47,018 nt of DNA from IMG/VR virus record IMGVR_UViG_3300025853_000160, positions 1 to 47,018 of that record; one strand, given 5' to 3'. A program made the translations under genes and the position numbers. The notes below the pieces were generated by a model, which was given only the letters and a program-made list of their open reading frames with translations, had not been told where the DNA came from and ran no database searches. Positions 1 through 47,018 of the stretch are shown one piece after another. Origin of the DNA: a virus. Every line of letters starts with the position of its first letter. Positions within the stretch are counted from its first letter, which is position 1.

Positions 1-2
1 CA

Positions 3-89
3 TATCGTGGTGTTGACTATCAGTGCGAGCAGAAGTCTGGGGAAACTCATGGCACTTTCTGCTATCGTGGTCGCACTTATAACAAGTGA
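3..89 (+). CDS. C-terminal end of a DUF4278-like protein (partial)
   Basis: An open frame enters from the left edge and ends with TGA at 87-89. The 28 visible residues contain two YRG-type motifs, YRGVDY near the start and YRGRTY at the end. Paired YRG(x)xY motifs are the hallmark of the small DUF4278 repeat proteins found in cyanobacteria and cyanophages, whose function is unknown. Two cysteines lie between the motifs. The start lies outside the window. A longer frame at 7-231 overlaps it but gives a sequence without family character. The family call rests on two short motifs only. Confidence 0.5.
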   Translation, partial: YRGVDYQCEQKSGETHGTFCYRGRTYNK

Positions 90-94
90 TCGCC

Positions 95-187
95 ATGGAA
101 GCATTACAGATATCTGGACTCACGTCCCTAGGTTGTGTAGTATTTCTTGGTATCTTATATGCAGAAATTATTTTTCTGTACAAATGA
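95..187 (+). CDS. Small single-span membrane peptide (30 aa)
   Basis: ATG at 95 opens a 30-residue frame just after the stop of the DUF4278-like gene. Residues 9-29 are almost wholly hydrophobic (LTSLGCVVFLGILYAEIIFLY) and end with a lysine, as in a single transmembrane helix. A strong terminator follows 3 bases after the stop, which supports this being the last gene of its operon. I do not recognise the family. Very short ORFs arise by chance, so this rests on the hydrophobic core and on its tight fit between neighbour and terminator. Confidence 0.5.
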   Translation: MEALQISGLTSLGCVVFLGILYAEIIFLYK

Positions 188-190
188 ATC

Positions 191-217
191 AGAGGGTCTT
201 GACGACCCTCTTTTTTT
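191..217 (+). terminator. Rho-independent terminator
   Basis: A perfect 8-bp stem (AGAGGGTC / GACCCTCT, 191-198 and 204-211) with a 5-base loop runs straight into a T tract (211-217). It closes the operon ending with the small membrane peptide. Confidence 0.9.
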
Positions 218-227
218 ATGCTATATT
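199..227 (+). promoter_or_regulatory. Putative sigma70-type promoter nested in the terminator
   Basis: TTGACG at 199-204 lies partly in the loop of the upstream terminator and is followed after exactly 17 bases by TATATT at 222-227. Transcription would start near 233-235. The boxes fit well, but the -35 overlaps a hairpin and the spacer contains the T tract, so chance cannot be excluded. Confidence 0.45.
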
Positions 228-233
228 ATAACT

Positions 234-298
234 TCCTTCCGTGTGAATGAAGTTACTGTGCTTCTTAAGAGCATACCTCGCAAGAGGTATGTTTTTTT
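234..298 (+). ncRNA. Possible short phage RNA or attenuated leader
   Basis: If the promoter at 199-227 is active, a transcript would run only about 65 bases before the strong terminator at 272-298. No ORF of useful size lies in it. A second inverted repeat (TAACTTC 229-235 / GAAGTTA 249-255) lies around the predicted start. It could be a small RNA, or a leader controlling read-through into the genes from 334. This is inferred from promoter-terminator spacing only. Confidence 0.25.
272..298 (+). terminator. Rho-independent terminator with GCAA tetraloop
   Basis: A perfect 8-bp stem (CATACCTC 272-279 / GAGGTATG 284-291) is closed by a GCAA tetraloop of the stable GNRA class and followed by seven T residues (292-298). 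It is the second terminator within 110 bases and lies 36 bases before the next gene. Confidence 0.9.
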
Positions 299-333
299 AT
301 TATAAGTAAAAGTGTATTGTGGACTTTACTAAT

Positions 334-495
334 ATGGATAAGAAAACATTAAAGGACATAGTTCAACAGTTGAAATCTATCGTAGACTTGTTAGAATCTG
401 AAGTGTACTCTGATATTAAATCATGGACGGTGGAAGAATCAAATCCAAGTCCTACGTACGCAGATATCAATGACGAAGATGGGGACTATGATTAA
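334..495 (+). CDS. Small acidic hypothetical protein (53 aa)
   Basis: ATG at 334 opens a 53-residue frame. The N-terminal half (MDKKTLKDIVQQLKSIVDLL) should form an amphipathic helix with regular leucine/isoleucine spacing. The C-terminal half is rich in Asp and Glu and ends DEDGDYD. The stop overlaps the start of the next gene by 8 bases, which suggests translational coupling. It opens a run of small genes leading into thyX. I do not recognise the family, and no catalytic motif is visible. Strongly acidic small phage proteins often bind host proteins, but nothing here shows that directly. Confidence 0.6.
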   Translation: MDKKTLKDIVQQLKSIVDLLESEVYSDIKSWTVEESNPSPTYADINDEDGDYD

Positions 496-727
496 AAAAG
501 AATCTCTCTACAAAAAAACTTCAACCACTGAAGATGAATGGGTATACTCTGAGGAAAGAATGTATCTAAGAGCAGAAACTTTTAGAGCACTTTTACATTA
601 TCTCAATGACTATACAAAGCAGGTCTATGAATTTTGTGATGTGTGGGCAAGTAGAGGCAACAAAGATTGTACAAATATAGACATGTACTTTATAATGTAT
701 CTTAAAGAGGAGGGATTTAATGTATGA
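488..727 (+). CDS. Hypothetical protein (79 aa)
   Basis: The frame begins with in-frame ATGs at 470, 479 and 488. I chose 488 because it gives the shortest overlap with the upstream gene, with the GGGG at 481-484 as a poor, closely spaced ribosome site; 479 is also possible. The protein is rich in aromatic and charged residues (Tyr, Trp, Glu, Lys), has two cysteines, and is predicted to be mainly helical. No known motif is seen. Its stop overlaps the next start (ATG at 720, TGA at 725-727). It is probably a cyanophage-specific small protein of unknown role. Confidence 0.6.
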   Translation: MIKKESLYKKTSTTEDEWVYSEERMYLRAETFRALLHYLNDYTKQVYEFCDVWASRGNKDCTNIDMYFIMYLKEEGFNV

Positions 728-908
728 TGATTTAAATTGCTTTGAAAAAGCATTATCACATTTTGGCACAAGAGTTGAAGTTATTGTTGCATTAGAGTTG
801 GGCAATAAAATTGATTCCGAGAGTGCATATAAAATGATCAAGGCAGAACTTAAAGAAGTAAAGAAAGTTCGTAAAGAATACAAAGAGAACCTATGTGAGG
901 AATGTTGA
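720..908 (+). CDS. Small helical hypothetical protein (62 aa)
   Basis: ATG at 720 follows a strong ribosome site, GAGGAGGG at 707-714, and overlaps the previous stop by 8 bases. The 62 residues form a charged helical protein: residues 35-58 are a lysine/glutamate-rich helix (KMIKAELKEVKKVRKEYK), and the chain ends in CEEC, a CxxC pair that could bind metal or form a disulphide. The stop abuts the thyX start with no gap, so the two are very likely co-translated. I do not recognise the family. Confidence 0.65.
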   Translation: MYDDLNCFEKALSHFGTRVEVIVALELGNKIDSESAYKMIKAELKEVKKVRKEYKENLCEEC

Positions 909-1541
909 ATGGAAGTTAAATTTGTACAATGTACGCCAAATCCAGAAGAAAATATGGCATACATTGCTCGCGTTTCAAATCCAAATAATCAGGAGAATCC
1001 TTCATTTGAAGGTCTTCTGAAGTATTGTATTAAGCACGAGCATTGGTCTGTGTTTGAGCAAGCATTTATGACTCTTGAGATCAATACTACCAGAGCAATC
1101 GCGGCTCAAGTGCTGAGGCATAGGAGTTTTACCTTCCAGGAATTTAGTCAGCGGTATGCAGATGCTAATCTTTTACAGACAGTAGAACTGCCAGAACTTC
1201 GTCGTCAAGATACAAAAAATCGTCAGAATAGTATTGATGATCTTGATGAATTTACAATTCAGAAACTGCAAATGCAGATGCAAACTCTGTTTAGTTCATC
1301 ATATGCACTCTACAATCAAATGCTTGAGATGGGAGTTGCAAAGGAGTGTGCTCGTATGGTTCTCCCACTCTGTACTCCAACTAGAATGTATATGACAGGT
1401 TCTTGCCGCTCGTGGATTCATTACATTAATCTACGGTCAGCACACGGAACACAGAAGGAGCACATGGACATTGCCAACGAGTGTAAGTGTATTTTTGCCG
1501 GACAGTTTCCAACTGTTGCAAAGGCACTTGACTGGCAATGA
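909..1541 (+). CDS. thyX: Flavin-dependent thymidylate synthase ThyX
   Basis: ThyX methylates dUMP to dTMP using methylene-tetrahydrofolate, FAD and NADPH, which supplies thymidine for phage DNA synthesis. The diagnostic ThyX motif is present at residues 70-83 as RHRSFTFQEFSQRY, matching the RHRxxSxxExSxRY pattern that binds FAD and dUMP. A C-terminal part with LRSAHGTQKEHMDIA provides the usual second substrate-binding segment. At 210 aa it has normal length. It starts directly after the stop of the upstream gene. thyX is a common nucleotide-metabolism gene of T4-like cyanophages. No truncation or missing key residue is seen. Confidence 0.95.
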   Translation: MEVKFVQCTPNPEENMAYIARVSNPNNQENPSFEGLLKYCIKHEHWSVFEQAFMTLEINTTRAIAAQVLRHRSFTFQEFSQRYADANLLQTVELPELRRQDTKNRQNSIDDLDEFTIQKLQMQMQTLFSSSYALYNQMLEMGVAKECARMVLPLCTPTRMYMTGSCRSWIHYINLRSAHGTQKEHMDIANECKCIFAGQFPTVAKALDWQ

Positions 1542-1547
1542 TAAATA
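1540..1547 (+). promoter_or_regulatory. T4-type late promoter box (GATAAATA)
   Basis: GATAAATA overlaps the thyX stop codon and lies 21 bases before the next ATG (1569). It matches the T4 late consensus TATAAATA at 7 of 8 positions, and the same kind of box recurs before many virion genes in this window. Confidence 0.55.
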
Positions 1548-1568
1548 ACTTTGTTACATTATAAGCAA

Positions 1569-1820
1569 ATGGCGACTTACCCCGTAAGAAATAAAGAAAC
1601 TGGTGAACAAAAAGACGTTGTGATGAGTGTTTACGATTGGGATCAGTGGAAAATTGACAATCCAAACTGGGAAAGAGATTTTTCTGATCCCAGCACCTGT
1701 CCTGGTGTAGGTGAAGTTGGTGAATGGAAGGATAAACTTGTCGCAAAAAACCCCGGTTGGAATGATGTACTTCACCAAGCATCAAAAGCACCGGGATCTA
1801 AAGTAAAACCAATTCGTTAA
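1569..1820 (+). CDS. Conserved small cyanophage protein (83 aa)
   Basis: I place the start at ATG 1569 (MATYPVRNKETGE) rather than an upstream alternative start at 1551, because the sequence before MATYPV has no protein character and overlaps a likely late promoter. The protein has a paired WxxxNPxW-like pattern (WKIDNPNWERDFSDPSTCPGV at 28-48, then WKDKLVAKNPGWNDVL) and a basic C-terminus. Small proteins of this type are found next to phoH in T4-like cyanophages, from memory. The function is unknown. The first motifs faintly recall FmdB-like ribbon proteins, but the zinc cysteines are absent, so I do not assign that family. Confidence 0.7.
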   Translation: MATYPVRNKETGEQKDVVMSVYDWDQWKIDNPNWERDFSDPSTCPGVGEVGEWKDKLVAKNPGWNDVLHQASKAPGSKVKPIR

Positions 1821-1825
1821 GTAGT

Positions 1826-2581
1826 ATGCCAAGGAGAAAGCGCAGTAACTCTAATGATAATATTGGAGTCGGAATGACTGCAAAACAGATGAAGAAAAAG
1901 AAGCCTATTAATGAGAGTCTTCTGATTGACATTGAACCACTTACTCATAATCAAAAAACATTATTTGATGCTTATGAAAAGGGTCAGAACATTGTTGCAT
2001 ATGGTGCTGCAGGAACAGGTAAAACATTTATCACTTTGTATAATGCAATTAAAGATGTGTTGAATGAACATCTACCATACGAGAAAGTTTATCTTGTAAG
2101 GTCTCTTGTTTCGACCAGAGAAATTGGTTTTCTTCCTGGCGATCATGATGACAAATCATCACTTTATCAAATTCCATACAAGAATATGGTAAAGTATATG
2201 TTTGAAATGTCTTCTGATGCAGACTTTGAAATGCTATATGGTAATCTCAAAACTCAAGAGACTATCAAGTTCTGGAGCACATCATTTCTTCGTGGAACAA
2301 CAGTAGACAATTCAATCATTATCGTTGATGAATTTCAGAATTTGAATTTTCATGAACTTGATTCTATCATTACTCGTGTTGGTGAGAATTGTAAGATTAT
2401 GTTCTGTGGAGATGGATCTCAAACTGATCTCATAAAAACCAATGAGAGGAATGGTATCGTAGATTTTCTTAAAATTTTGCGTAGAATGCAATCTTTTGAT
2501 ATAATAGAATTTGATATCAATGATATTGTAAGATCTGGTATTGTTAAAGAATATCTTCTCGCCAAAAGTGAAACTGTGTAA
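1826..2581 (+). CDS. phoH: PhoH-like P-loop ATPase
   Basis: This protein of 251 aa carries a basic N-terminal tail (about residues 1-35, many Arg/Lys), then a PhoH-type ATPase core. Walker A is GAAGTGKT at 60-67, and Walker B is IIIVDEFQN with Asp168-Glu169. The GDGSQTDL segment near 195-202 matches the family's sensor region. PhoH family proteins bind and hydrolyse ATP; their role in cyanophages is unsettled and not clearly tied to phosphate stress. It starts 5 bases after the previous stop and is followed after 2 bases by the exonuclease gene, so it belongs to the same operon. phoH is a standard marker gene of marine phages. Confidence 0.92.
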   Translation: MPRRKRSNSNDNIGVGMTAKQMKKKKPINESLLIDIEPLTHNQKTLFDAYEKGQNIVAYGAAGTGKTFITLYNAIKDVLNEHLPYEKVYLVRSLVSTREIGFLPGDHDDKSSLYQIPYKNMVKYMFEMSSDADFEMLYGNLKTQETIKFWSTSFLRGTTVDNSIIIVDEFQNLNFHELDSIITRVGENCKIMFCGDGSQTDLIKTNERNGIVDFLKILRRMQSFDIIEFDINDIVRSGIVKEYLLAKSETV

Positions 2582-2583
2582 CT

Positions 2584-3282
2584 ATGAATTTTAATCATGT
2601 GATTTGTGAGATCCCTTCTCTCGACAGGGAAACTATTGACGGCGTTCGTTATTACAAAGTTCCCGATCCAGATAGTAATGAAGTTTTCAGGTTAGTATCC
2701 ATCACCTCTGTTATTAGTCACCACAACAAAGATTTCTTTGCTAAGTGGAGAAAGAAAATTGGTGAAGAAAAGGCAAATTCGATCACAAGAAAAGCAACTA
2801 GTCGTGGAACAGACTTTCATACTCTGACCGAAAATCATCTCAACAATATAAACTTTAAAACCGGACTAGTACAACCACTCTCTGAGTTTTTATTCCTTAT
2901 TGCCAAGGATGAGATCAATAAAATTGATAATATTCATGCACTTGAGCAATCATTATACAGTCAACAACTGGGTGTAGCAGGAACAGTTGATTGTATTGCT
3001 GAGTACAATGGCGAACTTGCTATCATTGATTTTAAGACATCCAAAAAACCAAAACCAAGAGAGTGGATTGATGGTTATTTCATTCAATGTGCAGCATATG
3101 CGTGCATGTTATATGAATTGACTGGTATTGCTGTGAAAAAATTCGTCATCTTAATGGCATGTGAAAATGGAGAATGTGTAGTCTATGAAGAATATGATAA
3201 AGGCAAGTACATTAAATTACTCGCACAGTACATTAGAGAGTTTGTGGAACACAAACTGGAAACCTATGGAAAAAGAACTTGA
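2584..3282 (+). CDS. PD-(D/E)XK family exonuclease (RecB/Cas4-like)
   Basis: This 232-aa protein has the motifs of a RecB-like nuclease: RGTDFH at 74-79, Glu121, GTVD at 133-136, the core DFK at 149-151 (IIDFKTSK), and a downstream Gln168 in the YFIQCAAYA helix. These are the metal-binding and catalytic residues of the PD-(D/E)XK fold, so it should cut DNA. T4-like cyanophages commonly carry such a gene near phoH, gp33 and gp59, and a role in recombination, DNA processing or host DNA degradation is likely. It lacks the cysteines of an iron-sulphur Cas4. Its end overlaps gp33 by 17 bases. Confidence 0.8.
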   Translation: MNFNHVICEIPSLDRETIDGVRYYKVPDPDSNEVFRLVSITSVISHHNKDFFAKWRKKIGEEKANSITRKATSRGTDFHTLTENHLNNINFKTGLVQPLSEFLFLIAKDEINKIDNIHALEQSLYSQQLGVAGTVDCIAEYNGELAIIDFKTSKKPKPREWIDGYFIQCAAYACMLYELTGIAVKKFVILMACENGECVVYEEYDKGKYIKLLAQYIREFVEHKLETYGKRT

Positions 3283-3523
3283 AAAAGCACTAGAAGACAA
3301 ATTCTATTGTCCGTCAAGATTCGCACAAGAGATAGAAAAACTAGTTCAAGATGATAAGAACTTAACTTACATCGATGCTATTCTACATTTTTGTGAGAAG
3401 AATAACTTGGACTTAGAATCTGTACCAAAATTAATTTCAAAACCACTGAAAGAAAAGATTCGTGGCGAGGCAATCAAGTTAAACTACTTGAAGCGATCCT
3501 CCCGTGCGAAATTGCCCCTTTAA
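3266..3523 (+). CDS. 33: Late-transcription coactivator gp33
   Basis: ATG at 3266 gives an 85-aa protein that starts inside the end of the exonuclease gene. Residues 17-65 (FAQEIEKLVQ...YIDAILHFCEKNNLDLESV...LKEKIRGEAIKLNYL) align by eye with T4 gp33 (FIIEKMVEEFGMSYLEATTAFLEENSIPE...EKIQSEA...NLL). In T4, gp33 bridges host RNA polymerase and the gp45 sliding clamp for late transcription. Its presence fits the TATAAATA-like boxes in this window. The T4 protein is longer (112 aa) and ends in an acidic-hydrophobic clamp-binding tail; this one ends RSSRAKLPL, which is more basic. Confidence 0.82.
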   Translation: MEKELEKALEDKFYCPSRFAQEIEKLVQDDKNLTYIDAILHFCEKNNLDLESVPKLISKPLKEKIRGEAIKLNYLKRSSRAKLPL

Positions 3524-3582
3524 TTCCAAAAAAGTCGGAAAAAAATCTCTGGCCAAAAATCGCCCCTATTACTTTTTTTAAA

Positions 3583-4182
3583 ATGTCTCCCTTTGAGTGT
3601 TATAAGACATACCTTGCAATGAAACAGCATTTTTGCAAGGACAATTATGACTACCACAAATATCATGGAAAGAGTCGTGCATCATTACAATCCTTTTATA
3701 AAAGAAGAGATCGTTACTGGTTTGAGAAACTATCAAGACAAAAACCAGATAGGGAAATTGAAGATTTTTTTGTAGCAAATTTTGCATCATGTGATGATCC
3801 AGACCAAATGTGGATTGGTGAAATCATCAAAAATGGAGATGATAACTATGTGGCATGGAAAAAGAGAATTCAGTCTTTAACTTATACTTTCAAGGAAGAG
3901 ACTGAATCAATTTTTAGTGTCAAAGATTTTGATAAGATGTTTATGATTAAAAACGGTAGACATCCACAAATATTCAAAGAGTACTTACAGTCAAATATAT
4001 CATTTGAGTCGTTTATGATATTAAACAGTATTCTCTCTTTTTCGAAGGAATACGATAAAATACTCGATGATCCGGTTTGGGTATTAGTATCAAGAAGAAT
4101 GAAAAAATATAAACCATTCCTAAATATAGACGTACAACGTTATACCGATATTTTAAAAAACTTTGTTATAGGGGCAAAATGA
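3583..4182 (+). CDS. 59: Replicative helicase loader gp59
   Basis: The 199-aa product aligns by eye along its length with T4 gp59 (217 aa). Shared segments include YKTYLAMKQHF, the basic YKRRDRYWFEKLS near residues 38-50, WIGEI, and LQSNISFESFMILNSIL. gp59 loads the gp41 helicase onto forks and recombination intermediates coated with gp32. Placement just before gp32 fits this partnership. The 59 bases upstream contain no clear ribosome site, but do hold an imperfect repeat of GCCCCTTTA/GCCCCTATTA. The stop overlaps the next start as ATGA at 4179-4182. Confidence 0.88.
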   Translation: MSPFECYKTYLAMKQHFCKDNYDYHKYHGKSRASLQSFYKRRDRYWFEKLSRQKPDREIEDFFVANFASCDDPDQMWIGEIIKNGDDNYVAWKKRIQSLTYTFKEETESIFSVKDFDKMFMIKNGRHPQIFKEYLQSNISFESFMILNSILSFSKEYDKILDDPVWVLVSRRMKKYKPFLNIDVQRYTDILKNFVIGAK

Positions 4183-4514
4183 CTTTTTTTGATTCTTCAG
4201 TAGTTCAAAATGAAATTGCTGAAATTACGGAACTTCAAGAAGAAGTTTATGAGAATGTGTTCAAATTTCCCTCTATGACGAAGGAAGAAAAGATCGAACA
4301 TGTAAATCTTCTGGAAAAACTCATTGAAAAGCAAAGAGTTATGTATACTCGTTTGTCTCTTTCCAATGATCCAGAAGCAATTCAAATGAAAGAAAATATT
4401 GCCAATTCTGCAAGGGATATGGGAATGTCAAGAGATGTTGATATTAACCAAGTCTTTGCTAATATGGGTAAGTTGATCGTCACCATGCGTGACCAGATTG
4501 ACAAGGGTGCATAA
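4179..4514 (+). CDS. DUF1825 family protein
   Basis: This 111-aa protein has a helical DUF1825 pattern: MTFFDSSVVQNEIAEI at the start, a middle helix with KEEKIEHVNLLEKLIEKQRVMYTRL, and a C-terminal IGKLIV/MRDQI-type helix. DUF1825 proteins occur in cyanobacteria and cyanophages and have no assigned function. It lies between gp59 and gp32 with an ATGA overlap to gp59, and so is probably expressed with the replication genes. The gp32 promoter -35 box lies inside its last codons. The phage may have taken this gene from a cyanobacterial host; the sequence alone does not show when. Confidence 0.78.
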   Translation: MTFFDSSVVQNEIAEITELQEEVYENVFKFPSMTKEEKIEHVNLLEKLIEKQRVMYTRLSLSNDPEAIQMKENIANSARDMGMSRDVDINQVFANMGKLIVTMRDQIDKGA

Positions 4515-4526
4515 TCCTGCTATAGT
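4498..4526 (+). promoter_or_regulatory. Near-consensus sigma70 promoter for gp32
   Basis: TTGACA (4498-4503) is a perfect -35. After 17 bases comes TATAGT (4521-4526), preceded by TGC, an extended -10 element. The start would fall near 4533, leaving a leader of about 40 bases before gp32. It allows host polymerase to express gp32 separately from the upstream operon. Confidence 0.85.
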
Positions 4527-4571
4527 AACGGGGTACACACAAGCCAAATACGTACAAACACAAAGAATCCT

Positions 4572-5534
4572 ATGTCTTTCGCAAATCTTAAAAAGCAATC
4601 CTCTCTTGGTTCCCTGACTTCTAAACTGGTTAAGGAAGTTGAGAAGATGAATACTACTTCCTCTGGTGTTGATGATCGCCTGTGGAAACCTGAAATGGAT
4701 AAGACCGGTAATGGTTATGCCGTTATCCGTTTCTTGCCTGCCCCTGATGGTGAAGATCTCCCTTGGGCAAAGATGTACTCACATGCCTTCCAGGGACCTG
4801 GTGGTTGGTATATTGAGAACTCTCTGACCACTACTGGTGGTAAAGATCCCGTGTCCGAGTACAATCGTGAACTCTGGAATACTGGAACTGAGGCAAACAA
4901 AGAAATCGTGCGTAAGCAAAAGCGTAAACTGTCTTACTACTCTAATATCTACGTTGTTCAAGATAAAGCAAACCCTGAGAACGAAGGTGGTGTCTTTCTT
5001 TATAAGTTCGGTAAGAAGATCTTTGATAAGATCATGGAAGCAATGCAACCTGAGTTTGAAGACGAAGACCCTATCAACCCCTTTGACTTCTGGCAGGGTG
5101 CTAACTTCAAACTGAAACTGAAGAAGGTTGCAGGTTACTGGAACTATGACTCCTCTGAGTTTGATCGTCCTAGTGCCCTACTGGATGACGATGATGCTCT
5201 TGAGGCACTATGGAAGAAAGAGTACTCTCTGACTGCACTGACTGCCCCCGATCAATTCAAGTCTTATGATGACCTGAAGAAGCGTCTTGATTATGTTCTC
5301 GGCACTAAGGGAACACCTCGTTTTCAAGATCAAGAGACCGTTGAACAGGAAGAGCAGTTCCGTCGTGAGAATCGTGGTGAAGAAACTTCTTTTACTCCAA
5401 GTTTCAAAAGTTCACAAGAGTCTGAACTTCCCGAAGAATTGAGTCAAAAACTCAGTTCCCTGTCGAGTTCAAGTTCAAGTGACGACGATGATGACGACAC
5501 TCTGTCATATTTCCAAAAACTTGCAGATGGTTAA
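4572..5534 (+). CDS. 32: Single-stranded DNA-binding protein gp32
   Basis: gp32 coats ssDNA during replication and recombination and contacts gp59. The 320-aa product matches T4 gp32: N-terminal LKKQSSLGSLTSKL region for cooperative binding, an OB core with WKPEMDKTGNGYAVIRFLPAP, KRKLSYYSNIYVVQDKANPENEG and YKFGKKIFDKI, and an acidic C-terminal tail with a run of serines then six aspartates. The T4 core holds a zinc ion through one His and three Cys; here the equivalent of the His (SHAF) remains, but the protein has no cysteine at all, so it cannot form that site. All 11 arginines use CGT or CGC, unlike most neighbours, which favour AGA. It has its own strong promoter. Confidence 0.95.
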   Translation: MSFANLKKQSSLGSLTSKLVKEVEKMNTTSSGVDDRLWKPEMDKTGNGYAVIRFLPAPDGEDLPWAKMYSHAFQGPGGWYIENSLTTTGGKDPVSEYNRELWNTGTEANKEIVRKQKRKLSYYSNIYVVQDKANPENEGGVFLYKFGKKIFDKIMEAMQPEFEDEDPINPFDFWQGANFKLKLKKVAGYWNYDSSEFDRPSALLDDDDALEALWKKEYSLTALTAPDQFKSYDDLKKRLDYVLGTKGTPRFQDQETVEQEEQFRRENRGEETSFTPSFKSSQESELPEELSQKLSSLSSSSSSDDDDDDTLSYFQKLADG

Positions 5535-6200
5535 TTACTGAAACAATCTAATATTATCCGTCTTCTTCAAGGTTCTGCTCACAAACTGAGTGGAACCTTT
5601 TTTGTATTCAATTGCTCTTACAACATCATCAACAACCAACTGAAGAAAATCTGGTTTGATTACAAAGATATTTGTTTTTGCATCATTTATTCTTGATTCA
5701 AATTCATAATTTGTAACTGCATTGGTAATATTAGTTTTTATAACTTCTCTTCCAAGAGCAGCATCAAAAAAGGTAACAGAATAGTTTGATGGAACAATAA
5801 GACCTTTTTCCAATATTGTTATTCCATTAGAAGTTAAAACCTCTTTAGATTCATAAAAACGAACTTGATTTATCTTATCATTAGTTCCATATTTCTCAGT
5901 AAGGAAATTATCGAATGATTGTTGACTTAATGGCCATTCATCATAGACATTTACAATATTATTTGCTAGAAAAACTACCCAATCAAATGTTGGGTCTCCA
6001 TAAAACTTTTGAGCAACATTATCTGGTCTTTCATCACCTATAACGTTATATTTTTCAAAATACATAAGATTTTGAAAAATCTCATCTCTGATTTTGACTC
6101 TTGTAAAAAGATTTTTTGACCGAATATATTCCGAAATCTTTGCATTCGGAAAGCGATTGACATAATCAATGTCAGGAACAGATCTGAAGTAAAATGACAT
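5535..6200 (-). CDS. 53: Baseplate wedge subunit gp53
   Basis: This 221-aa protein resembles T4 gp53, a late-added component of the baseplate wedge. Seen features are the N-terminal MSFYFRSVPDIDY, then NVIGDERPDNVAQKFYGDPTFDWVVFLANNI, a typical gp53 segment that also resembles LysM-type wedge proteins. It is encoded on the minus strand, 2 bases after the gp48-like gene. Its stop codon abuts the gp32 stop with no gap, so the two operons converge head-on without a visible terminator. It is expected to be expressed late. Confidence 0.85.
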   Translation of the reverse strand: MSFYFRSVPDIDYVNRFPNAKISEYIRSKNLFTRVKIRDEIFQNLMYFEKYNVIGDERPDNVAQKFYGDPTFDWVVFLANNIVNVYDEWPLSQQSFDNFLTEKYGTNDKINQVRFYESKEVLTSNGITILEKGLIVPSNYSVTFFDAALGREVIKTNITNAVTNYEFESRINDAKTNIFVIKPDFLQLVVDDVVRAIEYKKGSTQFVSRTLKKTDNIRLFQ

Positions 6201-6202
6201 GT

Positions 6203-7009
6203 TTAGAATCCGATTGGGTGATCATCATAATCTGTATCATAGATTGGATCAAGTTCTCCAAACTGTAATGTCATTCTATATGCAGTCATTGTTTTATTAG
6301 CATCAGCAAATGTGCTGTATGTTCCAGCAGGAGTGTAATCAACATTCATATTTTGCAATGCCGATGCTTTGATTCTATTCAATGAATTATGAAGTTGACC
6401 GGTATCTCCATCCATATATTTAATTTCAAAAATATCTGGTGCTTCTAGAAATGCTCCGCCACCTGATTTAGCAGCCATACTTTTTTTGAATGCTTTTATA
6501 ATCCCTTTTATTTGTTCTGCTTCTCTTGGTTCTCTTGCAACCATAAAGAATGTAAAAGTAAAATTTCTCAACGTAGGACCATTAAATAGCAACTCAAGAT
6601 TTGGATTTATTACTTTACCACTAAATCTTTGGAGTAAATTCACACCTAATGCCGATTCAATAAGTTTTGTTCCAACTGCATTTCCTATAGTTTCTTTATT
6701 CTTCTTAAGAAACTCCGAAACTTTTCCTATTTTCCCTTGAAACTCGTTTCCTTCTCCTTCAACAGCAGCTGAGGCAATATCTGCTGCTCCTGCTCTAAGA
6801 GGATCTAATCTATCATCTTTCCAATCAACACCATTTGAGTCGGTAATTGATGATTGAATAGGTAGAACTATATTTGCAACTTCAACACCAAGACGCTTAG
6901 TCGTAAGACCATTATCACCAAATTCAACCCCACCACCTTCATATTTTCTAGCTATAAACATAATAAAATCACCTTGACCTGGTGATAATGGATATCTGAA
7001 ATTTTCCAT
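6203..7009 (-). CDS. 48: Baseplate tail-tube cap protein, gp48-like
   Basis: This 268-aa protein has the C-terminal pattern of T4 tail-tube-related baseplate proteins: NPNLELLFNGPTLRNFTF, then FMVAREPREAEQIKGIIKAFK and FLEAPDIFEIKY. These match the conserved tube-domain strands and helix shared by gp48 and gp54. In T4 these two proteins cap the baseplate hub and start the tail tube. I call it gp48 because of its place next to gp53 and because a second member of the class lies at 7871-8752. The two names could be swapped. A perfect late promoter box precedes it. Confidence 0.7.
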   Translation of the reverse strand: MENFRYPLSPGQGDFIMFIARKYEGGGVEFGDNGLTTKRLGVEVANIVLPIQSSITDSNGVDWKDDRLDPLRAGAADIASAAVEGEGNEFQGKIGKVSEFLKKNKETIGNAVGTKLIESALGVNLLQRFSGKVINPNLELLFNGPTLRNFTFTFFMVAREPREAEQIKGIIKAFKKSMAAKSGGGAFLEAPDIFEIKYMDGDTGQLHNSLNRIKASALQNMNVDYTPAGTYSTFADANKTMTAYRMTLQFGELDPIYDTDYDDHPIGF

Positions 7010-7029
7010 CTATTGTGAGATTTTTCTTT

Positions 7030-7037
7030 TATTTATA
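7030..7037 (-). promoter_or_regulatory. T4 late promoter box (TATAAATA) before the gp48-like gene
   Basis: TATTTATA on the plus strand reads TATAAATA on the minus strand, an exact T4 late consensus. It overlaps the stop codon of the upstream minus-strand gene and lies 20 bases before the gp48-like start, leaving a short leader. Confidence 0.8.
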
Positions 7038-7383
7038 GGGAGGTTTTGAAGTTTCGGTATGGAACTGCTCTCAATCTACCAGCATCTTCATTTGGTATAA
7101 TATGCAGATATCCTACTACCTCTGCCCAAGTATAGTTTCTCATTGCTCCCCAATGAAAATTGAGACCCTTAAATCCCCATTTTTCAACGGAAAAGACTGC
7201 TACGAGAGGAAATTCATCGTAAATGATTCCAGGTGTTTTGGGACTATAGACAAATGTATAGTGTTTACCTGGTTCGGGTATTAACTCAGTATCGTTGTAA
7301 ACATCTATAATCTCTAACATAATGTCGTCAGGATCTAATAACCTATCAATTCTTTCAGAGAGTAAATCGAAACGCTCAGACAT
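7033..7383 (-). CDS. Conserved cyanophage hypothetical protein (116 aa)
   Basis: This 116-aa protein lies between gp4 and the gp48-like gene, and its start overlaps the gp4 stop by one base. It begins with an acidic helix (MSERFDLLSERIDRLLDPDD). A compact domain then follows with PGKHYTFVYSPKTPGIIYDEFPLVAVF and FHWGAMRNYTWAEVVGYL, probably mixed beta strands. I recognise the general pattern from T4-like marine phages but know of no assigned function. Its position suggests a head- or tail-completion or assembly role. That is inference from neighbours only. Confidence 0.7.
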   Translation of the reverse strand: MSERFDLLSERIDRLLDPDDIMLEIIDVYNDTELIPEPGKHYTFVYSPKTPGIIYDEFPLVAVFSVEKWGFKGLNFHWGAMRNYTWAEVVGYLHIIPNEDAGRLRAVPYRNFKTSL

Positions 7384-7835
7384 TACTTGATACCTAGTTC
7401 TTTTTCTGTAATGATTTTGAATTCTAATAATCTATCCTTACACCATTCTTGTGCTGCTTTCCATTTTGCTTGATTTACAGCATAAGTTTTTGTTTCATAA
7501 ATGAAAGATTTTGTAACACGTTTTCCTTGTTTAGGGGGACGTGTTTGTTTGTCTGGTTTCACTTCAACCACATATCTTTTTATGGACTTATCTTTGTGTC
7601 GTACTTTAATTATAAAATCAGGATAATACCGATGAATCCGATTGTCTACTGGAGATATGTATGGGATGAAGAATTCTTCCGAACCATATTCTATAATATT
7701 TGCATTCTGATCACACCATCTTAAAAATCTTAGTTCCCATGAACTCCTATAAATGATATTGCGAACATCTCCTAGGTACTTTTCAGGATTTTGTGGATTG
7801 AATCTACCCTGCCTGAATTTACCATCTCTACTCAT
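7383..7835 (-). CDS. 4: Head completion protein gp4
   Basis: The 150-aa product aligns with T4 gp4 (150 aa): KYLGDVRNIIYRSSWELRFLRWCDQNANIIEYGSEE corresponds to T4 KYRGDPKKITYRSNWEKFFFEWLDKNPEIIAWGSE. A nuclease-like PD-(D/E)XK motif follows, with Asp73 (RYYPDF) and Glu91-Val-Lys93 (VEVKP), then the TYAVNQAKWKAAQEW segment. gp4 acts late in head maturation, after DNA packaging, to prepare the head for tail joining. It is the first gene of the minus-strand operon, with a late-type box 29 bases upstream. Confidence 0.9.
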   Translation of the reverse strand: MSRDGKFRQGRFNPQNPEKYLGDVRNIIYRSSWELRFLRWCDQNANIIEYGSEEFFIPYISPVDNRIHRYYPDFIIKVRHKDKSIKRYVVEVKPDKQTRPPKQGKRVTKSFIYETKTYAVNQAKWKAAQEWCKDRLLEFKIITEKELGIK

Positions 7836-7843
7836 TGACTACA

Positions 7844-7849
7844 TATAAT
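7844..7849 (+). promoter_or_regulatory. Possible -10 box (TATAAT) upstream of the gp54-like gene
   Basis: A perfect TATAAT lies in the 35-base divergent gap, 21 bases before the gp54-like start. No good -35 box sits at normal spacing, so it is weak on its own. It could also be a degenerate late box. Confidence 0.3.
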
Positions 7850-7863
7850 AAGTGGTTCAGTAG

Positions 7864-7871
7864 TATTTAGA
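7864..7871 (-). promoter_or_regulatory. Late-type promoter box (TCTAAATA) before gp4
   Basis: On the minus strand the sequence reads TCTAAATA, one mismatch from the T4 late consensus, 28 bases before the gp4 start. It overlaps the first base of the divergent gp54-like gene. The same variant occurs at 32601-32608. Confidence 0.45.
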
Positions 7872-8752
7872 TGCCGGTTAAACCAGTTGCTCGTATGATG
7901 AGCGAGGTTAAAACAAAATTACTTAATCTTTCACTAACATCGCAGTATTCTGTCGAGATATATCCTCCCCCTCCTTCGATATTGGCAAATATAACCGATA
8001 TCTTTGAGAGTAAACCGAGTTTGAATGATTTTGAGCAGGATGTTCTTAACTTGGCGTGTTTTGAAGCAGCACTTCCAGGATCTTCTTTGTTGACGCATGA
8101 AGCAAAGGATGATTATATTGGTGTAACTGAAAAAATTGCATATCGAAAATCATTTGATGACACTGCTAGTTTTAGTTTTTATGTGAATGTTGATCATAAA
8201 AATATTTTCTTTTTTGAGGACTGGATTCGTTTTATTTCTGGGGAACCATTGGTACGTAACCCAGTAATATCATCTTATGGACCTAATCTACGATCCGATT
8301 TCGTTCATAGAATGAGATTTAGATCTGAATATGTATCTCCAGCAATTATTATAAACAAATTTGAAAAAGATTATGAAAAGAAAGGAGTGTATACAGAGTA
8401 TAGATTTGTTGATGCATATCCAACATCAATAAACTCGATTCCGGTGAGTTACGATTCATCTCAACTTTTAAAAGTAACGGTCAACTTTACCTTTACAAGA
8501 TATCTGATTCGTGTTGTTCCTTATAAAGGATCAACCGCAACAATACCAAGAGATAATGCACCAAGAGATGAAAGACGCAGAGGAGGTAACATTAGACTTA
8601 GCGATGGTACTATATTGCAAACTGTTTCTGCAAATACTGGTGATATTAATCTCGGTGCTGCTGATGTTGAGCGAGTATTAAATGGTGTTTTTTCTGCAGA
8701 ACAAAGAGGGCGTAATCCGAACTTTGATCCTAATTTAAATGCCTTTCAATGA
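7871..8752 (+). CDS. 54: Baseplate tail-tube initiator, gp54-like
   Basis: This 293-aa protein starts at ATG 7871 (MPVKPVARMMSEVKTKL). It carries tube-protein features: SQYSVEIYPPPP near the start, LACFEAALPGSSLLTHEAKDDYIGVTEKIAYRK, FSFYVNVDHKNIFFFEDW, and a C-terminal strand LLKVTVNFTFTRYLIRVV. In the T4 model such a protein sits on the baseplate hub and nucleates the tail tube. The final 60 residues are polar and probably flexible. It opens the large plus-strand tail operon. The assignment as gp54 rather than gp48 is by position and is not certain. Confidence 0.68.
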   Translation: MPVKPVARMMSEVKTKLLNLSLTSQYSVEIYPPPPSILANITDIFESKPSLNDFEQDVLNLACFEAALPGSSLLTHEAKDDYIGVTEKIAYRKSFDDTASFSFYVNVDHKNIFFFEDWIRFISGEPLVRNPVISSYGPNLRSDFVHRMRFRSEYVSPAIIINKFEKDYEKKGVYTEYRFVDAYPTSINSIPVSYDSSQLLKVTVNFTFTRYLIRVVPYKGSTATIPRDNAPRDERRRGGNIRLSDGTILQTVSANTGDINLGAADVERVLNGVFSAEQRGRNPNFDPNLNAFQ

Positions 8753-8754
8753 TC

Positions 8755-8762
8755 TATAAATA
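8755..8762 (+). promoter_or_regulatory. T4 late promoter box (TATAAATA) before gp26
   Basis: An exact TATAAATA lies two bases after the gp54-like stop and 31 bases before the gp26 start. Confidence 0.8.
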
Positions 8763-8793
8763 TTACGGAATGAATTATTAATCATAAAAAATT

Positions 8794-9513
8794 ATGCCTT
8801 TACCCCAGATTGTAACCCCATCTTATGAGTTGACTTTGCCATCAACTGAACAATTAATTGACTTTAGACCTTTTCTTGTGAGGGAGGAGAAGTTACTCGT
8901 TCTTGCAATGGAAAGTGAAGATACTAAAGAAATTACGAAAGCAGTTAAAACTGTTATCAAAAACTGCATTCAAACAAAAGGAATTAAGGTTGAAGATCTA
9001 CCAACTTTTGATATTGAGTATCTCTTCCTTAATATTAGAGGAAAGTCAGTTGGAGAAGAAGTTGAGGTTAATATTATTTGTCCAGATGATAACGAAACTC
9101 AAGTACCAGTCAGCATTGACTTAGAAGAAATTCAAGTTAAAAAAGATCCGAAGCATAGCAATAAGATCAAGGTTGATGATAGTATTATGATTGAAATGAA
9201 GTATCCATCTTTGGAGCAATTTGTAAAGAGTAATTTTGATCTCAAAGGCGGAAGTCAGATGAATCAATCTTTTGAACTTATTGCTTCTTGTATTGATAAA
9301 ATTTACACAGCAGAAGAAGTTTGGGCAGCAGAAGATTGCACTAAGCAAGAGATTGTTGACTTTTTGGAGTCAATGAACTCAACTCAGTTCAAAGGCATTG
9401 AATCATTCTTTGAAACTATGCCAAAACTTAGTCATGAAATCAAAGTGAAGAATCCAAAGACTGGAAAAAGCAGTATGGTTGTATTGGAGGGACTGGCAAG
9501 TTTTTTCGCATAG
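8794..9513 (+). CDS. 26: gp26-like protein / tail tape-measure chaperone
   Basis: This 239-aa protein matches the T4 base plate protein family that contains gp26: PQIVTPSYELTLPSTEQLIDFRPFLVREEKLLVLAMES, then ITKAVKTVIKNC and LPTFDIEYLFLNIRGKSVGE. T4 gp26 is described as a hub-assembly protein. Its place just before a tape-measure-like giant gene is that of the tail assembly chaperones of other tailed phages. The last codons read agt ttt ttc gca tag. They contain a heptamer T_TTT_TTC, a textbook -1 slippery site, and the -1 frame runs on into the small ORF that ends at 9692. About 299 residues would be made by the frameshift. Direct evidence that it slips is lacking. Confidence 0.85.
   Translation: MPLPQIVTPSYELTLPSTEQLIDFRPFLVREEKLLVLAMESEDTKEITKAVKTVIKNCIQTKGIKVEDLPTFDIEYLFLNIRGKSVGEEVEVNIICPDDNETQVPVSIDLEEIQVKKDPKHSNKIKVDDSIMIEMKYPSLEQFVKSNFDLKGGSQMNQSFELIASCIDKIYTAEEVWAAEDCTKQEIVDFLESMNSTQFKGIESFFETMPKLSHEIKVKNPKTGKSSMVVLEGLASFFA
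9501..9507 (+). promoter_or_regulatory. Predicted -1 ribosomal frameshift site (T TTT TTC)
   Basis: In the gp26 frame, T9501, TTT 9502-9504 and TTC 9505-9507 form X_XXY_YYZ. After a -1 slip the next codons are CGC ATA GGG ATG ATT, in frame with the small ORF to the stop at 9690-9692. The gp26 TAG at 9511-9513 is thereby bypassed. Confidence 0.65.
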
Positions 9514-9515
9514 GG

Positions 9516-9692
9516 ATGATTCATATAGATCTTATGAACTATTATGAGTTAAATTTCTCTTTGATGCAGTTCCATAAATATTCTTTGACTGAGATTGAAA
9601 ACTTGATTCCATGGGAACGTGATATTTACGTTACATTCCTCAAGAATCATATTGAAGAAGAAAAAATGAAGCAAGAACACGCTAGGCACTAA
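9516..9692 (+). CDS. Small tail-chaperone partner, probably the frameshift extension of gp26
   Basis: ATG at 9516 gives a 58-aa protein (MIHIDLMNYYELNF...). Its middle, MQFHKYSLTEIENLIPWERDIYVTFL, then a charged helix with EEEKMKQE, resembles the second part of tape-measure chaperones, which have a helix ending near a (I/L)PxxxR motif. It is in the -1 frame relative to gp26 and can be joined to it at 9501-9507. It could also be translated on its own by re-initiation, since the ATG is 2 bases after the gp26 stop. In T4 the position would suit gp51, but the sequence is too short for me to claim that name. Confidence 0.65.
   Translation: MIHIDLMNYYELNFSLMQFHKYSLTEIENLIPWERDIYVTFLKNHIEEEKMKQEHARH
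9573..9580 (+). promoter_or_regulatory. Possible late promoter box (CATAAATA) before the giant tail gene
   Basis: CATAAATA, the same variant as at 34276, lies inside the small ORF, 120 bases before the giant gene start at 9701. The long distance makes it less convincing than the other late boxes. Confidence 0.3.
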
Positions 9693-9700
9693 TCGTTCTA

Positions 9701-12700
9701 ATGGCAAAGAAGTATAGAGGTCGTCCCCCAAAAATTAGAAAAACTATCAGAGGAGAGAAATTCAACCCAGATAAGTTTTTTGGCCTCTTTTCTTCTCTAA
9801 AAAGATCATTTTTAGAAAATCAGAAAGATAAAGGGGAAAGTGTAGGTAGTGTAGATAATATAACACCGATTGGTAGATTAAATATTTCTGATCTTGCTCT
9901 ACCATTCATCTATGATGAAGAAAGGCAGGAAGAAAAGCAAAATCCAATTGGTAATGTTTACAATAACATTTACAAGACTTTCAGTAGTGGTGGTCTTGTA
10001 GAGGTAGTAAAAAACTACAATACCATTGTAAATGAGTATATTAAGCAAAGATCATTTGTTCCTTCCACATATCCTCAATCCTGGAAGGATGCAGCAAAGT
10101 CCAAGTATCAACCATTTCAACAACTATCTCCAGAAAAACTAGCATCAATATTTGCATATACTGAAGATAAAACAAAAATTTACCAGAAAGTAAATCAGTT
10201 ATTGAGAACTGGTGACTATTCTGGCGAAGACAAAGAAGATATAAAATTCTTCACAGAAAACTTACAGGGTGCTCTTAAAGAATTAACCAGTAGTGAAAGC
10301 GAGACTGTTGAACTTCATAGAGTTATCAGTGGAGATTATGCAGATACAATCTCCCAATTACAACCCGGAGATACCTTTGAAGAGAAGGGTTTTGGTTCCT
10401 GGAGTAAAGGAGAGTATAAAAGCCCAACAGGAGACCAGTTCATAAAACAAAATCAGACAAATGTTGTCTTAAGAACTGAGTCAAATAAAGGGTATGATGT
10501 ATCACCCATCAGCAACTACCCAAGAGAATCGGAGTATATAATTGCTCCAGTACAGAAATACTCCATTGAGAATATTACTCCAAATGGAATCTACTCAAGA
10601 AGAGTAGGTGATGTTCCAAAGATTGATCTAAAACAATTCTTCTCTGGTGGTAAAGTAACAACCGAGAGTGGTAAAGATATTAATGATGTTGGTATTTCGA
10701 ATGTAGATCGTGGTTCTAGATTCTTAAATTCCTTATTGGGAGTATCTGGTATTGATGGTATATCTGGTATTGATGGTACTTCTGGTTTTATCAAGTCTTT
10801 AGGTCTTCCTGGTGCCTCTGGTACTTCAGGTGTCTCTGGTACTTCAGGTGTCTCTGGTACTTCAGGTGTCTCTGGTACTTCAGGTGTCTCAGGTGTTGAT
10901 GGTACTTCTGGTTTTATCAAGTCTTTAGGTCTTCCTGGTGCCTCTGGTGTTGACGGTGCCTCTGGTACTTCAGGTGTCTCTGGTGTTGATGGTACTTCTG
11001 GTGTTGATGGTATATCTGGTACTTCAGGTGTCTCAGGTGTTGATGGTACTTCCGGTTTTATCAAGTCTTTAGGTCTTCCTGGTGCCTCTGGTACTTCAGG
11101 TGTCTCTGGTGTTGATGGTACTTCTGGTGTTGATGGTACTTCTGGTGTTGATGGTACTTCAGGTACTTCAGGTGTTTCCGGTGTTGATGGTACTTCAGGT
11201 GTTTCAGGTGTTGATGGTACTTCAGGTGTCTCTGGTGTTGATGGTACTTCTGGTGTTGATGGTACTTCTGGTTTTATCAAGTCTTTAGGTCTTCCTGGTG
11301 CCTCTGGTGTTGATGGTATATCTGGCACTTCTGGTGTCTCTGGTGTTGACGGTACTTCTGGTTTTATCAAGTTTTTAGGTCTTCCTGGTGTCTCTGGTGT
11401 TGACGGTGCCTCTGGTACTTCAGGTGTCTCAGGTGTCTCAGGTGTTGATGGTATATCTGGTATTTCTGGTGTCTCTGGTGTTGACGGTACTTCTGGTTTT
11501 ATCAAGTTTTTAGGTCTTCCTGGTGTCTCAGGTGTTGATGGTACTTCAGGTACTTCAGGTGTTTCAGGTGTTGATGGTACTTCGGGTGTTTATGGTACTT
11601 CAGGTACTTCAGGTGTCTCTGGTGTTGATGGTATAGATGGTATAGATGGTATAGATGGTATAGATGGTGTCTCAGGTGTTGATGTTATAGATGGTGTTTA
11701 TAGTATTTCTGATCTTCTAGGTGCTCCTGGCACTTCTGGAGTAGATGGTATTTCAGGTATCTCTGGTGCATCTGGCATAGATGGTATATCTGGAGTAAAT
11801 GGTATATCTGGAGTAGATGGTATATCAGGTATCTCTGGTGCATCTGGCATAGATGGTATATCTGGAGTAAATGGTATATCTGGAGTAAATGGTGCTTCTG
11901 GGGTCTCTAGTTCAAAGAATCGTTCTTTAAAAATAAATTTAAAGCAATTCTTCTCCGGTGGAAAAATAACAACCGAGAGTGGTAAGAGCACTAAAGGTAT
12001 TGATGGAGTCTCTGGTACTTCAGGCACTTCAGGTGCTTCTGGTGTTGATGGTATATCTGGTACTTCTGGTTTTATCAAGTCTCTAGGTCTTCCTGGTGCC
12101 TCTGGTGTTGATGGTATATCTGGTACTTCTGGTTTTATCAAGTCTCTAGGTCTTCCTGGTGCCTCTGGTGTTTCTGGTACTTCAGGCGTCTCAGGTGTTG
12201 ATGGTACTTCTGGTGTTGATGGTATATCTGGTACTTCAGGTGTCTCTGGTACTTCAGGTGTTTCTGGTACTTCAGGTGTTTCTGGTACTTCAGGTGTCTC
12301 TGGTACTTCAGGTGTTTCTGGTACTTCAGGTGTTTCTGGTACTTCAGGTGTTTCTGGTACTTCAGGTGTCTCAGGTGTTGATGGTACTTCTGGTGTTGAT
12401 GGTATATCTGGTACTTCAGGTGTTTCTGGTACTTCAGGTGTCTCTGGTACTTCAGGCGTCTCAGGTGTTGATGGTACTTCTGGTGTTGATGGTATATCTG
12501 GTACTTCAGGTGTAGATGGTATTTCTGAAGTATCTAATACGCCCAATCGTCCATCAAAGATTGATTTAAAACAATTTTTCACTGGTGGAAAAGTAACCAT
12601 AGAAAGTGGTAAAGATATTAAGGGTGTTGGTATTTCGGGTATAGATCGTGTTTCTAGATTCTTAAATTCTCTATTAGGAGTAGATGGTACTTCAGGTGTC

Positions 12701-15700
12701 TCTGGTGTTTCTGGTACTTCAGGTGTTGATGGTACTTCAGGTGTCTCTGGTGTTTCTGGTACTTCAGGTGTTGATGGTATATCTGGTACTTCTGGTTTTA
12801 TCAAGTCTCTAGGTCTTCCTGGTGTTTCTGGTCTTGATGGTACTTCAGGTGTCTCTGGTGTTTCTGGTACTTCAGGTGTTGATGGTACTTCAGGTGTCTC
12901 TGGTGTTTCTGGTACTTCAGGTGTTGATGGTACTTCAGGTGTTTCTGGTGTTGATGGTATATCTGGTACTTCTGGTTTTATCAAGTCTCTAGGTCTTCCT
13001 GGTGCCTCTGGTGTTGATGGTACTTCAGGTACTTCAGGTGTTTCAGGTGTTGATGGTACTTCGGGTGTTGATGGTACTTCAGGTACTTCAGGTGTCTCAG
13101 GTGTTGATGGTATATCTGGTACTTCTGGTTTTATCAAGTCTCTAGGTCTTCCTGGTACTTCGGGTGTTGATGGTACTTCTGGTTTTATCAAGTCTCTAGG
13201 TCTTCCTGGTGCCTCTGGTGTTGATGGTACTTCTGGTGTTGATGGTATATCTGGTACTTCAGGTGTCTCAGGTGTTGATGGTACTTCAGGTGTTTCTGGT
13301 ACTTCAGGTGTTTCTGGTGTTGATGGTACTTCAGGTGTCTCAGGTGTTGATGGTATAGATGGTGCATCCGGTATAGATGGTGCCTCAGGTGTTGATGTTA
13401 TAGATGGTGTTTATAGTATTTCTGATCTTCTAGGTGCTCCTGGCACTTCTGGTGTGGATGGTATTTCAGGTATCTCTGGTGTAGATGGTACTTCAGGTAT
13501 CTCTGGTGTGGATGGTACTTCGGGTATCTCTGGTGCATCTGGCATAGATGGTATATCTGGAGTAAATGGTGCTTCTGGTGTCTCTAGTTCAAAGAATCGT
13601 TCTTTAAAAATCAATTTAAAGCAATTCTTCTCTGGTGGTAAAATAACAACAGAGAGTGGTAAGGACATTACGGGTGCAGGTGTTGATACTCAACTCATTG
13701 CTGCTCAACCAGGTGAAGTTGTAATCAACAAAGAAACTGTTAATTCAGTTGGAGCAGATTATTTCTTAAATCTCAATAAAGTATTTGGTGGTTCTGATTC
13801 CAATAAACCCAAAGAGGCAAAAGTACAAGCAGCATCTGGTGGTGGATTTATTAACTTTATAAGTTCTTTTGCTTCTGGTGGACAAGTAAATTATAATGAA
13901 GAAAATATAGATGAAAATCTTGATGAGATTCGTCAAGAAATTACAGAAGATGGGACGATTGGTGGTGAGAAATTAACACCAGAACAAAGAAAGAAAGCAT
14001 TTAAGATTAGAAGTAATAAGGTTGCATTTAAGAACTTTGTATATAACTTCTTAGGTGTAGATGAAAAACCAAAAACTCAGACTGGTGGTGGTTCTGGAAG
14101 TAATGGTGGGTCAGGTGCTCCACCTTCGTCTATTCCAAGTACTAGGATGCTTCCTGGAACGGAAGTTTCATCTCTTACTATCAGAAAACCCGAGGAACAG
14201 AAGCAAAACGTAGAACCAGAACCGGAATCAAAAACTGATACTCAGAAGGAAAAAGTTGCAAAAGACTCCAAAAAGAAGGAGAAAAAAGTCAACAGTAGTC
14301 TTGAAAAGAATGTAAGTATTATTCGTAAGACTGTTGATTCTATCTTTAAAACTCTCACTGAGCAAAACAAGTTCCTTGGAAAACAAGTAGAGAAAGAAAG
14401 AAAGTCTTTTGAAAATCAGAAACGTAGTAAGAAAGAAGACAGATATGAAGCAAAGAAAGATAAAAAGTTCAAAAAAGCATTTGAAAAAACAGTAAAACCA
14501 TTCAGCAATATTCTGGATGGAATCATAAATTATTTGACTGCTATTCTGTTGGGAAGAGCAATTACTAAATTGATAAACTGGTTCAGTGATCCAGATAATA
14601 AGTCTAAGGTTGAAAGTATTGGTAGATTCCTAAAAGATTTCTGGCCTGCACTTATTGGTGCATATTTGCTCTTTGGTAACTCTTTAGGTAGATTTATTTC
14701 TAGTATGGTTTTCTCGGTCACTAAGATGACTGCGAGACTTCTTAAGTTTGCAATACCAAAACTATACAAGGTTATTCGAAAGAATCCGATTGCTGCCGCA
14801 GCAACTGCGATTATTGGTGGTGCTGCTATTGGTGGTATGATGCAGTCGGAAACACCATCAAATGATCCAGAGAGAGCAAAGGAAGGAAAGACGCAACTAG
14901 AAGATACTCAAGATTTTGGTGGAACAACAGGTGCTCCAATCAGTGGAGATATGCTTGGATTTGCTGCTGGTGGTTTAGTTCCATTTAAAGGTGATGATTC
15001 AAATTTACCAAAAGAGCAGAAGGTACAACAATCACAGCAAGGAGATAAGAAAAAAGATAATCCTTTATTAAATCTTCTTGGTATGACGCCAAGTGGAATG
15101 GCAATTAAAGGTGCTATGTCCTTTGGTTCATCAGTCAAAGAAAAGGGGTTGGGTGGCACTATAAAAGATGTTGCAATGATGCATCCTCTTGCTAAGATGG
15201 GTGCCTTTGGACTTGGAAAAGGAGAAGAAGTATTAGGAAATATTAAAGAAAAGGGACTCGGTAATACTGCAATGGATGCAGCTGGCGGTCTTTATGGTAA
15301 TGTTAAAGGATTCCTAGATGAAAAGGGTATCAGTGGTTACCTTGCAAATCAACCTGGAATGCAAATTGCAAGTGGACTGCTAAACAAAAACATGAAGATG
15401 TTTAGTGGCATTAAGGGATTTATGGATAATAAAGGTATTACCGATACCTTAATGATGAATCCTCTTATCAAGATGGGTGCATTTGGTATGGATAATATTA
15501 TGAATTTTGGTAAGGATCCTGCAAGGGATATTACTGGAAATAGTGGAACTGATGTTAAAGGTGCTGGTGTTGATACTCAATTAATTTCTGCAAGACCTGG
15601 AGATGTCGTCATCAACAAGGAAGCAGCAACTGCTATGGGTCCAAACTACTTTGATACTATTAGTAGTGGAACTGGTGAGAAGATAAGTGGAGCAGGTCCT

Positions 15701-18055
15701 GATACACAGATGATTGCTGCACGTCCTGGTGAGATTGTTGTTAATCGAGAAACTGTAAATGCTGTTGGTGCAGATCACTTCCTAGGACTCAACAGATTAT
15801 TTGGTGGTCCTGGTGCAAACAAACCAAAGACTGCAAAGGTTCAAGCAGCATCTGGCGGAGGACATGTTCTTCCTGCTTTCTCTTCTGGTGGTATGGTTGG
15901 TGGTGGCAAACCAAGCGAAGATTATAAAAAGGAAGGAGATAGTGCATCTAATGTAGAAAATAAAAGACTATTGGATGAAAGAGAAACTGATCTTAATAAA
16001 GAATCTTCTGGGGAAAATATAAGAACATCATCACCAGAATATCAAGAAAAAGAAATTGAAAAAACAACATCAATTGCTCCAAAAACTCAAATTGTTCCCG
16101 GAGCAAAAACAAATGCATCTAGTATGGATGATGACAAACCAGAACAAAAAGGATTTTTTGGTAAACTTATAGGAAGACTGGGATCCATATTTGGGTTGGA
16201 TAAATCAAACAAAGAAACTCAAGATACCATTCAAATTCCACAAGAAACAATCAATTATATTATTGATACTTGTGTTAAAAGAGTATGTGAGATTATTAAT
16301 TGCATTCCTGGACAAAAAAGTTCTGATAATGTGGTATCATCAACATCTTCAAGTTCTAGTGCTGGTAAAGTTGGAGATGCAAGGCAGGCGATTCCAATTC
16401 AAACGGTACAACCAATTGCCCCCATTACTTCTTCTATACCTACACCTACACCTGCACCATCTAAACCTAAAATTTCTTCAAAACCAAAACTAGGTGGTGG
16501 TGCTTCAAATGCACAAACAGGATCAAAGGTTACTTCAACACCCACGGAAAGTTTAGTTCCAAGTTCATCTTCTTCTGGTGCCACTGGAAGTGCCAGTGCC
16601 ACTACTGGAGGATCTAGCAGTGGATCGGGTGGTGGGTCTGGCGGAGGCAAATTTGGTCCATTATTAGATTTTATATCCAAAGGTGAAGGTGGTTACAATT
16701 CTATGAATCAAGGAACCAGGGGAGGAAGAATTGTCGGAAGTACTAATAATTCATCATCAATCTTAGGAAAGAATCTTCCAGACATGACCATTGGAGAAGT
16801 TATGGAAAATCAAGCGTCTGGTAGATTATTTGCTGCTGGTAGATACCAAATCATTCCAGAAACGATGAAGTTTGCATTAAAGGCTTCAGGTTTAAGTAAG
16901 GATGATAAGTTTAATGAAGCAAATCAAGATAAGCTTGGCATTTCATTGATTCAATATAAAAGACCATATGCATATGAATATCTAACTGGAAAGCACGACG
17001 ATTTGAATGGCGCAATGCTAGAAATGGCAAGAGAGTGGGCTTCCTTACCAGACCCAAATACGGGAAATAGTTATTATGGAAGTGGAAATAGAGCATTGCA
17101 TACGGTGGAAGAAGTTAAAGCAGCAATGATGGCAACTAGAGGTGCCAAAGATACTCCGATGAAAAAAGAAGAAAAATCATCTTCACCTCAGTCTTCATCT
17201 CTTGCTCAAGTAGGGTCAAAAGTTACGTCATCTCCAACAGAAAGCTTAGTTCCAGGTGGAGATGTCAAGAAAAAAACTGAAGATGCTAAAAAACCAACTG
17301 TTGCAGAAATTGAAAAAATGGATATTAAGACGCTGAATAGTTTCCTTGATCCTACAAAGACGGGTGCCTCATTCCCTCTCGTGTTTGCAGCAGCAAAAGC
17401 AGCAAAAGAAAAAGCAAGAGCAGAAGGAATTCCTGAAGATGAAGTTCAAAGATTAGGTCAAGTTGCGGCAGTAACAGCAAAATTATATGGAAATGCAAAA
17501 AATAAATCTATATCTCCTCTTGGAAAAGATTTAAATTTGAATATACCAAGAATGGACTTGTCTGGAATGAAGAATCCATTCCAAATTGGAGAAGTCAAAG
17601 AAAATTCTGGAAAAGATTTAAATTTGAATATACCAAGAATGGACTTGTCTGGAATGAAGAATCCATTCCAAATTGGAGAAGTCAAAGAAAATTCTGGGAT
17701 AGATATAGAAGGTGCAACTGCTGATAGGCAACTCATTAAGGCACAACCTGGTGAGTATGTATTGCCTTTTGATACTGTAATGAGACTTGGTGGTCCTAGA
17801 GCACTTGATTCTTTAGTTGCTAGAACAGATAGCAACTCCACCGCAGCAAAACTTGGTGCGATATCAAAACCATCATTGGCAGTTGAGCAACCAGTAATGG
17901 ATGATATGTCAATGATTGATACTCTCCCAGCAATTATACAATCCTCTGGTGGTGGTAGTGATCAAGGGGGAGGACGTGGATCTGATATTCCAGGTGTAAC
18001 AATCTCTGATAATGCTGCAAGAAGACAAGCAAGAATTATGTACGGACTAGTTTAA
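9701..18055 (+). CDS. Giant tape-measure/hub protein with ADP-ribosyltransferase-like, collagen-like and transglycosylase-like domains
   Basis: This 2784-aa protein lies in the tape-measure position after the gp26 chaperone pair. Domains in order: basic N-terminus; residues ~105-300, an ADP-ribosyltransferase-like fold with [20 protein letters not shown], Arg207 (LHRVI), an STS-like GSWS around Ser233, and Glu276-x-Glu278 ([10 protein letters not shown]); three collagen-like Gly-X-Y blocks (~348-1297) with twelve FIK(S/F)LGLPG insertions; repeated modules such as [21 protein letters not shown] (~1325, ~1950, ~1995, ~2670); a Lys/Glu-rich coil (1485-1600); hydrophobic segments near 1600-1720; a lysozyme/transglycosylase-like domain (2319-2475, likely catalytic Glu2329, [11 protein letters not shown]). 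Glycine-hinge motifs (FSSGG, FASGG) are typical of tape-measure proteins. An exact 29-residue duplication lies near 2608-2665. It is probably ejected with the tail contents. The ART call is by motif only. Confidence 0.8.
10742..13593 (+). repeat. Collagen-like Gly-X-Y coding repeat array
   Basis: About 2.8 kb of 9-bp and 18-bp units, mostly ggtacttca, ggtgtttct and ggtgttgat, code for GTS, GVS and GVD triplets with glycine at every third residue. The array is split into three blocks by two unique stretches (about 11905-11999 and 12525-12683) that repeat an [18 protein letters not shown] module. Twelve FIK(S/F)LGLPG insertions interrupt the triplets. Because units are multiples of three, gains or losses keep the frame. 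Confidence 0.95.
17522..17695 (+). repeat. Exact 87-bp tandem duplication
   Basis: The segment 17522-17608, encoding 29 residues ([18 protein letters not shown]...), is repeated without a visible base change at 17609-17695. It lies near the C-terminus of the giant tail protein. Confidence 0.95.
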
Positions 18056-18058
18056 AAA

Positions 18059-21000
18059 ATGGCATTACCAGCAATACTATCAGGCGGATCAAAATTACTT
18101 AGTGGAGGTTCTAGACTTGCTAGAACTGCTAATGTTGGTCGTAAATTATTAGGAATAAAAGGAAAGAAAAATAAAGAAACTCGGGTTGAAGATAACGAAC
18201 CATCTGCAATTATTGTTCGTCCATCAACAACTCTCATTCCTGCAACGATTAACGTTTCTGATAGTCAATCAACGACTGAACCACAATCTACTCCTGTATC
18301 TGGAAAGAGTACTCTCGAAGAAGATGTAGAGTATATCAAGAACAAAACTCTTGAAATAGACAAACTTCTTAAAAGTTCTTTTGCACAAAGAAAGAAAGAA
18401 GCAGCAAAGTTAAGAAAATCAAGAGAAAATGCAAGAAGAAGTAAAAAGGAAGAGGGGTATGAAAAGGGTGGCAGTAGTGGAATACTTGGAAAGGCAAAAG
18501 AAAAAGTAAAAGCACCTTTTAGTAATATATTTGAAGGTATTAAGAATTATCTAACATCTATCGTACTGGGATTTATTGCAGTTAGACTTATTCCACTATT
18601 ACCAAAATTAATTGAGTTAGCAAAATTCATCGCTCCTGTAGTAAACTTTATTACTGATTTTGCTGGTGTTATACTGAACGGTCTTGTAACATTCATTGAC
18701 TGGGGATACAAGGCATATGATGCAACCGCAGGGTTTATTAAGAATATTGGTGGCGAAGATGCTGCTAAGGTTTTTGATAAGTTCAGTGGCGCATTTACTC
18801 TTTTTGCAAACTTAGCAATTGTTGCTGGTCTAGCTGCTGCTCGTGCAGGAGATGGTCCAGACTTTGGTGAAGGTAGAAAAACTGGTATTGGAAAAGGTCG
18901 TAAAGGACCCACACCAATCTCTGGTAGAGGTAAGGGAAGACAAAGAACAACTACTTCTCGTTCGGCAAGAAAATATTTTGATAGATTTGGAAGAGATGCT
19001 GCAGAAAAGAGATTTGGAAAGGATGCTGTAAAGAGTCTTGGCGGCAAGTATGGTAGGTCTGGAGTTACAAATACTTTCAGAAAAGGTGCTACTGCTGTTG
19101 CTGATAAGATCGGTGGAAAAGGTGGAATCAAAGCACTTGCAACATTAGGAAAGATTGGTAAGTTTATCAAAGTTCCTGTTATTGGTGGTATTATTAGTGC
19201 GGTTATCTCATTAATGAGTGGAGAATCGCCTGGAAAAGCAATATTCAGTGGAATCGGAACTGTTCTTGGTGGTGCTCTTGGATCACTTATTCCTGTTCCT
19301 GTTGTGGGAACAATTCTTGGTGGTTTTATTGGTGAGTATGTTGGTGATTTACTAGGAACGTTATTCTTTGGTGGAGGTATTGGAGCTGCTGGTGCTAAAC
19401 TCGGAAAAGATATTCTGGGAATATTCACTGGAGTGGGTAAAGGTGCCAAGGCAATCTTTGACTGGATATTTGGTGGAGGATTATTTACCTTACTGAAAAA
19501 TGTGGGTGGCGGTTTATTAAAGTTTGTTGGTTACCTTCTAAATCCCGGTGGACTATTATTTGATGCATTGAAAGGCGGAGCGGGTGCAATTAAGTTTATA
19601 GTTGGTGGATTGTTTAATCTTATCAAGAGTATAGGTGGTGGTACACTGAAATTTGTAACTTACCTTCTAAATCCCGGTGGACTATTATTTGATGCATTGA
19701 AAGGCGGAGCGGGTGCAATTAAGTTTATAGTTGGTGGATTGTTTAATCTTATCAAGACTATAGGCGGCGGCGCACTGAAATTTGTAACTTACCTTTTAAA
19801 TCCTGGTGGTCTTCTTTGGGATCTCCTAAAGATGGGTGGTAATGTTGCAAAGTCAATATTTAATTTTGCAATAAATGCGATTGGTAGTTCGGTTCAGTTC
19901 ATCAAGGACTTTATTGGTGGTATCTTCTCAAGATTTATAGGAAACTTCCCAAGCATAGGAATTCCAAAGGGGTTTGGAATTCAAACAACTCTTGGTAAAC
20001 TTTTAGGATGGATTCCTTTCCTTCAACCTTATATGGAAGATGGAAGGTTGACAGCATTCCCAGACCTGTCAATGTTTATTCCTGGTCTTGGACTTCCATT
20101 CTTCACAGCACATCTGGGCAAATCAATGTTCCCAGGATCTTTCTTTGATAGTATGCCAAGTGGACTTGGTGATGTTTGGAAAGGTTCAACCGATGCAGTA
20201 AAAAATATTACCGAAGGTGTTACTAATACTGTCACCAATGTAGCAAAAGTAACACAGAGAGTAGGACGTGGTATTGCTGATGCGCTGACATTTAATGTAT
20301 TTGATTTTGATAAGAAAAATGAAGTAGAAAAGAAAGAAGAGGGTGGTACTGTTGGATTAACTGCGGAAGAGAAAGAAAAGAAATTAAAATCTGATAAAAT
20401 TATTCCAACAATTAAATCTCCAGAACTTTCTATTAAAGATGTTGGTGCTACATTGAAGGGTAGTGGTAAAACTGGAGAAAAGATAAAATCACTCTACAAA
20501 CCTTCAGGTATTATTGCACTTACTAAATTGGGAAATGAATTCAGAAAAATTCCTATTGTTGGTGAGTCAATGGCAACTGCTGTTAGGATTGCACTTGGTA
20601 TTAAACCAGATTCCAGGACATTTAATGCAATTGGTGCAAATCTTATTAATTTTGCAACTCTTGATAATATAGACGGCATTGCTTCCTCTCCTGGAGAACT
20701 TGCACAAGTTGCAACAAAAATGGAAACTGGCGGTGAAGTTGACTTTATATCAGACGTAGAATCTTTAGATAATTCTGCCAAGGCAATCAATATGGGTAAT
20801 TTCCTAAAGACAGAATTGCAAAGATTAGATTTAACGGCAGTAGAAGAAGAGGAGGGGAAAAAACAAGAAAGTATATTTGATAAATTATTTGGTCTATTTA
20901 AACCCAAATCAAACAATGAAAATCCAACTAATCCTACCAGTCCCGGTGCATCTGGTTCCTTTACAGGAAGTAGTGGCGGAGCTGGTGTAGGGACACCTGA

Positions 21001-22159
21001 GCAAATGGCACTTCTGGACACAATATCTTTTGCAGAGGGAACAACAAAGAGTTATGGAACTATTTTTGGAGGAAAAGTTGTTCCAGAGTTGGAAAAAGGT
21101 GAATTAACTATTGACCAAGTTCATGCCATGATGATGAGTGGTAAACTCAATGGTAAAAATGTTGGATATGCAACAGGTGGTCGGTGGGAATCTGCTGCGA
21201 CTGGTAGATATCAGTTTATGCCAGATACATTGAGAGATATACAAAGAAATATGGGACTTTCTGGAGACACTTTATTCACTCCAGAAATGCAAGATAAGAT
21301 GATTTTGGATAGAATTGCTAGTTTCAGAGGAGTTACTCCAGAACTTTTGGCAGCAGAAGGGTTAAGTACAAATGTTCTTGATAAACTTGCTCGAGAATTT
21401 GCTTCTTTACCATCCTCCGAGAAAGGTGGTAAGAGTTTCTATGGTCAACCAGTAAAGAGTGCTGAAAGTCTTCGTCAAACTTTTAACTCTGCAGTAGGTG
21501 CTAGGAAAGAAGAAGCACAACAGGCACAGATGGCACAACAGCAACCGCAAAGTTCTGCTCCTAATATGCAGACAGCAGATCCTTCTTCAAGACCAAAAAG
21601 TGATGGATCTAAACTTGCTGGTGAACTTGGAAGATTCTTAGACCTTAAGGGTCTTGGTGATTGGGGTTCTGGAACACACCAACACCCAGAACATCCACCT
21701 TGGCCAAAAGAGAGTGGTCATGCCCCAAATTCTCTACACTATGAATCTCAAGGAGCAAGGGCACTTGATATTGGTGGTTTTGGTCCAAATGCATATAGAA
21801 AAAACGGTTATACTGGAACTGATGACCAAACTCAAATTCTTGCTGCAATTTCAGAATTTAATTCAAGTAAGGGTGCAACTCCGGTAGAATTGTTTCACGA
21901 AGTAAATGAACCAAGTGGACACTGGAATCACGTTCACGTTGCTTATCAGGGTGGTGGACTTATTCAAAAGAATGAAAATAATATTTCCAGATCTCTTCAA
22001 ACAAAAATGTCTTATGATAAAAAATCTACTAGAGTTCTAATTCAACCAGTAATTACAGAGAGAACTATAACAAAGACAAAACCAATTCCTATTAGGTCTA
22101 CGAGTTCTGCTGGTGGTGGTGGAGTAAATAATGTATCTGATAGTCTTTTTGCAGGATAA
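18059..22159 (+). CDS. Second giant tape-measure-like protein with transglycosylase-like and LAS peptidase-like domains
   Basis: This 1366-aa protein starts 3 bases after the previous stop and is related to it: both have a Lys/Arg coil followed by a PFSN(I)xxGIxNYLTxIxLG segment (here 153-171). It contains long hydrophobic, glycine-rich helices (160-260, 365-620), typical of tape-measure proteins. Within these lies a tandem 43-residue repeat (LLNPGGLLFDALKGGAGAIK..., ~491-577). The C-terminal third has two enzyme-like domains. Residues ~983-1147 resemble lambda-type transglycosylases (ISFAEGTTKSYG, likely Glu993; TGRYQFMPDTL). Residues ~1180-1300 resemble LAS metallopeptidases (His1227, Asp1237, HVH at 1291-1293). 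The likely role is tail-length control and cell-wall penetration. Which of the two giants is the true ruler is not settled. Confidence 0.8.
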   Translation: MALPAILSGGSKLLSGGSRLARTANVGRKLLGIKGKKNKETRVEDNEPSAIIVRPSTTLIPATINVSDSQSTTEPQSTPVSGKSTLEEDVEYIKNKTLEIDKLLKSSFAQRKKEAAKLRKSRENARRSKKEEGYEKGGSSGILGKAKEKVKAPFSNIFEGIKNYLTSIVLGFIAVRLIPLLPKLIELAKFIAPVVNFITDFAGVILNGLVTFIDWGYKAYDATAGFIKNIGGEDAAKVFDKFSGAFTLFANLAIVAGLAAARAGDGPDFGEGRKTGIGKGRKGPTPISGRGKGRQRTTTSRSARKYFDRFGRDAAEKRFGKDAVKSLGGKYGRSGVTNTFRKGATAVADKIGGKGGIKALATLGKIGKFIKVPVIGGIISAVISLMSGESPGKAIFSGIGTVLGGALGSLIPVPVVGTILGGFIGEYVGDLLGTLFFGGGIGAAGAKLGKDILGIFTGVGKGAKAIFDWIFGGGLFTLLKNVGGGLLKFVGYLLNPGGLLFDALKGGAGAIKFIVGGLFNLIKSIGGGTLKFVTYLLNPGGLLFDALKGGAGAIKFIVGGLFNLIKTIGGGALKFVTYLLNPGGLLWDLLKMGGNVAKSIFNFAINAIGSSVQFIKDFIGGIFSRFIGNFPSIGIPKGFGIQTTLGKLLGWIPFLQPYMEDGRLTAFPDLSMFIPGLGLPFFTAHLGKSMFPGSFFDSMPSGLGDVWKGSTDAVKNITEGVTNTVTNVAKVTQRVGRGIADALTFNVFDFDKKNEVEKKEEGGTVGLTAEEKEKKLKSDKIIPTIKSPELSIKDVGATLKGSGKTGEKIKSLYKPSGIIALTKLGNEFRKIPIVGESMATAVRIALGIKPDSRTFNAIGANLINFATLDNIDGIASSPGELAQVATKMETGGEVDFISDVESLDNSAKAINMGNFLKTELQRLDLTAVEEEEGKKQESIFDKLFGLFKPKSNNENPTNPTSPGASGSFTGSSGGAGVGTPEQMALLDTISFAEGTTKSYGTIFGGKVVPELEKGELTIDQVHAMMMSGKLNGKNVGYATGGRWESAATGRYQFMPDTLRDIQRNMGLSGDTLFTPEMQDKMILDRIASFRGVTPELLAAEGLSTNVLDKLAREFASLPSSEKGGKSFYGQPVKSAESLRQTFNSAVGARKEEAQQAQMAQQQPQSSAPNMQTADPSSRPKSDGSKLAGELGRFLDLKGLGDWGSGTHQHPEHPPWPKESGHAPNSLHYESQGARALDIGGFGPNAYRKNGYTGTDDQTQILAAISEFNSSKGATPVELFHEVNEPSGHWNHVHVAYQGGGLIQKNENNISRSLQTKMSYDKKSTRVLIQPVITERTITKTKPIPIRSTSSAGGGGVNNVSDSLFAG
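19531..19788 (+). repeat. 129-bp tandem duplication in the tape-measure-like gene
   Basis: 19531-19659 and 19660-19788 are near-identical 43-codon units that differ only in the last third. A partial, diverged third copy follows from 19789. It adds hydrophobic residues to the protein. Confidence 0.93.
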
Positions 22160-22161
22160 AA

Positions 22162-23433
22162 ATGGGAGTCAATCATGCACTATCAAGTGCAAACATAACA
22201 AAATTTTTAGTTTTTTCTAATACTGCTGGTGAAACAGATATTAGATTACTTCTTACTGAAATGAACTATGAAGAAAGCGTCTTTGATGTCAGTATCAGAA
22301 TGTCTGTAACTGTTGTAGATGCTGCTGCCCTTCCAAATTTTGCTCCTATATCTAGTACCTTTGATGACCTAAAACTTGCAGGTGGTGAGAAAGTTGAGGT
22401 TGGATTTACAGATAATTATGGTAATGAATATGAATTAGAAATGTACATCGATACTCTTGATGAATTGGGTAATACTACTAAGACTCAGACATACCGCATT
22501 AGTATGGTATCAATGGAATATTTGATGAATGAATCTAAAAGGGTTAGAAAAAAACATGAAGGAAAAATATCTGATAGTCTTGTAAAAATTTTACGGGAAG
22601 ACTTACAAACCGGAAAAGATATATTTGTAGATGAGACGATAAATAACTATAGTTTTCTTGGAGTGAATAAAAAACCATTTTATTGGTGTATATCTCTTGC
22701 TAAAAAATCTGTTCCATTTAAGAAAGGACAGGTTGCTGGTTATTTTTTCTATGAAAATTACTTTGGATACCAGTTTAAAGCACTTGATGAACTTTTTGCA
22801 CAAGATCCAAAATTTAGTTGCATTTATAATGAAACAACTGATAGAATTCCCGGTGGATATGATGCAAAGATACTAGATTATACATTTGATAATAATATAA
22901 ATTTTCAGAATGAATTAAAACTTGGAACCTACAACACAGAGAGATTTGATTTTAATCCATATGATCAAAGGTATAAAGAAAATCCATTTACATTTCGGGA
23001 ACAAGAAGGAGCAATTGTACCAGTAGCAAAAACAAGAATTGCCGAGAGAATCAATCCAATCTTTATAGAAAGTCCATCAAGATTTTTAGATTATCCACAG
23101 GATATTGGTACTTTACCTCCAGGGTCACACTTAGAGGAGCAACTTAAAAAATCAAAAGAACCAAATCTTGAATTGGATGATGTTGCTACACAGGCAGCAA
23201 TGAGATATCAACAAGCATGTACTATTCAAGTAACGATTACAATTGCTGCAAATCTTGGTCTTAACGTCGGTGATATAATCTTTGCAGATATCCCAGAAGT
23301 TTCCTCGACATCTAAACCAAAACCTGAGAATACAAATAGTGGACTATATATGATATCAGAGTTATGTCATAAGTTGACACCGAGAAGATCGGCAACTAAA
23401 CTTGTACTTATAAGAGACTCTTACGATAGGTAA
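22162..23433 (+). CDS. 27: Baseplate hub subunit gp27
   Basis: This 423-aa protein shows the hub fold seen in T4 gp27 and gpD-like proteins: SSANITKFLVFSN near the start, a beta-rich first domain (RLLLTEMNYEESVFDVSIRMSVTVVDAA, YELEMYIDTLDE), YFFYENYFGYQFKALDELF in the middle, and a C-terminal barrel with YQQACTIQVTITIAANLGLNVGDIIFADIPE. In T4 a gp27 trimer forms the hub that adapts sixfold tube symmetry to the threefold gp5 spike. It lies 2 bases after the second giant protein and 4 bases before the CP12-like gene. Family length is about 390 aa in T4, so this is normal. Confidence 0.85.
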   Translation: MGVNHALSSANITKFLVFSNTAGETDIRLLLTEMNYEESVFDVSIRMSVTVVDAAALPNFAPISSTFDDLKLAGGEKVEVGFTDNYGNEYELEMYIDTLDELGNTTKTQTYRISMVSMEYLMNESKRVRKKHEGKISDSLVKILREDLQTGKDIFVDETINNYSFLGVNKKPFYWCISLAKKSVPFKKGQVAGYFFYENYFGYQFKALDELFAQDPKFSCIYNETTDRIPGGYDAKILDYTFDNNINFQNELKLGTYNTERFDFNPYDQRYKENPFTFREQEGAIVPVAKTRIAERINPIFIESPSRFLDYPQDIGTLPPGSHLEEQLKKSKEPNLELDDVATQAAMRYQQACTIQVTITIAANLGLNVGDIIFADIPEVSSTSKPKPENTNSGLYMISELCHKLTPRRSATKLVLIRDSYDR

Positions 23434-23437
23434 AAAC

Positions 23438-23665
23438 ATGGAAAACATCGAATCCCATATTGAAAAGGACAGAAAGATCCTTGATAACCCTCAAACTTCC
23501 CCGCAACAACGTCGGCATATTGAGAGTGAACTAGAAGAACTAGAAACATACGTTAAGAATCATAAAGAAGATATTGAGGCAGGAGATCATCACGATCCCA
23601 CTCCACTTGAACTTTATTGTGATTCAAACCCAGAAGCAGACGAGTGTAGAATCTACGAGGACTGA
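23438..23665 (+). CDS. cp12: CP12-like protein
   Basis: This 75-aa protein ends with PLELYCDSNPEADECRIYED. It matches the C-terminal CP12 signature, with a cysteine pair Cys61-Cys70 flanking NPEADE. CP12 proteins inhibit the Calvin cycle by tethering PRK and GAPDH through this C-terminal loop. The N-terminal half is a charged helix (IEKDRKILDNPQTSPQQRRHIESELEELETY), unlike the host protein, and lacks the AWD_VEEL core and the N-terminal cysteine pair. The gene sits between gp27 and gp5, and its stop overlaps the gp5 start (TGATG), so it would be expressed late with virion genes. It could be a true metabolic gene or a structural protein that only shares the motif. Confidence 0.7.
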   Translation: MENIESHIEKDRKILDNPQTSPQQRRHIESELEELETYVKNHKEDIEAGDHHDPTPLELYCDSNPEADECRIYED

Positions 23666-26600
23666 TGACAAGACTTTTTGATCAGCAATCATTTGGTTCA
23701 GGAGGAGCTAACTTTTGGATCGGTCAAGTTGTTGACGATTCAACTTGGAGAGATAACGTTAACCCCAAACTGCATGAAGATCCAGCAGACATCAAAGGAT
23801 GGGGTTATCGTTATAAGGTAAGAATTTTTGGTAATCAAACAAAAATTAAAACCGACGATGAAGTTCCTGATGAACTGCTTGCTACGGCAGAAGTTCTGTA
23901 TCCAGTTACTGCTGGATCTGGACAAGCAGGAAGTAGACAAACCCCCAATTTAAGACAAGGAAACTTTGTACTTGGATTTTATAAGGATGGTCTAGATTCA
24001 CAGCAACCCGTCATTATGGGTGCTATTGGAACTAATGACAACATTGTGTTGGAAGGTGCTGATCCAGAAGAAGGATTTATGGCACGGACTGGAACCGATG
24101 GTCTTTCTGGTCCAATTCCAGTTGCTGCAAAAGATCAATTACTTTCTTCTAATGGTAGTGATAAACCAGTAAGAGAAGGAACATCAGTGAGTATTGCTGC
24201 GATTTCTGATCCAATGCAAGCATTTGCTGGAAATGAAACGACAGCACTTAAAGTTGCTGATAAAAATAAAGAAAATGAATTGGACACTGTTCAAATCATT
24301 ATTAAAAATTTACTAGCAGTCATTAATAGAGTTAGAGCTTCTTCAGCATCATTTTTTGGAGCATCAACCGCTCCTACTAGAATTATAAAATCAGAAATCA
24401 ATAAGGTTATAAATCTAGTTGCAAGTTTTATCAAATCATTAATTCAAAAAATACGTGGAACAGTCATTACTGCACTTAATAATGCTGTAAAGGATTTTGT
24501 TTATTTTCTATTTCCAAACCAGAGACCAGTACTAGAAGAAATTCAAGTCCAGGCAACTGATACCATAGGGTGTGTATTCAATAAGATTATTGATGGTCTG
24601 ATTACTCTTGTAAAAGGATTTTTAGAGGAATTTATTCAAAATAACGTCAATGCTCCTTTATGTGCAGTTGAAGGTGCAGTAGGAAAACTTTTAAATAATG
24701 GATTAGTAGATGTTGCAGACGCATTGAGCTCTGTTCTTGGTCCTATTCAAGGTGTGTTTGCTGGAATTGGTGGTGCTGCTAATATTGGTGGAGGTCTTAG
24801 TGTTGGTGGAATTATTGACCAAATAGCAGCAGTTCTACAATTTTTGTCTTGTGATGAGACTCAACAACATCCAAAAATTAAAGAGTGGAGTCCTTGGGCA
24901 GGCATTAAGGGAACCACTCCATTATCAAGTCCTCTCTCTAATTTAATTGCAGGTGTAAACTTGGGTGGTGCAGCACCAGCATGTAACACAGGACCTTCTC
25001 TTGCTGCTCCACCAGCATTAGTTGCAATTGGTGGTAATGCACTTATCGATGCTGTATTTAATCCGATCGTAAGTGCATCTGGCGAAATTATTGCTGTGGA
25101 CATTGTGAATCCTGGTGTTGGTTATCAAGCAGCACCAACGATTGTAGTAACAGCAACGAATGATCGGGGAGTTATTGGCGGGGGAGCAGTTCTTCAACCA
25201 GTTGTCCAAAATGGAGCAGTAACAGATGTTGTTGTAAAAGAATCTGGATCTGGTTTTCTACCAGCATCTAACGGAACAACAGTTGGTGCAGGAAATGTAG
25301 TTTTCAGCACTCCTGGACAAACAGTTGTCTTTTCCAAACCTCCAGGACCAAGAATTCCTGGTGGTACAACTTTGAATAGCAGTTTCTCAGTCCCTAGAGG
25401 TGCATCTATACCTTCAGGAACAATTATACCTTCAGGAACAACTCTTCCTACAGACTTAATTCTCTCAGAAGGATCTGGTGGAACTCCTGTGGTCCTTGAA
25501 GGTACTGCGGGTTTAAGATTACTTGCTGGTGGTGTTGGTGGAGATGCAGTAAATTTAAATGGGCAACCCGCATTCCTAGGTGGAAGTGGAACACCAATTT
25601 CTGGTGGACTTAGTGGAATATTCAATTCTTTAAATGGCGAACTTGTATTAGATGTCGAACAAGATGTAACTCCACCACAAACACTTGATAATATTGAAGA
25701 ATCATCTGCTATCTCTGAGGATGTTTTTTCTGGTGGAACTGAATTGAGAGCTGGTTCTACGGGAGGAACACCAGTACTTGTTGATTCAGTTCCACTAACT
25801 GCTGGTGGTGTTCCTGTAAATGCTGGTGGAAATGGGGGAGAACTTGTAACTTCTGGTGGTTCTGGCGGAACACCTGTGACTATTGGAGGAGTTCCTGTAA
25901 CTGATTCCAATGGAGTTCCTGTAACTTCTGGGGCAACTGGAGGAACACCTGTAATTGCTGGTGGAACTGGAGGAACACCTGTAATTGCTGGTGGAACTGG
26001 AGGAACAAATGCAACTGCTGGGGCAACTGGAGGAACTGCTGGGGCAACTGGAGGAACTGCTGGGGCAACTGGAGGAACAAATGCAACTACTAACATTACT
26101 CCTATAAATTCTAGTGCTGGTCCTTTACGTGTTGGAGCAAGTGTTAGTGCATCTACAACACTTACTACAACTAGACCTAGAAGAACTAATGCAATTCGCA
26201 GACGTTCAACTCAGAATACAATAACTGTTGGTGGAACTGGTGGAACTAGGTTGACTGCTGGCGGAACTGGAGGCAGACCAGCAACTATTAATGGTTCCCC
26301 ACTATCTGTTGGTGGACAAGGTGGAACTATATTATCTGTCGGTGGACCAGGAGGAATACCTGTAACGGTAGGTAGATTGCCTGTAACTCTTGGTGCAGCA
26401 GGGGGAACACCTATTAATGTTGGAGCAACAGGGGGAACTCCGGTAACCGCAGATAGACAATCTGTGACTGTTGGAGCAACAGGAGGAACACCAATATCTT
26501 CTGCAACTAGAACTAATAGCAGAAAAAATGTAGCAGTACCTACTATACCTACGATAAATCCAGAGACAGGAGAATTTGAAGTTACAGATGAAACACCTAT

Positions 26601-27927
26601 AACTGTTGGTGGAACTGGTGGATTACCTTTAACTGTTGGATCAGATGGTGGCGATCCAGTGTCTATTAATAGGTCACCCATAACTGTTGGTGGTTCTGGA
26701 GGAAGAGTGTTAAGTTCTGGAGGAGCAACTCTTGCAGTTGCTAGAAAGGAAGTATTTCTTACAGAAGGAACAACTTTGACTGAAGACCTAGTAGTTTCAT
26801 TTGATAATACTATTCCAGAAGGATCTATCATTAGTTCTGGAACTACAATTCCATTTGATATTGAATTGACCACAATTTTAGATCTTCCTAAGCAACTTAT
26901 TGATGCGATTCAAGCAGAACCATTTTCAAATTCTCTTGAGGCTGGAGATGTTGAGGGTCTTTTGGAATTTGGATACACTGCTTACTCTCCAAACAAAACA
27001 GTTAGAGTAAAACCAGGTGACCAAATATCTGCACCGTTTGGAACTACATCAGAGATTGTAGATAATCTTGGAAATGTTATTGATACCATTATTGGTAAAG
27101 GACAAACTGTTCCAATCACAGTCAAAAGTTTTGGAAATTACACAACTCCAAAACCAATAACAGAAACTACCGATTTTAGTGGGTTATCTATAACTGCTGG
27201 TGGTTCTGGCGGAACACCTGTGACTATTGGAGGAGTTCCTCTAACTGATTCTAATGGAGTTCCTGTAACTGTTGGTGGAATTGGAGGAGTTCCTCTAACT
27301 GATTCTAATGGAGTTCCTGTAACTGTTGGTGGAACCGGAGGAGCTCCTGTAACCGATTCGAATGGAGTTCCTGTAACTGTTAGTGGAACTGGAGGAACAC
27401 TTGTAACTGATTCCAATGGAGTTCCTGTAACTGTTGGTGGAACTGGAGGAACACCTGTGACTACTGGGGGAGTTCCTGTAACTGATTCGAATGGAGTTCC
27501 TGTAACTGTTGGTGGATCTGGAGGAACACCTTTAACAGTCGAGTCTAATAAGATAACTATTGGAGAAGAACCATCAGATGGACTGGGTAGATATCCTGCA
27601 GTCTTAGCAATAAAAGATGTAGCAGTTCTAAATAATGGCATCAACTATAGTGATATTGATGAGATTGTAGTTACTCCTGATAATGGTGCTAAACTTGAAC
27701 CAATACTTGATGATTTTGGTAAGTTAATTGATGTGAATGTAATTGATGGTGGTCTTGGATTTAAGGAAATGCCAAAAGTAATAGTTAAGTCAAAAACGGG
27801 AATTAATGCTAAAATAGTTCCTGTATTTGATGTTATTAGATTAGGAGAAGATGTGGAAGAATCCCTCAATGTTCCAGCAGGAACTCCAACTGTTAAAGTA
27901 ATTGATTGTGTGGGTCAAGTCACATGA
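23665..27927 (+). CDS. 5: Enlarged baseplate hub/spike protein gp5
   Basis: The N-terminus of this 1420-aa protein (~1-150) is the gp5/VrgG-like OB domain: FWIGQVVDDSTW, YRYKVRIFG, then FVLGFYKDGLDSQQPVIMGAIG. T4 gp5 has 575 aa with a lysozyme domain after the OB fold and a beta-helix needle. Here no lysozyme motif is seen. Instead there are hydrophobic and helical segments (~200-420), a module with GYQAAPTIVV (repeated near the C-terminus as INYSDIDEIVV), and about 600 residues of Gly-rich repeats such as GGTGGTPV and DSNGVPVTVGG. The needle-like part is on the next gene, which overlaps this stop. The protein probably forms the trimeric hub spike. The role of the Gly-rich repeats is unknown. 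Confidence 0.82.
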   Translation: MTRLFDQQSFGSGGANFWIGQVVDDSTWRDNVNPKLHEDPADIKGWGYRYKVRIFGNQTKIKTDDEVPDELLATAEVLYPVTAGSGQAGSRQTPNLRQGNFVLGFYKDGLDSQQPVIMGAIGTNDNIVLEGADPEEGFMARTGTDGLSGPIPVAAKDQLLSSNGSDKPVREGTSVSIAAISDPMQAFAGNETTALKVADKNKENELDTVQIIIKNLLAVINRVRASSASFFGASTAPTRIIKSEINKVINLVASFIKSLIQKIRGTVITALNNAVKDFVYFLFPNQRPVLEEIQVQATDTIGCVFNKIIDGLITLVKGFLEEFIQNNVNAPLCAVEGAVGKLLNNGLVDVADALSSVLGPIQGVFAGIGGAANIGGGLSVGGIIDQIAAVLQFLSCDETQQHPKIKEWSPWAGIKGTTPLSSPLSNLIAGVNLGGAAPACNTGPSLAAPPALVAIGGNALIDAVFNPIVSASGEIIAVDIVNPGVGYQAAPTIVVTATNDRGVIGGGAVLQPVVQNGAVTDVVVKESGSGFLPASNGTTVGAGNVVFSTPGQTVVFSKPPGPRIPGGTTLNSSFSVPRGASIPSGTIIPSGTTLPTDLILSEGSGGTPVVLEGTAGLRLLAGGVGGDAVNLNGQPAFLGGSGTPISGGLSGIFNSLNGELVLDVEQDVTPPQTLDNIEESSAISEDVFSGGTELRAGSTGGTPVLVDSVPLTAGGVPVNAGGNGGELVTSGGSGGTPVTIGGVPVTDSNGVPVTSGATGGTPVIAGGTGGTPVIAGGTGGTNATAGATGGTAGATGGTAGATGGTNATTNITPINSSAGPLRVGASVSASTTLTTTRPRRTNAIRRRSTQNTITVGGTGGTRLTAGGTGGRPATINGSPLSVGGQGGTILSVGGPGGIPVTVGRLPVTLGAAGGTPINVGATGGTPVTADRQSVTVGATGGTPISSATRTNSRKNVAVPTIPTINPETGEFEVTDETPITVGGTGGLPLTVGSDGGDPVSINRSPITVGGSGGRVLSSGGATLAVARKEVFLTEGTTLTEDLVVSFDNTIPEGSIISSGTTIPFDIELTTILDLPKQLIDAIQAEPFSNSLEAGDVEGLLEFGYTAYSPNKTVRVKPGDQISAPFGTTSEIVDNLGNVIDTIIGKGQTVPITVKSFGNYTTPKPITETTDFSGLSITAGGSGGTPVTIGGVPLTDSNGVPVTVGGIGGVPLTDSNGVPVTVGGTGGAPVTDSNGVPVTVSGTGGTLVTDSNGVPVTVGGTGGTPVTTGGVPVTDSNGVPVTVGGSGGTPLTVESNKITIGEEPSDGLGRYPAVLAIKDVAVLNNGINYSDIDEIVVTPDNGAKLEPILDDFGKLIDVNVIDGGLGFKEMPKVIVKSKTGINAKIVPVFDVIRLGEDVEESLNVPAGTPTVKVIDCVGQVT
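25740..27540 (+). repeat. Gly-rich repeat region in gp5 (GGTGGxxV units)
   Basis: Two clusters (about 25740-26760 and 27180-27540) of degenerate units encode GGTGGTPV, GGVPVTDSNGVPVT and related strings. The second cluster repeats a 48-60-bp unit around GATTC(T/C/G)AATGGAGTTCCT at least five times. Units keep the reading frame. Confidence 0.9.
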
Positions 27928-28538
27928 CAGAAAAGATAAACTATTATTGCCTAGAATATGGAAATAGTGATGCTTCAATTCGATTTGGAACTCTTGAAAC
28001 TCAACTAAATGATATTGCTGGTGAGGTCATCTCTGATGTAAAATTACAAGCATCATATGAGGGTCACTATATTTCTTTATGTAAGGATGGACCAAGAGAA
28101 GGTTGGACTGTTGCCAGATGTCCTGGAGCATTTTCAATCACTTCTGGTGAGTTTTTTGATGGACCAGGATCAGAAAATGCATTCATTGTTGTCACAAAAC
28201 AGGGTGATATTGTATTAAATGCTGAAAATGGTGATGTTAGAATCATTGGAAGAAATGTCGAAATCATTGGTGGTCAAGCAGCAGGTAGTAATGACGTAGG
28301 AAATGTCAATATTACTGCAAATGAACAGATTAATTTAAACGCCAAAGTCATTAATCTCGATGCAGAAAATGCCTGGAAGTTTCTTTCATCTGGTATTGGT
28401 AGAATTAGTTGTAAAACTACAATGGAAATGTATGCTGGATTTACTAAATGTGTAACATCAGCATCTGCGACAAATCCATCTAAACTTGGTGGAAAAAGTA
28501 CTACGAAAGTTGTTAAGGAAACGGAGGGACTTACATAA
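27924..28538 (+). CDS. Needle-like spike protein, detached C-terminal part of gp5
   Basis: I place the start at ATG 27924, inside the ATGA overlap with the gp5 stop; this gives 204 aa. The second half has octad-type repeats (GDIVLNAENGDVRIIGRNVEIIGG, then GNVNITANEQINLNAKVINLDAEN), which is the pattern of the trimeric beta-helix needle at the C-terminus of T4 gp5 and VgrG proteins. In this phage the needle appears to be a separate gene. The first half has a compact region with SLCKDGPREGWTVARCPGAF and several cysteines. It is most likely part of the central tail spike. An alternative is another baseplate protein with a beta-helix. Confidence 0.72.
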   Translation: MTEKINYYCLEYGNSDASIRFGTLETQLNDIAGEVISDVKLQASYEGHYISLCKDGPREGWTVARCPGAFSITSGEFFDGPGSENAFIVVTKQGDIVLNAENGDVRIIGRNVEIIGGQAAGSNDVGNVNITANEQINLNAKVINLDAENAWKFLSSGIGRISCKTTMEMYAGFTKCVTSASATNPSKLGGKSTTKVVKETEGLT

Positions 28539-29327
28539 ATGTCAATGGAATTTGATGATATTGCAATTGGAAAGAGACTCTTTGTAGGTGAGGGAACACC
28601 ATTTTCACTGGGTATTGGTCCAGCTGAAATTAGAGGGTCTGCATACATTGAGGGTCCTTTAGTGTTGGGCAGTGCTCCTTTATTTCCATTTGTAAGTGCA
28701 GCAACTATGATTGGTCCTGTTACCAATTCAGAGTCTCCAGCGCCAATTATTCCCGGCACGATTGCTTTATTCAATCGGTCTCCATATTCACTATCTGTTG
28801 TTGGAGATGCTGCGGTTTTTGATAACCTGACAGTTAATGGGCAAATTGAGGTAGGAACTAATGTAATTGCACAGGGTGAGGTTATTGCAAGAGTTCTTGG
28901 TGGACAGCATATTCTTTCACTTAAAAAGAACTTTGATATTCCACACCCATCAAAAGCAGATTGGAGACTAAGACATACATGTCCAGAAGGTCCATCGAAT
29001 GATGTATATATACGTGGTAGAGTTACTGGTGAGAATCACATCAATCTACCTTCTTATTGGAAAAATTTTGTTGATACAACTTCAATCACAGTAAACTTAA
29101 CTCCAGTCGGAGCACATCAAGATGTGATTATCAAGAGAATCGACGAGAAAAAGATTCATCTGCAATCAAAAGGAAACATGCCTATTGATTGTTATTATCA
29201 CATCTTTGCTGAAAGAAAAGATGGAGAGAAACTTATATCAGAGTATCCAGGAAAAACTCCAGAGGATTATCCTGGAAATAATGACGAATACTCTGTTGTA
29301 GGGTATAATTATGATAAAAGGAGATAA
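28539..29327 (+). CDS. Virion structural protein, paralog 1
   Basis: This 262-aa protein starts directly after the previous stop. The first half is a beta-rich segment with repeated short strands (SLSVVGDAAVFDNLTVNGQIEVGTNVIAQGEV). The second half holds a ~110-residue domain starting KKNFDIPHPSKADWRLRHTCPEGPSNDVYIRG, with INLPSYWKNFVD and SITVNLTPVG. The domain is repeated in the next two genes. Its conserved HP, W-RLRH-C, EGP and LPxYW residues suggest one folded module. A tail-spike or fibre-tip role is likely from its place after gp5. The function is not shown. It ends in a basic tail (YNYDKRR), unlike the two paralogs. Confidence 0.7.
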   Translation: MSMEFDDIAIGKRLFVGEGTPFSLGIGPAEIRGSAYIEGPLVLGSAPLFPFVSAATMIGPVTNSESPAPIIPGTIALFNRSPYSLSVVGDAAVFDNLTVNGQIEVGTNVIAQGEVIARVLGGQHILSLKKNFDIPHPSKADWRLRHTCPEGPSNDVYIRGRVTGENHINLPSYWKNFVDTTSITVNLTPVGAHQDVIIKRIDEKKIHLQSKGNMPIDCYYHIFAERKDGEKLISEYPGKTPEDYPGNNDEYSVVGYNYDKRR

Positions 29328-29335
29328 ATTTAATT

Positions 29336-30091
29336 ATGGCAGAAGAAAATCCACAGTTATTCATTAACCGGAGAGTAGGCAAAAAAGATTGTTCGGAACC
29401 AACTATTGTTGGTAGACCAGGTGTATTTTATGATTATGTACCAAAGCATCACAATGAAGATGTCAACTTTGACGAGGATCTGAGAAAAATTCTACCTCTC
29501 GAAGAGTGTGTACCCTGGTATTATTTTAATATGAGGGTAGGTAACGTCTGGTTTGAAGAATCTATTATTGGTGAAGGAAATATCTTCACTACCGGTGAAA
29601 TTTCATGTGTTGGAACGGGTGGTCCCCATACTTTATCTGGTAAAAAGAATCTACCATTTGATATGCCCCACCCAAACAAAAAGGGGTGGAGACTTCGCCA
29701 TGTTTGTATTGAAGGTCCAGAGATTGCAGTCTATTGTAGAGGAGAAGTTCCTGCAAACGGAGTTATTGATCTTCCAAGTTATTGGGGTGGTCTTGTTAAT
29801 ACAGAAGATATGACAATCAACCTTACTCCAAGAGGACATTGGCAAGAACTTTTTGTTCAAGAAGTCCGATGGGGTAGGCAAGTTGTTGTAAAGAACAATG
29901 CAGGTGGATCAATCAAAGCAGATTATCACATCATTGCTCGTAGATTGGATGATGATCTAATCGTTGAGTATGAAGGAGAAAACTATACAGATTATCCTGG
30001 AGGTAATGAAGGTTATTCCTTCAACTATGAGCACAATTATGTGGAAAATCTTATCAAAGAAACTGTAAAGAATGAAATGAGGAGTAATTGA
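29336..30091 (+). CDS. Virion structural protein, paralog 2
   Basis: This 251-aa protein has an N-terminal part unique to it (LFINRRVGKKDCSEPTIVGRPGVFYDYV, LPLEECVPWYYFNMRVGNVWFEESII) and the shared domain (LPFDMPHPNKKGWRLRHVCIEGPEIAVYCRG; IDLPSYWGGLVN; MTINLTPRG). It closes with FNYEHNYVENLIKETVKNEM, an identical tail to paralog 3. The gene lies 8 bases after paralog 1 and 1 base before paralog 3. Conserved cysteines and acidic residues in EGPE could bind metal, but I cannot show it. Confidence 0.7.
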   Translation: MAEENPQLFINRRVGKKDCSEPTIVGRPGVFYDYVPKHHNEDVNFDEDLRKILPLEECVPWYYFNMRVGNVWFEESIIGEGNIFTTGEISCVGTGGPHTLSGKKNLPFDMPHPNKKGWRLRHVCIEGPEIAVYCRGEVPANGVIDLPSYWGGLVNTEDMTINLTPRGHWQELFVQEVRWGRQVVVKNNAGGSIKADYHIIARRLDDDLIVEYEGENYTDYPGGNEGYSFNYEHNYVENLIKETVKNEMRSN

Positions 30092-30092
30092 G

Positions 30093-30854
30093 ATGGCAGA
30101 AAATCCATTTGTTAATGCAATTCCAAACGGAGAAGAGGGTAAGCAACGTGATGGGAAAGAACCACCAGATGCTTTTGTACCCGGATTTTCAGATTGTGGT
30201 ATTTTTACTGGAAGAGGTAACTATAATATTGTATCTTGTGGTCCTTTTTCTGGAAACATAAATTGTAGTGGATCTCTTACTGCTGGTGAAGCAGTAGTGG
30301 CTGGTGGTGCGGTAAGATCCAATCAGCTGGTCAGTGCTCCAATCGTTAAAGATGATTTTGGAAATATTCTTGCTAAAAAGAAGGATTTGCCTTTTGATAT
30401 GATTCATCCCACTAAACCAGGATGGAGATTACGTCATGTTTGTCTTGAAGGTCCAGAGATTGGTGTCTATTTGCACGGAAAAAATAAAGGAAATGTTATT
30501 AATCTTCCAGATTACTGGAAAGGATTAGTGAAGAAAGAGACTATCAGTGTAGTTTTAACACCAATTGGTAATCCTTATGTTCTCTATATACAAAAGATAG
30601 AAGATAATAAAGTTTATATTGGATCAAACGTAGATACTATTTTTAAAGATAAGATAAACGAAATCGAATATAACTATGTCATTCATGCTTCAAGATATGA
30701 TGATGACTTGATAGTAGAGTATGAAGGTAAATCACACCTAGATTATCCTGGTGATAATGAAGGTTTCAGTTTCAATTATGAGCATAATTATGTGGAAAAT
30801 CTTATCAAAGAAACTGTGAGAGAATCTGTGAAAGAAAACATGGAATCAAAATAA
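30093..30854 (+). CDS. Virion structural protein, paralog 3
   Basis: This 253-aa protein shares the HPxKxGWRLRHVCLEGPE domain with paralogs 1 and 2 (LPFDMIHPTKPGWRLRHVCLEGPEIGVYLHG; INLPDYWKGLVK; ISVVLTPIG) and the C-terminal FNYEHNYVENLIKE tail with paralog 2. The N-terminal third is different and polar, with a beta-rich ICSG/SGNINCSGSLTAGEAVVAGG segment. Tandem duplication explains the three genes. It ends the gp26-to-spike operon, and a late-type promoter box overlaps its stop. Confidence 0.7.
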   Translation: MAENPFVNAIPNGEEGKQRDGKEPPDAFVPGFSDCGIFTGRGNYNIVSCGPFSGNINCSGSLTAGEAVVAGGAVRSNQLVSAPIVKDDFGNILAKKKDLPFDMIHPTKPGWRLRHVCLEGPEIGVYLHGKNKGNVINLPDYWKGLVKKETISVVLTPIGNPYVLYIQKIEDNKVYIGSNVDTIFKDKINEIEYNYVIHASRYDDDLIVEYEGKSHLDYPGDNEGFSFNYEHNYVENLIKETVRESVKENMESK

Positions 30855-30857
30855 ATA
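30850..30857 (+). promoter_or_regulatory. Late-type promoter box (AATAAATA)
   Basis: AATAAATA overlaps the stop of paralog 3 and lies 31 bases before the fibre-like gene at 30889. One mismatch from TATAAATA. Confidence 0.6.
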
Positions 30858-30888
30858 AAGTTAAGTGCAGACTATCTCTGGTTAAAAC

Positions 30889-31752
30889 ATGGCCGAACCA
30901 ACAATTACTATTACTCCAAGTTTCGGTCGTGTTTTATCGTTTGATGAAAGAGTCACAGATCAAGTAATAAATGTCAAAAGCACGCTTATTGAAAATACTC
31001 AATCAGTAATAGTTTCCTTTGCGGGATTTACTTTTACTGAGAAAATGAATGACAATATTGCTGTAGTTGGTATTGCATCAACATTCTTTGACAATTTAGT
31101 AGACGCAGAAACATATACAATCTCAGCATCAGTAACAAACATTTTTAGTGAGACTGCTGAAGGTCCATTTGATTCTTATGACTTTACAGTTCTTCCTTCT
31201 AATGAAGGTAGTGGTGGTGATCCTGTTGGTGGTGGTAGTTCACTGTTTATTCGAGATGACAATATTCCTATCGGGATTGTTACAACACTGAACTTTACAG
31301 GTGATGGAATTTCAGCATCTGTCACTGATAAAATTGGAACGATCACCGTTGATGAGATAACATCAATAACCAATATTACGAATAATATTATTGGTGGCGG
31401 CAGTACACTGTTTATTGAACACCAAGATGAACCTCTTGGAATTGTGACAACTATGAACTTCACGGGCACAGGACTCACAGTAGTTGTTGCCAATGAAATT
31501 GCAGAGATTATTGTTGATGAATATGATGAACACTTCGATGGTGGATTCTTCACTGATCCTCCAAGTGCTGATGACAATGATCCTGACAGTGCTGGTTTTG
31601 GTTCTGGCAATACAATATTGGTACAATATGAAGATGCACCAGTTGGTTTTGTCTCAACCATTAACTTCATTGGTGAAGGTGTCTCAGCTAATGTTTCCAA
31701 CTTTATCGGTGATATCACTATTGAGGGAGACTTTGATGGTGGGTCCTATTAA
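30889..31752 (+). CDS. Small tail-fibre-like structural protein with triple repeat
   Basis: This 287-aa protein has an Ig-like N-terminal part (residues 1-105, TITITPSFGRVLSFDERVTD...). It then has three copies of a ~36-residue beta module, beginning about residues 118, 170 and 238: GSSLFIRDDNIPIGIVTTLNFTGDGIS, GSTLFIEHQDEPLGIVTTMNFTGTGLT, GNTILVQYEDAPVGFVSTINFIGEGVS. The same module appears in the large fibre genes at 39242 and 41130, which supports a fibre or spike role. It is acidic. No enzyme motif is seen. A late-type box precedes it. Confidence 0.72.
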   Translation: MAEPTITITPSFGRVLSFDERVTDQVINVKSTLIENTQSVIVSFAGFTFTEKMNDNIAVVGIASTFFDNLVDAETYTISASVTNIFSETAEGPFDSYDFTVLPSNEGSGGDPVGGGSSLFIRDDNIPIGIVTTLNFTGDGISASVTDKIGTITVDEITSITNITNNIIGGGSTLFIEHQDEPLGIVTTMNFTGTGLTVVVANEIAEIIVDEYDEHFDGGFFTDPPSADDNDPDSAGFGSGNTILVQYEDAPVGFVSTINFIGEGVSANVSNFIGDITIEGDFDGGSY

Positions 31753-31793
31753 GGAACTGGCACACTGACTCCCCATTCCACCCATTTGTGGGT

Positions 31794-31799
31794 TATAAT
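31794..31799 (+). promoter_or_regulatory. Possible -10 box (TATAAT)
   Basis: A perfect TATAAT lies 20 bases before the 31820 gene, just after a 5-bp hairpin (ACCCA TTTG TGGGT, 31780-31793). A good -35 is not seen at standard spacing, so activity is uncertain. Confidence 0.4.
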
Positions 31800-31819
31800 A
31801 ATCAGGTAGCAAAAACAAA

Positions 31820-32050
31820 ATGTCCAACAAAGACAAAAAATTCCTCCACATTCAATCCGAAGATGAAGAGTACTTGACCAGATGTGTTGTAGATACATCA
31901 TCTCGTCGGTTTTATTTGTACTCTAATGAGGGAACAGAACAAATCGTAGATTGTGAATCAGTGGATCATTTTATGGAACTGCTGACGATCTGTAGAGATT
32001 ACCTTACAGATGAACTAGTCTATGCAAACCCTATCGTTTCTGAAAAATGA
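31820..32050 (+). CDS. Conserved cyanophage small protein (76 aa)
   Basis: This 76-aa protein, MSNKDKKFLHIQSEDEEYL..., contains a strand-turn pattern (RCVVDTSSRRFYLYSNEGTEQIVDCESVDHFMELL) and a C-terminal helix. Two cysteines are present. The pattern recalls small conserved cyanophage proteins of unknown function. It overlaps the next gene by ATGA at 32047-32050, so the two are likely co-translated. No motif gives a function. Confidence 0.65.
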   Translation: MSNKDKKFLHIQSEDEEYLTRCVVDTSSRRFYLYSNEGTEQIVDCESVDHFMELLTICRDYLTDELVYANPIVSEK

Positions 32051-32451
32051 AAACATCAGTCCTACTACTACTGGCTATTCTTCTACTTCCAGGCAATGCT
32101 ATTGCTAAAGGACGTTCTGGTTATTCCAGAGACGTGAAATGTTACAAAGATGTATATCGAGAAGAATATATTCCAGGCACGAGAGAAAGTCCTGGTTATG
32201 TTCGCAGGTTTACAAAGAAAAAAGAAATTCCCTGCCAAAGACCAAATAAAAAGTATAATCAACCAACATATCATCCCAGAACAAACTCATCCAATGTAGA
32301 TGATAACTCATGCATTGAAGGTAGTATTCTCGGAGGTATTGCTGGTGGTGGTGCTGGTGCTGCACTTTCCCGTGGAGATGGTCGTATCTGGGCAATTCCT
32401 CTAGGTATTGTTGGTGGTGCATTGGTCGGTTGTCAGGTTGATGGAGGTTGA
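32047..32451 (+). CDS. Secreted/periplasmic glycine-zipper protein (134 aa)
   Basis: The N-terminus (MKTSVLLLLAILLLPGNAIAKG) is a typical signal peptide with an AIA-type cleavage site before Lys-Gly. The middle is basic and Tyr/Cys-rich (CYKDVYREEYIPG..., PCQRPNKKYNQP). The C-terminal segment IEGSILGGIAGGGAGAALSRGDGRIWAIPLGIVGGALVGCQV has the GxxxG spacing of glycine-zipper membrane proteins. Such proteins insert into or associate with the outer or inner membrane; in phage it may affect lysis or superinfection, which is a guess. It starts within the previous stop (ATGA). Confidence 0.72.
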   Translation: MKTSVLLLLAILLLPGNAIAKGRSGYSRDVKCYKDVYREEYIPGTRESPGYVRRFTKKKEIPCQRPNKKYNQPTYHPRTNSSNVDDNSCIEGSILGGIAGGGAGAALSRGDGRIWAIPLGIVGGALVGCQVDGG

Positions 32452-32476
32452 CATAAAGGCAGATACTTAGTATAGT
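32448..32476 (+). promoter_or_regulatory. Near-consensus sigma70 promoter for tRNA-Leu
   Basis: TTGACA at 32448-32453 overlaps the stop of the previous gene. After 17 bases comes TATAGT (32471-32476). The tRNA starts at 32485, only 8 bases beyond the -10. The hexamers and spacing are identical to those of the gp32 promoter. Confidence 0.85.
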
Positions 32477-32484
32477 ATCTGTAT

Positions 32485-32565
32485 GCCGGTGTGGTGTAAT
32501 GGTAGCCACGTATGTCTTAGGAACATATTCCGTACGGAGTGAAGGTTCGAGTCCTTTCACCGGCA
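32485..32565 (+). tRNA. tRNA-Leu (anticodon UAG)
   Basis: The acceptor stem pairs GCCGGTG with CACCGGC (32485-32491 and 32558-32564), followed by discriminator A, as expected for leucine. The anticodon stem TATGT/ACATA encloses the loop CTTAGGA with anticodon TAG. A long variable arm (TCC GTAC GGA) shows the class II form of leucine tRNAs. The T arm is GAAGG TTCGAGT CCTTT. The D stem has three pairs. The CCA end is not fully encoded (ACC then T). It reads CUA codons, which are common in AT-rich phage genes. Confidence 0.9.
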
Positions 32566-32600
32566 CCTTACGGGTTCAAACTTATTGTGGTAAAAACAAA

Positions 32601-32608
32601 TCTAAATA
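32601..32608 (+). promoter_or_regulatory. Late-type promoter box (TCTAAATA)
   Basis: TCTAAATA has one mismatch to the T4 late consensus, 20 bases before the 32629 gene. It matches the variant seen before gp4. Confidence 0.45.
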
Positions 32609-32628
32609 ACTAAAAATGGAAAGGAGCG

Positions 32629-32907
32629 ATGAAGTTCAGACTAGAACAATTCTATTGCCTCTACCAATCCGAAGGGATTCAATTTCCAGTTTTAATGTAT
32701 GCAATCAATGGGTATCCTTATACATTCGATACCCTACCTCCAGAGGATGAACTTGAACCCGATATAATTCAAGAGATCGCGGAACATAAGAAAATATGGA
32801 CTGATGAAGACATATACCACTCATCAGTTTACTTAATGCTAGAGGACTGTCACCCCTGCTTTAACGAATTAGATTTAGAGAATCCAGAACTGTTGCCAAA
32901 AGATTAG
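32629..32907 (+). CDS. Hypothetical acidic protein (92 aa)
   Basis: ATG 32629 follows a strong Shine-Dalgarno (AAAGGAG at 32620-32626), which fixes the start. The 92-aa protein is acidic and compact, with MKFRLEQFYCLYQSEGIQFPVLMYAINGYPYTFDTLPPEDE as a mixed beta N-terminus and a cysteine pair near the end (DCHPC). I do not recognise the family. Its position between tRNA-Leu and the HNH gene is in a region of small variable genes. Confidence 0.62.
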   Translation: MKFRLEQFYCLYQSEGIQFPVLMYAINGYPYTFDTLPPEDELEPDIIQEIAEHKKIWTDEDIYHSSVYLMLEDCHPCFNELDLENPELLPKD

Positions 32908-32915
32908 AGCTGTAT

Positions 32916-32923
32916 TATAAATA
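32916..32923 (+). promoter_or_regulatory. T4 late promoter box (TATAAATA) before the HNH gene
   Basis: An exact TATAAATA lies 8 bases after the previous stop and 23 bases before the ATG at 32947. Confidence 0.7.
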
Positions 32924-32946
32924 ATAATAAGCACTTGATATATACA

Positions 32947-33543
32947 ATGGGCACATCTAATAGTCATAAAGAGGCAATGGAGGAGTGGGGAAGAAATGAA
33001 AGACAAAAAAATATTAAAAAGTATTTAACTTCCCCAAAGCATTGTAAAGAGTGTGGTAGTCCGATTCCTTACGAAAAAAGAAATACAAATGTTTTTTGTA
33101 GTTCAAGTTGCTCTGTATCTTATAGCAATAAAAGAAGAGCAGCAGCAAAACCGAATTGTATAGTCTGTGGAGTAGAATGCAAATCAAAAAAATCTACATA
33201 TTGTAGCACAAAGTGTCAGCACGCACATAAAAATGAAGTTAATTTATCTTTATGGAAAGAGACTGGAATATATCCGGGAAAATCCTTAGTTAAAAGATAT
33301 CTATCAGAAAAGAAGAGTGGATGTTGGAACTGCGGTATAGTTGATTGGATGAATAAACCAATAGTTCTGGAACTAGAACACATTGATGGTAATGCATATA
33401 ATAATCAAGAAGACAATCTTTCTCTCCTATGTCCAAATTGCCATTCTCAAACCCCCACATATAAAGCAAAAAATAAGGGGAATGGTAGGGTAGCAAGAAG
33501 AGAGAAGGCAAAACAAGATTATTACAGGTCTATTGACAAATAA
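32947..33543 (+). CDS. HNH homing endonuclease with zinc ribbons
   Basis: The frame can be read from a TTG at 32935, but ATG at 32947 (MGTSNSHKEAMEEW, 198 aa) is the better start. Residues 33-55 and 71-90 hold two Cys-rich ribbons (CKECG...CSSSC; CIVCG...CSTKC) that should bind zinc. The C-terminal HNH core is flanked by CWNCG (126-130) and CPNCH (162-166), with LELEHIDGNAYNNQEDNLSL between, giving catalytic His145 and the typical Asn and His. Such free-standing endonucleases cut DNA of phages lacking the gene and so spread. It lies between two tRNA genes, and its end contains the tRNA-Thr promoter. Confidence 0.88.
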   Translation: MGTSNSHKEAMEEWGRNERQKNIKKYLTSPKHCKECGSPIPYEKRNTNVFCSSSCSVSYSNKRRAAAKPNCIVCGVECKSKKSTYCSTKCQHAHKNEVNLSLWKETGIYPGKSLVKRYLSEKKSGCWNCGIVDWMNKPIVLELEHIDGNAYNNQEDNLSLLCPNCHSQTPTYKAKNKGNGRVARREKAKQDYYRSIDK

Positions 33544-33560
33544 TTTGTTTATGTTATAAT
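33533..33560 (+). promoter_or_regulatory. Consensus sigma70 promoter for tRNA-Thr
   Basis: TTGACA (33533-33538) lies in the last codons of the HNH gene; TATAAT (33555-33560) follows after 16 bases, preceded by TGT, an extended -10. A late-type box AATAAATA (33558-33565) overlaps the -10. Confidence 0.85.
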
Positions 33561-33573
33561 AAATAAATCTACC

Positions 33574-33647
33574 GCCCCCATAGTTGTAGTAGTTAAAACA
33601 GCCGCCTTGTAAGCGGCAGTCGCGGGTGCAAATCCTCGCTGGGGGCT
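33574..33647 (+). tRNA. tRNA-Thr (anticodon UGU)
   Basis: The acceptor GCCCCCA pairs with TGGGGGC (33574-33580 and 33640-33646), and the anticodon stem GCCGC/GCGGC encloses CTTGTAA with anticodon TGT. The D stem is short. The T arm (GCGGG TGCAAAT CCTCGC) has one extra base on the 3' side, so either a bulge or an 8-base loop is needed. The CCA end is not encoded. It would read ACA codons, frequent in this AT-rich genome. Confidence 0.85.
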
Positions 33648-33654
33648 TTAAAAA

Positions 33655-33662
33655 AATAAATA
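33655..33662 (+). promoter_or_regulatory. Late-type promoter box (AATAAATA)
   Basis: AATAAATA lies 13 bases before the 33676 ATG, directly after the tRNA-Thr. Confidence 0.5.
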
Positions 33663-33675
33663 GTCAGAAAGTATT

Positions 33676-33870
33676 ATGAAAACTTTCAATCATTTTAAAG
33701 AAGACATCGATAAAAGAAGAGAGCAGATTGCTGCTGTTGGTGATAAGAAAAGGGCGATGGAAGTTCAAGACCGAGATAACGTAACCCAGCAGGCAAAACT
33801 CAAACAAATGTCTAGCAAGTTGAAAGATCAAGTTAAAGGGGAGATCTATAAGGAGTTGGGTATTAAATGA
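33676..33870 (+). CDS. Small charged helical protein (64 aa)
   Basis: This 64-aa protein is almost wholly helical and charged: MKTFNHFKEDIDKRREQIAAVGDKKRAMEVQ... then KQMSSKLKDQVKGEIYKEL. The MKTFNHF start is typical of small T4-like cyanophage proteins, from memory. It overlaps the next gene with ATGA at 33867-33870. No function is known. Confidence 0.62.
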   Translation: MKTFNHFKEDIDKRREQIAAVGDKKRAMEVQDRDNVTQQAKLKQMSSKLKDQVKGEIYKELGIK

Positions 33871-34040
33871 AAATTAATCTTTGGTACTCTAAAAATATGG
33901 GTCAGTGGAGATGGACTCTCTGTGAACAATTTGATAATGGAAAAACAAAACTAGAACAACATTCTGGGCAGAGAGAAGAACTTCGTCCAGCAATGGAAGA
34001 TATCGCAAATACGGTAGAATATCTTATGAGTAAATGCTAA
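33867..34040 (+). CDS. Small hypothetical protein (57 aa)
   Basis: ATG at 33867 inside the ATGA overlap gives 57 aa: MKINLWYSKNMGQWRWTL..., with WYSxxxxQWRWTL, then an acidic helix (QREELRPAMEDIANTVEYLMSKC). The WxxxxxxxWxW pattern suggests a small beta hairpin followed by a helix. It is co-translated with the 33676 gene. I do not recognise the family. Confidence 0.6.
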   Translation: MKINLWYSKNMGQWRWTLCEQFDNGKTKLEQHSGQREELRPAMEDIANTVEYLMSKC

Positions 34041-34079
34041 CATTTATAGGTAGTTTTACTTATTTTTTTATAGATAGTG

Positions 34080-34085
34080 TATAAT
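34080..34085 (+). promoter_or_regulatory. Possible -10 box (TATAAT)
   Basis: A perfect TATAAT lies 14 bases before the 34100 ATG; the best -35 is TTTACT (34055-34060) at a long 19-base spacing. Moderate support only. Confidence 0.4.
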
Positions 34086-34099
34086 CTACAAGTAGAACA

Positions 34100-34186
34100 A
34101 TGAGATGTTCTAACACAACTCTGTTCATAGCTTTTATCATGTTTATTGTATTCATTATACATTCACTATCCACTGATCTAGAATGA
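34100..34186 (+). CDS. Tiny membrane peptide A (28 aa)
   Basis: ATG 34100 gives 28 residues with a hydrophobic core (TLFIAFIMFIVFIIH) and polar ends, as in a single-span membrane peptide. It overlaps the next tiny ORF with ATGA at 34183-34186, which is unlikely to be chance and suggests coupled translation. The function is unknown; such peptides can tune lysis or membrane complexes. Confidence 0.5.
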   Translation: MRCSNTTLFIAFIMFIVFIIHSLSTDLE

Positions 34187-34272
34187 AAAATTTTATTCTA
34201 TTCCTTGTTACTCTAACTGCTATTTCTACGGTTGAAGTTTATACCGAGATTATTTTATCCACGATTCATTAA
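34183..34272 (+). CDS. Tiny membrane peptide B (29 aa)
   Basis: ATG 34183 gives 29 residues: MKNFILFLVTLTAISTVEVYTEIILSTIH. The first two-thirds are hydrophobic and start with MKNFIL, either a signal-like or a transmembrane segment. It is coupled to peptide A by the ATGA overlap and followed after 3 bases by a late-type box. Confidence 0.5.
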   Translation: MKNFILFLVTLTAISTVEVYTEIILSTIH

Positions 34273-34275
34273 GAA

Positions 34276-34283
34276 CATAAATA
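34276..34283 (+). promoter_or_regulatory. Late-type promoter box (CATAAATA)
   Basis: CATAAATA is one mismatch from the T4 late consensus and lies 28 bases before the large virion gene at 34312. Confidence 0.6.
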
Positions 34284-34311
34284 ATCCAACGGAATGTAGT
34301 GTTAAAGTATC

Positions 34312-37300
34312 ATGGGTCTTAGTAGACTGGATAATTTTCTTAAGAATAATCGTGGTGTCATTCTTTATGTTAATCCTAGCGATAGAGATGCAACAGATAG
34401 CATAGAGAACCAAGGTAATTCACTTGCAAAACCTTTTAGAACGATTCAGAGAGCATTGCTTGAAGCAGCAAGATTCTCTTATCAATCTGGTGAAGAAAAT
34501 GATAGGTTTAGTAAGACCACCATTTTCTTGTATCCAGGAGACCATTACGTAGATAATCGTCCTGGATACATTCCTACGGGAGCAAATCAATACTTTGAAA
34601 GATCTGGTTTGCAGAAAAATGAGTCATTAGAGTTAGATAATAAGAGTAAACTTAGTTTAAATTCAAAAGATAATATTCTTTATAAATTCAATAGCATACA
34701 TGGTGGAGTTATTGTTCCAAGGGGAACATCCATTGTTGGTTATGATTTAAGAAAGACAAGAATTAGACCATTATATGTTCCAAAATCAAATAATTCTAAT
34801 ATTAAAAGAACTGCAATCTTCCGTCTGACCGGAACAACCTATCTCTGGCAGTTTTCTATATTTGATGGCGATCCAAATGGACTTGTGTATGGTGATTATG
34901 CGTCAAATGAGTTCGTTCCAAACTATTCCCACCACAAATTAACATGCTTTGAGTATGCTGATGGTGTAAATGCTGTTGATATTAAAGATACCTTCTTAAC
35001 ATATTCTAGTGAAAGAACTGATCTTGATATGTATTATGAGAAGGTTGGTGTTGCATATGGTATAGCAAGTGGTCGTCCCATTTCTCCAGATTTCCCATCA
35101 TCTCAGGTAGACATTCAAGCAAAGGTTGACGAATTTAGAATCGTTGGATCTCTTGGTGAAGAAGTTGGAATTACAAGTATTAAGGCAGGTGATGGTGTTA
35201 TCACCAGCAATGAAATTACTGCAACTCTTGCTAGAAGTGTTTCTAGTCTTGATGTTGATACTCCAATTCGCATTGAAGGAGTTGGTTCAACTGGATATGA
35301 TGGTCAATTTGTTGTTAGAGATGTAGTTAGTTCAACTGAAATTAAATATCGTGTTCAGAGTGCTCCAATCAATCCACTTCCATCAGTTTCTGGTGCAACT
35401 TTAAACATTAGCGTTGATACTGTTACTTCTGCGTCACCATATATCTTTAATATCTCATTGAGATCTGTCTTTGGTATGTGTGGACTTGATGCTGATGGAG
35501 GAAGAGCAAGTGGATTTAAATCCATGGTTGTAGCTCAATTCACTGGAATTGGTCTTCAAAAAGATGATGATGCTTTTGTAAAGTATAACTCTATAACTGG
35601 ACAATACGAAGATAGAAATGTTCCTGGAAATGAAAATCTCCACACAGATTCCAGAGCAGTTTACAAACCAGAATTTGAAAACTTCCACATCAGATGTAGT
35701 AATAATGCAATCCTTCAACTAGTTTCTGTCTTTGCGATTGGATATGCCGAGCACTTCGTTGCAGAATCTGGTGGAGACCAATCAGTTACAAACTCAAACT
35801 CTAACTTTGGTGCAAAAGCACTGATTTCAAGAGGTTATAGGAACACAGCATTCCCACAAGATGACCTCGGAAATATTACTCACATCATTCCGCCAAAGTT
35901 TATTGAACCTAATAATCCAATCAATATTGAGTTTACATCGATTGACGTATCTAGAACTGTTGGTGTAGGTTTATCTGGACACTTATATCTGTTCAACGAA
36001 ACAAATCCAGACGTTGCACCAGAAAATATCATTCAGGGATTTTCTATTGGTTCAAATGCTAGCGATAGACTCAAAGCACTTCTAACAGTTTCAGGAATTA
36101 CAAGTGAGTTTTCGGCACGTATTACAATGCCGGTCCCTTCACACTCAACGTCTGATATAACTGCAAATAAAGTATCCGTAGTTGGTCAAAGTCCTACGGG
36201 AATCAATAGCATTACTAATAATATAATTACACTCACAGAAGATCATAATTTCTTCGATGGAGAATCTGTAAGAGTTTATTCTAACACTGGTCAGATTCCA
36301 GATGGATTGAAAAACAATAAAATTTACCATGTAATTGCTAGTGGATCTGGAATTACAAGTACATCGCAGATTAAACTTGCAGCAAACCTTAATGATGCAT
36401 TTGCGGGTGCTTCAGTTACATATAACAATTCTGGAGGAACTATCGAAATTGTTAGTAGAGTTGTTGATAAGAGACCTGGAGAACTTGGACATCCAGTCCA
36501 GTTTGATACAACTTTCAACCAGTGGTACATAAACACATCAACTGAAGAATCAGATACTCTATATCCTAGAATTGCAAGTGCTGGTGTATCTGGCATTGGT
36601 GCAGCAACTCCAAGAACTTTCTTCACTAGGATACAAGATAATAGAAATGCAATCGATAGTGTCTACAGAATTCGTTACGTAATTCCAAAAGAGGCTGTAA
36701 ATGCAAGACCTCCTATTGATGGTTTTGTTCTTCAAGATAGCAGCAACACTTCTGGATTTACTACATCAATTATTCAAAAGTATTTCCCAGATACAACAGC
36801 AACACTTTCTGATCCAACCGAGATTCGTAAGTTCAACTTTATTGCAGGTGCTGATTGGAGTTTAGGGACTGCAAATATTGAAACCGAAATTCCACATTAT
36901 CTTCAAATAGGAGCATATGTTGAACTGAAGAACATTAAGAGTACTAACAACACAGTTGGTGCTGGTGCAAGTGGATTTAACGGCATCTATCCTGTCGTTG
37001 GTATTTCGAGTGCAAAACACTTCTCTGTTGGTATTACAACAGATCCAGGAACATTTACCAACAACACATCACAAAGAGACACAAATCTTCCAAGATTTAT
37101 TCAAAAAGACTATAAAGAAACATTCTCAATCTATCGTTCAAAACAATTTAAAGAATATATTGAGGGACAACAGGATGGTGTGTACCACATCCTACTAATC
37201 AACAATTCAAATAGACCAAAAGCTGCTCCATTTACTGGATTGAAATTCTCTCAACCAATTATCAATTTCTATCCACAACTTGATAAGGACAATGCAAACT

Positions 37301-39189
37301 CAGATCCAAAATCATCTGTTTCATTTGCACTCCCAAATCCAATTGGAGAGGTTGTTATAAGTGATCCAAGAGATAGTGTAAGTAGAGAAGCACTTGATAA
37401 AGGATTGCAGGCAATTGGTGTTGGTGCTGGTATCACTGATATCGTATCTACTTCAACAACTTCACATACAATTTACTATAAGAATGAGCACAGACTGAAT
37501 AGAGTTGAAAAGGTTGGTATTGTTAGTGCTGGTGCAAACTATGGTAGTGGTGGAGGAACTGAATATTTCTATAATGCAAAACTAGTTGCTATTGGAAATT
37601 CAGTTACAGGCAAACACGCAACAGCAAAGATTAAAGTTGGAACTGGTGGCACAATTGCTTCTGTCGAGATTATGGACGGAGGAAGTGCATATGGAATTGG
37701 TAATACTCTTGCAATTGTTGGTGTTACAACCTCTGCCAATCATGTCGTTGGTGTTGTAAGTGTAACATCGATTTATAGCAATGAGAATAGTCTCGTAAGT
37801 CTGGCAGGTATTCCTATAAAGGCATTTGACGGATACAATAATAACTATCGTGTTGTTGGAGTTACAACTGGCGATACTACAAGAGTTGATGTAAAATCAT
37901 TTGAAGATATTCCAGCAGCAGCACTTAATCCAACTGGACTTGGACCAGCAGCAACAGCATTTGCTTCTGCTTATGTAAACGATCAAGCAATTCCAGTAAG
38001 TAGCATTGAATATGATCCATCTGTTGGAATAGCAACAGTAACAACAACAATTTCTCATGGTTATCAGGTAGGAAATGGTATTGAAATTGCTGGTGCAAAT
38101 GAATCTGTTTATAATCAAAGAGTTCCAATTGGAGAAATTAAAAGCTTAAATACCTTCAGTGTTAATCTTGGAATTGGAAATTATGCTCCTCCATTGACTG
38201 GAGAGGTATATGCAGTAACTGATGCTCTTAACATCCGTGCAAATGGTGGAAATCTTACAGAAGAAAATGAGAATATTGGTGGAAGACTTACTCCACCATA
38301 TGGAGATATTCGAACCACTCTATCTGTTTCAATTGGAAACATGACGGATGACAATATAAGCGTAACTAACTCTGACAATATCAACTTCCAGATAGGTGAT
38401 TACTTGCTGATTGATGATGAAATTGTAAGAATTAAGCGTTCAGTTATTCCTGGCGATTCTCTCAGAGTATTCCGTGGAGTTCTTGGAACTAGAAGAAAAA
38501 TGCACGTTAATGGATCTGTTGTTAAGAGAATCCGTGTTCTTCCAATTGAACTTAGAAGAAACTCATTTATTAGAGCATCTGGTCATACTTTTGAGTATGT
38601 TGGTTTTGGTCCAGGAAACTATTCGACTTCAATTCCATCAAAGCAAAATAGATCTCTGAATGTAAGAGAGAAGTTCTTGGCACAATCATCCAAAGAAAAT
38701 GGTGGATTGGTTGTCTATACTGGTATGAATGATGCTGGTGAATTTTACATTGGAAACAAGAGAGTAAGTTCTGCGACTGGTAAGGAAGAGGTTGTTGATG
38801 CACCAATCCCAACAATCACTGGTCAAGATGTAGGTCAGGATGATATTAACACTGGATTTGATGTTCTGACTCCACTACAAGCAAATATTACTCGTTCAAT
38901 TCGTGTTGAGGGTGGACCAAGTAATGATATTGTCTCGGAATTTGATGGTCCAGTCCTATTCAATGAAAAGATTACTTCAACATCAATGAAAGGTGTTCAG
39001 GTTTCCTCCTTGTTAATTCAAGGTGAGCAGACTATCTCTAGAAAGTATACGGTTGGTATTGCTACCCCAACAAATGCTGGAACAGTTGGAGATGTCGTCT
39101 TTAATGTAACTCCAGAAAATGGTGGTACTATTGGATGGGTCTATACCACAGGAAACGAATGGAAATCTTTTGGTAATATCTCTCATTGA
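34312..39189 (+). CDS. Large virion structural protein (1625 aa)
   Basis: This protein starts MGLSRLDNFLKNNRGVILYVNPSDRDATDS. The N-terminal region (~17-240) has the look of a pectate-lyase-type right-handed beta-helix (SLAKPFRTIQRALLEAAR, TTIFLYPGDHY, GGVIVPRGTSIVGYD). Later regions have repeated beta domains, including SITNNIITLTEDHNFFDGESVRVYS and modules with GANYGSGGGTEYFYNAKL and GGSAYGIGNTLAIVG that resemble a module in gp5. The C-terminus (VGIATPTNAGTVGDVVFNVTPENGGTIGWVYT) resembles fibre-tip domains. It is probably a baseplate-attached fibre or adhesin, typical of T4-like cyanophages. The exact part of the virion is unknown. Confidence 0.72.
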   Translation: MGLSRLDNFLKNNRGVILYVNPSDRDATDSIENQGNSLAKPFRTIQRALLEAARFSYQSGEENDRFSKTTIFLYPGDHYVDNRPGYIPTGANQYFERSGLQKNESLELDNKSKLSLNSKDNILYKFNSIHGGVIVPRGTSIVGYDLRKTRIRPLYVPKSNNSNIKRTAIFRLTGTTYLWQFSIFDGDPNGLVYGDYASNEFVPNYSHHKLTCFEYADGVNAVDIKDTFLTYSSERTDLDMYYEKVGVAYGIASGRPISPDFPSSQVDIQAKVDEFRIVGSLGEEVGITSIKAGDGVITSNEITATLARSVSSLDVDTPIRIEGVGSTGYDGQFVVRDVVSSTEIKYRVQSAPINPLPSVSGATLNISVDTVTSASPYIFNISLRSVFGMCGLDADGGRASGFKSMVVAQFTGIGLQKDDDAFVKYNSITGQYEDRNVPGNENLHTDSRAVYKPEFENFHIRCSNNAILQLVSVFAIGYAEHFVAESGGDQSVTNSNSNFGAKALISRGYRNTAFPQDDLGNITHIIPPKFIEPNNPINIEFTSIDVSRTVGVGLSGHLYLFNETNPDVAPENIIQGFSIGSNASDRLKALLTVSGITSEFSARITMPVPSHSTSDITANKVSVVGQSPTGINSITNNIITLTEDHNFFDGESVRVYSNTGQIPDGLKNNKIYHVIASGSGITSTSQIKLAANLNDAFAGASVTYNNSGGTIEIVSRVVDKRPGELGHPVQFDTTFNQWYINTSTEESDTLYPRIASAGVSGIGAATPRTFFTRIQDNRNAIDSVYRIRYVIPKEAVNARPPIDGFVLQDSSNTSGFTTSIIQKYFPDTTATLSDPTEIRKFNFIAGADWSLGTANIETEIPHYLQIGAYVELKNIKSTNNTVGAGASGFNGIYPVVGISSAKHFSVGITTDPGTFTNNTSQRDTNLPRFIQKDYKETFSIYRSKQFKEYIEGQQDGVYHILLINNSNRPKAAPFTGLKFSQPIINFYPQLDKDNANSDPKSSVSFALPNPIGEVVISDPRDSVSREALDKGLQAIGVGAGITDIVSTSTTSHTIYYKNEHRLNRVEKVGIVSAGANYGSGGGTEYFYNAKLVAIGNSVTGKHATAKIKVGTGGTIASVEIMDGGSAYGIGNTLAIVGVTTSANHVVGVVSVTSIYSNENSLVSLAGIPIKAFDGYNNNYRVVGVTTGDTTRVDVKSFEDIPAAALNPTGLGPAATAFASAYVNDQAIPVSSIEYDPSVGIATVTTTISHGYQVGNGIEIAGANESVYNQRVPIGEIKSLNTFSVNLGIGNYAPPLTGEVYAVTDALNIRANGGNLTEENENIGGRLTPPYGDIRTTLSVSIGNMTDDNISVTNSDNINFQIGDYLLIDDEIVRIKRSVIPGDSLRVFRGVLGTRRKMHVNGSVVKRIRVLPIELRRNSFIRASGHTFEYVGFGPGNYSTSIPSKQNRSLNVREKFLAQSSKENGGLVVYTGMNDAGEFYIGNKRVSSATGKEEVVDAPIPTITGQDVGQDDINTGFDVLTPLQANITRSIRVEGGPSNDIVSEFDGPVLFNEKITSTSMKGVQVSSLLIQGEQTISRKYTVGIATPTNAGTVGDVVFNVTPENGGTIGWVYTTGNEWKSFGNISH

Positions 39190-39198
39190 TTAAAATTT

Positions 39199-39206
39199 TA
39201 TAAATA
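39199..39206 (+). promoter_or_regulatory. T4 late promoter box (TATAAATA)
   Basis: An exact TATAAATA lies 35 bases before the 39242 ATG, which is itself preceded by a good ribosome site (AGGAGA at about 39231). Confidence 0.8.
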
Positions 39207-39241
39207 AACCATGGAGGGGAAAGTGAACCTCAGGAGAACCA

Positions 39242-41074
39242 ATGGGAATTAACAAGAACTTTACCGTCAAGAACGGAATAGAAGTAAACACTGATTTAAT
39301 CTATGCGAGTGCAGAAACTCGTAAGGTTGGTATTGGTTCAACTATTCCAGAGTATGATTTAGAGGTAAGAGGCGGAATAGGTGCTACTAATTTAACACTC
39401 ACTGGGTCAGCAAGTTTCTTAGATAGTGTTAATGTTTCTGGATTTACAACTGTAAATGACCTAAACATCACTGGAAATCTTGCTGACGTTGCGAATGCAA
39501 ATATAACAGGTATTGCAACAATCAATACTTTATATACTTCTGGTGGTAATGTTGTTGCCGGTTTTGCAACTGTTACCGATCAAATCATTGTAAGTGGTGG
39601 AGCATCATTCTCCGGCATTACAACAATTAACACTCTATATTCCCTAGGTGGTAATATAATTGCAGGAGTTGCTACAATAACCAAACTCGAATCCTCAGGA
39701 GGATCTATTGTTGCTGGTATTGTAACAGTTTCTAGTGAACTGGATGTTAATGGCGATGCATCAGTTTCTGGTGATGTATCAGTTTCTGGTGTTGCAACTG
39801 TAAATACTTTATATACTTCTGGTGGTAATATCGTTGCAGGTATTGCAACAGTAACCACATTATATTCCTCGGGAGGTAATATTGTTGCTGGCGTTTCAAC
39901 GCTTGGTATTGCAACAGTAACTAGTTTAAACTCCTCAGGAGATGTATCAATCCTTGGTGATACATCGGTAGTAGGTAGTGCATCTTTAAGTAGTTTAGAT
40001 GCCTCTGGTAATGTAACAATATCTGGTATTACAACACTAACTGATTTAAACTCTTCTGGGGATGTAACAGTCTCTGGAGATGCTTTAGTATCTGGTATTG
40101 GAACTATTAATACTTTATATTCTTCGGGAGGTAATATTGTTGCTGGCGTTTCAACACTTGGTATTGCAACAGTAACTAGTTTAAACTCCTCAGGAGATGT
40201 ATCGATCCTTGGTGATACCACTATAGCACGTCTAAGTTCTTCTGGTGACGCAGTATTTACAGGAATCTTAACAGCACATACGTTAAACTCTGTTGGAGAT
40301 GCATCATTTACTGGTATTACTAGTATCAATACATTAAATTCCTCAGGTAATGCAACATTTACAGGAATCTTAACAGCACATACGTTAAACTCTGTTGGTG
40401 ATGCACTATTCAGTGGTGTTACAACTACAACTAGTTTAACATCTGTGAATTCAGTATTCAGTGGTATTACAACTACAAATCATCTAGAATCTGTTGATTC
40501 AAATCTAACGGGTATAACTACCATTAGTAACTTAGCATCTGGTATATCTACCGAATTTGTTGCTGCTGCTGGAATTCAATCTGGTGGAGTTACTATTGGA
40601 ACTGCAACAACTTTAAACTTTGTGGGGTCTGGTGTTACTTCGGTCACTATTGCTGATAATGTAGCAGAGGTCTTTATTGGAATCTCAACCGTCATCTATG
40701 AAAAGCAAGTCAATATTGTAAGTGTTGCAACTTCAGAATTCAATTTTGATTACAATCCCGGTGCAACTGAAGTATATTATAATGGTTCAAAATTAGTTGG
40801 TGGAACTGACTATGCCGCAACTGATGGAAGTGTTATTCAATTAACTTTTGATGCAGTGTCTGGAGACACTGTTGAAATTATAACATTTACAAATACTATA
40901 GCATCTCTCGACAGATCATTCTGGTCCAGTTATGCTTCCGGTATTTCTACAACATCAAATGTTAAGGTTGGTGTTAATACTTCGGCAGGAGTCGTCCTTA
41001 CATCAGCAAATGGAACTAATTATCGTTTGTATGTTGAAAACGACGGGACTCTAAAAACTGAATTAGAGTCTTAA
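39242..41074 (+). CDS. Repeat-rich tail-fibre protein (610 aa)
   Basis: The start MGINKNFTVKNGIEVNTDLIYASAETRKVGIGST resembles T4-like fibre N-termini. Residues ~55-430 are made of short beta repeats such as GIATINTLYTSGGNVVAG, SSGDVSILGDTSV and TGILTAHTLNSVGDA, with period near 17 residues, suggesting a solenoid or triple-stranded fibre shaft. The end has the shared module SGGVTIGTATTLNFVGSGV and the domain EVYYNGSKLVGGTDYAATDGSVIQLTFD, which also occurs in the 41130 gene. It probably forms a trimeric fibre. It may bind the host surface. Confidence 0.8.
   Translation: MGINKNFTVKNGIEVNTDLIYASAETRKVGIGSTIPEYDLEVRGGIGATNLTLTGSASFLDSVNVSGFTTVNDLNITGNLADVANANITGIATINTLYTSGGNVVAGFATVTDQIIVSGGASFSGITTINTLYSLGGNIIAGVATITKLESSGGSIVAGIVTVSSELDVNGDASVSGDVSVSGVATVNTLYTSGGNIVAGIATVTTLYSSGGNIVAGVSTLGIATVTSLNSSGDVSILGDTSVVGSASLSSLDASGNVTISGITTLTDLNSSGDVTVSGDALVSGIGTINTLYSSGGNIVAGVSTLGIATVTSLNSSGDVSILGDTTIARLSSSGDAVFTGILTAHTLNSVGDASFTGITSINTLNSSGNATFTGILTAHTLNSVGDALFSGVTTTTSLTSVNSVFSGITTTNHLESVDSNLTGITTISNLASGISTEFVAAAGIQSGGVTIGTATTLNFVGSGVTSVTIADNVAEVFIGISTVIYEKQVNIVSVATSEFNFDYNPGATEVYYNGSKLVGGTDYAATDGSVIQLTFDAVSGDTVEIITFTNTIASLDRSFWSSYASGISTTSNVKVGVNTSAGVVLTSANGTNYRLYVENDGTLKTELES
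41047..41070 (+). terminator. Hairpin at the fibre gene end (weak terminator candidate)
   Basis: A perfect 8-bp inverted repeat (GACTCTAA 41047-41054 / TTAGAGTC 41063-41070) lies in the last codons of the fibre gene. Only TT follows before AAAA, so it lacks a T tract. It may stop exonucleases or slow polymerase. Confidence 0.35.
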
Positions 41075-41105
41075 AACTCACATATATATCAGAACTATAT
41101 TCACC

Positions 41106-41113
41106 AATAAATA
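41106..41113 (+). promoter_or_regulatory. Late-type promoter box (AATAAATA)
   Basis: AATAAATA lies 16 bases before the 41130 ATG. Confidence 0.6.
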
Positions 41114-41129
41114 ACTAAAAACTTACACC

Positions 41130-44100
41130 ATGTCAAGAGCAAGAGATCTAGCGGCGCTAGTAACACCAAATCTGTTCAATCAAGATGACACCCGATCGCA
41201 AGTTGGTTTGGGTACGACTGATATTGGTGCAAAAATTCAAGTATCTGGTGCAGTCTCTGCAACCTCATACTATGGTGATGGTTCCAATTTGACGGGAATT
41301 GTACTCCCTAGTGATAGTGACCAGACATTTGATAGTCTAAACATAACTGGAATCGCAACTATCAATCAACTTTCTGTTGGAAGTACGGTTGATAATCTAA
41401 CTCTAAATCACACCACTCTGACTGGAATCACGACGATAGGTGGTACTCTTAGTGTTGGTAATAGTGAAGGAAATCACGGTCAATATGTAATTTCTACAGG
41501 CATTGGAGTAACATGGATTGATCCTATTCAAATTAGGACGGATCAGGAGTTTACTGCTACTCCAGGACAAACTTTATTTACTTTCGATCACGATCCAGCA
41601 GGTCTTGATGTATTCAAAAACGGTCTAAAATTAGCAGACTCTGCATATAATTCTGATGGTGGAACTGTAGTTACTCTCACATCTGGTGCATCTGGCGGAG
41701 ATATAATTCATTTGGTCGGATATGGTGTTTCTGCAAACTCGGGAACATTTGGAAGTTTAACCGTCAAAAATGGTGGCACAGTTAAAGGAAATCTTGGTGG
41801 AATCAAGGTTGTTGATTTTGTTGGAGAAGATATAGTTGTAACTGGAGCTGGTGTAAGTGCAAAGGTTACTATTCCACCAAGACAAGGATTTATAGACACA
41901 TCAGATACAAGATTGTCGATTAAATATAGCAACGTTGGTGGTGGGACAACCAATTTCCCATTTACTGGAATTGCAACAGGGATAAACAATAGAAATACTA
42001 CGGATGTATTTGTTGATGGTGTAAAAATAAAACCAGAAAATATTGATTACTCATCATCATCATTTGTTCAAATACCAGCAGTATCAGCAGGAAGCACAGT
42101 AGAAGTTTTTACATATCCAGAAACTGCAAGAGTATCTATTGGCGATACATTAGATGCTACTGGAATTGTAAGACTACAATCTAGTATTGGTGAAGACGTA
42201 TCAACAAAACCATTTGATGTCTACTATTATGGTTCTTCTGGTACTGGATCTAGAAAATTAAAGGATGGTACAGAGTATAATTCATCATTTGGTGACGTTA
42301 TTATTGTAACTGGGGCAGATAGCACAGATCATTATGAAATCTTTGGTATTAATGATGGTTCAAGACTTGGCATATCAACATCAACTGCAACTGCAGGTCA
42401 AACAGTATTTACAACACCATCTACTTTTACTGCAAGTAACGTTGATGTCTTTATAAATGGTATTCGTTTACGTGACGAAGACTATACTGTTTCTGGAGCA
42501 TCACAAATTACACTGACTGCTGGTGCTTATGCGGATGATCATGTTCAAATCTTTGAATATACGCCATGGGCAAGAACTGGAGTCACAACGATTACAGCAG
42601 GTGCAGGACAAACTGAGTTCACAGTTGGAGCATCAAGTGCAGCAACAGATAATGACGTTTATATCTCTGGTATTAGATTAAGTAGCGCAGAGTTTAATGT
42701 TATTGGACTAGGAAATACAATTCAACTTACTTCTGGAACACTTCTCAATGAAGTCGTTACAGTTGTTGGTTTTGCAACGACTGCAAGAACTGGACTTGCA
42801 ACCAACTATTCTAACAGCAGTTTTGTACCAGGACATCAAAATCTCATTCCTGTTGCAAATTCTGCTGGAGCACTTGAAGTATTTGAAAATGGTGTTCTTC
42901 TAAACGATGCGGATTATACTCCAGATAGTGATGGGTATACTGCAGATAATGAATTTAGAATCTTAATTACTGCTGCTTTCAGTGTTTCGGAACATGTTGA
43001 AGTCGTACAATATAATCATCTAGGTAATCAGAGAGCAAGAACATCTACTAGCATTACTCCATTCGATGGGCAGTCAGTATTCCCATTCCTCTATACTACA
43101 GATCTTGTTGACGTATTCAGAAATGGATTTAAAGTTATAAGTCACGACTATAACAGTGAATCTCAGACTGAAATTGACTTCCTTAACTATACATTATCAA
43201 GCACAGATCACCTTGAATTGATTTCCTATACCCCAATCAGATTTACTGATTTTATAAAGGTTGAGAATGGTCTCTATAATTTAGCAACTGGTGTTGGAAT
43301 TGGAACGGAATCAATAGATTATCAATTAACTGTTGGTTCTGTAGGTTCTTCGGGAACATCATTATATGTAAATGGTGATGTAACAACAACAGGTGTTGTT
43401 AATGTTGGAACTGGAACCACGATTGAAAGTGGTGCTATTCATGTAGGATCTGGGGTAAGTGTTACTGACTCTGGTTTCTTTGTCGGAAGCAATACTTTTA
43501 ACAGTTCAGGACTTAACCTAGCAACTGGAGTCGTTACTGCTTCCAGTTTTGATGGAACAATATCTACAGCAACTAACGCGAATGTAGCAACAGTTGCTCT
43601 TGGATTCACTGGAGATGGTTCTATTAATACTTCAGGAGCTATTACGGCATCTAGTTTTACTGGTAATCTAACTGGTAACGTAACAGGAACAGCAACTACA
43701 GCAACAACTGCAACGACATTAGCATCTAATTCGAGTGTAAACACCTCTGGTATCATCACTGCTGCTTCAGTAACTGCTACAACCTTTACCGGAAACTTAA
43801 CCGGTAATGTAACAGGAACGGCAACTACAGCAACAACTGCAACTAGTTTACCTGGTGATATTAATATCAACACTACAGGTATTATTGGAGCATCTGCTAT
43901 TTCTGCAACTAGTGGTTTTGTTGGTAACTTAACCGGTACTGCATCCAATGCAAGTGAAGCAACAGTTGCTCTAGGATTTACTGGAGATGGTTCTATTAAT
44001 ACTTCAGGTGTTATTACAGCAACTAGTTTTACGGGAGACTTAACTGGCAATGTTACTGGAAATGTAACAGGAACAGCAGATGCAGCAACAACTGCAACGA

Positions 44101-45722
44101 CATTAGCATCTAATTCTAGTGTAAACACCTCTGGTATCATTACTGCTACTTCTTTCACCGGAGACTTAACTGGTAATGTTACTGGAAATTTAACAGGAAG
44201 AGCAGATGTAGCAACAGTTGCTCTTGGATTCACTGGAGATGGTTCTATTAATACTTCGGGTGTTATTACAGCAACTAGTTTTACGGGAGACTTAACAGGA
44301 ACAGCATCAACAGCAACACTTGCGATTGGATTTGCTACTGATTCCTCCATCAATACTTCAGGTATTATTACTGCTGCTTCATTTACTGGAGATCTAACAG
44401 GAAATGTTACTGGAACAGCATCAACAGCAACACTTGCTCTTGGATTCACTGGAGATGGTTCTATTAACACTTCTGGTATTATTACAGCATTTTCTATAAC
44501 TGCTGGTTCATTTATTGGAACTGCAACCGAAGCAACAGTTGCTCTAGGATTCACCGGAGATGGTTCTATTAACACTTCTGGTATTATTACTGCTGCTTCA
44601 TTTACTGGAGACTTAACTGGTAATGTAACAGGAAATGTAACTGGAACAGCATCAACAGCAACACTTGCTCTTGGATTTACAGGAGATGGTTCAATTAATA
44701 CTTCAGGTATTATTACTGCTGCTTCATTTACTGGAGATCTAACAGGAAACGTAACTGGAACAGCATCAACAGCAACACTTGCGATTGGATTTGCTACTGA
44801 TTCCTCTATCAATACAGTTGGAATTATTACTGCTGAGTCGTTTGTATCCAATGGTGATGTTACACTCGTTGGTGATAACAATATTCTTGGTATTGGAACT
44901 GGTTATAGCGTAGGTATTGGCAGCACTCAACCACAACAAGAACTTGATGTTATAGGAACGATTCGTGCAACTTCATTTGTTCATTCTGATGGAAGATTGT
45001 TTGCTTCGGATGTTGCACAGGTTGCTATAGCACTTACAGAAGATGCTAGTGTAAACACTACTGGAATTATTACTGCTGCTTCATTTACTGGTTCTGGTGT
45101 CGGACTTACAGATCTTCAAGCAAGTCAACTTACTGGAGCATTACCTTCACTTGATGGTTCTGCACTAACAGGTGTTGTTGGTTCTGGTAGTGGAGTCATT
45201 ATTCAGGATGATGCTACTAATGTTGGAACTGCTGGAACAATTAACTTCGGAGATAATATTGCTGCTTCATTCTCCAATGGAACTGCTACCGTATCTGTTA
45301 CAAACTTTGTTACTAGTGTTAACTTCCTAGACAATATAGAAGCAAACTTTGGCAATTCTTCAGATGGACGTATTACATACACAAATTCTGATGATACATT
45401 CTCTGTAAAAGTCCCTGGTGGGACTGGTGATCTTGTTCTTGGTGCTGGTCCAGAAGTTAGAATTACTAACGAGGATGGTACAATTGATAGAGCAGTGTTT
45501 ACTGGTGCTGGTGTAAGTGTAACTGGTGGTGGTACATTTACTGGAATTGTCACTGCATCATCTCTAGAGTTACAATCTACTGATCAATTCTTGATTGTAA
45601 CTAGAATGACCACAGCACAAAGAGATGGAGTTGCATCAACAACTGCTGGTTCAATTGTATTCAATACAACAACCAATAAGCATCAGGGTTACGATGGTTC
45701 TTCTTGGAATGACCTCTATTAA
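41130..45722 (+). CDS. Long tail-fibre protein (1530 aa)
   Basis: The start MSRARDLAALVTPNLFNQDDTRSQVG is followed by several ~80-residue modules with VDVFxNGxxLxxxDY (e.g. LDVFKNGLKLADSAY, VDVFINGIRLRDEDY, LEVFENGVLLNDADY), a common virion domain. From about residue 820 to 1230 come repeats of ALGFTGDGSINTSGIITAASF and TGDLTGNVTGTASTAT. The C-terminal tip (LQSTDQFLIVTRMTTAQRDGVASTTAGSIVFNTTTNKHQGYDG) matches typical trimerising fibre ends. This is very likely a long tail fibre and a main candidate for host recognition. A chaperone would be expected elsewhere; none is seen. Confidence 0.82.
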   Translation: MSRARDLAALVTPNLFNQDDTRSQVGLGTTDIGAKIQVSGAVSATSYYGDGSNLTGIVLPSDSDQTFDSLNITGIATINQLSVGSTVDNLTLNHTTLTGITTIGGTLSVGNSEGNHGQYVISTGIGVTWIDPIQIRTDQEFTATPGQTLFTFDHDPAGLDVFKNGLKLADSAYNSDGGTVVTLTSGASGGDIIHLVGYGVSANSGTFGSLTVKNGGTVKGNLGGIKVVDFVGEDIVVTGAGVSAKVTIPPRQGFIDTSDTRLSIKYSNVGGGTTNFPFTGIATGINNRNTTDVFVDGVKIKPENIDYSSSSFVQIPAVSAGSTVEVFTYPETARVSIGDTLDATGIVRLQSSIGEDVSTKPFDVYYYGSSGTGSRKLKDGTEYNSSFGDVIIVTGADSTDHYEIFGINDGSRLGISTSTATAGQTVFTTPSTFTASNVDVFINGIRLRDEDYTVSGASQITLTAGAYADDHVQIFEYTPWARTGVTTITAGAGQTEFTVGASSAATDNDVYISGIRLSSAEFNVIGLGNTIQLTSGTLLNEVVTVVGFATTARTGLATNYSNSSFVPGHQNLIPVANSAGALEVFENGVLLNDADYTPDSDGYTADNEFRILITAAFSVSEHVEVVQYNHLGNQRARTSTSITPFDGQSVFPFLYTTDLVDVFRNGFKVISHDYNSESQTEIDFLNYTLSSTDHLELISYTPIRFTDFIKVENGLYNLATGVGIGTESIDYQLTVGSVGSSGTSLYVNGDVTTTGVVNVGTGTTIESGAIHVGSGVSVTDSGFFVGSNTFNSSGLNLATGVVTASSFDGTISTATNANVATVALGFTGDGSINTSGAITASSFTGNLTGNVTGTATTATTATTLASNSSVNTSGIITAASVTATTFTGNLTGNVTGTATTATTATSLPGDININTTGIIGASAISATSGFVGNLTGTASNASEATVALGFTGDGSINTSGVITATSFTGDLTGNVTGNVTGTADAATTATTLASNSSVNTSGIITATSFTGDLTGNVTGNLTGRADVATVALGFTGDGSINTSGVITATSFTGDLTGTASTATLAIGFATDSSINTSGIITAASFTGDLTGNVTGTASTATLALGFTGDGSINTSGIITAFSITAGSFIGTATEATVALGFTGDGSINTSGIITAASFTGDLTGNVTGNVTGTASTATLALGFTGDGSINTSGIITAASFTGDLTGNVTGTASTATLAIGFATDSSINTVGIITAESFVSNGDVTLVGDNNILGIGTGYSVGIGSTQPQQELDVIGTIRATSFVHSDGRLFASDVAQVAIALTEDASVNTTGIITAASFTGSGVGLTDLQASQLTGALPSLDGSALTGVVGSGSGVIIQDDATNVGTAGTINFGDNIAASFSNGTATVSVTNFVTSVNFLDNIEANFGNSSDGRITYTNSDDTFSVKVPGGTGDLVLGAGPEVRITNEDGTIDRAVFTGAGVSVTGGGTFTGIVTASSLELQSTDQFLIVTRMTTAQRDGVASTTAGSIVFNTTTNKHQGYDGSSWNDLY
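43594..44790 (+). repeat. Repeated units in the long fibre gene
   Basis: Units of roughly 90-120 bp, built around ggattcactggagatggt, attaatacttcagg and the TGDLTGNVTGTA-coding segment, recur about nine times with silent and short in-frame differences. Recombination between them could change shaft length. Confidence 0.85.
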
Positions 45723-45740
45723 TTGTATCAATAAAAAAAC

Positions 45741-45752
45741 AATAAATAAATA
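45741..45752 (+). promoter_or_regulatory. Double late-type promoter box (overlapping AATAAATA)
   Basis: Two AATAAATA boxes overlap (45741-45748 and 45745-45752), 23-34 bases before the 45776 ATG. Confidence 0.6.
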
Positions 45753-45775
45753 CACGTAAAAAAATTATTTTAAGA

Positions 45776-46957
45776 ATGTCAAACTATAACGTAGAGTTAT
45801 CGCAACTTGCAAGATATGTAACTATTGATGATACAAACCAACACATTAGTTTTGGTTCAACGGTATCCAGTTTGAACGTGAAAAATTCGGCACTGACCGT
45901 TGATGGTGATCCTGCTGCTAGTGTTATTAGTGAATCAACAACTTATTATGTTACTGTGAATAATCTCACTGAAAGAGATGGTACTTTATCAAAACCATGG
46001 AATTCACCAACTGAGGCAGCAGAATACTTATCACAAAGACGTATTAAGAGTGGTGTAACAGTTACAGTTTCAATTAATAGCGGAACTTACCTATTCACTT
46101 CTCCAATTAGATTGGATCACCCACAAGGTTCACAAATTAAATATGTTGGTACAGCACCAACAACAACAAAACCAAGAGGTGCTACACTGAATGGTGGTGG
46201 AACTAGAGGTTACACTGTAGGAACTGAAGCAACTAATGATGTTACTCTAAGAAATTATTACACGGTAATATGGCAGTTTAATTCCACTACGGGAATCTTA
46301 GTTGGTCCAGAGTCCACTCTTGTTCTGCAAAATATTCTTATTCGTGGAAATTATGTTGCAAATGATCCAGATTCTACAGATGCAATCAGAGTTCAGAATG
46401 GAAGAGAAGGTGGTTTAGGTGGTTCTATTGAACTAATTGATTGTGCAATTCATAACTTTGCTAATAGAGGAATTGCTCTTGTCTTTGGTGGTTATGCAAC
46501 ATTGCGTGACGTATCTATCACTAATTGTGGAGGAGGTATTGGTAATTCTTCTGGGGTTATTCTTGGTGACTTGGGTACAGCACCCAACCAAATTTCAAAT
46601 TTGACAATATCTAATAACATGGGTAATGGAATCACTCATACAAGAAATGGTACAGGTCGCTATATAGGTTCATATATTGCTAATAATGGTGCAAATGGAA
46701 TTGATTTGATCGAGAATTCTTCTTGTCGTGCGTCAAACTCAACAATCACCAATAATGGCAAAAAAGGAGTTGTAGTACAACAAAGTGGTTCAGTTCAACT
46801 TCGTACTGCCACAGTAACTGGTAATGTACAACAAGATCTATTCGCACTTTCAAATTCATTTATAGATTTCCGGTCTTTCGCTGGCACAGCAACTGCGACT
46901 AAAGTATCTCCTTTCTTTAATACAACAGGGAATAACGGGTCATTTATTCAAAACTAA
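45776..46957 (+). CDS. Beta-helix tail-fibre/adhesin protein (393 aa)
   Basis: This complete 393-aa protein has GTLSKPWNSPTEAAEYLSQRRIKSGVTVTVSINSGTY near residues 65-105, a pectate-lyase-type start, then a right-handed beta-helix with repeated turns (IRGNY, IELIDCAIHNFANRGIALVFGGYATLRDVSITNCGGGIGN, LTISNNMGNGI, YIANNGANGIDLIENSSC). It resembles the N-terminal helix region of the 34312 protein. No clear catalytic triad is visible, so it may bind rather than cut polysaccharide. It ends with a Ser/Phe-rich tip. Confidence 0.8.
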   Translation: MSNYNVELSQLARYVTIDDTNQHISFGSTVSSLNVKNSALTVDGDPAASVISESTTYYVTVNNLTERDGTLSKPWNSPTEAAEYLSQRRIKSGVTVTVSINSGTYLFTSPIRLDHPQGSQIKYVGTAPTTTKPRGATLNGGGTRGYTVGTEATNDVTLRNYYTVIWQFNSTTGILVGPESTLVLQNILIRGNYVANDPDSTDAIRVQNGREGGLGGSIELIDCAIHNFANRGIALVFGGYATLRDVSITNCGGGIGNSSGVILGDLGTAPNQISNLTISNNMGNGITHTRNGTGRYIGSYIANNGANGIDLIENSSCRASNSTITNNGKKGVVVQQSGSVQLRTATVTGNVQQDLFALSNSFIDFRSFAGTATATKVSPFFNTTGNNGSFIQN

Positions 46958-47006
46958 TACATAAAATCATTTCTTTTCTCACATCTCACACTATCAGGTA
47001 AAATCA

Positions 47007-47018
47007 ATGGTAATTATA
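47007..47018 (+). CDS. Start of the next gene (partial)
   Basis: ATG at 47007 follows AGGTAAA (46996-47002) and gives only four codons (MVII) before the window ends. The spacing suggests a real start, but the product cannot be judged. Confidence 0.3.

Follow-up and report, generated by a model that had tools for sequence, protein, structure and literature searches.

The gp26 gene of the window, by which we mean the whole stretch of DNA analysed (47,018 nucleotides), ends with a possible slippery sequence and is followed by a small open reading frame in the −1 frame. The question is whether this small ORF is a gene of its own or the end of a longer form of the gp26 product. We argue, with a probability of about 0.88, that this T4-like cyanophage obtains its short and long tail assembly chaperones from one gene by −1 programmed frameshifting, whereas the T4 group uses two paralogues. 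The site and the frame of the fusion are confirmed. Judging from sequence comparison, ribosomal −1 frameshifting at 9501–9507 is very likely (we infer both the slippage on the ribosome and its efficiency), and a function as paired tail assembly chaperones, deduced from homology and gene order, is likely. The features of the locus are the following.

7871–8752, plus strand: tail tube-like gene directly 5′ of gp26 (phrog_45 "tail tube", E = 1.4e-29).
8794–9513, plus strand: gp26, zero-frame product of 239 residues, putative short tail assembly chaperone (PF12322 T4_baseplate, E = 8.2e-77; phrog_150 baseplate hub, E = 3e-82).
9486–9491, plus strand: Shine–Dalgarno (SD)-like GGAGGG, of which GGAGG is 9486–9490, 10 nt from the heptamer (anti-SD duplex −9.8 kcal/mol in the window).
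9501–9507, plus strand: slippery heptamer T_TTT_TTC (direct reading; kept in 178 of 182 related loci).
9507–9692, plus strand: −1 frame extension of 61 codons and a stop, putative gp51-like C-terminal domain of the long form (phrog_634 baseplate hub assembly catalyst, E = 2.2e-24; profile match to the T4 gp51 C-terminus; dN/dS 0.12).
9508–9567, plus strand: possible downstream RNA structure, uncertain (window MFE −17.2; a related 5-bp hairpin occurs in a subclade only).
9511–9513, plus strand: zero-frame stop TAG, one sense codon past the heptamer (direct reading; same one-codon spacing in 106 of 127 distinct junctions).
9516–9518, plus strand: ATG in the −1 frame, two bases 3′ of the gp26 stop, possible reinitiation start (direct reading; no SD 4–14 nt upstream).
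9701–18055, plus strand: next gene, 2784 residues, tape-measure candidate with a collagen-like G-X-Y expansion (phrog_35029, common to the S-SM2 downstream gene).

Direct reading and translation of the window give GCA AGT TTT TTC GCA TAG as the 3′ end of gp26. The first T of the heptamer is a third codon position, which is the right phase for a −1 slip, as an earlier reading of the sequence alone (hereafter the sequence-only reading) had stated. The −1 frame translates from 9507 into the 61 residues RIGMIHIDLMNYYELNFSLMQFHKYSLTEIENLIPWERDIYVTFLKNHIEEEKMKQEHARH, with a stop at 9690–9692, and the predicted fusion is 238 + 61 = 299 residues long; the frame that this reading had described as open for 61 codons past the gp26 stop, and its fusion of about 299 residues, are thus both recovered by translation. 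The gp26 product belongs to the PF12322 family (258.2 bits, for a Pfam cut-off of 24.5). In profile searches the extension matches phrog_634, whose label "baseplate hub assembly catalyst" is the name of T4 gp51, and it also touches the C-terminal end of phrog_150.

According to the sequence-only reading, relatives should keep both the heptamer and the frame of the small ORF, while nearby third positions vary. We therefore aligned the junction over the 80 closest IMG/VR loci, a further 85 loci and distant phages, and what is seen supports −1 programmed frameshifting. All 80 of the closest loci end with NNT TTT TTC, after which the −1 frame continues without a stop into the domain seen in the window. 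The small ORF is in the −1 frame throughout the relatives, never in another one, and selection acts on the stretch between it and the slip site. An in-phase T_TTT_TT stands at the gp26 end in 178 of the 179 loci that reach the site; three of the four loci that lack it end before the site. The heptamer is kept in the distant Aeromonas phage Aeh1 and Vibrio phage D491s, and the slip site reads GAT TTT TTC in Stenotrophomonas phage YB07, AAT TTT TTT in Sinorhizobium phage phiN3, AGT TTT TTT in Methylophilales phage Melnitz and CGT TTT TTA in Pseudoalteromonas phage XG4 (a scan of IMG/VR for relatives of the XG4 gp26 returned none). The same site as in the window is present in S-PM2, a phage of Synechococcus WH7803. 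The expectation that no relative lacks the heptamer fails for one real exception, Vibrio phage D528 (L090, 3060–3300): its PF12322 gene is the only one and its −1 ORF can be recognised, with CTT TTC AAG TAATG in place of the heptamer. It may be that D528 has switched to start–stop coupling.

The conservation of the heptamer is more than that of the amino acids, as can be seen in a sample of 52 clusters (80% protein identity). The codon that precedes the Phe-Phe pair ends in T in 52/52 clusters, although it is any of nine codons (AGT, AAT, GAT, TCT, GCT, GGT, CGT, CAT or ACT); the residue changes and the final T stays, for which the codon usage of these genes gives a probability of about 10^-12, a figure that is approximate because the sequences are related. 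The first Phe is TTT in every cluster, compared with 67% elsewhere (about 10^-9, again approximate on account of relatedness), and the second is TTC in 44 of the 52, compared with 33% elsewhere. In the same genes, other Phe-Phe pairs mostly avoid TTTTTT. Third positions near the heptamer vary across the 52 clusters, while the heptamer and the frame are kept.

The dN/dS ratios show purifying selection on the −1 frame that begins immediately past the slip and also holds where the domain has no ATG before it. In 42 independent pairs, the ratio is 0.12 over codons 4–16 after the slip and 0.09 over codons 17–48; codons 2–3, being constrained by the zero-frame stop, were excluded from this refined test. 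For the 14 pairs without a Met ahead of codon 13, the ratio is 0.11 (95% bootstrap interval 0.01–0.19). When the same stretch is read in frame 0 or in frame +1 instead, it is 1.2 or 2.3, respectively.

A stimulator of the bacterial type is found in the upstream SD-like element. Over the 52 clusters, the energy of pairing with the anti-SD sequence is −6.59 kcal/mol. Synonymous resampling gives −5.25, none of 200 draws being as low as the real value, and the background of the genes is −2.21. The SD-like codons encode Glu-Gly; GAG is used for Glu in 28 of 34 cases, versus 34% elsewhere. Downstream, a test of structure over the clusters found no broadly conserved stimulator (mean z −1.07). A 5-bp hairpin of the GGUCC-AUAU-GGACC type, 10 nt 3′ of the heptamer, is complete in 27 of the 44 sequences of a His-Met subclade, and shows synonymous covariation (shuffle P 0.0004, a value from which relatedness has not been removed). 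It is absent outside this subclade, and the window forms four of its five pairs. We consider this hairpin as a lead: it might promote the slip, or else mask an internal start. As a separate observation, in L005, L009, L019 and relatives, the V/I and D/N codons of the hairpin covary around a Met codon (GTC-GAC, ATC-GAT, GTT-AAC).

Deposited records annotate separate CDSs, and most of them give the small ORF as a gene of its own ("baseplate hub assembly catalyst" or gp51). On this view, its translation would occur by termination and reinitiation at an ATG near the gp26 stop. The window has such an ATG two bases past the TAG, TAATG or TGATG overlaps occur in several lineages, and D528 has only the TAATG arrangement. 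However, in 23 of the 52 clusters none of the first nine −1 codons is ATG, GTG or TTG, and only one cluster has an ATG with an SD within these nine codons. The first Met is more than 12 codons in, inside the conserved domain, in 26 of the 52, so that translation from this Met would give a protein without part of the domain in half of the clusters. Selection before any start, together with this placement of the first Met, is our main argument, on comparative grounds, for a fusion against a separately translated protein. A separate gene would also leave the codon-level constraint on T_TTT_TT unexplained, and T4 carries the domain in fusion with a gp26-like one. We hold this explanation to be unlikely, although in the window itself, with its ATG, a separately made small protein is conceivable.

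Even less probable is that the joining of gp26 and its extension occurs by slippage of the RNA polymerase, rather than of the ribosome, on the run of T. Polymerase slippage is more plausible in the few lineages whose run has seven or eight T; the run is exactly six T in 45 of the 52 clusters, which is short for this process, and slippage during transcription needs neither the phase of the heptamer nor an SD-like element at 10 nt. As for mere chance, the heptamer and the open −1 frame are in themselves unremarkable in a genome of low GC content: TTTTTTC occurs 24 times in the window versus 24.2 expected in shuffles, there are 59 in-phase XXXYYYZ heptamers in its genes, and −1 frames that stay open past a stop are common among them. 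For this reason we rejected statistics from the window only as evidence. The comparative data refute the chance explanation, which we regard as negligible, on three counts: conservation over deep divergence, constrained codons and selection on the −1 frame.

The mechanism that we propose is ribosomal frameshifting, as follows. Most ribosomes would terminate at 9511–9513 and release the short form of 239 residues. A minority would slip back by one base on T_TTT_TTC (9501–9507), helped by the pairing of GGAGG with the ribosome 10 nt upstream, and would then read the −1 frame to 9692, giving the long form of 299 residues, whose additional C-terminal domain would be the counterpart of the C-terminus of T4 gp51. 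If they act like lambda gpG/gpGT, the short and long forms would coat the tape measure protein and bring in the subunits of the tail tube. T4 and its close relatives would obtain this pair from two paralogues, gene 26 for the short protein and gene 51 for the long one.

This last step stems from the comparison with T4, where genes 26 and 51 are separate and divergent. Both T4 products, like the gp26 of the window, carry PF12322; in T4 there are two genes and gp26 does not end in a slip site, whereas the window has one gene and a slip site. The alignment of the fusion with T4 gp51 is ungapped across the position of the slip, and hhalign matches the −1 product to the C-terminus of T4 gp51 (probability 97, E = 4e-11; 0.1 for the reversed control). 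On the basis of these alignments, gp51 is a gp26-like domain followed by a domain equivalent to the −1 product. In a model of a T4-type gp51 (pLDDT 81.7), the slip position is within a helix, and three more helices come after it.

The 25 complete phage genomes considered fall into two clear groups. A single PF12322 gene is present in 18, of which 17 have the slip site and D528 does not; none of the 18 has a second PF12322 gene with the domain fused in frame. The other seven have two PF12322 genes (separate gp26 and gp51), and none has a slip site at the end of gp26. The window is a 47-kb fragment, in which a search with gp26 gives one match. A tree built on the shared domain has one branch (bootstrap 100, SH-aLRT 97) with 29 proteins of the frameshift type on one side and all 14 gp26/gp51 proteins on the other, as expected from a single switch. 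The Straboviridae hold both types, with the slip in Aeh1, Aeromonas phage P19 and Vibrio phage PC-Liy1, and two genes in T4, RB43, Krischvirus and KARL-1, which favours the slip as the older state, a direction that we infer on an unrooted tree. A side observation is that in RB43 (L185, 2001–3294) the gp51-like and gp26-like genes are in tandem on one strand, unlike the divergent genes of T4; the tandem arrangement may be nearer to the original duplication.

A broader scenario, which we put forward as tentative and rather doubtful, is that all T4-like phages descend from an ancestor with one frameshift gene, and that a single duplication in the T4 lineage put two genes in place of recoding, with gp26 fixed as the short protein and gp51 as the long one. 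Frameshifting and duplication would then solve one and the same problem of stoichiometry, each excluding the other, and the slip of the relatives of the window would be tuned by the SD-like element and, in some of them, also by the small hairpin.

The neighbouring genes bear on the proposed function. The order is tail tube, gp26, extension, large gene, and in lambda gpG/gpGT and other G–T frameshifts, as described in passages of PMC5009743, one also finds a short protein, a −1 slip near its 3′ end, a long form with a C-terminal extension, and the order tail tube, chaperone, extension, large tape-measure-like gene. The sequence-only reading had drawn this parallel with G/GT; the gene upstream is tail tube-like, and the next gene is weakly tape-measure-like: matches to tape-measure families are weak for the S-SM2 downstream gene, with values of 1e-4 to 1e-6 in relatives. 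A Foldseek search of the PDB with the models of the window gp26 (AlphaFold2, pLDDT 87.9) and of T4-type gp51 returned no significant match; the top entries for gp26 include the HK97 tail assembly chaperone 2ob9 (E = 1.3) and YqbN 3klu (E = 1.9), neither of which is significant. A search of solved structures by sequence gave nothing useful.

The principle appears to be largely published already, both for the identity of the chaperones and for slip sites in T4-like phages. According to the citations in PMC10885494 and PMC12846349, T4-like tail assembly chaperones were identified by Vladimirov, Gautam and Davidson (2022, Virology 566:9–15), and on this basis we take the principle as published. 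The passage of the PRFect article (PMC10885494) that cites this work mentions T4-like phages with a short and a long gene in place of frameshifting, and the 2025 article PMC12846349 cites it with regard to poly-T slip sites. The latter, in the part concerned, describes a conserved GTTTTT near the 3′ end for the tail assembly chaperone frameshift of Vandenendeviridae and Andersonviridae, which resembles the present case by a poly-T slip site near the 3′ end and an uninterrupted −1 frame, and differs from it by the families and by GTTTTT instead of T_TTT_TTC. The statement of the sequence-only reading that such a frameshift is not the standard description of T4-like phages is correct for T4, whose gp26 and gp51 genes are separate; the idea itself is not new. 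In passages of other articles, the G–T frameshift is said to be conserved in long-tailed phages "except T4" (PMC5009743), and T4 gp51 to be needed but absent from the particle (PMC3004832). The clean distribution, the selection on the linker, the SD-like element and the hairpin of the subclade may be new points; exclusivity, the single origin and the stimulators may not yet be in print.

The small ORF is present in 494 phage records, and those that we examined closely list it as a separate gene or omit it; the deposited annotation, as separate genes or none, is probably incomplete. The present reading would correct the annotation of hundreds of cyanophage genomes, tie T4, long the exception to the conserved tail frameshift, to its marine relatives, and provide a natural comparison of recoding with gene duplication for setting a protein ratio.

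Last, we note three observations made elsewhere in the window. The gene at 3583–4182 (plus strand) has in-phase TTTAAAA and AAAAAAC near its 3′ end (4152–4182), and the −1 frame there continues without a stop for 117 codons, across the next, overlapping gene (4179–4514); this is probably a mere gene overlap. In the tape-measure candidate (9701–18055, plus strand), long Gly-X-Y repeats account for its 2784 residues, the syntenic gene of S-SM2 having 766, and such a collagen-like expansion would be odd in a tape-measure gene. In the baseplate region, the gene at 23665–27927 (plus strand) codes for a protein of 1420 residues with many GGTPVTVGG-like repeats.
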